From Bacteroidota bacterium (lineage in GTDB: Bacteria > Bacteroidota > Ignavibacteria > UBA10030), in NCBI GenBank assembly GCA_025454835.1, contig JALONQ010000022.1:1-43369 (forward strand): DNA of 43,369 nt, written 5' to 3'. Positions 1 through 43,369 of the stretch are shown in pieces (the stretch's first letter is position 1; the number at the start of each line of letters is the position of its first letter). The position numbers and the translations under genes are program-made. The notes under the pieces are model-generated. The model ran no database searches. It was given only the letters and a program-made list of their open reading frames with translations, and was not told the DNA's origin.

Positions 1-102
1 TTGACTCCCTTGAGCGTGATACCGCAAACAACGTACGAGCGACTCTTTTGTTGCACAACAACGACCGTCAAACAGAGTTTTTCAGCAGCCTGCTAGTACG
101 CC

Positions 103-540
103 ATGCCAGCACGCCATCCACACCTCACGATCGCTTCTGTCGCGTTCACTCTTGTTCTGGGCTGTGGCGCTCCCTCGGACTTCGAAGGGATCTGGGCCGG
201 ACGTATGATCCAACCTGAAGGACCGCGCGCGCTCGACGGCTACCATCAGTATCTCCGGCTCGACGTCCAAGGCAACACGGTTCACGGTGTTTCACGAATT
301 GAGATCCCCGACACTGAATTCTTCGCCGAGATGTCAGCACACGGATCGATCAAGAACGACACCTTGTTCCTGACTGAAACAGCCATCGTCAACCAGCACG
401 CTCGCGAGGGGCACTTTTGGTGTCTGAAGCAAGCCTCTCTCGGGCTTGAGCGTCAGCACATGACCCTGTCGGGCGACTGGCATCCGAACGGAATGGACTG
501 TGCTCCTGGCAGGATCGAGTTGCATCGCATCTTACGCTAG
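103..540 (+). CDS. Small putative lipoprotein of unknown function (145 aa)
   Basis: The N-terminus is a short basic segment, a hydrophobic stretch and a lipobox (LVLGC, lipidated Cys near residue 21), so the product is probably an envelope lipoprotein. The mature part of about 124 residues is polar, starts with a Gly/Trp-containing segment (FEGIWAGRM) typical of small beta-rich lipoproteins, and has two further Cys near residues 107 and 132. I do not recognise a family. The ATG at 103 gives a complete signal sequence, but no clear Shine-Dalgarno precedes it. The upstream 102 bases hold no recognisable gene or convincing promoter. The stop codon lies at the left tip of the nested palindrome at 536-665. 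Confidence 0.6.
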   Translation: MPARHPHLTIASVAFTLVLGCGAPSDFEGIWAGRMIQPEGPRALDGYHQYLRLDVQGNTVHGVSRIEIPDTEFFAEMSAHGSIKNDTLFLTETAIVNQHAREGHFWCLKQASLGLERQHMTLSGDWHPNGMDCAPGRIELHRILR

Positions 541-665
541 TGCCGCTTCTCGAAAGAGATCTTGTGTGAGAAGCGTGCACTAGTGCCTGCCTGGCGGCAG
601 ACAGGCTCGTTTCCCATGCTTCTCTCACATGCCGCACAATAGAAGTGATGGAAAACGGCACTAGC
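536..665. repeat. Nested imperfect palindrome between two genes
   Basis: The outer arms are a perfect 10-bp inverted repeat: GCTAGTGCCG at 536-545 and CGGCACTAGC at 656-665. An inner pair is imperfect (TGTGTGAGAAGCGTG near 573-587 against CATGCTTCTCTCACAT near 616-632). The centre is a palindrome at 585-606 (GCCTGCCTG, GCGG, CAGACAGGC). The CTAGTGCC motif recurs at 537-544 and 580-587, and inverted at 657-664. The element fills almost the whole gap between the lipoprotein and the enoyl-CoA hydratase gene and could fold as a branched hairpin. It looks like a small non-coding interspersed element. Confidence 0.6.
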
Positions 666-697
666 AAGTCGCTCATCGAACTCATCCTCTCCTCCCC

Positions 698-1483
698 ATG
701 CCAACCTACGAGACACTCCTGACCGACGTCCGTAACGGCGTCCTGACGATCACCATGAACCGTCCGGACGTCTACAATGCCTTGAACGAGGCAATGAAGA
801 AAGAGCTGAACGATGCGTTCAAGGAAGCAGAAAAGAACGCCGAGGTCCGGTGCATCGTGCTTCGCGGCGCCGGGCAGAAGGCGTTCTGCTCCGGACAGGA
901 CCTCAAGGAGCACCAAGGGAAGAAGCGTTCGCTCAAGGAATCATTGCAGAAGAGTTACAATCCGCTCATCCGACGGATGCGGGGGATCGAAAAGCCCGTC
1001 ATCGGGATGATCAACGGCGTGGCTGCGGGGGCCGGGCTGAGCCTGGCGCTCGCGTGCGACCTTCGCATCATGTCCGATTCCGCCAAGCTGATCGAGGTCT
1101 TCGTCCGCATCGCTCTCGTGCCCGATTCCGGCTCTCATTGGTTCCTTCCCCGTCTGGTCGGGATGGCCCGGGCCTTCGAGTACGCGACGCTGGGGGACGA
1201 TGTCGCAGCGGTCGAGGCCGAGCGGGTCGGGCTCGTCAATCGCGTCGTGCCGGCGGCCGACCTCGAGAAGGAGACCATAGCGCTGGCCACGCGGATGGCC
1301 GCAGGTCCTACACGGACGATCGGCCTGATCAAGCGGACCCTCAACAAGGCGCAGACCTCATCGCTCGACGAGCTGCTGGACTATGAGGCGACGATCCAGG
1401 AGATCGCATCGAACACCGACGACCATCGTGAAGGGGTGACGGCATTCCTCGAGAAGCGGAAGGCTGAGTTCGCGGGACGCTAG
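698..1483 (+). CDS. Enoyl-CoA hydratase/isomerase family protein (PaaG-like)
   Basis: A 261-residue crotonase-fold protein of normal family length. Visible features are the oxyanion-hole segment CSGQDL near residues 64-69, the GVAAGAGLSLALACDLR core (about 107-123), and LVPDSG around 140-145, where an Asp (D143) occupies the position used by PaaG-type isomerases rather than the usual hydratase Glu. The family hydrates or isomerises enoyl-CoA intermediates. With the 3-hydroxyacyl-CoA dehydrogenase and thiolase downstream it would complete a beta-oxidation or lower phenylacetate-type route. The substrate is not determinable here, as no PaaABCDE or ligase genes are present. Start at ATG 698, just after the nested palindrome. 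Confidence 0.88.
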   Translation: MPTYETLLTDVRNGVLTITMNRPDVYNALNEAMKKELNDAFKEAEKNAEVRCIVLRGAGQKAFCSGQDLKEHQGKKRSLKESLQKSYNPLIRRMRGIEKPVIGMINGVAAGAGLSLALACDLRIMSDSAKLIEVFVRIALVPDSGSHWFLPRLVGMARAFEYATLGDDVAAVEAERVGLVNRVVPAADLEKETIALATRMAAGPTRTIGLIKRTLNKAQTSSLDELLDYEATIQEIASNTDDHREGVTAFLEKRKAEFAGR

Positions 1484-1503
1484 GAGTCGCCCAAGGAAAG
1501 AGC

Positions 1504-1581
1504 ATCCACGAAGTGACACAAATGGAAGAGACCATTTCGTGAGAGAGGCCGACTTCGTGTTCATGAGTGTACTTTGTGGAT
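1504..1581. repeat. Intergenic inverted repeat, CACGAAG type, copy 1
   Basis: ATCCACGAAGTGACAC at 1504-1519 is inverted imperfectly as GTGTACTTTGTGGAT at 1567-1581. The right half contains CGACTTCGTGT (1550-1560) and TTCGTGTTCATGAGTG (1554-1569). The first is found directly repeated and the second inverted in the spacer before the class V aminotransferase (12226-12318), so these are two copies of one dispersed element. The rest of this spacer (1582-1672) shows no gene and no clear promoter. Confidence 0.65.
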
Positions 1582-1672
1582 CGCTCCAGATTCTTGTGCT
1601 TCATCGCGTTGTTTTTCAGGCCCGTTGTCCGTAGGTTTAGGTCGGTCCAACCTCATTTCTGAACCAGACTCG

Positions 1673-2563
1673 ATGTTCAAGTACATAGCCGTGATCGGTG
1701 CGGGTACGATGGGGGCGGGAATTGCCCAAGTCGTCGCCCAGATGAAGTGCGACGTCTATCTCTACGACGTCAACGATACCCTGCTGCGCCGCGCGGTCGA
1801 GCGCATCAAGGCCGACCTGAAGAGGGCCGTTCAGAAGGGACTCATGACGCCCGAAGAGGTCCTGGCGGTCCTCGACCACATCCGCCCAAAGACCCACCTG
1901 CCCGACATGAGCCCGGCTGAGTTCGTGATCGAAGCGGTCACGGAGGACCTGCGCGTCAAGCGTGACATGCTGCGGCGGATGGAAGAGGTCGTCAAGCAGG
2001 GGGTCGTGCTTGCCACCAACACCTCCTCCATTCCCGTCACCGCCATCGCCGCCGGCTTGAAGCAGCCCTCGAAGGTCGTCGGGATGCACTTCTTCAATCC
2101 CGCGCCGATCATGAAGCTCGTCGAAGTCGTCCGCGGCGACAGGACCTCGGACGACACCCTGAAAACGACGGTCGATTTCGCTTCCTTCCTCGGCAAGACA
2201 TCCGTGACCGTCAAGGACACGCCTGGATTCATTGTCAACCGGGTCGCGCGGCCATACTACGGAGAGGCGCTCAGGATCGTTGGGGAGAATCTGGCCACGG
2301 TGGACCAGGTAGACCGTATCGCGCGTGAAGTCGCGGGTTTCGCCATGGGGCCCTTCGAACTCATGGACCTCATCGGGATCGACGTCAATCTCTCCGTCAC
2401 CCAGTCGATGTATGACCAGTTCGGCGGAGAACCCCGCTATCGGCCGCATCCGATCCAGAAGCGCATGGTCGATGCCGGAAAGCTCGGACGGAAGACGAAC
2501 GAAGGCTTCTACCGCTACGACGAATTCTCGAAGAAACGGATCGACGAACCGGGCCGCTCATGA
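1673..2563 (+). CDS. 3-hydroxyacyl-CoA dehydrogenase (NAD-dependent)
   Basis: Oxidises L-3-hydroxyacyl-CoA to 3-ketoacyl-CoA. The N-terminal Rossmann domain carries GAGTMGAG (residues 9-16); the catalytic His is in MHFFNP (H139), paired with E151 in the KLVEVV segment. The C-terminal helical domain starts near residue 184 (DTPGFIVNR) and includes GPFELMDLIGID. At 296 residues it matches single-domain Hbd-type enzymes. The reading frame is open further upstream, but ATG 1673 puts the glycine-rich loop at the normal distance from the N-terminus; no strong Shine-Dalgarno is visible. Its TGA overlaps the ATG of the next gene (ATGA), suggesting translational coupling. Confidence 0.92.
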   Translation: MFKYIAVIGAGTMGAGIAQVVAQMKCDVYLYDVNDTLLRRAVERIKADLKRAVQKGLMTPEEVLAVLDHIRPKTHLPDMSPAEFVIEAVTEDLRVKRDMLRRMEEVVKQGVVLATNTSSIPVTAIAAGLKQPSKVVGMHFFNPAPIMKLVEVVRGDRTSDDTLKTTVDFASFLGKTSVTVKDTPGFIVNRVARPYYGEALRIVGENLATVDQVDRIAREVAGFAMGPFELMDLIGIDVNLSVTQSMYDQFGGEPRYRPHPIQKRMVDAGKLGRKTNEGFYRYDEFSKKRIDEPGRS

Positions 2564-3492
2564 CCTCCAACAAGGAACGCACGCCGGCCCGTGGCGTCGC
2601 CAAGGCTCCGAAACGAAAAGAACCTGCGGGCAAGAAGAAAGCGGCGCCGGCCGCCAGGCCCGTCCGCACCACCCCTTCGAAGGCGCCAACGCCGGAAGTG
2701 AAGCCACGCGCATCCGCGACGGCCATTCCTGTCCTGCTGCTGTCGGGCGAAGGGAGCCTTGCGCTCGAGTACGCGGTGGCTGCTGCGGCCAAAGGCTACG
2801 CGGTCCACTTGTGGAACGTGGACCCGCTCCCCGCCAAGTCGGCGCTTCCTCAGCAAGCCTCGATCGTCGCTACGCCCACGGCGAATGCAGCGGTGGCCCT
2901 TGAGGTCACGATCTCCGACCGGGCGGCCAAGCAGCGCAACGTCAAGGCCCTCGATAGCGCGCTCCCGACGACGTCTCCCATTATCTCCTCGTCGCTGACG
3001 GTCACCGCCGTGGAACAGGCGAGCTGGATCGTAGGGAAGCACCGGCTGGTGGGGTGCGCTGCTTTGCCCACGTACGCATCGAAGCTGACCGTCGAGGTGG
3101 CTCCGACCGTGTTTTCGCCCCGTCAGACCCTTGAGGCCGTCGGCGCCTTCTATGCTTCTCTCGGACAGCGGATGGAACTCGTGCAGGACCGCGTCGGGTT
3201 GGTCTCCGCGCGGATCATCTGCCAGCTGATCAACGAGGCGGCTTTCGCCCTGCAGGAAGACGTGGCCCGTCCTGAGGATGTGGACACGGCGATGCAACTC
3301 GGCGTCAACTATCCGCACGGCCCGTTCGCGTGGGCTGATATCCTGGGGATGCGCAATGTGGTCGCCATCCTCCAGGCGCTTCACGCCGACTACGCCGAGG
3401 AACGCTACCGCGTCTCCCCGCTGCTGCGTCAGATGGCGCTCGGCGGCGAATGGTGGCGGCGACAACTGGAGCAATCACCGAAGGGAATGTGA
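2560..3492 (+). CDS. Degenerate 3-hydroxyacyl-CoA dehydrogenase-like protein
   Basis: 310 residues in three parts. The first ~45 are a Lys/Pro/Ala-rich tail, probably disordered. A Rossmann-like part follows (about 46-190), in which the dinucleotide loop reads GEGSLA instead of GxGxxG. The catalytic HFFNP segment is replaced by AALPT in the block aligned to VGMHFFNP...KLVEV (VGCAALPTYASKLTVEV). From about residue 205 a well-kept 3HCDH C-terminal domain follows (LINEAAFALQEDVARPEDVD, NYPHGPFAWADILGM). It therefore looks like a non-catalytic partner corresponding to the second half of two-repeat PaaH-type enzymes, encoded separately. It overlaps the active dehydrogenase gene by 4 bp. Role inferred, not demonstrated. 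Confidence 0.72.
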   Translation: MTSNKERTPARGVAKAPKRKEPAGKKKAAPAARPVRTTPSKAPTPEVKPRASATAIPVLLLSGEGSLALEYAVAAAAKGYAVHLWNVDPLPAKSALPQQASIVATPTANAAVALEVTISDRAAKQRNVKALDSALPTTSPIISSSLTVTAVEQASWIVGKHRLVGCAALPTYASKLTVEVAPTVFSPRQTLEAVGAFYASLGQRMELVQDRVGLVSARIICQLINEAAFALQEDVARPEDVDTAMQLGVNYPHGPFAWADILGMRNVVAILQALHADYAEERYRVSPLLRQMALGGEWWRRQLEQSPKGM

Positions 3493-3494
3493 CC

Positions 3495-4184
3495 ATGCAA
3501 CGTCGCTGGATGGTGCTGCTGCCGCTCTTGGCCGCCACGGCCTGGGGCCAGCCCAAGCTCTCGCTCGACCGGCCGGAGATCGACCTCGGCGTCGTCTACC
3601 GGGGGGCCGTGAAGAAGGCGAAGTTCACGCTCAAGAACATCGGCAATGAGCCGCTCAAGATCCTGCAGATGGTCCCTTCTTGCGGATGCACGGCGCTGAA
3701 GCGGCCGAAGGAGGTCCTTGCGCCGGGCGAATCTGACGTGATCGAAGTGGAGTTCAGCAGCGCGACGTTCCGCGGGCGGGTCGAATCGAAGCGCGTCGAC
3801 ATCCAGACGAATGACCCGACGGCTGAGTACGCCACCGTGATGCTCACGGCCGACGTGCGCGAGGAGTTGGCGCCCGTCCAGGGATCGTCGCTCGCCTGGT
3901 TCGGAGCGGTACCGCTCGGCAAACCGTCCGACTACCGACTGGTCTTCAAGAACGTGACGGACCGCCCGATCGGAATCAGGGGCTTCAAGGCTCCGACCGG
4001 CCGCGTGACGGTCAAGTGGAACAAAGCCCGCATCGCGTCGCAGGAAGATGTGGAGTTCACCATCACGCTGACCCCTGACCGAGAGGGCTACACGTCGGAC
4101 CATGTGGACATCGAGATCGATAGCCGCAATCAACCGATCGTGCAGGTGAGCGTCATGTTCATCGGGCAGAAGAATCCGTCGTGA
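3495..4184 (+). CDS. DUF1573 domain protein, exported
   Basis: 229 residues with a short signal peptide (hydrophobic MVLLPLLAATAWG, predicted cleavage near residue 19). The DUF1573 signature follows: a beta-rich segment ending in PSCGCTA (C63, C65), then an ASH/MSP-like immunoglobulin-type fold (ETNDP-like QTNDPTAEYATVMLTADV around 110-128) and a second similar region to the C-terminus. DUF1573 proteins are periplasmic or surface proteins of unknown biochemical role. The reading frame extends upstream, but ATG 3495 gives an intact signal peptide; GAAGGGA lies 6-12 bases upstream. It sits 2 bp after the dehydrogenase-like gene, and its stop overlaps the GTG of the rhodanese gene. Confidence 0.85.
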   Translation: MQRRWMVLLPLLAATAWGQPKLSLDRPEIDLGVVYRGAVKKAKFTLKNIGNEPLKILQMVPSCGCTALKRPKEVLAPGESDVIEVEFSSATFRGRVESKRVDIQTNDPTAEYATVMLTADVREELAPVQGSSLAWFGAVPLGKPSDYRLVFKNVTDRPIGIRGFKAPTGRVTVKWNKARIASQEDVEFTITLTPDREGYTSDHVDIEIDSRNQPIVQVSVMFIGQKNPS

Positions 4185-4687
4185 CCTCCCCGCTTCCGAT
4201 CCTCAGCCCACGGCAACGTCTGCACGAAGCCGTTCGAGAGGCGGCCGCACTCGTACTCGTGGCCGTCGCTATCGGGCTTTTCTACAATGGGGTCACCGGC
4301 AAGGGCATCTTCGGCACGCCCAAGCCCGCTGCAGCTTCCACCCAGGCAGGTCCAGCGCCGGAGATCATCCCGTTGGAGACGGCGGTCGCCCTCCACCGCG
4401 ATGGCACAGCCCTGTTCGTCGACTCGCGGCACGAGTTCGACTTTCGGTTGGGACATATTCCGGGAGCGATCGTCGTCCCGTTGAAAGAGGCTGACGGCAT
4501 CATCGCCGGAATCAGCCTCCCCAAGGACCGGCCCGTCGTCGTGTACTGTGACGGCGCCGGGTGCAATTCGAGTTTCGAGGTCGGCGCGAAGTTCAGCGCC
4601 GCCGGCTACACAAAGGTCTACATCTTCTTTGCCGGCTGGACCGCCTGGAAGGCCGCCGGCCATGAGACCTTAAAGGAGCATCCATGA
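4181..4687 (+). CDS. Membrane-anchored rhodanese-domain protein
   Basis: 168 residues. One transmembrane segment near residues 21-37 (AAALVLVAVAIGLFY) is followed by a Pro/Ala linker and a single rhodanese domain from about residue 58. The domain shows VDSRHEFDFRLGHIPGA (80-96), the active-site loop VYCDGAGCNSS with the likely persulfide Cys C123 (a second Cys is C128), and the terminal GW..W motif (AGWTAWKAAG). It presumably handles sulfane sulfur or thiol redox at the outer face of the membrane. The GTG start (4181) is chosen because it overlaps the preceding stop (GTGA). The stop overlaps the next ATG (ATGA), so DUF1573, rhodanese and MauE-like genes are coupled. Confidence 0.85.
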   Translation: MTSPLPILSPRQRLHEAVREAAALVLVAVAIGLFYNGVTGKGIFGTPKPAAASTQAGPAPEIIPLETAVALHRDGTALFVDSRHEFDFRLGHIPGAIVVPLKEADGIIAGISLPKDRPVVVYCDGAGCNSSFEVGAKFSAAGYTKVYIFFAGWTAWKAAGHETLKEHP

Positions 4688-5166
4688 ACTCGCTCCTCGC
4701 CGACCGCCGCCTGGAACTGCTTACCCGCCTCGTCGTGGGCACGATCTTCGTCTCCGCAAGCATCGAGAAGGCCGCCGAACCGGCGGCATTCGCCGCCATG
4801 ATCGACAACTACAAGGTCCTCTCCCCCGCGCTCTCGATGTTCGTGGCCAGCACGCTCCCCTGGGTCGAGTTGATCTGCGGCGTCGCCGTCATTCTCGGTG
4901 TCGGCGTCAGGGGCGGCGCGTTGGTGATCGGCCTCCTGACGATCGGATTCACCTTCGCCGTGATCTCGGGTATCATGCGCGGACTGGATATCTCCTGCGG
5001 GTGCTATACGCTCGACCCGGAAGTGGGTAAGATCGGCTGGCGGAAGGTGGTCGAGAACTCCGGAATCGTGGTTTTGTCGGTTTTTCTGGTATATTCCACG
5101 GCGGCTCGGGTCACGCTGGATCGGCTGGTCGCCGGCAGGAGAGAACAGGAGGCATCCTCCAACTGA
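4684..5166 (+). CDS. MauE/DoxX-like redox-associated membrane protein
   Basis: 160 residues with four hydrophobic segments (about 14-26, 52-72, 79-97, 124-140). The pattern is that of MauE/DoxX-family membrane proteins: an R-x-x-x-G-x-x-F-x-x-S-x-x-K start (RLVVGTIFVSASIEKA), a PWVEL motif, and DISCGC with a CxC pair (C105, C107) at the end of the third segment. MauE was named for methylamine dehydrogenase maturation; such proteins are thought to pass electrons or disulfide equivalents across the membrane. Its neighbours here, rhodanese and DUF1573, also carry paired or loop Cys, supporting a shared thiol chemistry (inference). No dedicated terminator follows. Confidence 0.78.
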   Translation: MNSLLADRRLELLTRLVVGTIFVSASIEKAAEPAAFAAMIDNYKVLSPALSMFVASTLPWVELICGVAVILGVGVRGGALVIGLLTIGFTFAVISGIMRGLDISCGCYTLDPEVGKIGWRKVVENSGIVVLSVFLVYSTAARVTLDRLVAGRREQEASSN

Positions 5167-5239
5167 TTCGCTCCGCTTCCGCCCGTCCTCGCTGTCCCCT
5201 CCGCTGTCTCCAACCACCTCCTCCTTTCGCTGACGCCTG

Positions 5240-6451
5240 ATGCGCGCCACGTCTGACGCCTTCCTCATCGATGCCACTCGTACGCCTGTCGGGCGTTACG
5301 GCGGGGCCCTCTCTTCCGTGCGCCCCGATGACCTCAGTGCCCTGATCTTGAAGTCGCTCGTCCAACGAACCGGCGTCGACCCAGGACGCGTCGATGACGT
5401 CCTCTGGGGCTGCGCCAATCAGGCGGGCGAGGACAATCGTAACATCGGGCGCATGGGAGTCTTGCTCGCAGGGTTTCCCGTGACGGTGCCCGCCACGACG
5501 ATCAATCGGCTCTGTGGGTCAAGCCTCGACGCTGTCAACTTGGCCGCCCGAACGATCTGGAGCGGGGACGCCGACCTCATCATTGCCGGCGGTGTCGAGT
5601 CGATGAGCCGGGCCCCGTATGTCATTCCCAAGAATGTGAGCGGCAAAGCCCTGTTCGGCAATCTGACCGCGTATGATACGGCGCTCGGATGGCGGTTCCC
5701 GAACCCCGCGATCGAGAAACTCATTCCCCTCGAGTCCATGGGTGAGACGGCGGAGAATATCTTCGACCGCGCCAAGATCTCGCGGGAGGATCAGGATGCC
5801 TTCGCCCTTCGCAGCCACGAACGGGCCGTCCAAGCGACCATTGATGAACGATTTGCCGAGGAACTAACGAACGTCGAAGTGCGCGAAGGCAAAGGCGAGA
5901 CGGTGCTCGTGGCGGAGGACGAAGGCCCTCGCGCTGATACATCTCTCGAGCAACTCGCGCGCCTCAAGCCTGCCTTCCGGAAGAACGGAACGGTCACGGC
6001 CGGTAACTCGTCGTCCCTCAATGACGGCGCGGCCGCCATCCTCGTCGCTTCGGAGAAGGCCGTAAAGGAGTTCCACCTGATGCCAAAGGCGCGCATCGTC
6101 TCGACGGGCGTTGCCGGGGTCGATCCGCGCACGATGGGTATGGGACCGGTGCCCGCCACTCAGCAGGCGCTGGCCAAGTCGGGGCTACAGGTGAAGCACA
6201 TGGACCTGACCGAGTTGAATGAAGCCTTCGCCGTGCAGTCGTTGGCGGTGATGCGCGAACTCGGACTCGATCCCGATCTGACGAACGTCAACGGTGGCGC
6301 GATCGCGCTCGGGCACCCGCTCGGATGCAGCGGCGCACGCATCATGACCACGTTGTTGCACGAACTCGTCCGCCGCCGACATCGCTATGGCCTCGCCACC
6401 ATGTGCATCGGCGTCGGACAAGGGATCGCGACAATCATTGAAAGGGCGTAG
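5240..6451 (+). CDS. Acetyl-CoA C-acyltransferase (thiolase, PcaF/PaaJ-like)
   Basis: 403 residues, a full-length degradative thiolase. The acyl-accepting Cys is in NRLCGSS (C92), the catalytic His in [14 protein letters not shown] (H359), and the second catalytic Cys in CIGVGQG (C389). The N-terminus [14 protein letters not shown] is typical of beta-ketoadipyl-CoA/acetyl-CoA acyltransferases. It cleaves 3-ketoacyl-CoA with CoA to release acetyl-CoA and is the final step of the pathway begun by the genes at 698 and 1673. The 73 bases upstream are pyrimidine-rich and hold no evident Shine-Dalgarno. Confidence 0.93.
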
Positions 6452-6483
6452 CGAGCACCAGTCCAGGACCAAGCCAAAGCAGG

Positions 6484-6570
6484 ACCGCCAAGGCCGCCAA
6501 GGCAGCTGTTCCGTCTTCATGCAGACATCAACTCCAATCCTTCGACCTAGGACTTGGCGTCTTGGCGGTT
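6484..6570. repeat. Inverted repeat of the CCGCCAAG type
   Basis: ACCGCCAAGGCCGCCAAG at 6484-6501 faces CTTGGCGTCTTGGCGGTT at 6553-6570. The arms match except for one inserted base. The element occupies the centre of the 174-bp spacer between the thiolase and the PLP enzyme. A single related arm, ACCACAAAGAACGCCAAG, lies at 23817-23834 beside a terminator. This looks like a dispersed non-coding repeat. The remaining spacer shows no gene. Confidence 0.6.
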
Positions 6571-6625
6571 CATCTTTTCCACCGAAAGATCCCATCGCAA
6601 TCACCATTGCACCATAAGGTGTCCC

Positions 6626-7942
6626 ATGAAAGACAAACGTGAATACGTGAAGCGCATGAAGCCGGAAAGCCTCATGATGTCCTACGGCTACAAGCCCGAG
6701 TGGTCAGAGGGTTCTGTGAAGTCTCCCATCTTTCAGACCTCGACCTTCACCTTCAAAACGGCTGAGCAAGGAAAGGCCCACTTTGAGTTGGCCTACGGGA
6801 AGCGGACCCTCGGTCCGGACGAGGAGCCCGGTCTCGTATACACTCGTATCAACAACCCCGACATCGAGATCCTGGAGGACCGCCTCTGCCTGTGGGACGG
6901 CGCCGAAGCCTGCGCGGCCTTCGCCAGCGGTATGGCCGCGATCAGCACGACCCTGATGGAGGTGTTGCAGCCAGGCGACCTGGTCGCCTTCTGCGAACCC
7001 CTTTACGGAGGGACGGAACACTTCCTGCGGGAGTTCCTGCCGAAGATGAAGATCGAATCGGTCAGCTTCCTGCCCGGACAGACGATCGACGAGGTCCGCG
7101 AGGTCATCAAGCGGTCCGGCAAAGCCGACAAACTCGCCCTGCTCTACTTCGAGTCGCCGGCCAACCCGACGAACGGCCTCGTCGACATTGACATGGTCGT
7201 CCAATTGGGCAAAGAGTTCTCGACGAAAGACCGGAAGGTCCTGACGGCGATCGACAACACCTTTCTGGGACCGATCTTCCAGCATCCCCTGAAGCACGGG
7301 ATCGACCTCGTCATCTACTCCGCGACGAAGTATATCGGCGGACACAGCGACGTCATTGCCGGCGCCACGCTGGGCTCGGCCGAGATGATCCACCGCGTCA
7401 AAGCCCTCCGGTCGATGCTCGGGACGATGGTCGGTGCGCATACGGGATGGCTGCTCATGCGTTCGCTGGAGACGCTGAAACCCCGCATGATGTTGCAGTG
7501 TGAGAATGCCAAGAAGATCGCCGAGTGGCTTTCACATCATCCCAAAGTGCGAAAGGTCTACTACCCCGGTCTCTTGAAGCCGGGCGATCCGCAGTACGAG
7601 ATCTATCAACGTCAGTGTGACGCTCCCGGGGCCATGATCAGCTTTGACATCGTGGGGGGCGAGCGGGAAGCGTTCAGGTTCCTCAACTCCATGAAGCTCA
7701 TCAAACTGGCCGTGAGCCTGGGAAGCACCGAGTCGCTGGCCGAGCATCCGTTCTCGATGACGCATTGCGGCGTCGACGATCACGTGAAGCGCCACACGGG
7801 CTTGACGGAAAGCCTCGTGCGCGTCTCGATCGGGGTCGAGGACCCCGAAGACCTCATCTGGGACATCGACCAGGCCCTCAAGTATGTCGAGATGGCCGGA
7901 GAGACCAAGGTCGAAGCTGCCGCATCGGAGGGTGTGAAGTGA
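6626..7942 (+). CDS. Cystathionine gamma-synthase family PLP-dependent enzyme
   Basis: 438 residues, longer than the usual ~390-400 of the family. Fold-type I Cys/Met-metabolism enzyme: YTRINNPD (72-79) replaces the usual YSR-N-P block, SGMAAI (101-106) and PLYGGT (125-130) bind cofactor, AIDNTF holds the PLP-pyridine Asp (D210), and YSATKYIGGHSD holds the Schiff-base Lys (K235). Possible reactions are cystathionine synthesis, O-acylhomoserine sulfhydrylation or methionine/cystathionine gamma-lysis; sequence alone does not decide. ATG 6626 is chosen over an upstream in-frame ATG because AAGGTG precedes it and the upstream part is repeat-derived. The next gene starts with a GTG overlapping the stop. 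Confidence 0.87.
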   Translation: MKDKREYVKRMKPESLMMSYGYKPEWSEGSVKSPIFQTSTFTFKTAEQGKAHFELAYGKRTLGPDEEPGLVYTRINNPDIEILEDRLCLWDGAEACAAFASGMAAISTTLMEVLQPGDLVAFCEPLYGGTEHFLREFLPKMKIESVSFLPGQTIDEVREVIKRSGKADKLALLYFESPANPTNGLVDIDMVVQLGKEFSTKDRKVLTAIDNTFLGPIFQHPLKHGIDLVIYSATKYIGGHSDVIAGATLGSAEMIHRVKALRSMLGTMVGAHTGWLLMRSLETLKPRMMLQCENAKKIAEWLSHHPKVRKVYYPGLLKPGDPQYEIYQRQCDAPGAMISFDIVGGEREAFRFLNSMKLIKLAVSLGSTESLAEHPFSMTHCGVDDHVKRHTGLTESLVRVSIGVEDPEDLIWDIDQALKYVEMAGETKVEAAASEGVK

Positions 7943-9822
7943 CACGAGCACGGCTGTCGGTCGCAGCCGTAGCGCTTCTTCTCGTCGCCAGTCAGCCGTC
8001 CTCCGCCCAGTCGGCCGCCGAAAGGGTCCGGGCCTCGTACGCAAAGGAAGAGGTCCGGATCCCGATGCGCGACGGCGTGCGGCTGTTCACGCAGATCTAC
8101 CGGCCGCGCGACACAAGCCGCACCTGGCCGATCCTCTTCAACCGGACCGTCTACAGCATCCGCCCCTACGGGCCCGATGCCTACCGGTCGTCGCTCGGAC
8201 CATCGACCCTGCTCCAGAACGACGGATACATTTTTGTGTATCAGGATGTCCGCGGCAAGTTCATGTCGGAGGGGACGTTCGATTTCATGCGTCCGCACAA
8301 GCCCGTGAAGCGCGGGCCGCAGGACACCGACGAAAGCTCCGACGCCTACGACACGATCGACTGGCTGGTGAAGCATGTGCCGGGGCACAACGGGCGGGTG
8401 GGCATCTGGGGCATCTCGTATCCGGGGTTTCAGGCGGCGATGAGCACCATCGGCGCTCATCCGGCCCTGAAGGCCGTTTCCCCGCAGGCCCCGATGGCCG
8501 ATACGTTCATCGGAGACGACTTCCACCACAACGGCGCATTCTGGCTCGCCCACGCCGTCGCCTGGCTCTGGGGCACAGCGCCCATGTTCACCGACAGCCT
8601 CGTTCTGACCCGGCGGCCACCGACGGAACCGAATCCGACGCCCGACGGGTATGATTTCTACCTGAACGATATTGGACCTCTTTCTAACGTCGAGGCCAAG
8701 TTCTTTCGGGGTCGGGTCCCGATATGGAACGAGTTCATGCAACACCCGAACTACGATGCCTATTGGCAGTCGCGCAACGTCCTCCCGCATCTCGGCAACG
8801 CAACGCCAGCGGTGATGACCGTGGGTGGGTGGTTCGATTCCGAGGACAAATACGGCGCCGTGAACATTTACCGGAACATTGAGGCTCGGTCGCCGGGCGC
8901 GCGCAATATTCTTGTGTGGGGACCCTGGCACCATGGCGGTTGGGCCCGCGTGGACGGCGACACCCTCGGCAACATCCGGTTCGGCCAGAAGACGAGCCTG
9001 CATTACCGCGAGAACATCGAGCGGCGTTTCTTCAACGCCCACCTCAAGGGAGACGGAACCGATTCACTCGCCGAAGTCACGGCCTTCATGACAGGCGGCA
9101 ATGAATGGCGAACGTTCGATGCGTGGCCTCCCAAGGCCGTGACGCCGACGCCGCTCTACCTCCGCGAAGAAGGCCGGCTGTCGTTTGAACCACCCACCGC
9201 TTCGCGCGGCTTCGACGAATATGTCAGTCATCCGTCTAAACCAGTCCCGTTCACGGCTCAGACGACCATGTCGATGGGGCACCTCTACATGGTCGAGGAC
9301 CAGCGGTTCGCCTCGACGCGGCCCGACGTGCTGGTCTACCAGACGCCGCCGCTCGAGAACGACGTGACGATCGCCGGCGCCGTGACGATGGAACTGCATG
9401 GCTCGACGAGCGGCACAGACTGCGACTGGATGGTGAAGCTCATCGACGTGTTCCCACCCGATGCTTCCGACCCGAACCCGAATCCGCAAGGGATTCGGAT
9501 GGCGGGCTATCAGATGCTTCTCGCCGGAGAGGCTTTCCGGGCGAAGTACCGCAAGAGCTTCGAGAAGCCGACGGCGCTCCGACCGAATGCCGTCGAACGC
9601 GTCCGGTTCGACCTGCCCGACAAGCTGCATCGATTCAAGAAGGGGCACCGGATCATGGTCCAGGTCCAGAGCACGTGGTTCCCGCTGGTGGACCGCAACA
9701 CCGGCTCGTTCCAGGACATCTATGCGGCGAAAGCCGAGGACTACCGGTCGACGACCCAGCGGGTGTTCCGCTCGACCACAGCGGCGACGCAACTCATCCT
9801 GCCGCTGTTGGAGACCCCATAA
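7939..9822 (+). CDS. Secreted CocE/NonD-family alpha/beta hydrolase, copy 1
   Basis: 627 residues from GTG 7939, which overlaps the preceding stop (GTGA) and opens a signal peptide (LSVAAVALLLVASQPSSAQ). The N-terminal alpha/beta hydrolase domain has the nucleophile in GISYPG (S160), a likely acid in GGWFD near residue 299 and a likely His in GPWHHGG near residue 335. The C-terminal domain is the CocE-type jelly roll (SGTDCDWMVKLIDVFP). The family includes X-Pro dipeptidyl peptidases, cocaine esterase and glutaryl-7-ACA acylase, so an exported acyl-ester, amide or peptide hydrolase is expected. The open frame reaches further upstream inside the previous gene, but that part is not homologous. 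A paralogue follows at 10338. Confidence 0.88.
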   Translation: MTRARLSVAAVALLLVASQPSSAQSAAERVRASYAKEEVRIPMRDGVRLFTQIYRPRDTSRTWPILFNRTVYSIRPYGPDAYRSSLGPSTLLQNDGYIFVYQDVRGKFMSEGTFDFMRPHKPVKRGPQDTDESSDAYDTIDWLVKHVPGHNGRVGIWGISYPGFQAAMSTIGAHPALKAVSPQAPMADTFIGDDFHHNGAFWLAHAVAWLWGTAPMFTDSLVLTRRPPTEPNPTPDGYDFYLNDIGPLSNVEAKFFRGRVPIWNEFMQHPNYDAYWQSRNVLPHLGNATPAVMTVGGWFDSEDKYGAVNIYRNIEARSPGARNILVWGPWHHGGWARVDGDTLGNIRFGQKTSLHYRENIERRFFNAHLKGDGTDSLAEVTAFMTGGNEWRTFDAWPPKAVTPTPLYLREEGRLSFEPPTASRGFDEYVSHPSKPVPFTAQTTMSMGHLYMVEDQRFASTRPDVLVYQTPPLENDVTIAGAVTMELHGSTSGTDCDWMVKLIDVFPPDASDPNPNPQGIRMAGYQMLLAGEAFRAKYRKSFEKPTALRPNAVERVRFDLPDKLHRFKKGHRIMVQVQSTWFPLVDRNTGSFQDIYAAKAEDYRSTTQRVFRSTTAATQLILPLLETP

Positions 9823-9825
9823 CGG

Positions 9826-10341
9826 ATGAAGCCGAACCAGCCCCGGCTCACACTCGAACGGACGGGCGCCGACGCGCTCTTGGAGGGCCTCGCCGTGGCC
9901 GGATGGCTTGCCGGGATCGCGACTCTGCTTGTCACGTGGCCGGACCTGCCCGACCGGCTGCCGATGCACTTCGACGTGTCGGGCCGCCCGAACCGGTGGG
10001 GGCCGCGCGCCAAGTTGTTCGTTCTTCCGACGATCAGCCTCGTTCTGCTCGTCGGGCTGACGGTCCTCTCACGGTTCCCACACATCTACAACTACGTCGT
10101 CGTCATCACGGAGCAGAATGCGGAGCGACAGTACCGGCTGGCGGTGCATCTCATCCGCTTCCTCAGCGTACTTCTGCAGTGGATGTTCGCGGTCATCCTG
10201 TGGGACGTCGTCCGAGCGTCGCAGGGGCTTCCGCATTCCGGGATCTGGTTGGTGCCGGCATTCGTGGCCGGGACATTTGTTCTGCTGATCGTGTATCTCG
10301 TCAAGGCATCGTCGGAACCATCTTCAGGGAGATCATCATGA
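9826..10341 (+). CDS. DUF1648 membrane protein
   Basis: 171 residues with about four hydrophobic segments (near 24-40, 64-80, 105-125, 140-157). The first loop contains LPMHFDVSGRPNRWGPRAKLF, matching the DUF1648 pattern (P-x-HF-x-x-x-G-x-x-D/N-R-W) found in SdpI-like and related integral membrane proteins. Function unknown; SdpI itself gives immunity to a toxic peptide, but this region alone does not imply that. It lies between the two CocE-like hydrolase genes, 3 bp after the first, and its stop overlaps the ATG of the second (ATGA), so all three are probably co-expressed. Confidence 0.8.
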   Translation: MKPNQPRLTLERTGADALLEGLAVAGWLAGIATLLVTWPDLPDRLPMHFDVSGRPNRWGPRAKLFVLPTISLVLLVGLTVLSRFPHIYNYVVVITEQNAERQYRLAVHLIRFLSVLLQWMFAVILWDVVRASQGLPHSGIWLVPAFVAGTFVLLIVYLVKASSEPSSGRSS

Positions 10342-12215
10342 AGCATGCTGCGGTCCTCTTCGTCCTATCGCTGTGGCTCGTCTCCGTCGGCGCCGCGCAG
10401 GCTCCGTTCGAGATCAAGGACCACTACACGAAGCAGGAGGTCGCCATCACGATGCGCGACGGGGTGAACCTCTTCACGAGCATCTATCAGCCGAAGGACA
10501 CCACCCGGTCCTACGCGATCATCCTCACCCGTACGCCCTACTCCGTCGCTCCGTACGGCGCCGACGCCTATCCGGGCTTCGTCGGCAACCAACGCGCGCG
10601 GTACTTCCGGGACGGCTACATCATCGTCTACCAGGACGTCCGCGGGCGGTACATGTCCGAGGGAGAGTTCGAACACGTCCGACCACACCGGCCCTCGAAA
10701 TCGACGCCGCTGGAGATCGACGAAAGCTCCGACACGTACGACACGGTGGAATGGCTCGTGAAGAACCTGCCGCGCAACAATGGCCGTGTTGGCGTCAGCG
10801 GCATCTCGTATCCCGGGTTCTATACCTGGATGGCGACCCTGAGCGGGCATCCGGCGGTGAAGGCGACGTCGCCGCAGGCGCCGGTCTCGCAATGGATGTC
10901 GGGGGACGATTTCTACCACAACGGCGCCTTCCTCCTGCCTCACGCGTTCAACTTCATGGGCTGGTTCGGTTGGCCGCGGCCGAAGCCGAAGTCGGAGCCG
11001 GACCGCTTCGTGGACCATGGCACGCCGGACGAATACGACTTCTTCCTCAGGCTGGGGGCGCTGAAGAATGCCAATGCGCGCTTCTTCCACGACAGCGTGG
11101 CCTTCTGGAACACGATGCTGGCCAACGACCGCTGGAACGACTTCTGGGCCGAGCGAAGCATCCTGCCGCATCTCAAGAACATCAATCCTGCTGTGCTGAT
11201 CGTGGGCGGATGGTTTGACACCGAGAACCTCTACGGTGCGCTCCATTCGTACGCGGCGGCCGAGCGACAGTCCCCGGGGAACGACGTGAAGCTCGTCATG
11301 GGACCATGGTATCACGGTCAATGGAGCAATGAGTCCGGCGACTCGCTCGGGATCATTCAATGGGGCGGGTCGACGAGTTCCTACTACACCGACAGCATCG
11401 AAGCACCGTTCTTCGCGCATCATCTGTACGGCGCTGCCCCACCGTCGCTTCCCGAAGCGAACGTGTTCAATACGGGGACGAACACATGGCATCGCATGAG
11501 CGTTTGGCCTCCGCAGAACCGGCTCGATCTACGGGTCTATCTCGACCAGAAGGGACGGCTGTCATTCACGCCCCCCGGCCGCACGGCGACCGCGTATGAC
11601 GAATACATGAGCGACCCCGCCCGCCCTGTTCCGTACACGAACGCGATTGGACATTGGTATAACCCGGCCTTCATGCTCGAGGACCAACGCTTTGCCTCAC
11701 GCCGGCCTGACGTGCTCGTCTACACGTCGGAGGCGCTCGGAGAGCACGTCACCGTCGCGGGGCCGATCACGGTCGATCTGACCGCATCGACCTCGGGAAC
11801 CGATTGCGACTGGATCGTCAAAGTGATCGACGTGTATCCGGACCGGATGGACCAGGGTTCGTCGCCGTTCTCCTACGCCGGCGGCGGCACGTCGTTGGGC
11901 GGCTATCAGATGCTACTCCGCGGCGACGTGCTGCGGGGCAAGTTTCGCAACAGCATGACGAACCTCGAGCCGTTCAAGGCCAACGCACCGACAAGGGTCT
12001 CGTTCGACCTGCAAGACGTCTTCCATACGTTCAAGAAAGGCCATCGGATCATGGTGCAGATCCAGAGCACATGGTTCCCTATGGTGGACCGGAATCCCGG
12101 CGTGTTCATGGACATCTACAAGGCCGCCGATACTGATTATCGCCCGACGACTCAGCGGGTGTACCGGACGGAAGGCCGGATCTCGTCGCTGACGTTCCGG
12201 AAGCTTCAGCCATAG
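10338..12215 (+). CDS. Secreted CocE/NonD-family alpha/beta hydrolase, copy 2
   Basis: 625 residues with a signal peptide (AVLFVLSLWLVSVGAAQA). Colinear with the copy at 7939: DESSDTYDT-VEWLVK, nucleophile motif GISYPG (S157), GGWFD, GPWYHGQW, and a C-terminal jelly roll with STSGTDCDWIVKVIDVYP and TTQRVYR near the end. The two proteins are clear tandem paralogues but differ widely, for example around the glycine-rich SPFSYAGGGTSLGGYQ insertion, so the duplication is old or substrate ranges differ. ATG 10338 follows GGGAGATCATC, a usable Shine-Dalgarno, and overlaps the DUF1648 stop. The open frame upstream of it is a shadow of the previous genes. Confidence 0.88.
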   Translation: MKHAAVLFVLSLWLVSVGAAQAPFEIKDHYTKQEVAITMRDGVNLFTSIYQPKDTTRSYAIILTRTPYSVAPYGADAYPGFVGNQRARYFRDGYIIVYQDVRGRYMSEGEFEHVRPHRPSKSTPLEIDESSDTYDTVEWLVKNLPRNNGRVGVSGISYPGFYTWMATLSGHPAVKATSPQAPVSQWMSGDDFYHNGAFLLPHAFNFMGWFGWPRPKPKSEPDRFVDHGTPDEYDFFLRLGALKNANARFFHDSVAFWNTMLANDRWNDFWAERSILPHLKNINPAVLIVGGWFDTENLYGALHSYAAAERQSPGNDVKLVMGPWYHGQWSNESGDSLGIIQWGGSTSSYYTDSIEAPFFAHHLYGAAPPSLPEANVFNTGTNTWHRMSVWPPQNRLDLRVYLDQKGRLSFTPPGRTATAYDEYMSDPARPVPYTNAIGHWYNPAFMLEDQRFASRRPDVLVYTSEALGEHVTVAGPITVDLTASTSGTDCDWIVKVIDVYPDRMDQGSSPFSYAGGGTSLGGYQMLLRGDVLRGKFRNSMTNLEPFKANAPTRVSFDLQDVFHTFKKGHRIMVQIQSTWFPMVDRNPGVFMDIYKAADTDYRPTTQRVYRTEGRISSLTFRKLQP

Positions 12216-12225
12216 GAAAGACGTC

Positions 12226-12318
12226 TCCACGAATAATCACTCATGAACACGAAAGAGATGAGGAGTTCGAGGAGGCATTGGTTCGACTTCGTGTCTCTGC
12301 GTATTGCTCCTTGGATCA
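12226..12318. repeat. Intergenic inverted repeat, CACGAAG type, copy 2
   Basis: TCCACGAA at 12226-12233 opens the element and CTTGGATC closes it near 12318. It shares CACTCATGAACACGAA (12238-12253), the exact reverse complement of 1554-1569, and CGACTTCGTGT (12284-12294), identical to 1550-1560, with the element at 1504-1581. It fills the spacer between the second hydrolase and the aminotransferase and runs into the aminotransferase leader. Confidence 0.6.
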
Positions 12319-12330
12319 CCTCGTAAGGAG
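12307..12330 (+). promoter_or_regulatory. Hairpin covering the Shine-Dalgarno of the aminotransferase gene
   Basis: CTCCTT at 12307-12312 is perfectly complementary to AAGGAG at 12325-12330, with a 12-base loop. AAGGAG is the ribosome-binding site, 6 bases before ATG 12337. In the mRNA this 6-bp stem would mask the site, so translation could depend on unfolding or a bound factor. The loop region reads TTGGATCACCTC, identical to the conserved 3' tail of 16S rRNA, possibly by chance. The structure is seen in sequence; a regulatory role is inferred. Confidence 0.4.
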
Positions 12331-12336
12331 ATCAGC

Positions 12337-13656
12337 ATGGGAACCCTCCACGCACCTTGGAACCGTCGCGACTTTCTGACCAGCGTCGGCAAAGGTCTTG
12401 GATTGGCGACACTCGCCTCCCCGGTCGTCGGGTCACTTCTTGATGAGCTTCACGCCGCGACGAAGGCAACGTCGCACCTGACCCCCTTTGAAGCTGCCCG
12501 CGACGAAGACTTCTGGTTCGAGATCCAGCGTTCATTCAGCATCACGCGCGGCATCACGAACCTCAACAACGGCGGAGTCTCCCCCTCGCCCCGCATCGTG
12601 ACGGAAGCGTTCGTCCGCTATATCTGGCAGCAAGAGGACGTAACGGCCTACACGATGTGGCAGATCCTCGAGCCGCAGAGCGAGACGATCCGAACCGGGT
12701 TGGCCGAAGAATTCGGATGCGACCAGGAGGAGATCGCCATCACCCGCAACGTCTCCGATGGCCTTGAGGCGATCCTGTTCGGCCTCGACCTGAAGGCCGG
12801 TGATGAGGTCCTCACGACCACGCAGGACTACCCGCGCATGCTCAACACGCTCAAACAGCGACAGCGACGTGACGGGGTGATCCTGAAGATGATCTCGATC
12901 CCAACGCCTCCGAAGAGCCTGGATGAGATCACGGCGGCGTTCGAGAAGGCCATCACGCCGAAGACCCGCGTCATTCTCATCTGCCACATGATCAATCTGA
13001 CCGGCCAGATCCTGCCGGTGAAGGACATCTGCCGTCTCGGGCGGTCCAAGGGCATCGACGTCGTCGTGGACGGTGCGCATTCGTTCGCGCACCTTGATTT
13101 CAAGCTCAAGGACCTGGACTGCGACTTCTTCGCCACTAGCCTGCACAAGTGGTTCTTCGCGCCAAAGGGGACCGGGTTCCTCTACGTCAAGAAGGACAAG
13201 ATCCCGAAGGTCTGGCCTTTGATGGCGGCCGACGAGAAGCAGGACGGAGACATCCGGAAGTTCGAGGAGATCGGAACGCACCCGGCCGCGCCGCGATTGG
13301 CCATCGGTGAGGCCCTGCTCTATCATCGCGGCATCGGACCGAAGCGGAAAGAAGAGCGAATGCGATACCTGAAGGACCACTGGGTGAACCAACTCAAGGA
13401 CCTGCCCAACGTCCGATTCCACACTTCGATGTCTCCTGACCAATCGTGCGGACTGGCCAACATCGAAGTCATGGGGATCGCGCCGGGCGCCATCGGGTCG
13501 TATCTCATGGACAAGCATAAGATCTTCACGACGCCCATCGTTCATCCGGAGTTCAAGGGGATCCGGGTCACGCCCAGCGTATACACGACGATCCCGGAGT
13601 TGGACCGTTTCTGCGGCGTCATGGCGGATGTGGCGAAGAAGGGGCTTCCCAAGTAG
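12337..13656 (+). CDS. Tat-exported class V aminotransferase (isopenicillin-N epimerase-like)
   Basis: 439 residues. The N-terminus has a twin-arginine signal (NRRDFLTSVGKGLGLATLAS), so a folded PLP protein is probably exported. The PLP-fold core has NLNNGGVSPSP, ITRNVSDGLEAILFGL, VDGAHSF (cofactor Asp) and the Schiff-base Lys in SLHKWFFAPKG (K271). Overall it resembles the CefD/isopenicillin-N epimerase group of class V enzymes, many of which are not beta-lactam enzymes; the substrate is unknown. The AAGGAG 6 bases before ATG 12337 decides the start over an earlier in-frame codon. It follows two secreted hydrolases, which may share an extracytoplasmic substrate pathway (inference). Confidence 0.83.
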   Translation: MGTLHAPWNRRDFLTSVGKGLGLATLASPVVGSLLDELHAATKATSHLTPFEAARDEDFWFEIQRSFSITRGITNLNNGGVSPSPRIVTEAFVRYIWQQEDVTAYTMWQILEPQSETIRTGLAEEFGCDQEEIAITRNVSDGLEAILFGLDLKAGDEVLTTTQDYPRMLNTLKQRQRRDGVILKMISIPTPPKSLDEITAAFEKAITPKTRVILICHMINLTGQILPVKDICRLGRSKGIDVVVDGAHSFAHLDFKLKDLDCDFFATSLHKWFFAPKGTGFLYVKKDKIPKVWPLMAADEKQDGDIRKFEEIGTHPAAPRLAIGEALLYHRGIGPKRKEERMRYLKDHWVNQLKDLPNVRFHTSMSPDQSCGLANIEVMGIAPGAIGSYLMDKHKIFTTPIVHPEFKGIRVTPSVYTTIPELDRFCGVMADVAKKGLPK

Positions 13657-13674
13657 GGCTGAGGAGTAGACAAG

Positions 13675-13768
13675 GGTCAGCAATCAGAGGACAGTGATCA
13701 GTAATCAGCAATCGGTAATAGTTATCAGTGGTCAGTAGACGGTGCTCAGTGCTCGTGATCAAATGTCA
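13675..13768. repeat. Degenerate heptamer array (ATCAGTA-like)
   Basis: Successive units from 13697 read ATCAGTA, ATCAGCA, ATCGGTA, ATAGTT, ATCAGTG, GTCAGTA, GACGGTG, CTCAGTG, CTCGTG. Looser units (GGTCAGC, AATCAG) precede them. The period is 7 with occasional 6-base units. There is no open frame of interest and no spacer/repeat pattern as in CRISPR. It lies immediately downstream of the aminotransferase stop. Confidence 0.7.
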
Positions 13769-13810
13769 GTCTATCAATGGCATGTTACTCGCGACCCACG
13801 ATCCGACTCC

Positions 13811-13935
13811 TGCAACCTGAGACCTGAAACCTCTAACTTGTAACCTGTGACCTGAAACCTTCAACCCGTAACCTGTAGCCTGACCTCCGCAACTCTCACC
13901 TTCCCATCACCTATCACCTTACACCTTTCATCTTC
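13811..13935. repeat. Degenerate octamer array (AACCTGAA-like), grading into CACCTAT units
   Basis: From 13811 the sequence is a run of units of about 8 bases such as CAACCTGA, GACCTGAA, ACCTCTAA, CTTGTAAC, CTGTGACC and TGAAACCT. It then becomes a pyrimidine-rich run of 7-base units such as TCACCTA, TCACCTT, ACACCTT and TCATCTT up to about 13935. Together with the heptamer array at 13675-13768 it fills nearly the whole 291-bp spacer. It ends at the ribosome-binding site of the DUF2911 gene, whose mRNA leader must therefore contain or border repeat sequence. Confidence 0.7.
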
Positions 13936-13947
13936 AGGAGACTTCAT

Positions 13948-14793
13948 ATGACCCATCGACTCACCGCTCTCGTACTGGGGATCCTGCTGAGCATGCCTCT
14001 CATCGCGCAGGTACCGGTGGTCCGCGTAAGTCCCTACGCCGAAGTAAAACAACGCATCGGCCTGACCGACGTCAGCATCACCTACCATCGCCCGGGGGTT
14101 AAAGGCCGCACCATTTGGGGCGACCTGCAGAAGTACGGCGAGATCTGGCGCGCCGGAGCGAACGAGCCGACGATCCTGACGACGACAGATTCCCTGACCG
14201 TCAGCGGCAAGACGCTTCCTCCCGGTTCATACCGCCTTGCCGTGATCCCCGCAGCCTCCGGCAATTGGTCCTTCATCTTTAATTCGGAAGTGAAGAACTG
14301 GGGGACCGTGTATGATTCGACCTATGACCTGCTTCGCCTTTCCATCCCCCCAACGGCCGCCCCGCACGAGGAGTGGATGTCCTTCTCCTTCGAAGACCTG
14401 ACGGCGACCAGCGCCGTGCTCGTGCTTCACTGGGAGAAGGTCGCTCTGCGCGTACCGCTGTCGGTCAATACCGCCGGCAAATTCGCAGCCCTGACGCGGA
14501 CGGCGAACAGTACGTCGATGGGTACAGTCATGGCCCATTCACGCTTCTTGCTCGAGAATGGCGGCGACCTTGGGCAGGCCGAGAAGCTGGCCGATCAGGC
14601 GAACGCGATGCAGGAGGGAGCGGGAACGTTGCGGCTGAAGGCAGAGATCCTGGCGAAACAAGGGAAGTTCAGCGACGCCATCAAGTCGGCGGAGAAGGCC
14701 ATCCAGGTTGGCAAGGCCGCGAATCCGAACTTCAACGCAACCTTCCTGAACAGCCTGATCACCGAGTGGAAAGAAAAGGGCGGGAAGAAATAG
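13948..14793 (+). CDS. DUF2911 domain protein with TPR-like C-terminus, exported
   Basis: 281 residues with a signal peptide (LTALVLGILLSMPLIAQ). The DUF2911 domain spans about residues 25-170, with SPYAEVKQRIG, the conserved YHRPGVKGRTIWG, GEIWRAGANEPT and LPPGSYRLAVIP segments. The final ~90 residues form helical repeats (FLLENGGDLGQAEKLADQA, KAEILAKQGKFSDAIKSAEKAI) that look like one or two TPR-type hairpins. Biochemical role unknown; the family is common in Bacteroidota envelopes. CAGGAG lies 7-12 bases before the ATG. A GC-rich hairpin (14830-14847) ends the transcription unit before the convergent symporter gene. Confidence 0.85.
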   Translation: MTHRLTALVLGILLSMPLIAQVPVVRVSPYAEVKQRIGLTDVSITYHRPGVKGRTIWGDLQKYGEIWRAGANEPTILTTTDSLTVSGKTLPPGSYRLAVIPAASGNWSFIFNSEVKNWGTVYDSTYDLLRLSIPPTAAPHEEWMSFSFEDLTATSAVLVLHWEKVALRVPLSVNTAGKFAALTRTANSTSMGTVMAHSRFLLENGGDLGQAEKLADQANAMQEGAGTLRLKAEILAKQGKFSDAIKSAEKAIQVGKAANPNFNATFLNSLITEWKEKGGKK

Positions 14794-14829
14794 GACCGAA
14801 GCGGGGTTTCGAGGTGTCGGATCATCGAG

Positions 14830-14847
14830 GGGCGGCTTCGGCCGCCC
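14830..14847 (+). terminator. Probable terminator after the DUF2911 gene
   Basis: A perfect 7-bp stem (GGGCGGC and GCCGCCC) closes a stable UUCG tetraloop and is followed by TTCCTATT. It lies in the 57-bp gap between two convergent genes. The minus-strand side has no T-run, so termination is more likely for the plus-strand gene. Confidence 0.55.
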
Positions 14848-14850
14848 TTC

Positions 14851-16548
14851 CTATTGCACCTCGTTCGGCCGAGGGAGGAACACCTGGATGACAACAGCGC
14901 TGGCAACCACGGCCCCGCAACCGATCACGTTGTACCATAGCCAGGAAATGTCGGTCCAGAAGAAGCACGCAAAGACCGCCGCCTCTCCGACGAATGCCGA
15001 CCAGAAGACCGCCGTTCCTCCCACCCACTTCACAAAGAAGGCCAGCAGGAAGATCCCCAGCAAGGTGCCGTAGAAAAGCGATCCGATGATATTCACCGCC
15101 TCAATGAGCGACCCCAGTCGCACGGCATACTGCGAGAAAAAGATCGCGTAGAGCCCCCACCCGGCCATGAACCAGCGGGAGGCCTTCAGGACTTCCCGAT
15201 CGGAGGCTTCCGGCCGCCAGTGTCGGCGGTAGAAGTCCACAATGGAAGCGGTGGCCAGGGCGCTCAGTTCGCCGCTGCTCGATGTCAGCGAGGCTGCGAA
15301 GACGCAGGCGAACAACAGACCGATGAGTCCGACGGGAAGATAGTTCAGGACGAACGTCAGAAAAACATAATTCGTGTCGCTCGGGTCGGCTTTCGGATTC
15401 GTCCGCACGATGGCCGCCGTGGCGGATTCGCGTGCAGAGGATTTGGCGGTCTTCCATTGTTCGATCAGAATGGCCGCATCGACGGCAGCGTCGGCATCGC
15501 CGGCACGCTCAGCCTCAAGGTACTCGCGGTAGGCCCTCTGCTGTCCCTCGTGCGCCTGTGCAAACGACGCCTCGGCCGATTCGAACATCTCCCGGAACTC
15601 CCCGGACCGCACCCGCTCGACCTCCACGGGATTGAAAAAGACCGGAGGGCGCTCGAACTGATACACGACGAAGACCATCACGCCGATCAGCAGTATGAAG
15701 AACTGCATCGGCACCTTCGCCATGCCGTTGAACAGCAGGCCCAGCCGGCTTTGCGTCACCGACGCACCTGTCAAATAGCGCTGGACCTGCGATTGGTCTG
15801 TCCCGAAATAGGCCAGCGCAATGAACAGACCACCGATCAAGCCCGACCACAGCGTGTACCGATCCTCAAGGTCGAAGGTCAGATCGATGGCGTTCATCCG
15901 TCCGGCCACGCCGGCAACGCTGAACGCTTCCGACACCGTGATATCGTCGGGAAGGGCCATGAAGGTCGCGACGAACGCCACCATCATGCCGAACATGATG
16001 ACGGCGAACAGCTGGACGTCGGCCCAGTTCACGGCCTTGACGCCTCCCGTGGCCATGATGAGAATGATGGCCCCGCCGATGCCGGCCGAGGTCCAGCGGA
16101 TGTCCCAGCCCATCAGCACCGACAGCAGGAGTGAAGGAGCGTAGATCGTCATGCCCGCCCCCAATCCACGCTGCAACAGGAACATGAGGCTCGTGAGCGT
16201 CCGCGTCTTCAGGTCGAATCGGTTCTCGAGAAACTCATACGCCGTGTAGACGCCGAGCCGGTGGAACAGCGGCACGACCGTGACGCACAGGATCACCATC
16301 GCGATCGGCAGGCCGAAATAGTACTGCACGAACCGCAGGCCGTCGGCGTATGCCTGACCGGGCGTGGAGGTGAACGTGATGGCGCTTGCCTGCGTCGCCA
16401 TGATCGAAAGCGCGACGGCATACCACGGCATGCCACGATCGGCCAGGAGGAATCCCCTGACGTCGCGGCTCCCGCGACCCTTCCAGATGCCCCAGCTGAC
16501 GAGCGTGCCGAGCGTGAGAAGGAGGACGGTCCAGTCGATCCAGCTCAT
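14851..16548 (-). CDS. Sodium:solute symporter (SSS) family transporter
   Basis: 565 residues with a dozen or more hydrophobic segments. SSS features include the N-terminal segment followed by FLLADRGMPWYAVALSIMATQASAITFTSTPGQAY (about 35-69), the VQYYFGLP region, and FGTDQSQVQRYLTG in the middle. A hydrophilic, highly charged insertion of about 85 residues (roughly 315-400, EVERVRSGEFREM through NPKADPSD) separates the transmembrane blocks. The start at ATG 16548 overlaps the stop of a 47-residue membrane protein gene, so the long open frame upstream is discarded. The transported solute is unknown; co-expression with a PIG-L deacetylase suggests a sugar, amino-sugar derivative or related product. 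Confidence 0.88.
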   Translation of the reverse strand: MSWIDWTVLLLTLGTLVSWGIWKGRGSRDVRGFLLADRGMPWYAVALSIMATQASAITFTSTPGQAYADGLRFVQYYFGLPIAMVILCVTVVPLFHRLGVYTAYEFLENRFDLKTRTLTSLMFLLQRGLGAGMTIYAPSLLLSVLMGWDIRWTSAGIGGAIILIMATGGVKAVNWADVQLFAVIMFGMMVAFVATFMALPDDITVSEAFSVAGVAGRMNAIDLTFDLEDRYTLWSGLIGGLFIALAYFGTDQSQVQRYLTGASVTQSRLGLLFNGMAKVPMQFFILLIGVMVFVVYQFERPPVFFNPVEVERVRSGEFREMFESAEASFAQAHEGQQRAYREYLEAERAGDADAAVDAAILIEQWKTAKSSARESATAAIVRTNPKADPSDTNYVFLTFVLNYLPVGLIGLLFACVFAASLTSSSGELSALATASIVDFYRRHWRPEASDREVLKASRWFMAGWGLYAIFFSQYAVRLGSLIEAVNIIGSLFYGTLLGIFLLAFFVKWVGGTAVFWSAFVGEAAVFACFFWTDISWLWYNVIGCGAVVASAVVIQVFLPRPNEVQ

Positions 16549-16688
16549 CGATACGCCTCTGTCAGCAGATACGCGGCGATCATGATCACGATGAGTTCGG
16601 CCACGACGACGGCGTACCAGCGCCGCCACGTTCCGAACACCGGCGGGTCGTCATGTCGCCACTGGGGGGTATGGCCTTGATCGCTCAT
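16545..16688 (-). CDS. 47-residue single-span membrane protein between deacetylase and symporter
   Basis: A short gene with an ATG at 16688 overlapping the deacetylase stop (ATGA) and a TGA overlapping the symporter ATG (ATGA). The product begins MSDQGHTPQWRHDDPPV, then TWRRWYAVVVAELIVIMI with a hydrophobic segment at about residues 25-42, and ends LLTEAYR. The positive patch WRRW just before the span predicts N-in orientation. No homologue is recognised. Two coupling overlaps and a clean transmembrane segment argue for a real gene, perhaps a small subunit or chaperone of the SSS transporter, by analogy with small subunits of other SSS systems (inference). Confidence 0.68.
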   Translation of the reverse strand: MSDQGHTPQWRHDDPPVFGTWRRWYAVVVAELIVIMIAAYLLTEAYR

Positions 16689-19156
16689 GGACGACCGAGG
16701 GAAACAAGATTGGCCAGCAGTCGGTAGGCCCCCGGCACGCCTGCAGGGATCTGGCGGAAAAAGGACAGGCCGGTGTAGACGAAGTGCCCCCTCCCGATCT
16801 TCGCGACGAGTAGTCCACCTTTCCGTGGCGGTTCGCCGGCGTCATTCGCCGACAGCAAGGGGATGAACGTCCCGTCCCACGACGAGGCGTAGTACAAACC
16901 TCGCTCCTGGACCCAACCGTCCAGGTCCTGGGGCACGATACGGTTGGGTGCGTTCATGACCCGATGGCGCGGGTCGAGGATCTCCATCGGAGCGTCCTCC
17001 TCCGTCACACGCTCCCTCCCAATGACGAGCGGGACCGGGGCGATATCATCCGACTCGCCGCGCGCCGTCGTTTGATACTGGACGATGACCGTCCCGCCAT
17101 TTCGCACATATTCATCGAACCGGCGCTTCGCAACCCTGAGGGCAGGCCGGGTATTGAACGCGCGAACGCCGACCACGATCGCATCGTACGAACTCCAGCC
17201 AGCGGTCCCGAGCGCCTCATCGGTCAGCAATTCGACCCGGCATCCGAGACGCCGCAATCCCTCGGCCACGTCGTCCCCGGCCCCCATCACGTAACCGATC
17301 GATGCTGCCCGCACAGCGACCGGTATCGACAACAGCCGAGCCATCGCCGGCACATGGAGCGTCTGATGTGGTATGTGGTCATATGCCGCCTCGACGACAC
17401 CGACGCCGACTCGGCGACCCTCGATCTCGACGGTCGCCCGAGCCACGCCGCTCTTGGCGGAACGGGACGGCCGCACCTCGAACGTGAACGATCGAACTTC
17501 GTCAACGTTCCATTGGTCCATCGTCCTCGCGACCGGGAGCGACGTCCATCCTTCCGGAAGCTCCAGGCGCACGCTCGCCGTCGCCCCTGCCCGGACGGTC
17601 TTGACAAGCACCGTCACCGTTCGAGATGCTTGTGACGGAAAGACATGGACCGGTTCTGTGAACGACACGTGCACCGGCGTCGTCGTAATGACGGGTCGGT
17701 AGACCTCACCATCCACCGGATCGATGCGCCTGTGGCGCACCGGTATCACTCGCTCGACGCGGACGCCAGAGACCTCGAGGTCGACGCTGACGGAGAAGGC
17801 CGGTCCGCCCTCGGCCAAGCCAATGAGCCTGGGGTCGGCGATCGTGTATCGGAATGCCTCGTGTTCCGACCTCAGCCAGTAGGGCTGTGTGGCCACCTTC
17901 GAAGAAGGCACCAAGCCGGCCAATGTGCTGACTTTCTGCACCAGCGGCTCGAGCACGAGCGGCGCATCCGAACGTGCGCCCGTCCCCTCCACCGTCCATG
18001 ACCTGACACGCACAGACACGTCGCTGCGATTCACGGCCGTCAGTGTCACCAGAAGACTGTCGCCGGCAACAACGGACGAGCGGGGGGCCAGCGCGTCGAG
18101 CCACACACCGGCGCAAGCCACGATCAGGTCATCGACCTCGGAGAGCTTTCGGTTCTTCCACATCCCGTCCGGAAGATCTACCACCTTCGCCCGAATGGAG
18201 AGAAGAATCGGTATGCTCCGCCCCGGCCGGCGATCATCGAAAGCGGCGCGCATTGAATCGATGAGCTTCTGAGTACTGCCGTCGTCGCCCAGACGCCGCC
18301 ACGTGAGGTCCACGCCGTCGAACAGATCGGCCCGTGCGCTGTCTCCCCAAACGTGCTGGAAGACGTTCACCGCGCTCGACCGGTTCTGCACGGCTCCGAA
18401 TCCCTGGCTCTTGTGCATCGTACGGGCCTCGCCGGCCAGCTCGGTGTACGATCGGCCGATCACCGGATCGAACGATCCAAGGTCCTCGGTCACCGCGCCA
18501 GCCGGAACCGCATCACCGGTCCCTTGCCGGAAGACGTTCCACACCAGCCGCCGAGGCGACCAGAGAGTGTGATCGGTCAATTGTTCCGGGAACCGCGAAG
18601 CATCGCCCGCGGCACGGACGGCCTCGGCGGTCAGCGCCGCAGACGCCGTGTGGTTACCATGGCCCCCAAGTTCCGGCGTGAACCGCGTCACGACCACATC
18701 GGGTCGAAAGCGGCGGATGACTCTGACGAGATCTCCGACGATCTCCTCGCGTCCCCAGAACCGAAGCGTCTCCTCCGTCGTCTTGGAGTAGCCGAAGTCG
18801 ATCGCCCGCGTAAAGGACTGCTCACCGCCGTCGACGGAGCGCGCAGCGAGCAGTTCCTGCGTACGGATCATGCCCAGCAGGTCCCCCTGCTCGGGACCGA
18901 TCAGGTTCTGTCCCCCCTCTCCGCGCGTGATCGAAAGGTAGGCGGCCCGGACATTACGGCCGTGGACCATGGCCGCCAGAAAAGCCGTGTTCTCATCATC
19001 GGGATGGGCCGCGACATAGAGCACACTTCCGACGGTCGCCAACCGGTCGATCGATTCCCGGATATCAGACGCCGATGACGGACGAGGAGACTGGCCGAAC
19101 GCTCCTGACACGACGGCAAGGGGCAACAGGACAGACAACAGTAGCACGCGGGGCAT
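16685..19156 (-). CDS. Exported PIG-L (LmbE-like) deacetylase, large form
   Basis: 823 residues, signal peptide (LLLSVLLPLAVVSGAFGQ). The N-terminal ~250 residues are a PIG-L/LmbE zinc deacetylase domain with AHPDDE (H51, D53, D54), an ITRGEGGQN segment, and GGHGNH (H166, H169). This fold removes N-acetyl groups from GlcNAc-type substrates (mycothiol, bacillithiol and GPI pathways). The remaining ~570 residues are beta-rich, with a segment near 640-800 containing a probable flavodoxin/GATase-like block (GYVMGAGDDVAEGLRRLG, DAIVVGVRAFN). Such long forms are usual in Bacteroidota. It is first in an operon with a small membrane protein and an SSS symporter, driven by the promoter at 19187-19215. 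Confidence 0.88.
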   Translation of the reverse strand: MPRVLLLSVLLPLAVVSGAFGQSPRPSSASDIRESIDRLATVGSVLYVAAHPDDENTAFLAAMVHGRNVRAAYLSITRGEGGQNLIGPEQGDLLGMIRTQELLAARSVDGGEQSFTRAIDFGYSKTTEETLRFWGREEIVGDLVRVIRRFRPDVVVTRFTPELGGHGNHTASAALTAEAVRAAGDASRFPEQLTDHTLWSPRRLVWNVFRQGTGDAVPAGAVTEDLGSFDPVIGRSYTELAGEARTMHKSQGFGAVQNRSSAVNVFQHVWGDSARADLFDGVDLTWRRLGDDGSTQKLIDSMRAAFDDRRPGRSIPILLSIRAKVVDLPDGMWKNRKLSEVDDLIVACAGVWLDALAPRSSVVAGDSLLVTLTAVNRSDVSVRVRSWTVEGTGARSDAPLVLEPLVQKVSTLAGLVPSSKVATQPYWLRSEHEAFRYTIADPRLIGLAEGGPAFSVSVDLEVSGVRVERVIPVRHRRIDPVDGEVYRPVITTTPVHVSFTEPVHVFPSQASRTVTVLVKTVRAGATASVRLELPEGWTSLPVARTMDQWNVDEVRSFTFEVRPSRSAKSGVARATVEIEGRRVGVGVVEAAYDHIPHQTLHVPAMARLLSIPVAVRAASIGYVMGAGDDVAEGLRRLGCRVELLTDEALGTAGWSSYDAIVVGVRAFNTRPALRVAKRRFDEYVRNGGTVIVQYQTTARGESDDIAPVPLVIGRERVTEEDAPMEILDPRHRVMNAPNRIVPQDLDGWVQERGLYYASSWDGTFIPLLSANDAGEPPRKGGLLVAKIGRGHFVYTGLSFFRQIPAGVPGAYRLLANLVSLGRP

Positions 19157-19186
19157 GGATCTCGCACGAATTGAACGGGACGCATG

Positions 19187-19215
19187 AATATAGCGGGGTT
19201 GGCCTGAAGCTGCAA
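19187..19215 (-). promoter_or_regulatory. Sigma70-type promoter for the deacetylase-symporter operon
   Basis: On the minus strand, TTGCAG (19210-19215) is separated by exactly 17 bases from TATATT (19187-19192). The predicted start is near 19180, giving a leader of about 24 bases before ATG 19156. The identical hexamer pair and spacing occur upstream of the aldolase gene (37080-37108). The divergent gene at 19270 may use TTGGGC (19220-19225), 16 bases, TATCTT (19242-19247). Confidence 0.55.
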
Positions 19216-19269
19216 GGTTTTGGGCTTCCGCGATTCTTTCCTATCTTGACCTGCCTATCCAACCCTTCC

Positions 19270-20484
19270 ATGCGAACCATTCTCCCGATCGCTTTCTTGG
19301 CCGCGATCATCGCCGGATGTCAGGCGCCGCTTCCCGACGATGCGCGATGGTCCGGATCGCTGCAAATGTACGGCGGCCGATCCTTGTCGCTCGAACTCCT
19401 CCTCGACCATTCACCGCAACCGACGGCATGGCTTGTCGTCGGAGACGAGCATACACTCGTCCCCGAGGTCATGGTCCGCGGCGATTCGGTCATCCTGACC
19501 TTCGCGGAATACGGCGCGGCGATCCGTGCCGCATGGGATGGCGCTCGCTTGAACGGGTTCTACGAGCGCTATCGACGCGACACCCTTCGCATCCCCTGGT
19601 CCGCCCGCCCAGCCGGTGCGCAGGTGAAGGTGCACGCCTCCACGCCCCCCGCCGTGGCACTCGTCGGCTCGTTCCGCGTCTTCTATCAGCGAGACGCGGG
19701 ATTCGATACGCTGTCGTCCGCCACCTTCTGGGCCCGGGGCGATTCGATCTTCGGGTCCTTCGTCGCGGCCGACGGCGACCTCGGCCTTTTTGCCGGGATC
19801 CAGCGCGGAGACAGCGTCGTGCTCGACCGCTTCAACGGATGGCAAGCTTTGAAACTTGAGTTAAAGAATGAAGGCCGTCATTGGACGGGACAGCTCTTCT
19901 CGCGCGACCTGCGACCGACCGACCTGCGCCTCGAAGCGCGTCCCGAAGCCGCACCTGTTCTGCCGGCAGATCGGGTCGCCTCGCCCGTCGATCCGAAAGC
20001 GCGCTTCCAGTTCTCCGGCGTCACGCCCGAAGGCGAGGTCATCACCGAGTCTTCTTCGCGGTTCAACGGGAAGGCGCTCATCGTCGACATCATGGGTACG
20101 TGGTGCCACAACTGCATGGACGCCGCCCCCATCCTTCAGAGGATCGCGCAGGAATACCGCTCAAGGGGGCTTGAGGTCGTTGCGCTCTCGTTCGAGTTGA
20201 GCGACGACTCGGCTGCCGGCAGGCGGAATCTCGCTATCTATCGGAAGAAGTACGGCCTCGACTTCACGTTGTTGTTCTGCGGCAGCACGGACGCCACGTA
20301 CACCGACCCCGCGTTGCGCCGTCAGATCAAGAACTTCGGCGCCTATCCGACCACGCTCTTTATCGACCGCCGGGGACGCATCGAAGACATCCACGTGGGT
20401 TTCCGCGGACCCGGCGCCGGGGCTGCGTATCAGCGAGAGATCGAACTGCTGTATCGCAAAGCCGAAGAACTGACGGGACGGTGA
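19270..20484 (+). CDS. TlpA-like thioredoxin-fold lipoprotein with N-terminal extension
   Basis: 404 residues. A lipobox (IIAGC, C17) marks it as a lipoprotein. Residues ~20-235 form a beta-rich region without a recognised family, resembling the N-terminal parts of Bacteroidota thiol-disulfide lipoproteins. The C-terminal ~150 residues are a TlpA/ResA-type thioredoxin domain with GTWCHNCMDAAP (redox Cys C279 and C282), VVALSFE and the cis-Pro region GAYPTTLFIDRRG. It probably reduces disulfides in exported proteins or cytochromes. ATG 19270 is chosen because the upstream open frame lacks the signal; the lipobox fixes it. Its stop overlaps a GTG of the next gene. Confidence 0.87.
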   Translation: MRTILPIAFLAAIIAGCQAPLPDDARWSGSLQMYGGRSLSLELLLDHSPQPTAWLVVGDEHTLVPEVMVRGDSVILTFAEYGAAIRAAWDGARLNGFYERYRRDTLRIPWSARPAGAQVKVHASTPPAVALVGSFRVFYQRDAGFDTLSSATFWARGDSIFGSFVAADGDLGLFAGIQRGDSVVLDRFNGWQALKLELKNEGRHWTGQLFSRDLRPTDLRLEARPEAAPVLPADRVASPVDPKARFQFSGVTPEGEVITESSSRFNGKALIVDIMGTWCHNCMDAAPILQRIAQEYRSRGLEVVALSFELSDDSAAGRRNLAIYRKKYGLDFTLLFCGSTDATYTDPALRRQIKNFGAYPTTLFIDRRGRIEDIHVGFRGPGAGAAYQREIELLYRKAEELTGR

Positions 20485-21995
20485 AACGCATGCGCACGTA
20501 TCAACTACTGATTGACGGTCAATTCGTCGACGCCGCCGACGGACGGACGTTCGAGTCCGTCAATCCCTTCGACGGTGCCACCATCGCGCGCGTTGCCCTC
20601 GCCGGCTCCGCCGATGCCGACCGGGCGGTCGCGGCTGCCCGAAAGGCCTTCGATGAAGGTCCGTGGCCCCGCATGTCTCACGCCGAGAGAAGCGGCGCCA
20701 TCAAGAAACTCGTCGACGCCATCAACGCACGCGCGCCGGAACTCATCGACCTCGAGGTCGCCGACTCTGGCTCGACGGTGAGGAAGGCCAAGGAAGATAT
20801 CGGCCTTTCAGCCCGTAACCTGAACTACTTCGCGAGACTTGCCGCGCAGCCGCTCGACGGCGAAGTGGAGGGATTGTCCAAGCCGGGCTTCAGCAAGAAC
20901 CTGCTGTGCTGGGAGCCGGTCGGCGTCGTCGCCGGGATCATCCCGTGGAACTTCCCGTTGAAAATGGCCATCTGGAAGCTTGGGCCCGCCCTCGCAGCCG
21001 GAAACACCGTCGTGCTGAAGCCGTCGGAGAACACCCCGGTCACGGCCATGGAACTCGCGCGCATGATCGTCGACGCGGGATTTCCTCCGGGCGTCGTGAA
21101 CATCATTCCGGGCTACGGCGCCGGAGCGGGCGAGGCGCTCGTGAAGCACCCGATGGTCGACAAAGTGTCGTTCACCGGCTCGACCGCCGTCGGGCGCAAG
21201 GTCATGGCGTTGGCCTCCGAGACGCTCAAGAAGATCACCCTCGAATGCGGCGGCAAGTCGGCGAACATCGTCCTCGACGACGCCGACCTCGACCTGGCCG
21301 TCGACGGCGCTCTGTATGCGATCTTCTACCATCAGGGACAATGCTGCGAGGCCGGTTCCCGGCTGCTCCTGCCGGCCTCGATCCATGACCACTTCGTCGA
21401 GCGCATGGTCGCCAAGGTTCGCCGCATGCGCGTGGGCGATCCGTCAGACCCCGCCACGGAGATCGGTCCGCTCGTCTCCGACGCCCAGCGTCAGAGGGTC
21501 CTTGGCTACATCCGTTCCGGCGTCGAGCAAGGCGCCACCATCGTCACCGGCGGAAAGGTACCTGCCGATCCCGCCGTGTCCCGAGGCTACTTCGTCGAAC
21601 CGACGATCTTCACGGGGGTTTCGAACAGCATGACGATCGCGCGCGAGGAGATCTTTGGGCCTGTCCTGAGCGTGCTGTCGTATCGAACGATCGACGAGGC
21701 CGTCTCGATCGCGAACGACTCGCCATACGGGCTGGGTGGAGGTGTCTGGTCGAAGGATCCCGAGCGCGCGATGTCGGTGGCCCGCCGCCTCAGGACGGGG
21801 ACCGTTTGGATCAACGAGTGGCACCTCATCAGCGAGAAGGCCCCCTTCGGCGGCTACAAGCAGAGCGGCATCGGACGCGAGTTCGGCGTCGAAGGCGTCA
21901 AAGAGTATTGCGAAGCCAAGCACCTGCACATCGACGAGGTCGGCGTGCGCTCCAAGAAGTTCTGGTACGATGTCGTTGTCCCGAAGGATCAATGA
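20481..21995 (+). CDS. NAD(P)-dependent aldehyde dehydrogenase
   Basis: 504 residues, full-length ALDH superfamily. Visible are the oxyanion Asn region PWNFPL (155-160), the cofactor-binding KPSENTP and FTGSTAVGRKV blocks, the general base Glu in LECGGKS (E255) and the nucleophile in HQGQCCEAGSR (C289 by the GQxC pattern). It is closest in appearance to the betaine/phenylacetaldehyde/retinal-type group. The substrate is unknown. GTG 20481 overlaps the preceding stop; ATG 20490 is a realistic alternative that would shorten it by three residues. The 80 bases after the stop contain only a weak 5-bp GC hairpin and no gene. Confidence 0.92.
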   Translation: MKRMRTYQLLIDGQFVDAADGRTFESVNPFDGATIARVALAGSADADRAVAAARKAFDEGPWPRMSHAERSGAIKKLVDAINARAPELIDLEVADSGSTVRKAKEDIGLSARNLNYFARLAAQPLDGEVEGLSKPGFSKNLLCWEPVGVVAGIIPWNFPLKMAIWKLGPALAAGNTVVLKPSENTPVTAMELARMIVDAGFPPGVVNIIPGYGAGAGEALVKHPMVDKVSFTGSTAVGRKVMALASETLKKITLECGGKSANIVLDDADLDLAVDGALYAIFYHQGQCCEAGSRLLLPASIHDHFVERMVAKVRRMRVGDPSDPATEIGPLVSDAQRQRVLGYIRSGVEQGATIVTGGKVPADPAVSRGYFVEPTIFTGVSNSMTIAREEIFGPVLSVLSYRTIDEAVSIANDSPYGLGGGVWSKDPERAMSVARRLRTGTVWINEWHLISEKAPFGGYKQSGIGREFGVEGVKEYCEAKHLHIDEVGVRSKKFWYDVVVPKDQ

Positions 21996-22075
21996 GGGCG
22001 GCTCCGGCCGCACCGCATCACCCCTTCGTTCCACGCAGTCTCATCACATACGAAACCTGATCTCAGAGCACACCT

Positions 22076-23779
22076 ATGGATATCAAAGGAAGAACCGTGT
22101 TGGTCCTCGGAGGCTGGGGCTTGGTCGGTACAGCCGTTTGCCGGCGGCTCGTCCGGGAGGGGCCCAAGAAGATCGTCATCACATCATTGCTCGAGCACGA
22201 GGCGAAAGAGGCGGTCGAGCAGCTCAGCAAGGAGTATCCGAAGAAAGCCCGGGGCTTTTTTGTCCCGTGGTGGGGCAACCTCTTCCTCCGGCACGAGTTG
22301 AAGGACCAGCCCCGCGAAGAACTCTTGAAGAACGACGCGACCCGGCAGAAGCTGATCGACGACCTGCTGGACGAGTTCTCGTCGAAGCTGCTCGAGCGTT
22401 CGTCCGTGTTCCAACTGATGCGATCCACGAAACCCGACATCGTCGTCGACTGCATCAACTCTGCCACGGCCATCGCCTACCAAGACCTCTTCCAAGTCTC
22501 GCGCGATGTGCGCCGCCGGCTCAAGAAGGGACAGAACGACGCCGGGCTCATCGAGGCGACCGAGCGATTGCTTGCCACGCAGTACATTCCGCAACTCATA
22601 CGCCATGTCCAGACCATGTATCGCTCGATGAACGCTGCCGGGACGACGATCTACGTCAAGATCGGCACGAGCGGCACCGGAGGCATGGGCCTCAACATCC
22701 CCTACACTCACAGCGAAGAACGCCCTTCCTCCGTCCTCCTGAGCAAGTCGGCGGTGGCAGGAGCGCACACCCTGCTCCTCTTCCTGATGGGCCGCACACC
22801 CGACTCGCCGATCACGAAGGAGATCAAGCCCACGGCAGCCATCGCCTGGAAGCGCATCGGCTACGGCGAGGTGCGCAAACGGGGCAAAGCGATCCGTCTG
22901 GTCGACTGCCCACCGGCCGCAGGCATCAAGCTGGGCGGCACGCTCGACCTGCGACCGGAGAAGCCCGTGTGGAAGGAGACGTCGGAAACGCTACGGTCGG
23001 TCTTCATCGATACGGGCGAGAACGGCACATTTTCGAGGTCTGAGTTCGAAGCGATCTCCACGCCGGGCCAGATGGAGTATGTGACGCCGGAAGAGATCGC
23101 CGAATCGGTCGTCTTCGAGATCCTCGGCGGCAACACAGGCCACGACATCATCAATGCCCTGGACAACGCCACCTTGAATCCGACCTATCGCGCCGGGTTC
23201 CTGTTCGAAAGCGCGGTCAAGGAGCTCAAGTCGCTGGAGGAGAAACATGGAACGAAGAGCATCGCCTTCGAAATGCTCGGACCTCCCCGGCTGTCGAAGC
23301 TCCTTTATGAGGCCCATCTTCTGCAAATGGCCTTCGGCTCGATGAGGGCCGTGCTGAAGACCCCTGCGAAGAAGATATCTTCCAAGGTCACCTCACTCAT
23401 CGAACAGGGGTCTGCACTGCGCGCACGCATCGTCTCCATCGGCATCCCGATCCTCATGCCGGACGGCGTGACGCTCCTGCGCGGCGGCGAGATGAAGATC
23501 CCCCCCTTCCACGGCGAATCGACCCTTCCCATCAAACCGGGCTCCGTCGACGCATGGTCGCACGACGGTTGGGTGGACCTGCGGACGAAGAACTTCGAGG
23601 GATGGAAGAAGCGTTTTCAGAGGATCCTAGAAGAACTGGAGCGTATCCCGGCGGGCGATACCTCGTCGCAGTTCCTGCGAACCAAGGCCTACTGGGAGGA
23701 CTTCGAGGCGATCGAACCGGGCAAGATCGTGGGATGGATCTTCTCGGTCGAAGAGAAGGGCGAGCGGATGAAGGCGTAG
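22076..23779 (+). CDS. Large Rossmann-fold (SDR/epimerase-like) protein of unknown function
   Basis: 567 residues. The N-terminus is a nucleotide-binding loop, VLVLGGWGLVGTAVCRRL (9-26), of extended SDR type. Further SDR-like traits are DIVVDCINSATA (about 122-133), a serine-rich strand KIGTSGTGGMG near 199-209, and SSVLLSKSAVAGAHT, where an SDR would normally show YxxxK but no Tyr is in that position. The second half (about 350-567) matches nothing I recognise; it contains EYVTPEEIAESVVFEILGG, an IPILMPDGVTLLRGGEMKIPP segment and Lys-rich helices. Possibly an oxidoreductase acting with the adjacent aldehyde dehydrogenase (inference). A strong terminator follows at 23851-23880. Confidence 0.72.
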   Translation: MDIKGRTVLVLGGWGLVGTAVCRRLVREGPKKIVITSLLEHEAKEAVEQLSKEYPKKARGFFVPWWGNLFLRHELKDQPREELLKNDATRQKLIDDLLDEFSSKLLERSSVFQLMRSTKPDIVVDCINSATAIAYQDLFQVSRDVRRRLKKGQNDAGLIEATERLLATQYIPQLIRHVQTMYRSMNAAGTTIYVKIGTSGTGGMGLNIPYTHSEERPSSVLLSKSAVAGAHTLLLFLMGRTPDSPITKEIKPTAAIAWKRIGYGEVRKRGKAIRLVDCPPAAGIKLGGTLDLRPEKPVWKETSETLRSVFIDTGENGTFSRSEFEAISTPGQMEYVTPEEIAESVVFEILGGNTGHDIINALDNATLNPTYRAGFLFESAVKELKSLEEKHGTKSIAFEMLGPPRLSKLLYEAHLLQMAFGSMRAVLKTPAKKISSKVTSLIEQGSALRARIVSIGIPILMPDGVTLLRGGEMKIPPFHGESTLPIKPGSVDAWSHDGWVDLRTKNFEGWKKRFQRILEELERIPAGDTSSQFLRTKAYWEDFEAIEPGKIVGWIFSVEEKGERMKA

Positions 23780-23850
23780 CGGCCTGGAAAGCGCAGATCC
23801 GGAGGTGGGAACCCGGACCACAAAGAACGCCAAGAGGTGGAATGAACGAC

Positions 23851-23880
23851 GAAGCCCCCGGGGGGTTACCCGGGGGCTTC
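23851..23880. terminator. Strong bidirectional terminator
   Basis: A perfect 12-bp stem (GAAGCCCCCGGG at 23851-23862 and CCCGGGGGCTTC at 23869-23880) with a 6-base loop, between the convergent genes ending at 23779 and 23939. There is only a short T-tract (GGCATTTCC) on the plus side and none of note on the minus side, but stem strength and position make termination for both likely. A single repeat arm related to the 6484-6570 element precedes it at 23817-23837. Confidence 0.75.
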
Positions 23881-23938
23881 GGCATTTCCGCCGTCGATCG
23901 TCAAACGACGATGCGCCTCAACATCCTTCGTGTCCTTA

Positions 23939-25168
23939 TCATTCGTACCGCAATGACTCGATCGGGTCGAGGTTCGCCGCCTTCCAGGCAGGGTAGACGC
24001 CAAAGATGACGCCGATAATGGAACAGATGAGTACCGCAAGGGCCGCCCAGTCGTATGGAAAGACCGGAGGAAGCTCGAGGGCCATGGCGGCCAGGTTTCC
24101 CGCCAGAATGCCAACGAAGATGCCGATGACGCCGCCGATCTGGCAGAGGACGATGGCTTCGACAAGGAACTGGCTCAAGATGTTTGCCTTGCGTGCTCCG
24201 ACAGCCTTGCGCACGCCGATCTCTTTGATGCGCTCCGTGACTGACACCAGCATGATGTTCATGATACCGACGCCGGCCGCCAGGAGCGAAATGAACGATA
24301 TGAACCCGACTCCCAGTTTGACATACTTTGTGAAATCGTTGAACGTCGCGATCATGGAATCGTTCGAGAAGATCGAGAAGTCGTCTTCTTTGCCCGGGTC
24401 GACCTTCCGAACGGTCCGCAAGAGGAATCGCGCTTCCTCCACCGCGTCATCATAGTACTCCGGACCCTTCGCCTTGATCATGATGTTGAGCGAGCGCCGG
24501 TTGCCGCCGAAATACGCCATGAACGTCGAAAGCGGGATCGCAACGAAGTTGTTGTTCGGGCCGCCCAGCGCTGCGCCCTTTGGCTCGAAGATGCCGATCA
24601 CCGTGAAGCGCACGCCGTCGACCTTGACCTCCTGACCGATCGCACCACCTCTCGGGAAGACCTTCGACACCACATCCTTGCCGAGCACGACGACCCGGTT
24701 TCCCGATCGGTCGTCGGCGGCCGTGATCGTGCGGCCCTCTGCGATCGTCCAGTTATTCGTCGATATCCCCTCAGGGTTCTCGCCGAACACCGTGACATTC
24801 GGGTTCGTCTTCTCCCCGCTGAGCGCCTGCACCGTCTCGCCGTTGTCGAACGATTCAATGCCGACATAGAGCGCGTGCGTCATCCGGCTGGCCACATACT
24901 CGGCCTGTCGCAGATCGATGTTCTTGCGATTCCTCGCCTTCAACCATTCCGCCTGGCTGGCCATGACGGGGAACTTCTGGATCTGAAACGTGTGCGCACC
25001 CAGATTGCTGAGTCCGGACTCGATGCCGTTCTGCAGAACCTGCACCGCCGTCATCACGCCGATGATCGAGAAAACGCCGATGACAATGCCAAGGAGCGTC
25101 AATAGCGACCGGAGCTTGTTTCCCCGGATCGCTGCAAAGGACAGGCGTAGGATCTCTCCAAATTCCAT
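23939..25168 (-). CDS. MacB/FtsX-type ABC transporter permease, copy 2
   Basis: 409 residues: one transmembrane helix near residues 18-42 (LLTLLGIVIGVFSIIGVMTAV), a periplasmic MacB core domain (about 45-270), then three C-terminal helices of the FtsX domain (ISFISLLAAGVGIMNIMLVSVTERIKEIGVRKAVGA around 285-320). It is the last gene of the export operon that starts with the TolC homologue, 3 bp after the related permease at 25172-26401. The two permeases share end motifs (ASRLDPVEALRYE / AANLDPIESLRYE), consistent with a heterodimeric MacB-like pump. Confidence 0.9.
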   Translation of the reverse strand: MEFGEILRLSFAAIRGNKLRSLLTLLGIVIGVFSIIGVMTAVQVLQNGIESGLSNLGAHTFQIQKFPVMASQAEWLKARNRKNIDLRQAEYVASRMTHALYVGIESFDNGETVQALSGEKTNPNVTVFGENPEGISTNNWTIAEGRTITAADDRSGNRVVVLGKDVVSKVFPRGGAIGQEVKVDGVRFTVIGIFEPKGAALGGPNNNFVAIPLSTFMAYFGGNRRSLNIMIKAKGPEYYDDAVEEARFLLRTVRKVDPGKEDDFSIFSNDSMIATFNDFTKYVKLGVGFISFISLLAAGVGIMNIMLVSVTERIKEIGVRKAVGARKANILSQFLVEAIVLCQIGGVIGIFVGILAGNLAAMALELPPVFPYDWAALAVLICSIIGVIFGVYPAWKAANLDPIESLRYE

Positions 25169-25171
25169 GGG

Positions 25172-26401
25172 TCACTCGTACCGAAGGGCTTCGACCGGGT
25201 CGAGGCGAGACGCCCGGTAGGCCGGTAGGAAACCAGAGATCACACCCACCGCCACCGACACCAGCAGGGCGATGAACACGATATTGAGCGGCATGGCGGT
25301 CGGCAGTACCTGGTCGATCACGAGTGTCAACGGGAAGGCGATCGCCACACCGATCACGCCGCCGATCAGGCTTAGCGCTCCGGCTTCGATCAGGAATTGC
25401 GCCAAGATGGTCCGCCGCGGCGCGCCAATGGCCATGCGAATGCCGATCTCGCGGGTCCGCTCGGTGACCGAGACGAACATGATGTTCATGATCCCGATGC
25501 CGCCGACGAACAGCGAGAGGCCAGTGATGAAAAGGCCGAAGCCCGCGATCATGACCCCGAACGAGTTGAAGGTCTGGACAAGGATCTCCTGCTGATTGAT
25601 CGCGAAATCATCCTCTGCCTTCGGGCTCAGGCCGCGCGCTTTGCGCATGATCCCGCGGATCTCCTCTTTTGCCTCGGGCACAAGTTCAATGCTTGCCGCT
25701 TTGACCCAGACCTCGATGCCTCCGCGGAAGGAACGGAACTCCTTGAAGAAGCGGTTGATCGGCACGTAGACACGATTATCAAGGCTCTGCAGGCCGAGGA
25801 ACGAGCCCTGCTTCTCCAGGACCCCTACGACCCTGTACGGGTACCCGCCGACCTTGATCGTCTTGCCCAGCGGTGTCTCAGAGGGGAAAAGACCTTCGGC
25901 GATCTCCGAACCCAGAACGCAGATCGGCCGGCCGCCTGAGACCTCCAGGTTGGTCATGAATCGGCCCAACGTCACGTTCACATTGCTCGTCGTCGTGAAC
26001 TCCTCGTCCGTGCCCACGATGATGGCGTTCTCCATGACCTTTCGGCCGAACTTCACGTTCCGCGCTGTACCGATGATCGGAGAGACGCCGTTCACGAGGT
26101 CGGCGCTCCGTTCGATCGCGCGAGCGTGCTCGATCCGGATGTCCTTCCGGTTGCGGATCTTCCACCAGTCCTGACCTCCGCCCCACGGCCACTTCTGAAC
26201 GTAGAGGACATCGGCCCCGATCGCCGAGATGGACTTGTTGAAGGCACGATCCAATCCCTCGATGGCCGTGCCCATCAGGGTCACGGAGAGGATGCCGATG
26301 AAGATACCCAGCGCCGTCAAGATCGACCGCATTTTGTTGGCGCGGATCGCTCCAAACGCGATGAGCAGTCCTTCTTTCAGGTCAAGAAATTGGACGACCA
26401 C
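25172..26401 (-). CDS. MacB/FtsX-type ABC transporter permease, copy 1
   Basis: 409 residues, GTG start 6 bp after the ATPase stop. Same architecture as its neighbour: helix near 26-46 (ILTALGIFIGILSVTLMGTAI), periplasmic MacB core with PWGGGQDWWKIRNRKD near residues 71-86, and the FtsX block GIGIMNIMFVSVTERTREIGIRMAIGAPRR. MacB-type permeases do not span the periplasm with substrate; they drive an adaptor/TolC conduit by mechanotransmission. Equal lengths but clear divergence between the two permeases favour a heterodimer rather than redundancy (inference). Confidence 0.9.
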   Translation of the reverse strand: MVVQFLDLKEGLLIAFGAIRANKMRSILTALGIFIGILSVTLMGTAIEGLDRAFNKSISAIGADVLYVQKWPWGGGQDWWKIRNRKDIRIEHARAIERSADLVNGVSPIIGTARNVKFGRKVMENAIIVGTDEEFTTTSNVNVTLGRFMTNLEVSGGRPICVLGSEIAEGLFPSETPLGKTIKVGGYPYRVVGVLEKQGSFLGLQSLDNRVYVPINRFFKEFRSFRGGIEVWVKAASIELVPEAKEEIRGIMRKARGLSPKAEDDFAINQQEILVQTFNSFGVMIAGFGLFITGLSLFVGGIGIMNIMFVSVTERTREIGIRMAIGAPRRTILAQFLIEAGALSLIGGVIGVAIAFPLTLVIDQVLPTAMPLNIVFIALLVSVAVGVISGFLPAYRASRLDPVEALRYE

Positions 26402-26407
26402 GTTCGA

Positions 26408-27133
26408 TCAGGCGCTGAGGTGAACGGCTTGTTGGATGACCCGCCGATTCGTGACGAGCTCGTCCCGTTCGATGTGACCGTCGCGGATCCTGATGGCCCG
26501 ATGGGCATGGGCCGCGATGTCTTCTTCGTGCGTGACGAGGATGATGGTGTTCCCTTCCTGGTGAAGGATGTCGAAGAGTCCCATGATCTCTTCGCCCGTC
26601 TTCGAGTCCAGGTTCCCTGTCGGCTCGTCAGCCAGGAGGATGGACGGACGCGTGACCAGCGCCCGCGCAATGGCCACGCGCTGGCGTTGCCCGCCGGACA
26701 ACTCGTTGGGCTTGTGATGGCTGCGGTCGGTCAGGCCGACACGAGCGATCGATTCCTTCGCCTGACGCTTTCGCTCATGGCTCGACACACCGCCATAGAT
26801 GAGGGGCAACTCCACGTTATGGAGGACATCGGAACGCGCCAGCAGGTTGAACGTCTGGAACACGAACCCGATCTCCTTGTTCCGCACCTTCGCCAGGTCG
26901 TTGTCATTCATCTCGCTGACGTTCGTGCCGTTGAGCTCATAGAGACCGGCCGTCGGCGTGTCGAGACATCCGATGATGTTCATGAGCGTCGACTTGCCCG
27001 AGCCCGATGGGCCCATGATGGCGACGTACTCGTTCCGTTGGATCTCGACGGAGACCCCGCGGAGGGCGTGCACCTGTTCCTCGCCCATCTGGTAGACTTT
27101 GGTGATGTTCTGCAGCCGGATCATCGTCGACAT
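26408..27133 (-). CDS. ABC transporter ATP-binding protein (MacB/LolD-type)
   Basis: 241 residues from ATG 27133 (an in-frame ATG at 27124 is an alternative; the longer open frame overlaps the adaptor gene). Walker [10 protein letters not shown] (41-49), Q-loop FVFQTFNLL, signature [15 protein letters not shown], Walker [13 protein letters not shown] and the H-loop LVTHEED are all present. The GNLDS ending and the [17 protein letters not shown]-type region are typical of the MacB/LolD/FtsE class. It energises the two permeases encoded directly downstream. Confidence 0.93.
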
Positions 27134-27152
27134 GGTCACCCTGTTCAAATAA

Positions 27153-28433
27153 TTACGAGGCCGTCGCAGCGCTGGCGCCCGTGCGGCGTCCACGCTTGTT
27201 GTCCACTTTGACCTTCGAACCCGCTTCGAGGTCCCGATTGATGGCCTTGAACGGCCCGGAGACGATCTCGGCTCCCTCCAGACCCTCGCCCGTCACTTCG
27301 ACGTGCGAATCGTCGCTCAGTCCTCGTTTCACCTTCACCGTCGATACCTGTCCGTCCTTGACGACGAAGACCACCTCATCCAGTTTCTCCTCTTCCTTCT
27401 TCTTCTCGCTGTTCGAAGAGACGAATTTGGCGCCGCCTTCCTCCCCCTCCTCTTCCGGCTTCTCCTTGTCTTCCTTCGGCATGCGGACGGTCACCGATTG
27501 GATCGGAATGCTCATCACATTCGCCTTGGTATCGGTCTCGATGTCAGCCGTCATCGACATCCCGGGCCGGAGCTGCACGCCCGGGGGCGTATCGACGAGG
27601 ATACGGACCTCGAAATTCGTCACTTGGTCCTGCGACCCGAGGCCCGTCGACTTCGCCGTGTTGGCGATCTGGCTGACGATGCCGATGAACTTCCGTTCTG
27701 GGAACGCGTCGATCTCGATCCGAGCGGTGTCGCCCACGCTCACCGTGACAATGTCATTCTCGCCCACGTCCACGCGAGCTTCCATGCGCGCCAGGTCGGC
27801 CACCGTCATGATCTCAGTACCGCGCGTGAACGTGCTGCCGCTCACCCGTTCGCCCAACTCCATCGGGAGGGATGACACGACGCCATCCATGGGTGAGTAG
27901 ATGGAGGTCTTCGAGAGGGTCTCTCGGGCTTCTTTGACGGAGGCTTGCGATTGGTCGAAACCCGCCTTGGCGCTCTGATACGAGGCTCGGGCGATGTCCA
28001 TCTCAGCCTGCGAAACCAACTGCTTGCCGTGCAACTCCGAGACGCGCTTGAATTCCGCCTCGGCCTTCTGGAGATTGGCCTCATTGATGGCCATCGACGC
28101 CAGTGCTCGCTCGTACTGCGCCTGATATGCATCGGGCTTGATCTTCACCAGCAACTGCCCTTTGCGCACCCTCTGGCCTTCTCGTACCGGAAGATCGATG
28201 ATCTCGCCGCTGACCTCGGCATTGATGACCACCTGTGTCTCCGGCTGGATCTTGCCGGTCGCCGACACGATCTGCGTGATGGTCCTGCGACCGACGGTCT
28301 CGGTCTGAACGGTGGTGATCGTCTCCTTGTTGCTGCCGACGATCACGAGAACAACGAGCGCGATCACGACGACGCCAAGGATCGAGAAAATGATGATCTT
28401 CTTCTTTCGGCTTTTACTGTTGCCGTTTGCCAT
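27153..28433 (-). CDS. Periplasmic adaptor (MacA/HlyD-type membrane fusion protein)
   Basis: 426 residues. A basic N-terminus and transmembrane segment (about 13-33) anchor it. Then come the lipoyl half-motif [28 protein letters not shown] (about 67-94), a coiled-coil hairpin (about 103-180), the second lipoyl half [13 protein letters not shown], a beta-barrel domain and a membrane-proximal domain. A very acidic/basic insertion ([15 protein letters not shown] through [11 protein letters not shown], roughly residues 316-358) interrupts the beta-barrel/C-terminal region. It links the inner-membrane ABC complex to the TolC-like channel encoded upstream. Confidence 0.9.
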
Positions 28434-28463
28434 ACGAGTTCCTTCAGAAAGGTCCGCCGGTGA

Positions 28464-29876
28464 TCATTGAGGAAGCGTGCCGACGGCGAGTTCGAACTGA
28501 CTCTTCGCGTTCAGATACTGGTAGACAGCGTTGATCCGGACCACCTGCGAGTTCGTGTAACCGTTCTGCGCAAACAAGAGGTCGAGCAGCGTGCCGGAAC
28601 CGACGTTGTACTTCTCTTGATTCACCTTGAGGTTCTGCTCTTGAAACTGATAGCTCCTCTGGGCCGCTTCGTAGCTTTTGACCGCCGCCCCCAACTGCAA
28701 TACCGCCGTCTTGAGCTCGACCATGATCCGTCGTTCGGTCTCACGAAGCCCCTCTTCCGCATTACGCTCGGCCACTTGGGCTCGCTCCACCGACTCGTTT
28801 GTCTTGAATCCAGAGAAAAGGGGGAGCGAAAGTGACAGAGACCAGTTGAGGCTGGCGTTGTCCTTGAAGTTCTTGAACTCACTCGAACCCGTGCGAGCCG
28901 ATATCGGGACGATCAGGTGGTTGACGGTGCCGCCCACATTCTGGTGGATGATCGTGCTCGACGCAGGCGCGTCTGTGATCGTACGGCCGTTGTAACCATA
29001 GCTGGCGCTGGCGGAGATCGTTGGATAGTAGCTGCTGCGCGCGGCCGTGACAGATGCCTGTGTGGCGCGGAAAGACTCTTTGGCGCTCTGATAGTCCGGC
29101 CGTCGATCAAACGCCTGGTCCACAAACGAACGCAGGTCGGTGGAAAGGATTCGGAACCGCACCATTTCGACCGAATCGATCTCAGCAGGGATGGAGGGGT
29201 CATCGATCGTGTATTCCTGGAACATATCCAACGCGAGATATGCCGCCAGATTCGACTGCGCCAGGTCGTAGTCGTTCTGGGCTTGCACGAGCCGGACCTC
29301 GTCGGACCCGACCTGAGACTGTTGCTGGTAGACGTTGACGAGCGATGCAGATCCCAGGCGCGCCGTCTCCTTGACGCGATCCAACTGCTTCGAACTGTAG
29401 TCGATGTTCAGCTTGGCGATCTCAAGAAGTTTGCGTGTTCGAAGGACTTCATAGTAGAGCCGTTGAGCCTGGCTCGACACCGTCTGGCGCGTCCGGCCAA
29501 GCGTGTACTCGCTGGCATTCGCCGTCGCCGACGCCGAGGTGAATGATGACGTATTGGCGAAACCGTCGAAGAGCGTCATGCGGGCGCCTAGCCCCATCGA
29601 GAGCGACCGGACGTCGGACGAGCCGAGCGCCACGCCGTTCACGTACTGCTCTCCTCCCGACCACGAGGAAGTGAGCGAGACCGTGGGGGCGAAATTCCCG
29701 TACGCAGAAAGGACCCCGGCCTGGTCCCGCTGAACATTGTTGGCCGCCTGTTTGATCGCGAAGTTACGATCGAGCGCCAACTCGACAGCGCGCCCAAGCG
29801 TGATCCTTGGCGTCTGCGCCGTGGCGGTTGAGGCAAGCAGGGCAAGAAAGAGACCGAAACCAGCGGTCTGTCTCAT
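28464..29876 (-). CDS. TolC-family outer membrane channel
   Basis: 470 residues from ATG 29876, which follows TTTGGAGATTCGT (a good Shine-Dalgarno) and opens a signal peptide (FGLFLALLASTATAQ). The mature protein is two tandem helix-strand repeats typical of outer membrane efflux proteins: LGRAVELALDRNFAIKQAANN at the start, long coiled coils rich in Gln, Ala and Arg (VYQQQSQVGSDEVRLVQA), and a C-terminal repeat ending in FELAVGTLPQ. It is the first gene of the five-gene export operon. Confidence 0.92.
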   Translation of the reverse strand: MRQTAGFGLFLALLASTATAQTPRITLGRAVELALDRNFAIKQAANNVQRDQAGVLSAYGNFAPTVSLTSSWSGGEQYVNGVALGSSDVRSLSMGLGARMTLFDGFANTSSFTSASATANASEYTLGRTRQTVSSQAQRLYYEVLRTRKLLEIAKLNIDYSSKQLDRVKETARLGSASLVNVYQQQSQVGSDEVRLVQAQNDYDLAQSNLAAYLALDMFQEYTIDDPSIPAEIDSVEMVRFRILSTDLRSFVDQAFDRRPDYQSAKESFRATQASVTAARSSYYPTISASASYGYNGRTITDAPASSTIIHQNVGGTVNHLIVPISARTGSSEFKNFKDNASLNWSLSLSLPLFSGFKTNESVERAQVAERNAEEGLRETERRIMVELKTAVLQLGAAVKSYEAAQRSYQFQEQNLKVNQEKYNVGSGTLLDLLFAQNGYTNSQVVRINAVYQYLNAKSQFELAVGTLPQ

Positions 29877-29930
29877 ACGAATCTCCAAAAAAGGGCTGAA
29901 AACGCGGTTGTCGTGCAAAAGACCTTTGTA

Positions 29931-29959
29931 ATAACGCTCATTTCGCGGGAAAGTTTCAA
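29931..29959 (-). promoter_or_regulatory. Candidate promoter of the export operon
   Basis: On the minus strand TTGAAA (29954-29959), 17 bases, then CGTTAT (29931-29936), about 55 bases before the TolC-homologue start. The -35 is good and the -10 weak. It lies in the 109-bp spacer between the nucleotidyltransferase stop and the TolC gene, which otherwise holds no gene. Confidence 0.32.
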
Positions 29960-29985
29960 GAAATCCTCAAAAACCTCACGTTTCA

Positions 29986-31473
29986 TCAGTGTTTTTCCGC
30001 GCTATCGGGTGGTCTCTTGCCCCGAAAGAGCTCCTCGCGCGACTGTTTCTGAACGCGTCCCGTTTGTGCGGCCTCGGAGATCATTGCATCCTTGATCGCG
30101 AGGAGATGCTTCACGGCCGCATCGTGGTCGTTGGCAATACGGCCGTCCAGGATCGCATCGATGACGGCATCCTTGAGCGCCCCGACGAGCGGCCCGGCCG
30201 GGAGCCCCGTGAGTTGCATGATCTCCTCTCCCCGCAGCGGCGGCTGCCACGATCGGATCTGGTCCTTCTCCTCTACTTCCTTCATCTTCTCGATGACAAG
30301 ATCGTAGTTGCGGCGGACCCGCTCGACGAGCCGCGGGTTCTTCGACGTGATGTCGGCGTGGCAGAGCAGCATCAGATCGTCGACGGCATCTCCCGCGTCG
30401 AACATGAGCCGCCGGACGGCGGAATCGGTCACCACGCTGTCGACCAACGCCATCGGGCGCAAATGCAGCCGAACCAGCTTCTCCACGTACGGCACCTGAT
30501 GCAACGGAAAGCGCAACCGGCGAAACATTGGACGGACCATTCGCGCGCCGAGTTCTTCATGCCCGTGAAATGTCCATCCGATACCCTCCTTGAACGCCTT
30601 CGTCTTCGGTTTGGCGATGTCATGAAGCAAAGCGGCCACCCGAAGCCACACGTTGTCCGTCGTCTGACAGATATTATCGACGACCTTGAGCGTGTGCAGG
30701 AAGACGTCCTTGTGATGAAAATCCTTGCGCTGGTCCACACCCGACAGCCTGGCAACCTCCGGAACGACGATGTGAAGTACGCCGGTATCGAACATCAGCT
30801 GCAGTCCGATCGATGGACGCGGCGCTTGCATCATCTTCAGGAATTCGTCCGCCACCCGCTCGGGCGAGACGATCGACAGCCTGTCGCGCATGGCCGTGGC
30901 CGAGGCCAGGACCGAAGGCTCCACGCTGAACTCGAGCTGCGCAGCGAAACGCATGGTTCGCATGATCCGCAGGGGATCGTCGTCGAACGTCGCCGTCGGG
31001 TCGAGCGGGGTGCGCAACAGCCTTCGCTCCAAGTCGCAACGTCCGTCGAACCGATCGATGAGCCGATCCCGTTCCGACGCGTGCAGTCCGACCGCAAGCC
31101 CGTTCACGGTGAAGTCGCGGCGTGCAAGGTCCTCCTCGAGTGTACCAGAAGCGACCTCCGGCTTCCGTGAATCCTTGCGGTAGCTTTCCTTCCGCGCTCC
31201 GACGAACTCGATGTTGCGGCCTTCCACCGCGATCATGGCCGTGCCGAAGGTTTCGAACACGACCGGCGCCTGGACGCCCAGCTCCCGCGCCACGCTACGT
31301 GCGAACGCGATACCGTTACCGATGACCGTGATGTCGATGTCCTTGACGTCACGGCCGAGAAGAAGGTCGCGCACGTAGCCTCCGACGGCGTACGCGCGAA
31401 CTCCATCTCGGTCGGCGATGCGGCCGATCGACCGTAGGACGGGCTCGTTCAACGTGAGGATCGCGTCAGGCAC
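29986..31473 (-). CDS. CCA tRNA nucleotidyltransferase / poly(A) polymerase family with HD domain
   Basis: 495 residues from GTG 31473. Class II nucleotidyltransferase head: AYAVGGYVRDLLLGRDVKDIDITV with the GGxVRD (31-36) and metal-binding DxD (45-47), then ESYRKDSRKPEV and ARRDFTVNGLAV, and PLRIMRTMRFAAQL in the neck. An HD phosphohydrolase domain follows (FHHKDVFLHTLKVVDN and LLHDIAKPKT, H284-D285). It adds or repairs CCA ends of tRNA, or polyadenylates RNA; the two activities cannot be separated by eye. GTG 31473 overlaps the oxidoreductase stop by 8 bp. The open frame extends 50 codons further but lies entirely inside that gene. Confidence 0.88.
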   Translation of the reverse strand: MPDAILTLNEPVLRSIGRIADRDGVRAYAVGGYVRDLLLGRDVKDIDITVIGNGIAFARSVARELGVQAPVVFETFGTAMIAVEGRNIEFVGARKESYRKDSRKPEVASGTLEEDLARRDFTVNGLAVGLHASERDRLIDRFDGRCDLERRLLRTPLDPTATFDDDPLRIMRTMRFAAQLEFSVEPSVLASATAMRDRLSIVSPERVADEFLKMMQAPRPSIGLQLMFDTGVLHIVVPEVARLSGVDQRKDFHHKDVFLHTLKVVDNICQTTDNVWLRVAALLHDIAKPKTKAFKEGIGWTFHGHEELGARMVRPMFRRLRFPLHQVPYVEKLVRLHLRPMALVDSVVTDSAVRRLMFDAGDAVDDLMLLCHADITSKNPRLVERVRRNYDLVIEKMKEVEEKDQIRSWQPPLRGEEIMQLTGLPAGPLVGALKDAVIDAILDGRIANDHDAAVKHLLAIKDAMISEAAQTGRVQKQSREELFRGKRPPDSAEKH

Positions 31474-32482
31474 GGTCGGAGGAACGGATCGTGTTGGCGT
31501 CGATGGCTTTGAGGATCTCCGCCGCCACCTCAAGGGCCTGCAGTCCGTCCAGTCCTGAGACCACCGGACGCGTGCCGGCCTGGACGCACGCGACGAACGA
31601 CCGCATCTCTTCCAATAGGGCATTCATCGGGGGGATCTCCGGCTGATCGTACACGATCAGACGCTTACGGGTTCCCTGGTCGATCTTCCCGAGGAGCATG
31701 GTCGGCTGGGCGTTCCCTTCTCCCTCATCAATAAGGCGGAAGACCTCGGCCAGCGGTTGTGCAAAATCGATGGAGATGTAGGCGTCGTGCTGAAAGAGAC
31801 GCATCTTGCGCATCTTGTGTTGCGAGATACGGCTGGCGGTAACGTTCGCCACGCAGCCGTTCTTGAATTGGATGCGGGCGTTGGCGATATCTGGCGAGTC
31901 AGAGACGACCGCCACGCCGTTCGCGTCGATGCGTGACACCGGCGAGCCGACGAGGCTCAGGATGAGGTCGATGTCATGGATCATCAGATCGAGCACGACC
32001 GCAACGTCCGAACCGCGGGGGTTGAACTGCGCCAGCCGATGCGACTCGATGAACAGCGGTTGCATGCGCAGCGGTTCCAGCGCCAGGATGGCTGGATTGA
32101 ACCGCTCGATGTGCCCGACCTGCAACGTCAGCCCTTTCGCTGCGGCGATGTCGACGAGCTCGCGGGCTTCGGCGGTCGTCGACGTGATGGGCTTCTCGAC
32201 CAACACATGCTTGCCCGCGAGGAGACAGGCTTTCGCCACCTGGTGGTGGGTCGACGTGACGCTCGCGATCGTCACCGCATCGACGGCGTTGAGCAGCTCC
32301 TCGCGGTTCGTGAAGGCTCTGACGCCATGCGCGTCCGCGACCTGTGCGGCCTTGGTGGCATCGGCATCGTGAACGCCTACAAAGCTGGCGGAGGGCAGTT
32401 GCGCAAGCATCTTGGCATGGAGCGACCCCAGATGTCCGGTGCCGATCACGCCGATCCGTGTAGTGGTCTCAGTCAGTTTCAC
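31466..32482 (-). CDS. Gfo/Idh/MocA-family NAD(P)-dependent oxidoreductase
   Basis: 338 residues. Rossmann start RIGVIGTGHLGSLHAKM (9-25), the family EKP motif in VLVEKPIT (96-98), and the catalytic region VLDLMIHDIDLIL with D165 and H169. Members oxidise or reduce sugars and nucleotide sugars, or act in lipid A and inositol pathways; which applies here is unclear. GTG 32482 is preferred because GGAGAAGAAACGC precedes it, although the open frame reaches back to 32575 inside the neighbouring gene. The stop of the plug-like gene overlaps it by 14 bp. Confidence 0.88.
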   Translation of the reverse strand: MKLTETTTRIGVIGTGHLGSLHAKMLAQLPSASFVGVHDADATKAAQVADAHGVRAFTNREELLNAVDAVTIASVTSTHHQVAKACLLAGKHVLVEKPITSTTAEARELVDIAAAKGLTLQVGHIERFNPAILALEPLRMQPLFIESHRLAQFNPRGSDVAVVLDLMIHDIDLILSLVGSPVSRIDANGVAVVSDSPDIANARIQFKNGCVANVTASRISQHKMRKMRLFQHDAYISIDFAQPLAEVFRLIDEGEGNAQPTMLLGKIDQGTRKRLIVYDQPEIPPMNALLEEMRSFVACVQAGTRPVVSGLDGLQALEVAAEILKAIDANTIRSSDRA

Positions 32483-33722
32483 GCGTTTCTTCTCCAGCCT
32501 GGGCCCCGGTGCTTTCCAGCTGGGCCACGCCAATGATCCGATCGTAGCCCCCGAAGCGTTGGTCATGATAGACAATGAATGCCGTGTAGAGATTGCTCGT
32601 CGCCCAGTCGCTACCTTCCAGCCTCACCCAGTCGTTGCCGTTCAGGACATATTGATAGTCGTACCGGCCACGACGGAGAGGCTTGCGAAGGAAATGGCGC
32701 CGCGTCGAACGGTCATATGCCATCTCCCATTCCGGCCGCACCTTCCAGCCGCTGAATTCCCCGACGAGCGCGATCGAAGGTACGTCGCCGTTCTCATCCC
32801 CGGACCACTTGAACTGGAACTCCACCAGCTCTTCGTCGGACCCTCCGATCGATTCGGAGTACGATGCGAGCCCGTTGCGATCGGGTCGGCCCGGAAAGAA
32901 GAAGCGACTGACGTCGGCACCCGAACGTGGACGCAACGTGTCTCCCGGTGGATAATCGCCGAGGTTGCTCAGGTCGATCTGTCGGTATTCGTTCCCCGCG
33001 AGAAAACCGGCCGCCACGAAGGTCATGCGGTCCGGTCCGGCCCCGTCGACCCATGTGTGAGGGTCGTCATCATAGACCTCAACGCGAGTCCGTCGCGACC
33101 ATTCGCGATTCTTGACAACGTCGACGGATCGGATGAGCAACGGTTGGACCGAGCCTTCGCCCGACCATGGTGCATCCAGCGGAATGGTGAGGCTGACGGA
33201 GATCCCGCGGTCGTAAGGGGCAACGGCCGACGGCAGCCGGCGCTGACGCACACGCATGAGGGCGGAGACATCCCTCTCAGCGCGCACGAAATCGAATACC
33301 CCGACCGACCGTCCGGTCTCTGCCTCCTCGATCCAAGCTCGATAGTAGCCGGAGTACGGAAGGTCCTCGATGCCTTTGGGGCCCGGAATGGTCGTCGTGT
33401 ATTTCCATCGCCATGTCCGCACTCCGCTGGGCGCTGGCCGGTGAGGTATCGCCTCCAGCGACGACATCCGGATCGGGTCGTTGATGAAGACATTGTCCGT
33501 CTCCCGTCCGTTGAGATCCAGGTGTCTGATCCGCATGCGGTAATCGACCGGCTGCGGGGTCGTGCCCTCAAACTCCACCCGAATGCCGCGATCGTCGACA
33601 GCGATCGCAAGGCCTCGCATGCCGAGACCAAGCACTCGAAGGCTGCGTACCGAGGGGTCGAGCGATTCCTGCGCCATGACGATGGACGTCAGCGCCCACC
33701 ACAGAAGTGCCATGTGTTTCAT
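32469..33722 (-). CDS. Probable type IX secretion plug-like protein (DUF5103-like)
   Basis: 417 residues with an N-terminal signal (MALLWWALTSIVMAQ). The first half is beta-rich and contains VDYRMRIRHLDLNGRE, KYTTTIPG and LPYSGYYRAWIEEAETGRSVGVFDF, matching the layout of the first DUF5103 domain. The C-terminal ~100 residues have an E-set-like strand pattern (VGEFSGWK, FLRKPLRRGRYDYQYVL) and end in LEGSDWATSNLYTAFIVYHDQRFGGYDRIIGV, closely following the EGS..T.N.Y..fvYy...yDrliG ending I associate with DUF5103. Such proteins plug the SprA translocon of T9SS. No other T9SS gene is in the window, so the role is inferred. The 3' neighbour's start overlaps its end. Confidence 0.6.
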   Translation of the reverse strand: MKHMALLWWALTSIVMAQESLDPSVRSLRVLGLGMRGLAIAVDDRGIRVEFEGTTPQPVDYRMRIRHLDLNGRETDNVFINDPIRMSSLEAIPHRPAPSGVRTWRWKYTTTIPGPKGIEDLPYSGYYRAWIEEAETGRSVGVFDFVRAERDVSALMRVRQRRLPSAVAPYDRGISVSLTIPLDAPWSGEGSVQPLLIRSVDVVKNREWSRRTRVEVYDDDPHTWVDGAGPDRMTFVAAGFLAGNEYRQIDLSNLGDYPPGDTLRPRSGADVSRFFFPGRPDRNGLASYSESIGGSDEELVEFQFKWSGDENGDVPSIALVGEFSGWKVRPEWEMAYDRSTRRHFLRKPLRRGRYDYQYVLNGNDWVRLEGSDWATSNLYTAFIVYHDQRFGGYDRIIGVAQLESTGAQAGEETRETD

Positions 33723-35200
33723 CGAACGGCCTCATAGAGCGTCACATACTGTGTACCGGGGATCGTTACACCCAATCCGGGCATTTCGAAGGTCATGATC
33801 GGACGGAGCGTCGAGTCTGTCAGCCGCTCTCGGTCGCGCGACCGGTCGACCACATAGTGCGGGTTCACGACCGATCGATAGAGGCGTCGTTGCATCACCT
33901 CATCATAGCTGTACCCCTTGATCGCTTCGCGCAGGGCCGGTGTGGCCAGTCCGACATGGTCCCAGATGCGGCGTTCGCTGATGTACCCGATCATTCCGAT
34001 ATCGGGGGCCAACACGTCGTCGTCGCTGGCGCTGTTGGCCCGAAGCCAGAATGCGATCGGCTTCATGGCCTGTTCCATGCCGGCCGTGAAATAGCGCAGG
34101 TGCTGTGCCACACGAAGTTCGTACACCGCCGTATTGAGCGCCATACTCAGCACACCAGCCGCCAAGACCAGCACCGTCGCGCGACGCAGGCGGCCGGGAC
34201 GGGACTCCAGCCACATCGAGATCGCCAGCATCATCGCCGCCGTCAACAAGATCGACGCCGGGAGCAGATAGCGCGAAATGATCTGGACGCCTTGGCTGGC
34301 GTACGCGACGATCAGGACGAACGGCCAGCCGAGCAACAGCCTCCACCAACGCGTTCGAACCGGGTCAGCGCCGCGTGGAATGGCAAACGCCAGGGCCGCC
34401 AAGACGAGCACCGAGATCCCCTGGCTCGCCGCAATGATACGACCGCCCTCGAAGAGGGCTGCGAACGTCCGTTCGGCGTCGAACCACCATCCCGACTTGC
34501 TGCCGATGGTCGTCGAGAGCATCGTTCCCGTCCAGATCGCCGCGACGGACCACCAGACGGCCACCAAGGCGCTCATAACGGCCAGCGGCAGCACCCAGCG
34601 GCGCAGATGGAGTCCCCAACCTCTGTCGCGGGTGGCAACGACCAGCCAGGGGGCGAGCAGGCCGTATTCAGGACGAACCAGCACGAGCAGGCCCAGCGCG
34701 GCGCCGGCGATGTGCCATTCATCGTCGATGACGTATCGCATGACGAGGATCGTGAGCAGGACGGCCAGCGACGTCTCCATTCCCGAACCGGCCCAACGCA
34801 CGAGGAGGGCGTCAAAGGTCGCCAGGACCGCAGCACTGGCCGCAAGGACACGGTCCTCCGTGAGGGAGAACACCAGGAGCTGGAGCGCAAGGATCGCGAG
34901 GGCCGAAAGCGTGGCATCGAGCGACTTGGCGACGATGTACGGGTCGAGGCCCAGCGCCGCACCGCCGGCGATGAGCATGGCCCAGAGCGGACCGGTGACG
35001 CTGTACGACGGGCCGCCAGGATTGAATGACCATCCTTCGCCCTGGACGACGTTCAACGCCGTCCTCAGGTAGATGTACGTGTCGTCGGGCGTGTAGTCAA
35101 AATGGTTGACCACGCGAAGATAGAAGATCCCAATGGCGAGCGCCGTCAGCAACGGCACCAAGAAGATAAATCGCGGATTTCGCTCCAGCCAAGCGTCCAT
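33719..35200 (-). CDS. Polytopic GT-C-type glycosyltransferase-like membrane protein
   Basis: 493 residues with about ten hydrophobic segments. After the first helix comes NHFDYTPDDTYIYLRTALNVVQGEGWSFNPGG (about 32-63). The DD pair, aromatic-rich motif and 'N-x-x-x-G-x-G-x-x-x-N-P-G' spacing are those of GT-C glycosyltransferases that use lipid-linked sugars (the arabinofuranosyl/mannosyl-transferase-like group). The C-terminal ~130 residues are soluble and probably extracytoplasmic. No donor can be assigned. Its stop overlaps the ATG of the plug-like gene, and it starts 3 bp after the phosphatase gene's stop. Confidence 0.72.
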   Translation of the reverse strand: MDAWLERNPRFIFLVPLLTALAIGIFYLRVVNHFDYTPDDTYIYLRTALNVVQGEGWSFNPGGPSYSVTGPLWAMLIAGGAALGLDPYIVAKSLDATLSALAILALQLLVFSLTEDRVLAASAAVLATFDALLVRWAGSGMETSLAVLLTILVMRYVIDDEWHIAGAALGLLVLVRPEYGLLAPWLVVATRDRGWGLHLRRWVLPLAVMSALVAVWWSVAAIWTGTMLSTTIGSKSGWWFDAERTFAALFEGGRIIAASQGISVLVLAALAFAIPRGADPVRTRWWRLLLGWPFVLIVAYASQGVQIISRYLLPASILLTAAMMLAISMWLESRPGRLRRATVLVLAAGVLSMALNTAVYELRVAQHLRYFTAGMEQAMKPIAFWLRANSASDDDVLAPDIGMIGYISERRIWDHVGLATPALREAIKGYSYDEVMQRRLYRSVVNPHYVVDRSRDRERLTDSTLRPIMTFEMPGLGVTIPGTQYVTLYEAVR

Positions 35201-35203
35201 GTG

Positions 35204-35866
35204 TCAGGCCGAAGGAGTGGCGACCGAACGGGCCCAAGCGCTGAAGTCTTCGACGGAATGGAACGTGAAATCGCGCTGGAGTTGGAGCGCGCGATCCCTG
35301 TTGAACGCGTCCCAGAGCACGGACGCGACCGGGACCCCCGCTTCTTTGGCCGCGAGGATGTCGGCAGCCGAGTCGCCGACCATGACGGTCCGGCTTGGTT
35401 CGAGACCGAGGTCGCGCATGATCGATTGGATGCCCTCTCCAGACGGCTTGTGCTTCACCACATCGTTGCCCGTCACCACTTTGCGAAAATAGTGCGTGAG
35501 TCCAAGCACATCGAGCGTAATGTCGGTCGTGTGGCGACCTTTGCCAGTGAACACAGCCAGCGCCACGCCTCGCTGATGCAGTTCCTCGAGCAGGGCCGGA
35601 ATGCCCTCATAGACTGACGCGAGCTCCCGGTGGTGGCCCTTGTAGAATGCCAGATAGCGCTCCATGGCCTCATCGAGCTGGTCGTCGCCCACGATGGCGC
35701 GGAGCGCCCCTTCTTCCGGGGGACCGAACAGAGCCGCGATCTCTCGGTCGGACATGGTGCCGCCACGATAACGCTGCACGATATGATTGAACGAATCGAA
35801 GATCAGACGGTTCGTGTTCGTGATCGTCCCGTCCATGTCAAACACGAACGCCGAGAACGTGGTCAT
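35204..35866 (-). CDS. HAD-family phosphatase (phosphoglycolate phosphatase-like)
   Basis: 220 residues. Motif I FDMDGT (D10 nucleophile, D12 acid/base), motif II Ser/Thr in AVFTGKG (about residue 105), motif III Lys in KHKPSGEG, motif IV VMVGDSAADILAAKEAG. The helical cap between residues ~16 and 85 is the C1 type used by PGP/beta-phosphoglucomutase-like enzymes. Substrate unknown. It lies downstream of the aldolase terminator and heads the unit that continues into the GT-C, plug-like, oxidoreductase and CCA-enzyme genes. Confidence 0.85.
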   Translation of the reverse strand: MTTFSAFVFDMDGTITNTNRLIFDSFNHIVQRYRGGTMSDREIAALFGPPEEGALRAIVGDDQLDEAMERYLAFYKGHHRELASVYEGIPALLEELHQRGVALAVFTGKGRHTTDITLDVLGLTHYFRKVVTGNDVVKHKPSGEGIQSIMRDLGLEPSRTVMVGDSAADILAAKEAGVPVASVLWDAFNRDRALQLQRDFTFHSVEDFSAWARSVATPSA

Positions 35867-35881
35867 AGGTTGGTCGTCGTC

Positions 35882-35922
35882 GCGAAAAGAACGAAGGCGC
35901 CAGGGAGTGCCTGACGCCTTCG
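35882..35922 (-). terminator. Intrinsic terminator of the aldolase gene
   Basis: On the minus strand the stem CGAAGGCG (35915-35922) pairs with CGCCTTCG (35892-35899), with further pairing of CAGG/CCTG inside. It is followed directly by TTCTTTTCGC (35882-35891). It lies 30 bp after the aldolase stop, so the aldolase is monocistronic, with possible read-through into the HAD gene. Confidence 0.75.
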
Positions 35923-35951
35923 CCCGAAGTCGTGTGGCCGAACGATCTCCG

Positions 35952-37016
35952 TCAGGCGATCGTCACGTCCTTGGACAGATAGACATCCTGGATCGCATTG
36001 AGGATCCCGACACCCTCCGCCATCGGCCTCTGGAAGGCTTTCCGCCCGGAGATGAGGCCCATACCGCCGGCGCGTTTGTTGATGACCGCTGTACGCACCG
36101 CCTCGGCGATGTCGTTCTTGCCCGACGGTCCGCCCGAATTGATAAGGCCGGCGCGACCCATGTAGCAGTTGGCCACTTGGTATCGGGTCAGGTCGATCGG
36201 ATGGTCCGTCGTCAGTTCGCTGTAGACCTTCTTGTCGATCTTGCCGTACGGGCTTTCCTTCGTGTTGAGCGCCAGATAGCCGCCGTTGTTTTCCGGCAGC
36301 TTCTGCTTGATGATGTCCGCTTCGATCGTCACGCCGAGGTGGTTGGCCTGGCCGGTGAGGTCCGCCGACACGTGATAGTCCTTCTCGGGCGTCTTGAAGG
36401 CGTTGTTGCGCGTGTAGCACCACAAGATCGTGCCCATCCCCATCTCGTGCGCGGCCTGGAATGCCTGGCTCACATCCCACAGTTGACGGCGGGATTCGGC
36501 GGAGCCGAAGTAGACCGTGGCGCCGACCGCAACCGCTCCCATGTCATACGCCTGCTTGATGCTGGCGAAGAAGGTCTCGTCGTACGTGTTCGGGTGGGAC
36601 AGGAACTCGTTATGGTTGAACTTGAGGACGAACGGAATGCGGTGGGCATACTTGCGGGACATCATGCCCAGAACGCCGAGCGTCGATGCGACCGCGTTGC
36701 ATCCCCCTTCGATCGCGAGCTTCACGATGTTCTCGGGGTCGAAGTAAGCCGGATTCGGCGCGAACGATGCGCCGGCCGAGTGCTCGATCCCCTGGTCCAC
36801 GGGGAGGATGGAGAGATAACCAGTGCCGGCGAGCCGGCCCGTATTGAACATCTGGTGCAGACTCCGCAAGACCTGCGGAGTGCGGTCTGACAAGGCAAAG
36901 ACACGATCCACAAAGTCCGGACTCGGGACGTAGATCGATTCTTTCGGAATGGTCGTGCACGTGTGTTCGAGCAACGACTTCGCATCTGGACCCAGCAATT
37001 CCTGAATGTTCACCAT
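35952..37016 (-). CDS. fbaB: Class I fructose-bisphosphate aldolase (FbaB/DhnA type)
   Basis: 354 residues. Schiff-base aldolase of the FbaB/DhnA family: VDQGIEHS (73-80), KFNHNEF (132-138), and the catalytic Lys in ADIIKQKLP (K237), with the phosphate-binding GGPSGK near 303-308 and SGRKAFQRP near the C-terminus. It cleaves fructose-1,6-bisphosphate in glycolysis or runs in reverse in gluconeogenesis. ATG 37016 is chosen over an in-frame ATG at 37034 because GGAG lies 9 bases before it. It has its own promoter (37080-37108) and terminator (35882-35922), fitting a strongly expressed central-metabolism gene. Confidence 0.92.
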
Positions 37017-37079
37017 GGGACAAGACTCCATCAAAGGTCGTTCGAGATCGGATGATCAAGCTGTGCAACACTGACGAAC

Positions 37080-37108
37080 AATATACCAAAGACTTCGAGG
37101 GACTGCAA
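37080..37108 (-). promoter_or_regulatory. Sigma70-type promoter of the aldolase gene
   Basis: On the minus strand TTGCAG (37103-37108), a 17-base spacer, then TATATT (37080-37085). The predicted start is near 37073, leaving a leader of about 57 bases with GGAG before ATG 37016. The same hexamers and spacing occur at 19187-19215, which supports both calls. It sits in the short gap behind the DUF4382 stop at 37119. Confidence 0.6.
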
Positions 37109-37118
37109 ACGAAGCGGG

Positions 37119-37910
37119 TCACCGTTGACCGACGCGCAGGCGCAGAGGCACTGCGCCGATATTGGTCGTCTGACGCGGCACGACGACAACATTCGTCAGG
37201 GTCGTATCAAGAAAGGCAGGCAAGGTTGAGGCGATCGTGATCTGATAGGTCCCTTCGGGCAGATCCACGAGCTGGAACGAATTGTTCCCGGAGGCCGCCA
37301 GGCTGTAGGTGGAAACGGAGTCGTTGCCGGCGACCGTCGTGATCGTCGCGAGCAACGAATCCGGAACGATCGCGCCTGCGATGGAACCCGCCAGGTCCGT
37401 GCGCTGAACACGGATGACCGGACGCAATTCAAATTGGCCATTGCTCCCGACCCGGATCGAGCGCGACACGTCGAAATCGAACGTGAGGCCTATCAATCCC
37501 CCTTCGACCACTTCGAAGTCCGCGTCGACCTCCGCCCCCTCTTGCAGGGGTTCGGGAATGAAGACCGTGCGCTCAAACCCCCGTTCGATCAGGTTGGAGA
37601 CCCCATACAGAATGAGGACCTTGTCATATCGACCGACCGGCAGCGATGCGGATGCCAACGTCGCCGAGATCCCGTTGCGCAGGTCGAGCAGATCAAACGA
37701 CTGCACGTCCTCGCTTATGATCGTCCATCCGAAGCTACTTCCTGCACTTGCACGATGGACCGATACGCGCCGCACGACGATATTGACGGCATCATAGACG
37801 GCCGGAGCGTCGACCAATTTGATCCGAAAGTCGCCGCGGAAGCTGGTGTCGTCAGGGTTCTGACACCCCACGACCGCGAGCATGACGAGCAAGCCCATGG
37901 GTACGCGCAT
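37119..37910 (-). CDS. DUF4382 lipoprotein
   Basis: 263 residues from ATG 37910. A lipobox (LAVVGC, Cys near residue 16) is followed by a DUF4382 domain: FRIKLVDAPAVYDAVNIVVRRVSVH, then SFDLLDLRNGISATLASASLPVGRYDKVLILY (about 80-110). A C-terminal carboxypeptidase-regulatory-like beta-sandwich (GSIAGAIVPDS through GTYQITI, about 175-240) follows. Function unknown; an outer-membrane surface lipoprotein is likely. No Shine-Dalgarno is present. On the minus strand TTGCAT (37941-37946), 18 bases, TATCTT (37917-37922) ends 6 bases before the ATG, suggesting a leaderless transcript. Confidence 0.83.
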   Translation of the reverse strand: MRVPMGLLVMLAVVGCQNPDDTSFRGDFRIKLVDAPAVYDAVNIVVRRVSVHRASAGSSFGWTIISEDVQSFDLLDLRNGISATLASASLPVGRYDKVLILYGVSNLIERGFERTVFIPEPLQEGAEVDADFEVVEGGLIGLTFDFDVSRSIRVGSNGQFELRPVIRVQRTDLAGSIAGAIVPDSLLATITTVAGNDSVSTYSLAASGNNSFQLVDLPEGTYQITIASTLPAFLDTTLTNVVVVPRQTTNIGAVPLRLRVGQR

Positions 37911-37964
37911 GGACGAAAGATATCCAAGATTTGAATCAACATGCAATTCTGTCTACTTTGTTTC
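37911..37964. promoter_or_regulatory. Overlapping divergent promoters with predicted leaderless starts
   Basis: In this 54-bp divergent gap the plus strand has TTGAAT (37931-37936), 17 bases, TACTTT (37954-37959), ending 5 bases before ATG 37965. The minus strand has TTGCAT (37941-37946), 18 bases, TATCTT (37917-37922), ending 6 bases before ATG 37910. The two promoters overlap, so their use should be mutually exclusive. Neither gene has a Shine-Dalgarno. An ATG at 37941 in frame with the methyltransferase is rejected as the main start. Confidence 0.4.
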
Positions 37965-39137
37965 ATGAAAGAGACCGTCACCCTTCGACCCCGAGAAGAG
38001 CGCCGCCTGCTCGATGGCCACTTGTGGGTCTTTTCGAATGAGATCGCCGCCGTCGAGGGCTCGCCAGGGCCAGGGACCGTCGTCGAGGTCCGTCGACACG
38101 ACGGCCGGCGGATCGGCTTCGGATTCTACCACCCCCATTCACTCATCGCCGTCCGAATGCTGGGCCACGCGCCCCGGCCGATCGACCGGGACTTCTTCTA
38201 TGAACGGATCAACGCCGCCCTTCAACGACGGCAACGGCTCTTCCCCGACGACACGGCGTATCGCATCGTCCACGGCGAGTCTGACGGATTGCCCGGCCTC
38301 ATTGTCGACCGATACGGGGCTTCCGTCGTGCTGCAGGCTCTCTCGGCGGGCATGGATGCCCGCCTCGACCTGATCTGCGATGTGGTGGAGGAACTTCTCC
38401 AACCGTCTGCGATCGTCGGACGGAATGATTCGTCCCTCAGGACCCTGGAGGGGCTGCCGGAATCTTCGTCCGTGCTTCGGGGGACGCTGGAAGGCGAGGT
38501 CGAAGTGATCGAGAACGGATTGCACTATGGCGTCGACATCGTGCACGGACAGAAGACGGGACTCTTTCTCGACCAGAAGCTGAACCGCTTGCGTGTTCGC
38601 CGTTATGCCCGAGGGCGTACCGTCTTGGATTGCTTCTGTAACGACGGCGGATTCAGCCTCAACGCGGTCCGCGGCGGGGCTGTCCGAGTCGACGGCGTGG
38701 ACATCTCGGCCGAGGCGACGGCCCGGGCCTCAGACAACGCCCGCCGCAACGCCATGGCGAACGTGCATTTCTCGACGGCCGATGTCTTCGACGACCTCAG
38801 GAACCGTTCACACCAGACGGAACGTTATGGAATGATCGTGCTCGACCCCCCGTCATTCACGAAAAGCCGGAAGACCGTCGCCACGGCCTTGCGAGGCTAC
38901 CGGACGATCAATACCATGGCGATGGGATTGCTCGAGCAGAACGGCGTCCTCGTTAGCGCGTCGTGCTCGCATCACATCGATCGTGATGCATTTCTGGAGA
39001 TGCTTCACGACAGTGCAGTCAAGGCGGGGCGGACGATCCAAGTGGCGGAAGTGTGTGGCGCTTCACCCGATCACCCCACGCTGCTGGCCATGCCAGAGAC
39101 CAGCTACCTGACACTTGCGGTGCTGATCGCCACGTGA
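37965..39137 (+). CDS. rlmI: Class I SAM-dependent rRNA methyltransferase (RlmI-like)
   Basis: 390 residues. An N-terminal PUA-like domain (LRPREERRLLDGHLWVFSNEI, VVEVRRHDGRRIGFGFYHP) is followed by an EEHEA-type central region (GESDGLPGLIVDRYG) and a Rossmann methyltransferase domain with VLDCFCNDGGFSL (SAM loop, about 220-232), VDGVDIS and the catalytic-loop-like LDPPSFTKSR. This is the RlmI family, which makes 5-methylcytosine in 23S rRNA in E. coli; the exact target here is inferred. Start at ATG 37965; an in-frame ATG eight codons earlier lacks support. The gene ends 42 bp before the next. Confidence 0.88.
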   Translation: MKETVTLRPREERRLLDGHLWVFSNEIAAVEGSPGPGTVVEVRRHDGRRIGFGFYHPHSLIAVRMLGHAPRPIDRDFFYERINAALQRRQRLFPDDTAYRIVHGESDGLPGLIVDRYGASVVLQALSAGMDARLDLICDVVEELLQPSAIVGRNDSSLRTLEGLPESSSVLRGTLEGEVEVIENGLHYGVDIVHGQKTGLFLDQKLNRLRVRRYARGRTVLDCFCNDGGFSLNAVRGGAVRVDGVDISAEATARASDNARRNAMANVHFSTADVFDDLRNRSHQTERYGMIVLDPPSFTKSRKTVATALRGYRTINTMAMGLLEQNGVLVSASCSHHIDRDAFLEMLHDSAVKAGRTIQVAEVCGASPDHPTLLAMPETSYLTLAVLIAT

Positions 39138-39144
39138 GTGAGCG

Positions 39145-39173
39145 TTGCCATTCGCCTGTGACCGGAGTACATT
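39145..39173 (+). promoter_or_regulatory. Candidate promoter with leaderless start for the beta-barrel gene
   Basis: TTGCCA (39145-39150), 17 bases, TACATT (39168-39173). The -10 ends 6 bases before ATG 39180, so the predicted transcript starts at or beside the start codon. No Shine-Dalgarno precedes the ATG. The spacing resembles that of the two genes at 37910 and 37965. Confidence 0.4.
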
Positions 39174-39179
39174 GAACCC

Positions 39180-39932
39180 ATGAACCGTCTCTCGCGTTGC
39201 CTCAACCGTGTTCGAGTCCCTCTCGCGCTCGTCGTCATCGCCGTCTTCTTCTCGGAGGCGCTGAAAGCACAAGAGCCGACTCGGCCTGATACGGCCATCG
39301 TCTTTCGGCCTTTCAAGCCGCAGCTTCTGACCGAGGCGCTGTTTCAGCAACGACTGACCGCATGGGGCTTCGACCTCCTGATCTCCGAGAATGGTTTCGG
39401 CCTTGGCGGGTTCTACCGGCGGGAGCTTACTGACGACCTTGCGGGGACAATCACCTTCGCCATCTCGGACGTCAAGGATGATGGCGAGGTCGAGTACATC
39501 AACTACTACGGACAGAGTTACGTCCCGGGAAAGAAGAACCGCCTGGTAATGCTGCCGCTCATGGCATCGCTGCAGTATCGATTGTTCCGGGACGACATCG
39601 TGGACAACTTCCGCCCGTACGTCACGGCCGGAGCAGGGCCCACGACCCTGTTCATCTCACCCTACGCACGCATCACGGATTACGGCGGAGGCACCTTCGT
39701 CTCCGAGAAGATCGATTTCTTTGAGAGCCTCAAGTACGGAAAGGCTCACACGACCGTGGGCGGCTTCGTCGGCGCAGGTGCGTACTTTGGCCGCGATCGG
39801 ACCAACGTCATGGGGCTCAGTGTGCGCTACTATTTCATCCCGGTGAAGAACGGGATCGAAGTGATGCAGGGGGGCTTCGTGAAGGAGTTCGGGGGGCTGT
39901 ACATCACGCTGCACTTCGGTTCGGCCTCGTAG
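39180..39932 (+). CDS. Putative outer-membrane beta-barrel protein
   Basis: 250 residues with a signal segment (VPLALVVIAVFFSEALKAQ, cleavage near 30). The rest alternates amphipathic strands with Gly/Tyr/Phe turns (GFGLGGFYRRELTDDLAGTITFAIS, NNFRPYVTAGAGPTTLF-like segment, VMGLSVRYYFIPV, GGLYITLHFGSAS). It ends in an aromatic-containing strand, as in small outer-membrane barrels. No specific family is recognised. It is convergent with uvrA, with 14 bp between stops. A 10-bp hairpin (39967-39995) downstream could terminate it. Confidence 0.65.
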   Translation: MNRLSRCLNRVRVPLALVVIAVFFSEALKAQEPTRPDTAIVFRPFKPQLLTEALFQQRLTAWGFDLLISENGFGLGGFYRRELTDDLAGTITFAISDVKDDGEVEYINYYGQSYVPGKKNRLVMLPLMASLQYRLFRDDIVDNFRPYVTAGAGPTTLFISPYARITDYGGGTFVSEKIDFFESLKYGKAHTTVGGFVGAGAYFGRDRTNVMGLSVRYYFIPVKNGIEVMQGGFVKEFGGLYITLHFGSAS

Positions 39933-39946
39933 CAACCGACCCGACG

Positions 39947-40477
39947 CTACTTCTTCTTTTTCGCTTGACGTCCCGCACGTTGTTCGCGGGACGTCGTCGT
40001 TTCCGCTGCCTTCCCCAACACCGATCGCAGGAACTGCCCCGTGAGCGAGCGTGGGTCCTGTGCGATCTCCTCGGGTGTGCCCACCGCCACGACCTCGCCC
40101 CCTTCGTCGCCCGCATCAGGCCCCAGGTCGATGACCATGTCGGCCGATTTGATCACATGGAGATTGTGCTCGATGACGACGAGCGAATGGCCCGCAGCCA
40201 AGAGGGCATCGAAGCACTTCAGCAGAGTGGCGATGTCGTCGAGATGCAGCCCGGTGGTCGGTTCGTCGAAGATGAAGAGGCCACGCCCCGCCTCCTCGGA
40301 GGCCGTGAGATGATGGGCCAGCTTGATCCGCTGGGCTTCGCCGCCGGAGAGCGTCGTCGCCGGCTGCCCAAGTCGAAGGTAGCCCAGACCAACGTTTGCC
40401 AGCACCGAAAGTTTCTTCGCGACGCGGCGTCCTTCCGGATGCTCAGAGAAGAACCTGATCCCCTCGGCAACCGACGC
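39947..40477 (-). pseudogene. uvrA: uvrA, 3' part only, cut at a sequence junction
   Basis: About 177 C-terminal residues of excinuclease ABC subunit A, truncated at its 5' side. Recognisable are VAEGIRFF (aligned to the TIEEAREFF block), GLGYLRLGQPATTLSGGEAQRIKLA (ABC signature), LFIFDEPTTGLHLDDIATLL (Walker B), VVIEHNLHVIKSADMVIDLGP (H-loop) and a Lys-rich C-terminus. Similarity stops at about 40475-40477: the conserved Met before the SV pair is Ala, and upstream codons are unrelated high-GC sequence. The frame stays open to 40777 but is not UvrA. Full-length UvrA is about 940 residues, so ~760 residues are missing. An assembly join is more likely than a natural deletion of this repair gene. 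Confidence 0.85.
39967..39995 (+). terminator. Possible terminator of the beta-barrel gene inside the uvrA 3' end
   Basis: A perfect 10-bp stem (GACGTCCCGC at 39967-39976 and GCGGGACGTC at 39986-39995) with a 9-base loop, followed by GTCGTTTCC. It lies 35 bp past the stop of the plus-strand gene, within the last codons of uvrA. The T-tract is weak. Confidence 0.35.
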
Positions 40478-40562
40478 TGACCTCTGCTCGAGCACCGGGC
40501 GGCGGTCGACCCCGACGGGGTCGATCGCCGCCCGTGCCATGCCCGGCCCCGGAGACACCCCC
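40478..40562. other. Junction zone between the two genome types, with a long hairpin
   Basis: UvrA similarity ends near 40477 and high-GC sequence follows. At 40497-40533 there is a 17-bp stem with one G:T pair and a 3-base loop (GGGCGGCGGTCGACCCC, GAC, GGGGTCGATCGCCGCCC). No T-run follows on either strand. It may be a terminator of a lost upstream gene on the high-GC side. GGAGA at 40551-40555 serves the next gene. Confidence 0.6.
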
Positions 40563-41963
40563 ATGACCGACCTCGCCACCCGATCCGACAACCCGGTCCT
40601 CCTCCCCGTTGCACCCGCCGCGCCGCTCCCGCTGCGCCGACCACGACCCGCCAGGCTCCGCGATGGTGACGTGGCCGCGGTGCTCGCCGCGACCGCCTTC
40701 CTCACCACCGCCACCTGGGCCCGCCACGGCGGCGTCGACCAGCTCCTGGCCGGCGGGAACGAGACGTGGACCAGCATCGCCCGTCTCAGCGGCCTCCTGG
40801 CCTCGGTCGCCGGTCTGCTCGGCCTGGTGCTCGTCGCCCGCGCCCGAACCCTCGAACGCCGCTATGGACTCGACCACCTGCTCGTGTGGCACCGCTACCT
40901 CGGCGGCACCATGGCCGTGGCCCTGGCCGTGCACGTCGGCGCCGGGTTCGCCGCCTGGCTGACCCCGGATCAGGGCGTCCTGAGCACGGTGGCGGACCTG
41001 ACCGGGCGCGTCCCGTACATGGCCCCCGCCACGGTGGGCGCGCTCCTCGTCGCCGTGGTGACCGTGTCGTCGCTGCGCTCGATCCGACGCCGGCTGTCCT
41101 ACGAGACCTGGTACTTCGTGCACCTCACCGCGTACCTGGGACTGGCCCTGGCCTTCGCCCACGAGCTGTACCTCGGCACCGACCTCCGCGACGACACCGT
41201 CGCCCGGGCGTTGTTCGTGGCCGCCCACGTGGTCGTCCTCGGCGCGCTGGTGTGGGGCCGGTGGGGTCGGCTCGTCGCCGCGGCCCTGCACCCGCTGCGG
41301 GTCACCGACGTGACCCCCCTCGTCCCCGGGACCGTCTCGCTGACGCTGGGCGGCCCGAACCTCGCCAGGATCGAAGCCGACGCCGGCCAGTTCGCGCTGC
41401 TGCGACCCCTTCGGCGTCGCCTGTGGTGGCAGGCCCATCCCTATTCGCTGGCCGCCGCCCCCACGAGCGCGGGGCTGCGGTTCACCGTCAAGGACCGGGG
41501 CGACGCCAGCGGCGCCCTGACGCGGCTCCCCGTGGGCACGCGCGTCGTCGTGGAGGGACCCTACGGCACCCTCACGCCGGAGGTCTTCGACGAGGGCCGG
41601 GCCCTGCTGGTGGCCGGTGGCGTCGGTGTCGCCCCGGTGCGGGCGCTGCTCGAGTGGCTTCCCACGACCGCCCGGCCCGTCGTGCTCCTCCGGGCCCGCA
41701 GCGCCGACGAGCTGGTGCACCTCGAGGAGCTGCGGGTGCTCGCCGCACAGCGCGGCGGTGCGGTGCACGCCCTCGTCGGTCGCACGGTCTCCCTGGGCGT
41801 CGACCCCTTCGACCCGGCGGTGCTGCGCCGGGCCGTCCCCGACCTCGCCGGACGCACCGCGGTGGTCTACGGCCCGGAGTCGCTGCTGCACGCTGCGCAC
41901 CGTGGCCTGCGCGACGCCGGCATGCCGACCGAGCACATCCACTGCGAACGACCCTGGTGGTGA
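40563..41963 (+). CDS. Ferric-reductase-like membrane flavocytochrome (FNR-type C-terminus)
   Basis: 466 residues. The N-terminal half has about six transmembrane segments with histidines placed as in ferric reductase/NOX heme domains (LLVWHRYLGGTMAVALAVHVG, TWYFVHLTAYLGLALAFAHE). The C-terminal half is an FAD/NAD(P)H module: AHPYSLAAAP (the R-x-Y-S-type flavin motif with the Arg replaced by His), VEGPYGTLTP, and VAGGVGVAPVRALLEWL for the nucleotide. It would move electrons from NAD(P)H across the membrane. Start ATG 40563 follows GGAGA by 7 bases; ATG 40539 is an alternative. Very high GC and codon use differ from everything before 40477. The FMN-binding protein and ApbE follow within 3-40 bp. 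Confidence 0.83.
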   Translation: MTDLATRSDNPVLLPVAPAAPLPLRRPRPARLRDGDVAAVLAATAFLTTATWARHGGVDQLLAGGNETWTSIARLSGLLASVAGLLGLVLVARARTLERRYGLDHLLVWHRYLGGTMAVALAVHVGAGFAAWLTPDQGVLSTVADLTGRVPYMAPATVGALLVAVVTVSSLRSIRRRLSYETWYFVHLTAYLGLALAFAHELYLGTDLRDDTVARALFVAAHVVVLGALVWGRWGRLVAAALHPLRVTDVTPLVPGTVSLTLGGPNLARIEADAGQFALLRPLRRRLWWQAHPYSLAAAPTSAGLRFTVKDRGDASGALTRLPVGTRVVVEGPYGTLTPEVFDEGRALLVAGGVGVAPVRALLEWLPTTARPVVLLRARSADELVHLEELRVLAAQRGGAVHALVGRTVSLGVDPFDPAVLRRAVPDLAGRTAVVYGPESLLHAAHRGLRDAGMPTEHIHCERPWW

Positions 41964-41966
41964 CCC

Positions 41967-42494
41967 ATGCCCGCCGAACCCGCCTCCCTCGCCCGCCGCG
42001 TCGCCCCGGCACTCGTGCTCACCGGCGCCAGCGTGGGCCTGCTGCAACTGCTGGACCGCCCCGTCACCGTCGAGACCGGCTCGGACGAGCTGAGCCTCCC
42101 CGTGCCGGGTGCCGGCACCGGCGTTGCCGGCACGACGTCGCCCACGACGAGCGCCACGACCGGCGCCACGACGCCGTCGACCGCCACTCCATCCACGACC
42201 GTTCCCGCGACCCCCACCGCCTGCACCGGCACCACCGTGACCGGTTCCTCGGTGTCGACCCGCTGGGGAGCCGTCCAGGTGGCCGCCACGGTCACCGACG
42301 ACGGCACGGTCTGTGACCTCGAGGCGCTGCGCTACCCGAACGGCGACTCGCGGTCGTCGAGCATCAGCCAGCGTGCCATCCCGCTGCTCGAGCAGCGGGC
42401 GCTCGCCGACGGCCTGGACTTCGACGCCGTCAGCGGGGCCACCTACACCTCGGAGGCCTACCGTGACTCCCTGCAGTCCATCCTCGACGGTTGA
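41967..42494 (+). CDS. FMN-binding domain protein (covalent flavin carrier)
   Basis: 175 residues: an N-terminal hydrophobic anchor or signal (VAPALVLTGASVGLLQLL), a Thr/Ser/Pro/Ala-rich linker (about 55-85), and a C-terminal FMN-binding domain with STRWGAVQVAATVTDDGTVCDLEAL and the flavinylation site DAVSGATYTSEAYRDSLQSIL, whose Thr in SGAT-Y-T is the expected FMN acceptor. In known systems ApbE attaches FMN to this Thr and the protein passes electrons outside the membrane. The gene order flavocytochrome, FMN-binding protein, ApbE fits one electron-transfer unit. Starts 3 bp after the previous stop. Confidence 0.85.
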   Translation: MPAEPASLARRVAPALVLTGASVGLLQLLDRPVTVETGSDELSLPVPGAGTGVAGTTSPTTSATTGATTPSTATPSTTVPATPTACTGTTVTGSSVSTRWGAVQVAATVTDDGTVCDLEALRYPNGDSRSSSISQRAIPLLEQRALADGLDFDAVSGATYTSEAYRDSLQSILDG

Positions 42495-42534
42495 GGGGGC
42501 GCGAGGCGCCCCGGTCCGTCGAACGGCACCCGTC

Positions 42535-43224
42535 ATGGGCACCGTGGCCAGCGTGCACGTGCTCGACGAGGCGCCCACCGCCGGGGTGCACCACGCCATC
42601 GACGCGGTGCTCGCCGAGCTGGCGCGTCTCGAGGGCCTTTTCAGCACGTTCCGGCCGACGAGTCAGATCAGCCAGGTGAACCGGGGAGAGCGACACCTGC
42701 TCGACTGCGCCCCCGAGGTCGTCGACGTCCTCGACGCCATCACCTGGCTGGAGTCGGTCAGCGGTGGCGCCTTCCGGGCGCGCTGCCCGGACACCGACCG
42801 GCTCGACCCGGCCGGGTTCGTGAAGGGTTGGGCCACCGAGCGGGCGAGCCGCCACCTGGACGAGGCCGGTCTGGAGCACTGGTACGTGTCGGTGGGAGGC
42901 GACATCCAGACCCGCGGCAGCGGACCCGACGGCGAGCCGTGGCGCGTCGCGCTGGCCGACCCGGCCACGCCCGGTGGGATCCTCGGCGTGTTGCACGTCG
43001 TCGACGGCGCCGTGGCGACGTCGGGCACCGCCGAGCGCGGTCGGCACCTGTGGGACGGCCGCACCGGGGCGGACACGCCCGCGGACGGCCTCCGCGCGGT
43101 CACCGTCGTCGGCCCGCACCTGACCTGGTGCGACGCTTTCGCCACCACGGTGTTCGCGCTCGGGACCGACGGGCCCGACTGGGTCCGACGGTTCGCCGGC
43201 TACGAGGTGGTCGCGGTCGCCTGA
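42535..43224 (+). CDS. apbE: ApbE-family FAD:protein FMN transferase (short form)
   Basis: 229 residues. ApbE motifs in order: MGTVASVHV at the very N-terminus, a LFSTFRPTSQISQVNRG block, DPAGFVKGWATERA (the D-x-x-G-x-x-K-G-x-A FAD motif), YVSVGGDIQTRG, VATSGTAERGRHLWDGRTG, and CDAFATTVFALG with the metal-binding D. Many ApbE proteins are about 300-350 residues, so this is compact, and no signal peptide is visible. The only in-frame ATG, at 42535, begins right at the MGT motif without a Shine-Dalgarno; the true start may lie upstream with a rare codon. It should flavinylate the FMN-binding protein encoded just upstream. Confidence 0.82.
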   Translation: MGTVASVHVLDEAPTAGVHHAIDAVLAELARLEGLFSTFRPTSQISQVNRGERHLLDCAPEVVDVLDAITWLESVSGGAFRARCPDTDRLDPAGFVKGWATERASRHLDEAGLEHWYVSVGGDIQTRGSGPDGEPWRVALADPATPGGILGVLHVVDGAVATSGTAERGRHLWDGRTGADTPADGLRAVTVVGPHLTWCDAFATTVFALGTDGPDWVRRFAGYEVVAVA

Positions 43225-43369
43225 CCGGGGTTCGCGGCCAGGTGCTCGAAGCGGCCTGCGGGACGCCGGGGGACATAGGCCTCCACGATGGGCGCCAGCT
43301 CCGCCGGCGTCGCGCCGTGCAGGATCACGCCGTCCACACCGAGCTCGAACTGGCCGAGGACGGCATCGA
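43200..43369 (-). CDS. C-terminal fragment, probable flavin-dependent (LLM-class) oxidoreductase
   Basis: The minus-strand frame read from 43367 to the TAG at 43200-43202 is open for 55 codons to the window edge. It encodes DAVLGQFELGVDGVILHGAT, PAELAPIVEAYVP and a Pro/Ala-rich end. The ELGVDGVILHGAxPxELAP pattern resembles the end of F420/FMN-dependent luciferase-like monooxygenases common in Actinomycetota. The stop lies within the last codons of apbE, so the two genes converge with a 25-bp overlap. The 5' part is outside the window; the call rests on a short segment. Confidence 0.4.
   Translation of the reverse strand, partial: DAVLGQFELGVDGVILHGATPAELAPIVEAYVPRRPAGRFEHLAANPGQATATTS

Follow-up and report, generated by a model that had tools for sequence, protein, structure and literature searches.

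A predicted single-helix partner of an SSS-family sodium symporter and the probable link of its gene set to bacillithiol

The window analyzed here, the whole 43,369-nucleotide stretch of DNA from a member of the Bacteroidota, encodes a 47-residue protein with a single predicted transmembrane helix between a PIG-L/LmbE-type metal hydrolase and a sodium symporter of the SSS family. This small protein is very probably an accessory subunit of the symporter, and the module formed by the three genes is likely to have some link to bacillithiol; taken jointly, these two statements are assigned a probability of about 0.6. The small-protein family is new to Pfam and NCBIfam; its type, a small partner of an SSS transporter, is already known. 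It would add a single-helix partner family to the SSS transporters, possibly a simple counterpart of the SGLT2-MAP17 pair, and the module hints at a route for recovering bacillithiol building blocks. The positions of the respective genes are listed in Table 1.

Table 1. Features of the PIG-L/small-protein/SSS region in the window
Feature	Position	Strand	Basis or comment
DUF2911 protein, convergent with SSS, 57 bases between the stops	13948..14793	+	PF11138, E 9.8e-44
SSS (SLC5-type) sodium symporter, 565 aa from the ATG at 16548	14851..16548	-	PF00474, E 1.4e-30; TIGR00813, 207 bits versus cut-off 184
ATGA overlap, small-ORF stop and SSS start	16545..16548	-	sequence read
Small ORF, 47 aa, one predicted transmembrane helix (~25-43)	16545..16688	-	ATG start at 16688
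ATGA overlap, PIG-L stop and small-ORF start	16685..16688	-	sequence read
PIG-L/LmbE-type metal hydrolase, 823 aa, C-terminal Rossmann-like region	16685..19156	-	PF02585, E 4e-17, 63.3 bits versus 28.2

The product of the small ORF, MSDQGHTPQWRHDDPPVFGTWRRWYAVVVAELIVIMIAAYLLTEAYR, has a polar N-terminus with two prolines, followed by the basic patch W21-R22-R23 and then by its sole hydrophobic stretch, in which the best 19-residue window (residues 25 to 43) has a mean Kyte-Doolittle value of 2.32. The original prediction, made from the DNA sequence alone, had described exactly such a basic patch followed by one transmembrane helix, as well as the 4-base overlaps with both neighbors, and these features are borne out; the location of the gene on the reverse strand had not been stated there. 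A scan of the 47-residue protein against Pfam and NCBIfam returned no family at cut-off. When 18 members of the family were scanned singly against the same databases, the output consisted of three lone, weak, and unrelated matches (DUF2976, FixQ, and AmaP), with E values of 0.0029 or worse.

Small ORFs in the same position are found at a large number of loci. Among the best 30 PIG-L loci from 296 genomes, one of which is the window, an ORF of 33 to 52 residues precedes the SSS gene in all 18 loci that have an SSS gene in the examined flank (window counted). Similarly, in the window's own family, from which 23 loci including the window itself were examined, the small ORF is present in each of the 21 loci that reach the SSS N-terminus. 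The profile for the small protein was built from those 18 sequences and applied to a set of named loci, the best 80 of 585, which had been found via the SSS protein alone. It matched directly upstream of the SSS gene in 77 of these 80 loci, with E values of 0.016 or better; one of the 77 (L066) duplicates a profile seed. In L065, the match is located 3.7 kb upstream of the SSS gene instead of adjoining it, and L081 and L099 yielded no small-ORF profile match upstream of SSS. Judging by the titles of the 80 records, these loci come from Bacteroidota (including Ignavibacteriales), Acidobacteria, Aminicenantes, Eisenbacteria, Calditrichia, Myxococcales, and Deltaproteobacteria.

A wider SSS collection, with duplicates counted, gave a comparable picture: 235 of the 255 loci with an SSS N-terminus have a match within 1 kb upstream at the lax threshold of E up to 1, and 228 of the 235 matches are at E 0.01 or better (the collection omits L001, L002, and L033 to L038, and five loci are without the SSS N-terminus). 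Six of the 20 missed loci represent three genomes counted twice (G349, G365, and G394). The small ORF missed in L277 is present in L013, which covers a longer stretch of the flank, and inspection by eye showed short hydrophobic ORFs in four other misses (L207, L255, L263, and L273).

The small frame is under selection. It is intact in 21 close relatives, which form 210 pairs, and dN/dS is below 1 in all 48 pairs that are comparable (pS <0.70), with a median of 0.32. For the 210 pairs pooled, the pN/pS ratio amounts to 0.46 in the coding frame, compared with 0.94 and 1.75 when the frame is shifted. These ratios and the conservation in the named loci rule out a spurious ORF, and it is virtually certain that the small ORF is a real gene. 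The 4-base ATGA shared by the small ORF and the SSS start, which is seen in 163 of the 235 loci of the SSS collection, would also suit a translational coupler or leader placed between PIG-L and SSS and devoid of any protein function. However, the spacing differs in the other 72 loci, three genes intervene between the small ORF and the SSS gene in L065, and it is the residues, not the length alone, that are conserved: of the 193 non-identical full small-protein/SSS pairs, 192 retain Y25 and 182 retain W21. Together with the low dN/dS and the periodicity of the helix face described below, this leaves the coupler reading hardly credible.

The small gene goes with the SSS gene and not with the PIG-L gene, because the former pair is kept when PIG-L is absent, is located downstream, or is encoded elsewhere. 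A reverse search from the small protein produced matches at E 0.01 or better in 101 of the 296 genomes, two of which (G093 and G204) rest on weak matches with internal stops. In 46 of the 48 genomes that were read (50 loci), an SSS gene lies immediately downstream on the same strand, with spacings that range from a 3-base overlap to 89 bases; removal of the 17 genomes that had provided profile seeds leaves 29 of 31. In the f30 genomes, the small ORF and SSS form a pair without a large PIG-L match, and the SSS proteins are only ∼41 to 43% identical to the queries. Among the named loci (best 80 of 585), 17 have no PIG-L gene within 3 kb upstream, and the small ORF is kept before SSS in 14 of these 17; in L131, the contig is too short to judge. 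Six loci from Acidobacteria (L286, L287, L288, L290, L292, and L293) have the order small ORF-SSS-PIG-L. Finally, 12 of the best 30 PIG-L loci have no SSS gene in the flank, and eight of these genomes encode the small ORF and SSS together elsewhere, either just past the examined flank (G099, G166, and G261) or on another contig or far from PIG-L (G037, G178, G190, G249, and G279).

These arrangements bear on the alternative that the small protein serves the PIG-L enzyme, e.g., as its membrane anchor, and precedes SSS only as a consequence of the operon structure. Such a role would fit the position of the small ORF between PIG-L and SSS in the window, as well as L065, G394, and G349, the exceptions in which the small ORF stays by PIG-L and the SSS gene is located elsewhere. 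Nevertheless, given that the small gene remains with SSS wherever PIG-L is missing, moved, or placed downstream, partnership with PIG-L is the less likely option, and an anchor function is very improbable. The association with the SSS transporter that the original prediction had put forward is, accordingly, well supported by gene order, and the conserved small ORF at homologous loci and the dN/dS below 1, which it had named as checks, were both found. Two of its points need modification. A deacetylase that releases the transported product may plausibly be tied to the pair, but the tie is not an obligatory one, and the small ORF, which was to be looked for across Bacteroidota, extends to several other phyla.

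Some loci depart from the common pattern in other ways. PIG-L abuts SSS with no gene in between in L233, L236, L249, and L248; L081, L099, L266, and L267 have an SSS gene without a neighboring small ORF, as far as the profile detects one within 1 kb upstream; and L334 and L343 have a small ORF without SSS. In L343, where the SSS gene is gone, the gene for a sodium:sulfate/citrate-type transporter converges on the small ORF. Five loci (L015, L089, L097, L105, and L133) have, in addition, another short hydrophobic ORF that is rich in glycine and ∼60 residues long, between PIG-L and the small ORF. A small protein common to all SSS genes was also considered, but this is not so in the window genome, in which no profile match at the four other SSS loci (L033 to L036) has an E value better than 0.67.

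Conservation within the small protein recurs with the 100-degree period of a helix (p = 0.00035 by permutation), and the conserved face consists of W21, Y25, V28, L32, M36, A39, T43, and Y46. Given that the helix is conserved on one side, it can be expected to pack on a protein. To model a homologous pair, the small ORF and SSS of L208 were folded as one chain, with the in-frame stop between the two genes set to glycine (67 rows, 27 of them spanning both genes). The model, with a mean pLDDT of 90.9 and a pTM of 0.90, predicts a single confident helix (residues 11 to 35) in the small protein, followed by a linker (residues 38 to 50) with pLDDT below 50. Coevolution between the small protein and SSS was measured as mutual information with average-product correction; across 193 pairs, for which the effective number was 143, the highest scores between the two proteins equaled those from 60 within-clade shuffles.

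The symporter itself has the SLC5 fold. The L208 model matches SiaT with a Z score of 40.7 and an rmsd of 2.2 over 464 residues, and it also matches SMCT1, NIS, and SGLT2; nearly all the aligned ranges of the model in this comparison begin at residue 39 or later, i.e., they cover the symporter part and leave the small helix outside. In terms of sequence, the nearest solved proteins are SMVT (E 2.7e-44), SMCT1, and SiaT. The SSS protein described here thus shares its fold and sequence homology with SiaT, SMCT1, SMVT, NIS, and SGLT but differs from them in representing a separate subfamily with a partner gene. A search of plasmid records gave no match to the SSS protein of L103.

The PIG-L protein has a signal-peptide-like start (assigned by eye) and contains the HPDDE and HGNH motifs, in which H51-P52-D53-D54-E55, H166, and H169 are invariant across 30 aligned sequences; its model has a mean pLDDT of 87.6. 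Among the solved structures, the closest to it in both sequence and fold is MshB of the mycothiol pathway; BC1534 of Bacillus cereus is also among the close ones. Similarly to MshB, Mca, Bca, and BshB, this protein includes the PIG-L domain and the metal motif. In contrast to them, it has 823 residues, begins with a stretch resembling a signal peptide, carries additional domains at its C-terminus, and reaches none of the NCBIfam equivalog cut-offs for Mca, Bca, MshB, or BshB, the best score being 40.7 bits versus 224.35 for MshB.

Small proteins encoded beside SSS genes include those of the DUF4212, DUF485 (YjcH with ActP), and DUF997 (YhdT with PanF) families. The members of these families and of DUF3311 contain two or more helices. 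The DUF3311 gene adjoins that of MctP, according to part of the text of PMC9100948. The small gene described here resembles all four in coding for a small membrane protein next to an SSS gene, but no match to their Pfam or NCBIfam models was obtained with any of the 18 scanned members. A further parallel is MAP17 (PDZK1IP1), the auxiliary subunit of SGLT2, which contacts TM13 of the transporter with one helix and is needed for its function or surface level, as described in a portion of PMC10803289. Like MAP17 with the human SGLT2 and SGLT1, the small protein is a predicted single-helix protein and a proposed partner of an SLC5/SSS transporter, given that the SSS protein has the SLC5 fold; unlike MAP17, it is bacterial, co-operonic, and shorter. 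When its profile was compared with the PDB sequences, no MAP17 chain was retrieved at E up to 10.

Outside Bacteroidota, the PIG-L, small-protein, and SSS genes often adjoin or enclose the bacillithiol genes BshC-BshB1-BshA, a context that the original prediction did not mention. At four loci, a complete bsh operon is collinear with the module. The genes run PIG-L, small ORF, BshC, BshB1, BshA, and SSS in L065, where all three bsh genes score above the NCBIfam cut-offs; in L289 and L291, the arrangement is DUF2911-BshC-BshB1-BshA-PIG-L-small ORF-SSS on a single strand, and L174 repeats this gene order. L297 contains DUF2911, PIG-L, BshC, BshB1, BshA, and SSS with no small-ORF match. DUF2911 genes open the bsh operons in L174, L289, L291, and L297, or lie close to their start, and DUF2911-like ORFs occur in 34 of the named loci (best 80 of 585); the DUF2911 protein may be a further member of the module. 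A BshC match was detected in all 23 tested SSS-carrier genomes outside Bacteroidota, in 17 of them above the cut-off. In L286, L288, and L292, a MutL-like gene (recognized by eye) lies beside BshC, between it and the small ORF-SSS-PIG-L genes.

In the phylum of G342 (titled Myxococcales), represented by 140 genomes, BshC is encoded in 13 of the 14 SSS carriers versus none of the 126 other genomes (Fisher p = 2e-17); it was G342 that selected this phylum for testing, so that one of the 13 double-positive genomes is not independent. The sole SSS carrier without BshC, G473, has its SSS gene cut at a contig edge. The bsh genes are located beside PIG-L, the small ORF, or SSS in 12 of the 13 double-positive genomes, usually divergent from PIG-L-small ORF-SSS, and in 9 of the 13 they share a contig with SSS within ∼6 kb. 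In G394, G349, and G476, they lie beside PIG-L with SSS on a different contig, and in G365 the contigs with bsh and SSS are separate.

The phylum of G345 (titled Acidobacteria) was tabulated with 159 genomes, from which G492 was dropped (40% identity, partial SSS match). A BshC match was found in 50 of the 52 SSS carriers versus 51 of the 106 non-carriers (p = 1.6e-10); if the weakest BshC matches are set aside, these numbers become 43 of 52 versus 44 of 106 (p = 6e-7), seven of the 50 BshC-positive carriers having only a weak, divergent match. BshC is encoded within ∼7 kb of SSS or the small gene in 8 of the 52 carriers, namely, G522, G589, G598, G603, G625, G629, G641, and G633, the last one at a contig edge. 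Carriers such as G560, G581, G590, and G599 show a weak BshC-like match around model positions 320 to 380 and no full match. The p-values in both tables overstate independence because the genomes within each phylum are related, and the recurrent linkage in differing gene orders is a stronger argument than these values.

The situation in Bacteroidota is different. In the window genome, BshC is encoded on another contig than the module, and no bsh genes were found at any Bacteroidota locus among the named loci (best 80 of 585), within flanks of ∼5 kb, some of which were ended by the contig. In the sample of this phylum, BshC is present in 291 of the 296 genomes, so co-occurrence says little here. 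Given that the small ORF is found in just 101 of these genomes, bacillithiol does not depend on the module. All five genomes that lack BshC fall outside these 101 carriers, which agrees with the link, although five genomes are too few to count.

The lack of bsh genes near the module in the window and at these Bacteroidota loci would be expected if the small protein were an SSS subunit but the solute had no relation to bacillithiol, being, for example, glucosamine or another aminosugar produced by PIG-L enzymes, with the bsh linkage an accident of shared operons in some lineages. The nearest solved SSS relatives, SMVT, SMCT1, and SiaT, carry varied solutes, which is compatible with such an option. 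Further, in an f30 genome lacking the large PIG-L, the pair of small ORF and SSS (L328, positions 205-1876, reverse strand) neighbors genes for a 289-residue PIG-L protein with a signal-like start and for glucosamine-6-phosphate isomerase; this setting fits general aminosugar uptake and so keeps the alternative alive. However, a shared-operon accident does not readily account for the recurrence of the bsh linkage across gene orders and lineages or for the distribution of BshC in the G342 phylum, and a solute unrelated to bacillithiol appears rather unlikely.

If the small protein is indeed an SSS subunit in a module linked to bacillithiol, a salvage route can be sketched, albeit tentatively in its exact form: an exported amidase, a two-part sodium symporter, and recharging by BshC, with everything from the substrate of the enzyme onward inferred. 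The helix, presumably with its N-terminus inside and its C-terminus outside, would pack on the symporter and might aid its folding, stability, or arrival at the membrane, in a role like that of MAP17 toward SGLT2. PIG-L, once exported, could act as a periplasmic amidase on bacillithiol (Cys-GlcN-malate) or bacillithiol conjugates, the freed glucosamine-malate would enter with sodium via SSS and its small subunit, and BshC would then recharge the imported glucosamine-malate with cysteine. Glutathione is salvaged via gamma-glutamyl transpeptidase. That route is similar in relying on an enzyme that opens the protected bond of a thiol and thereby frees its components for reuse; it involves a different thiol and a different enzyme superfamily, and the proposed importer here is a sodium symporter.

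Several published observations are relevant to this scheme. Bacillithiol derivatives are the most widespread thiols in bacteria, according to the title of PMC6282198, and a section of that paper discusses a thiol shuttle between the periplasm and the cytoplasm; nowhere in that paper is the word “symport” used. In the available part of PMC4101496, Mca and Bca of the PIG-L/LmbE superfamily are described as amidases whose glucosamine product is recycled, or presumably so, and an excerpt of PMC6336425 states that dedicated amide hydrolases are needed for the release of cysteine from bacillithiol. In the literature consulted, mostly open-access, no account of the PIG-L/small-protein/SSS gene set or of its link to bacillithiol was recognized; the accessible portion of PMC12817932 contains nothing on the module. 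If the scheme is true, the symporter would carry a moiety of bacillithiol and, with its helper, would be the equivalent in bacteria of SGLT2 with MAP17. Thiol traffic between the periplasm and the cytoplasm would become testable with such a gene set, in which a sodium symporter, its helper, and an exported hydrolase are linked to bsh genes in several lineages.

Two other genes in the window deserve a mention. The one at positions 12304-13656 (forward strand) codes for a protein similar to class V aminotransferases or cysteine desulfurases with a twin-arginine-like start, which is PvdN-like by NCBIfam but scores below the cut-off. The other, at positions 19075-20484 (forward strand) and divergent from PIG-L, encodes a protein with a C-terminal ResA/TlpA-like, thioredoxin-type domain, so that a thiol-disulfide protein adjoins a possibly thiol-linked gene set.
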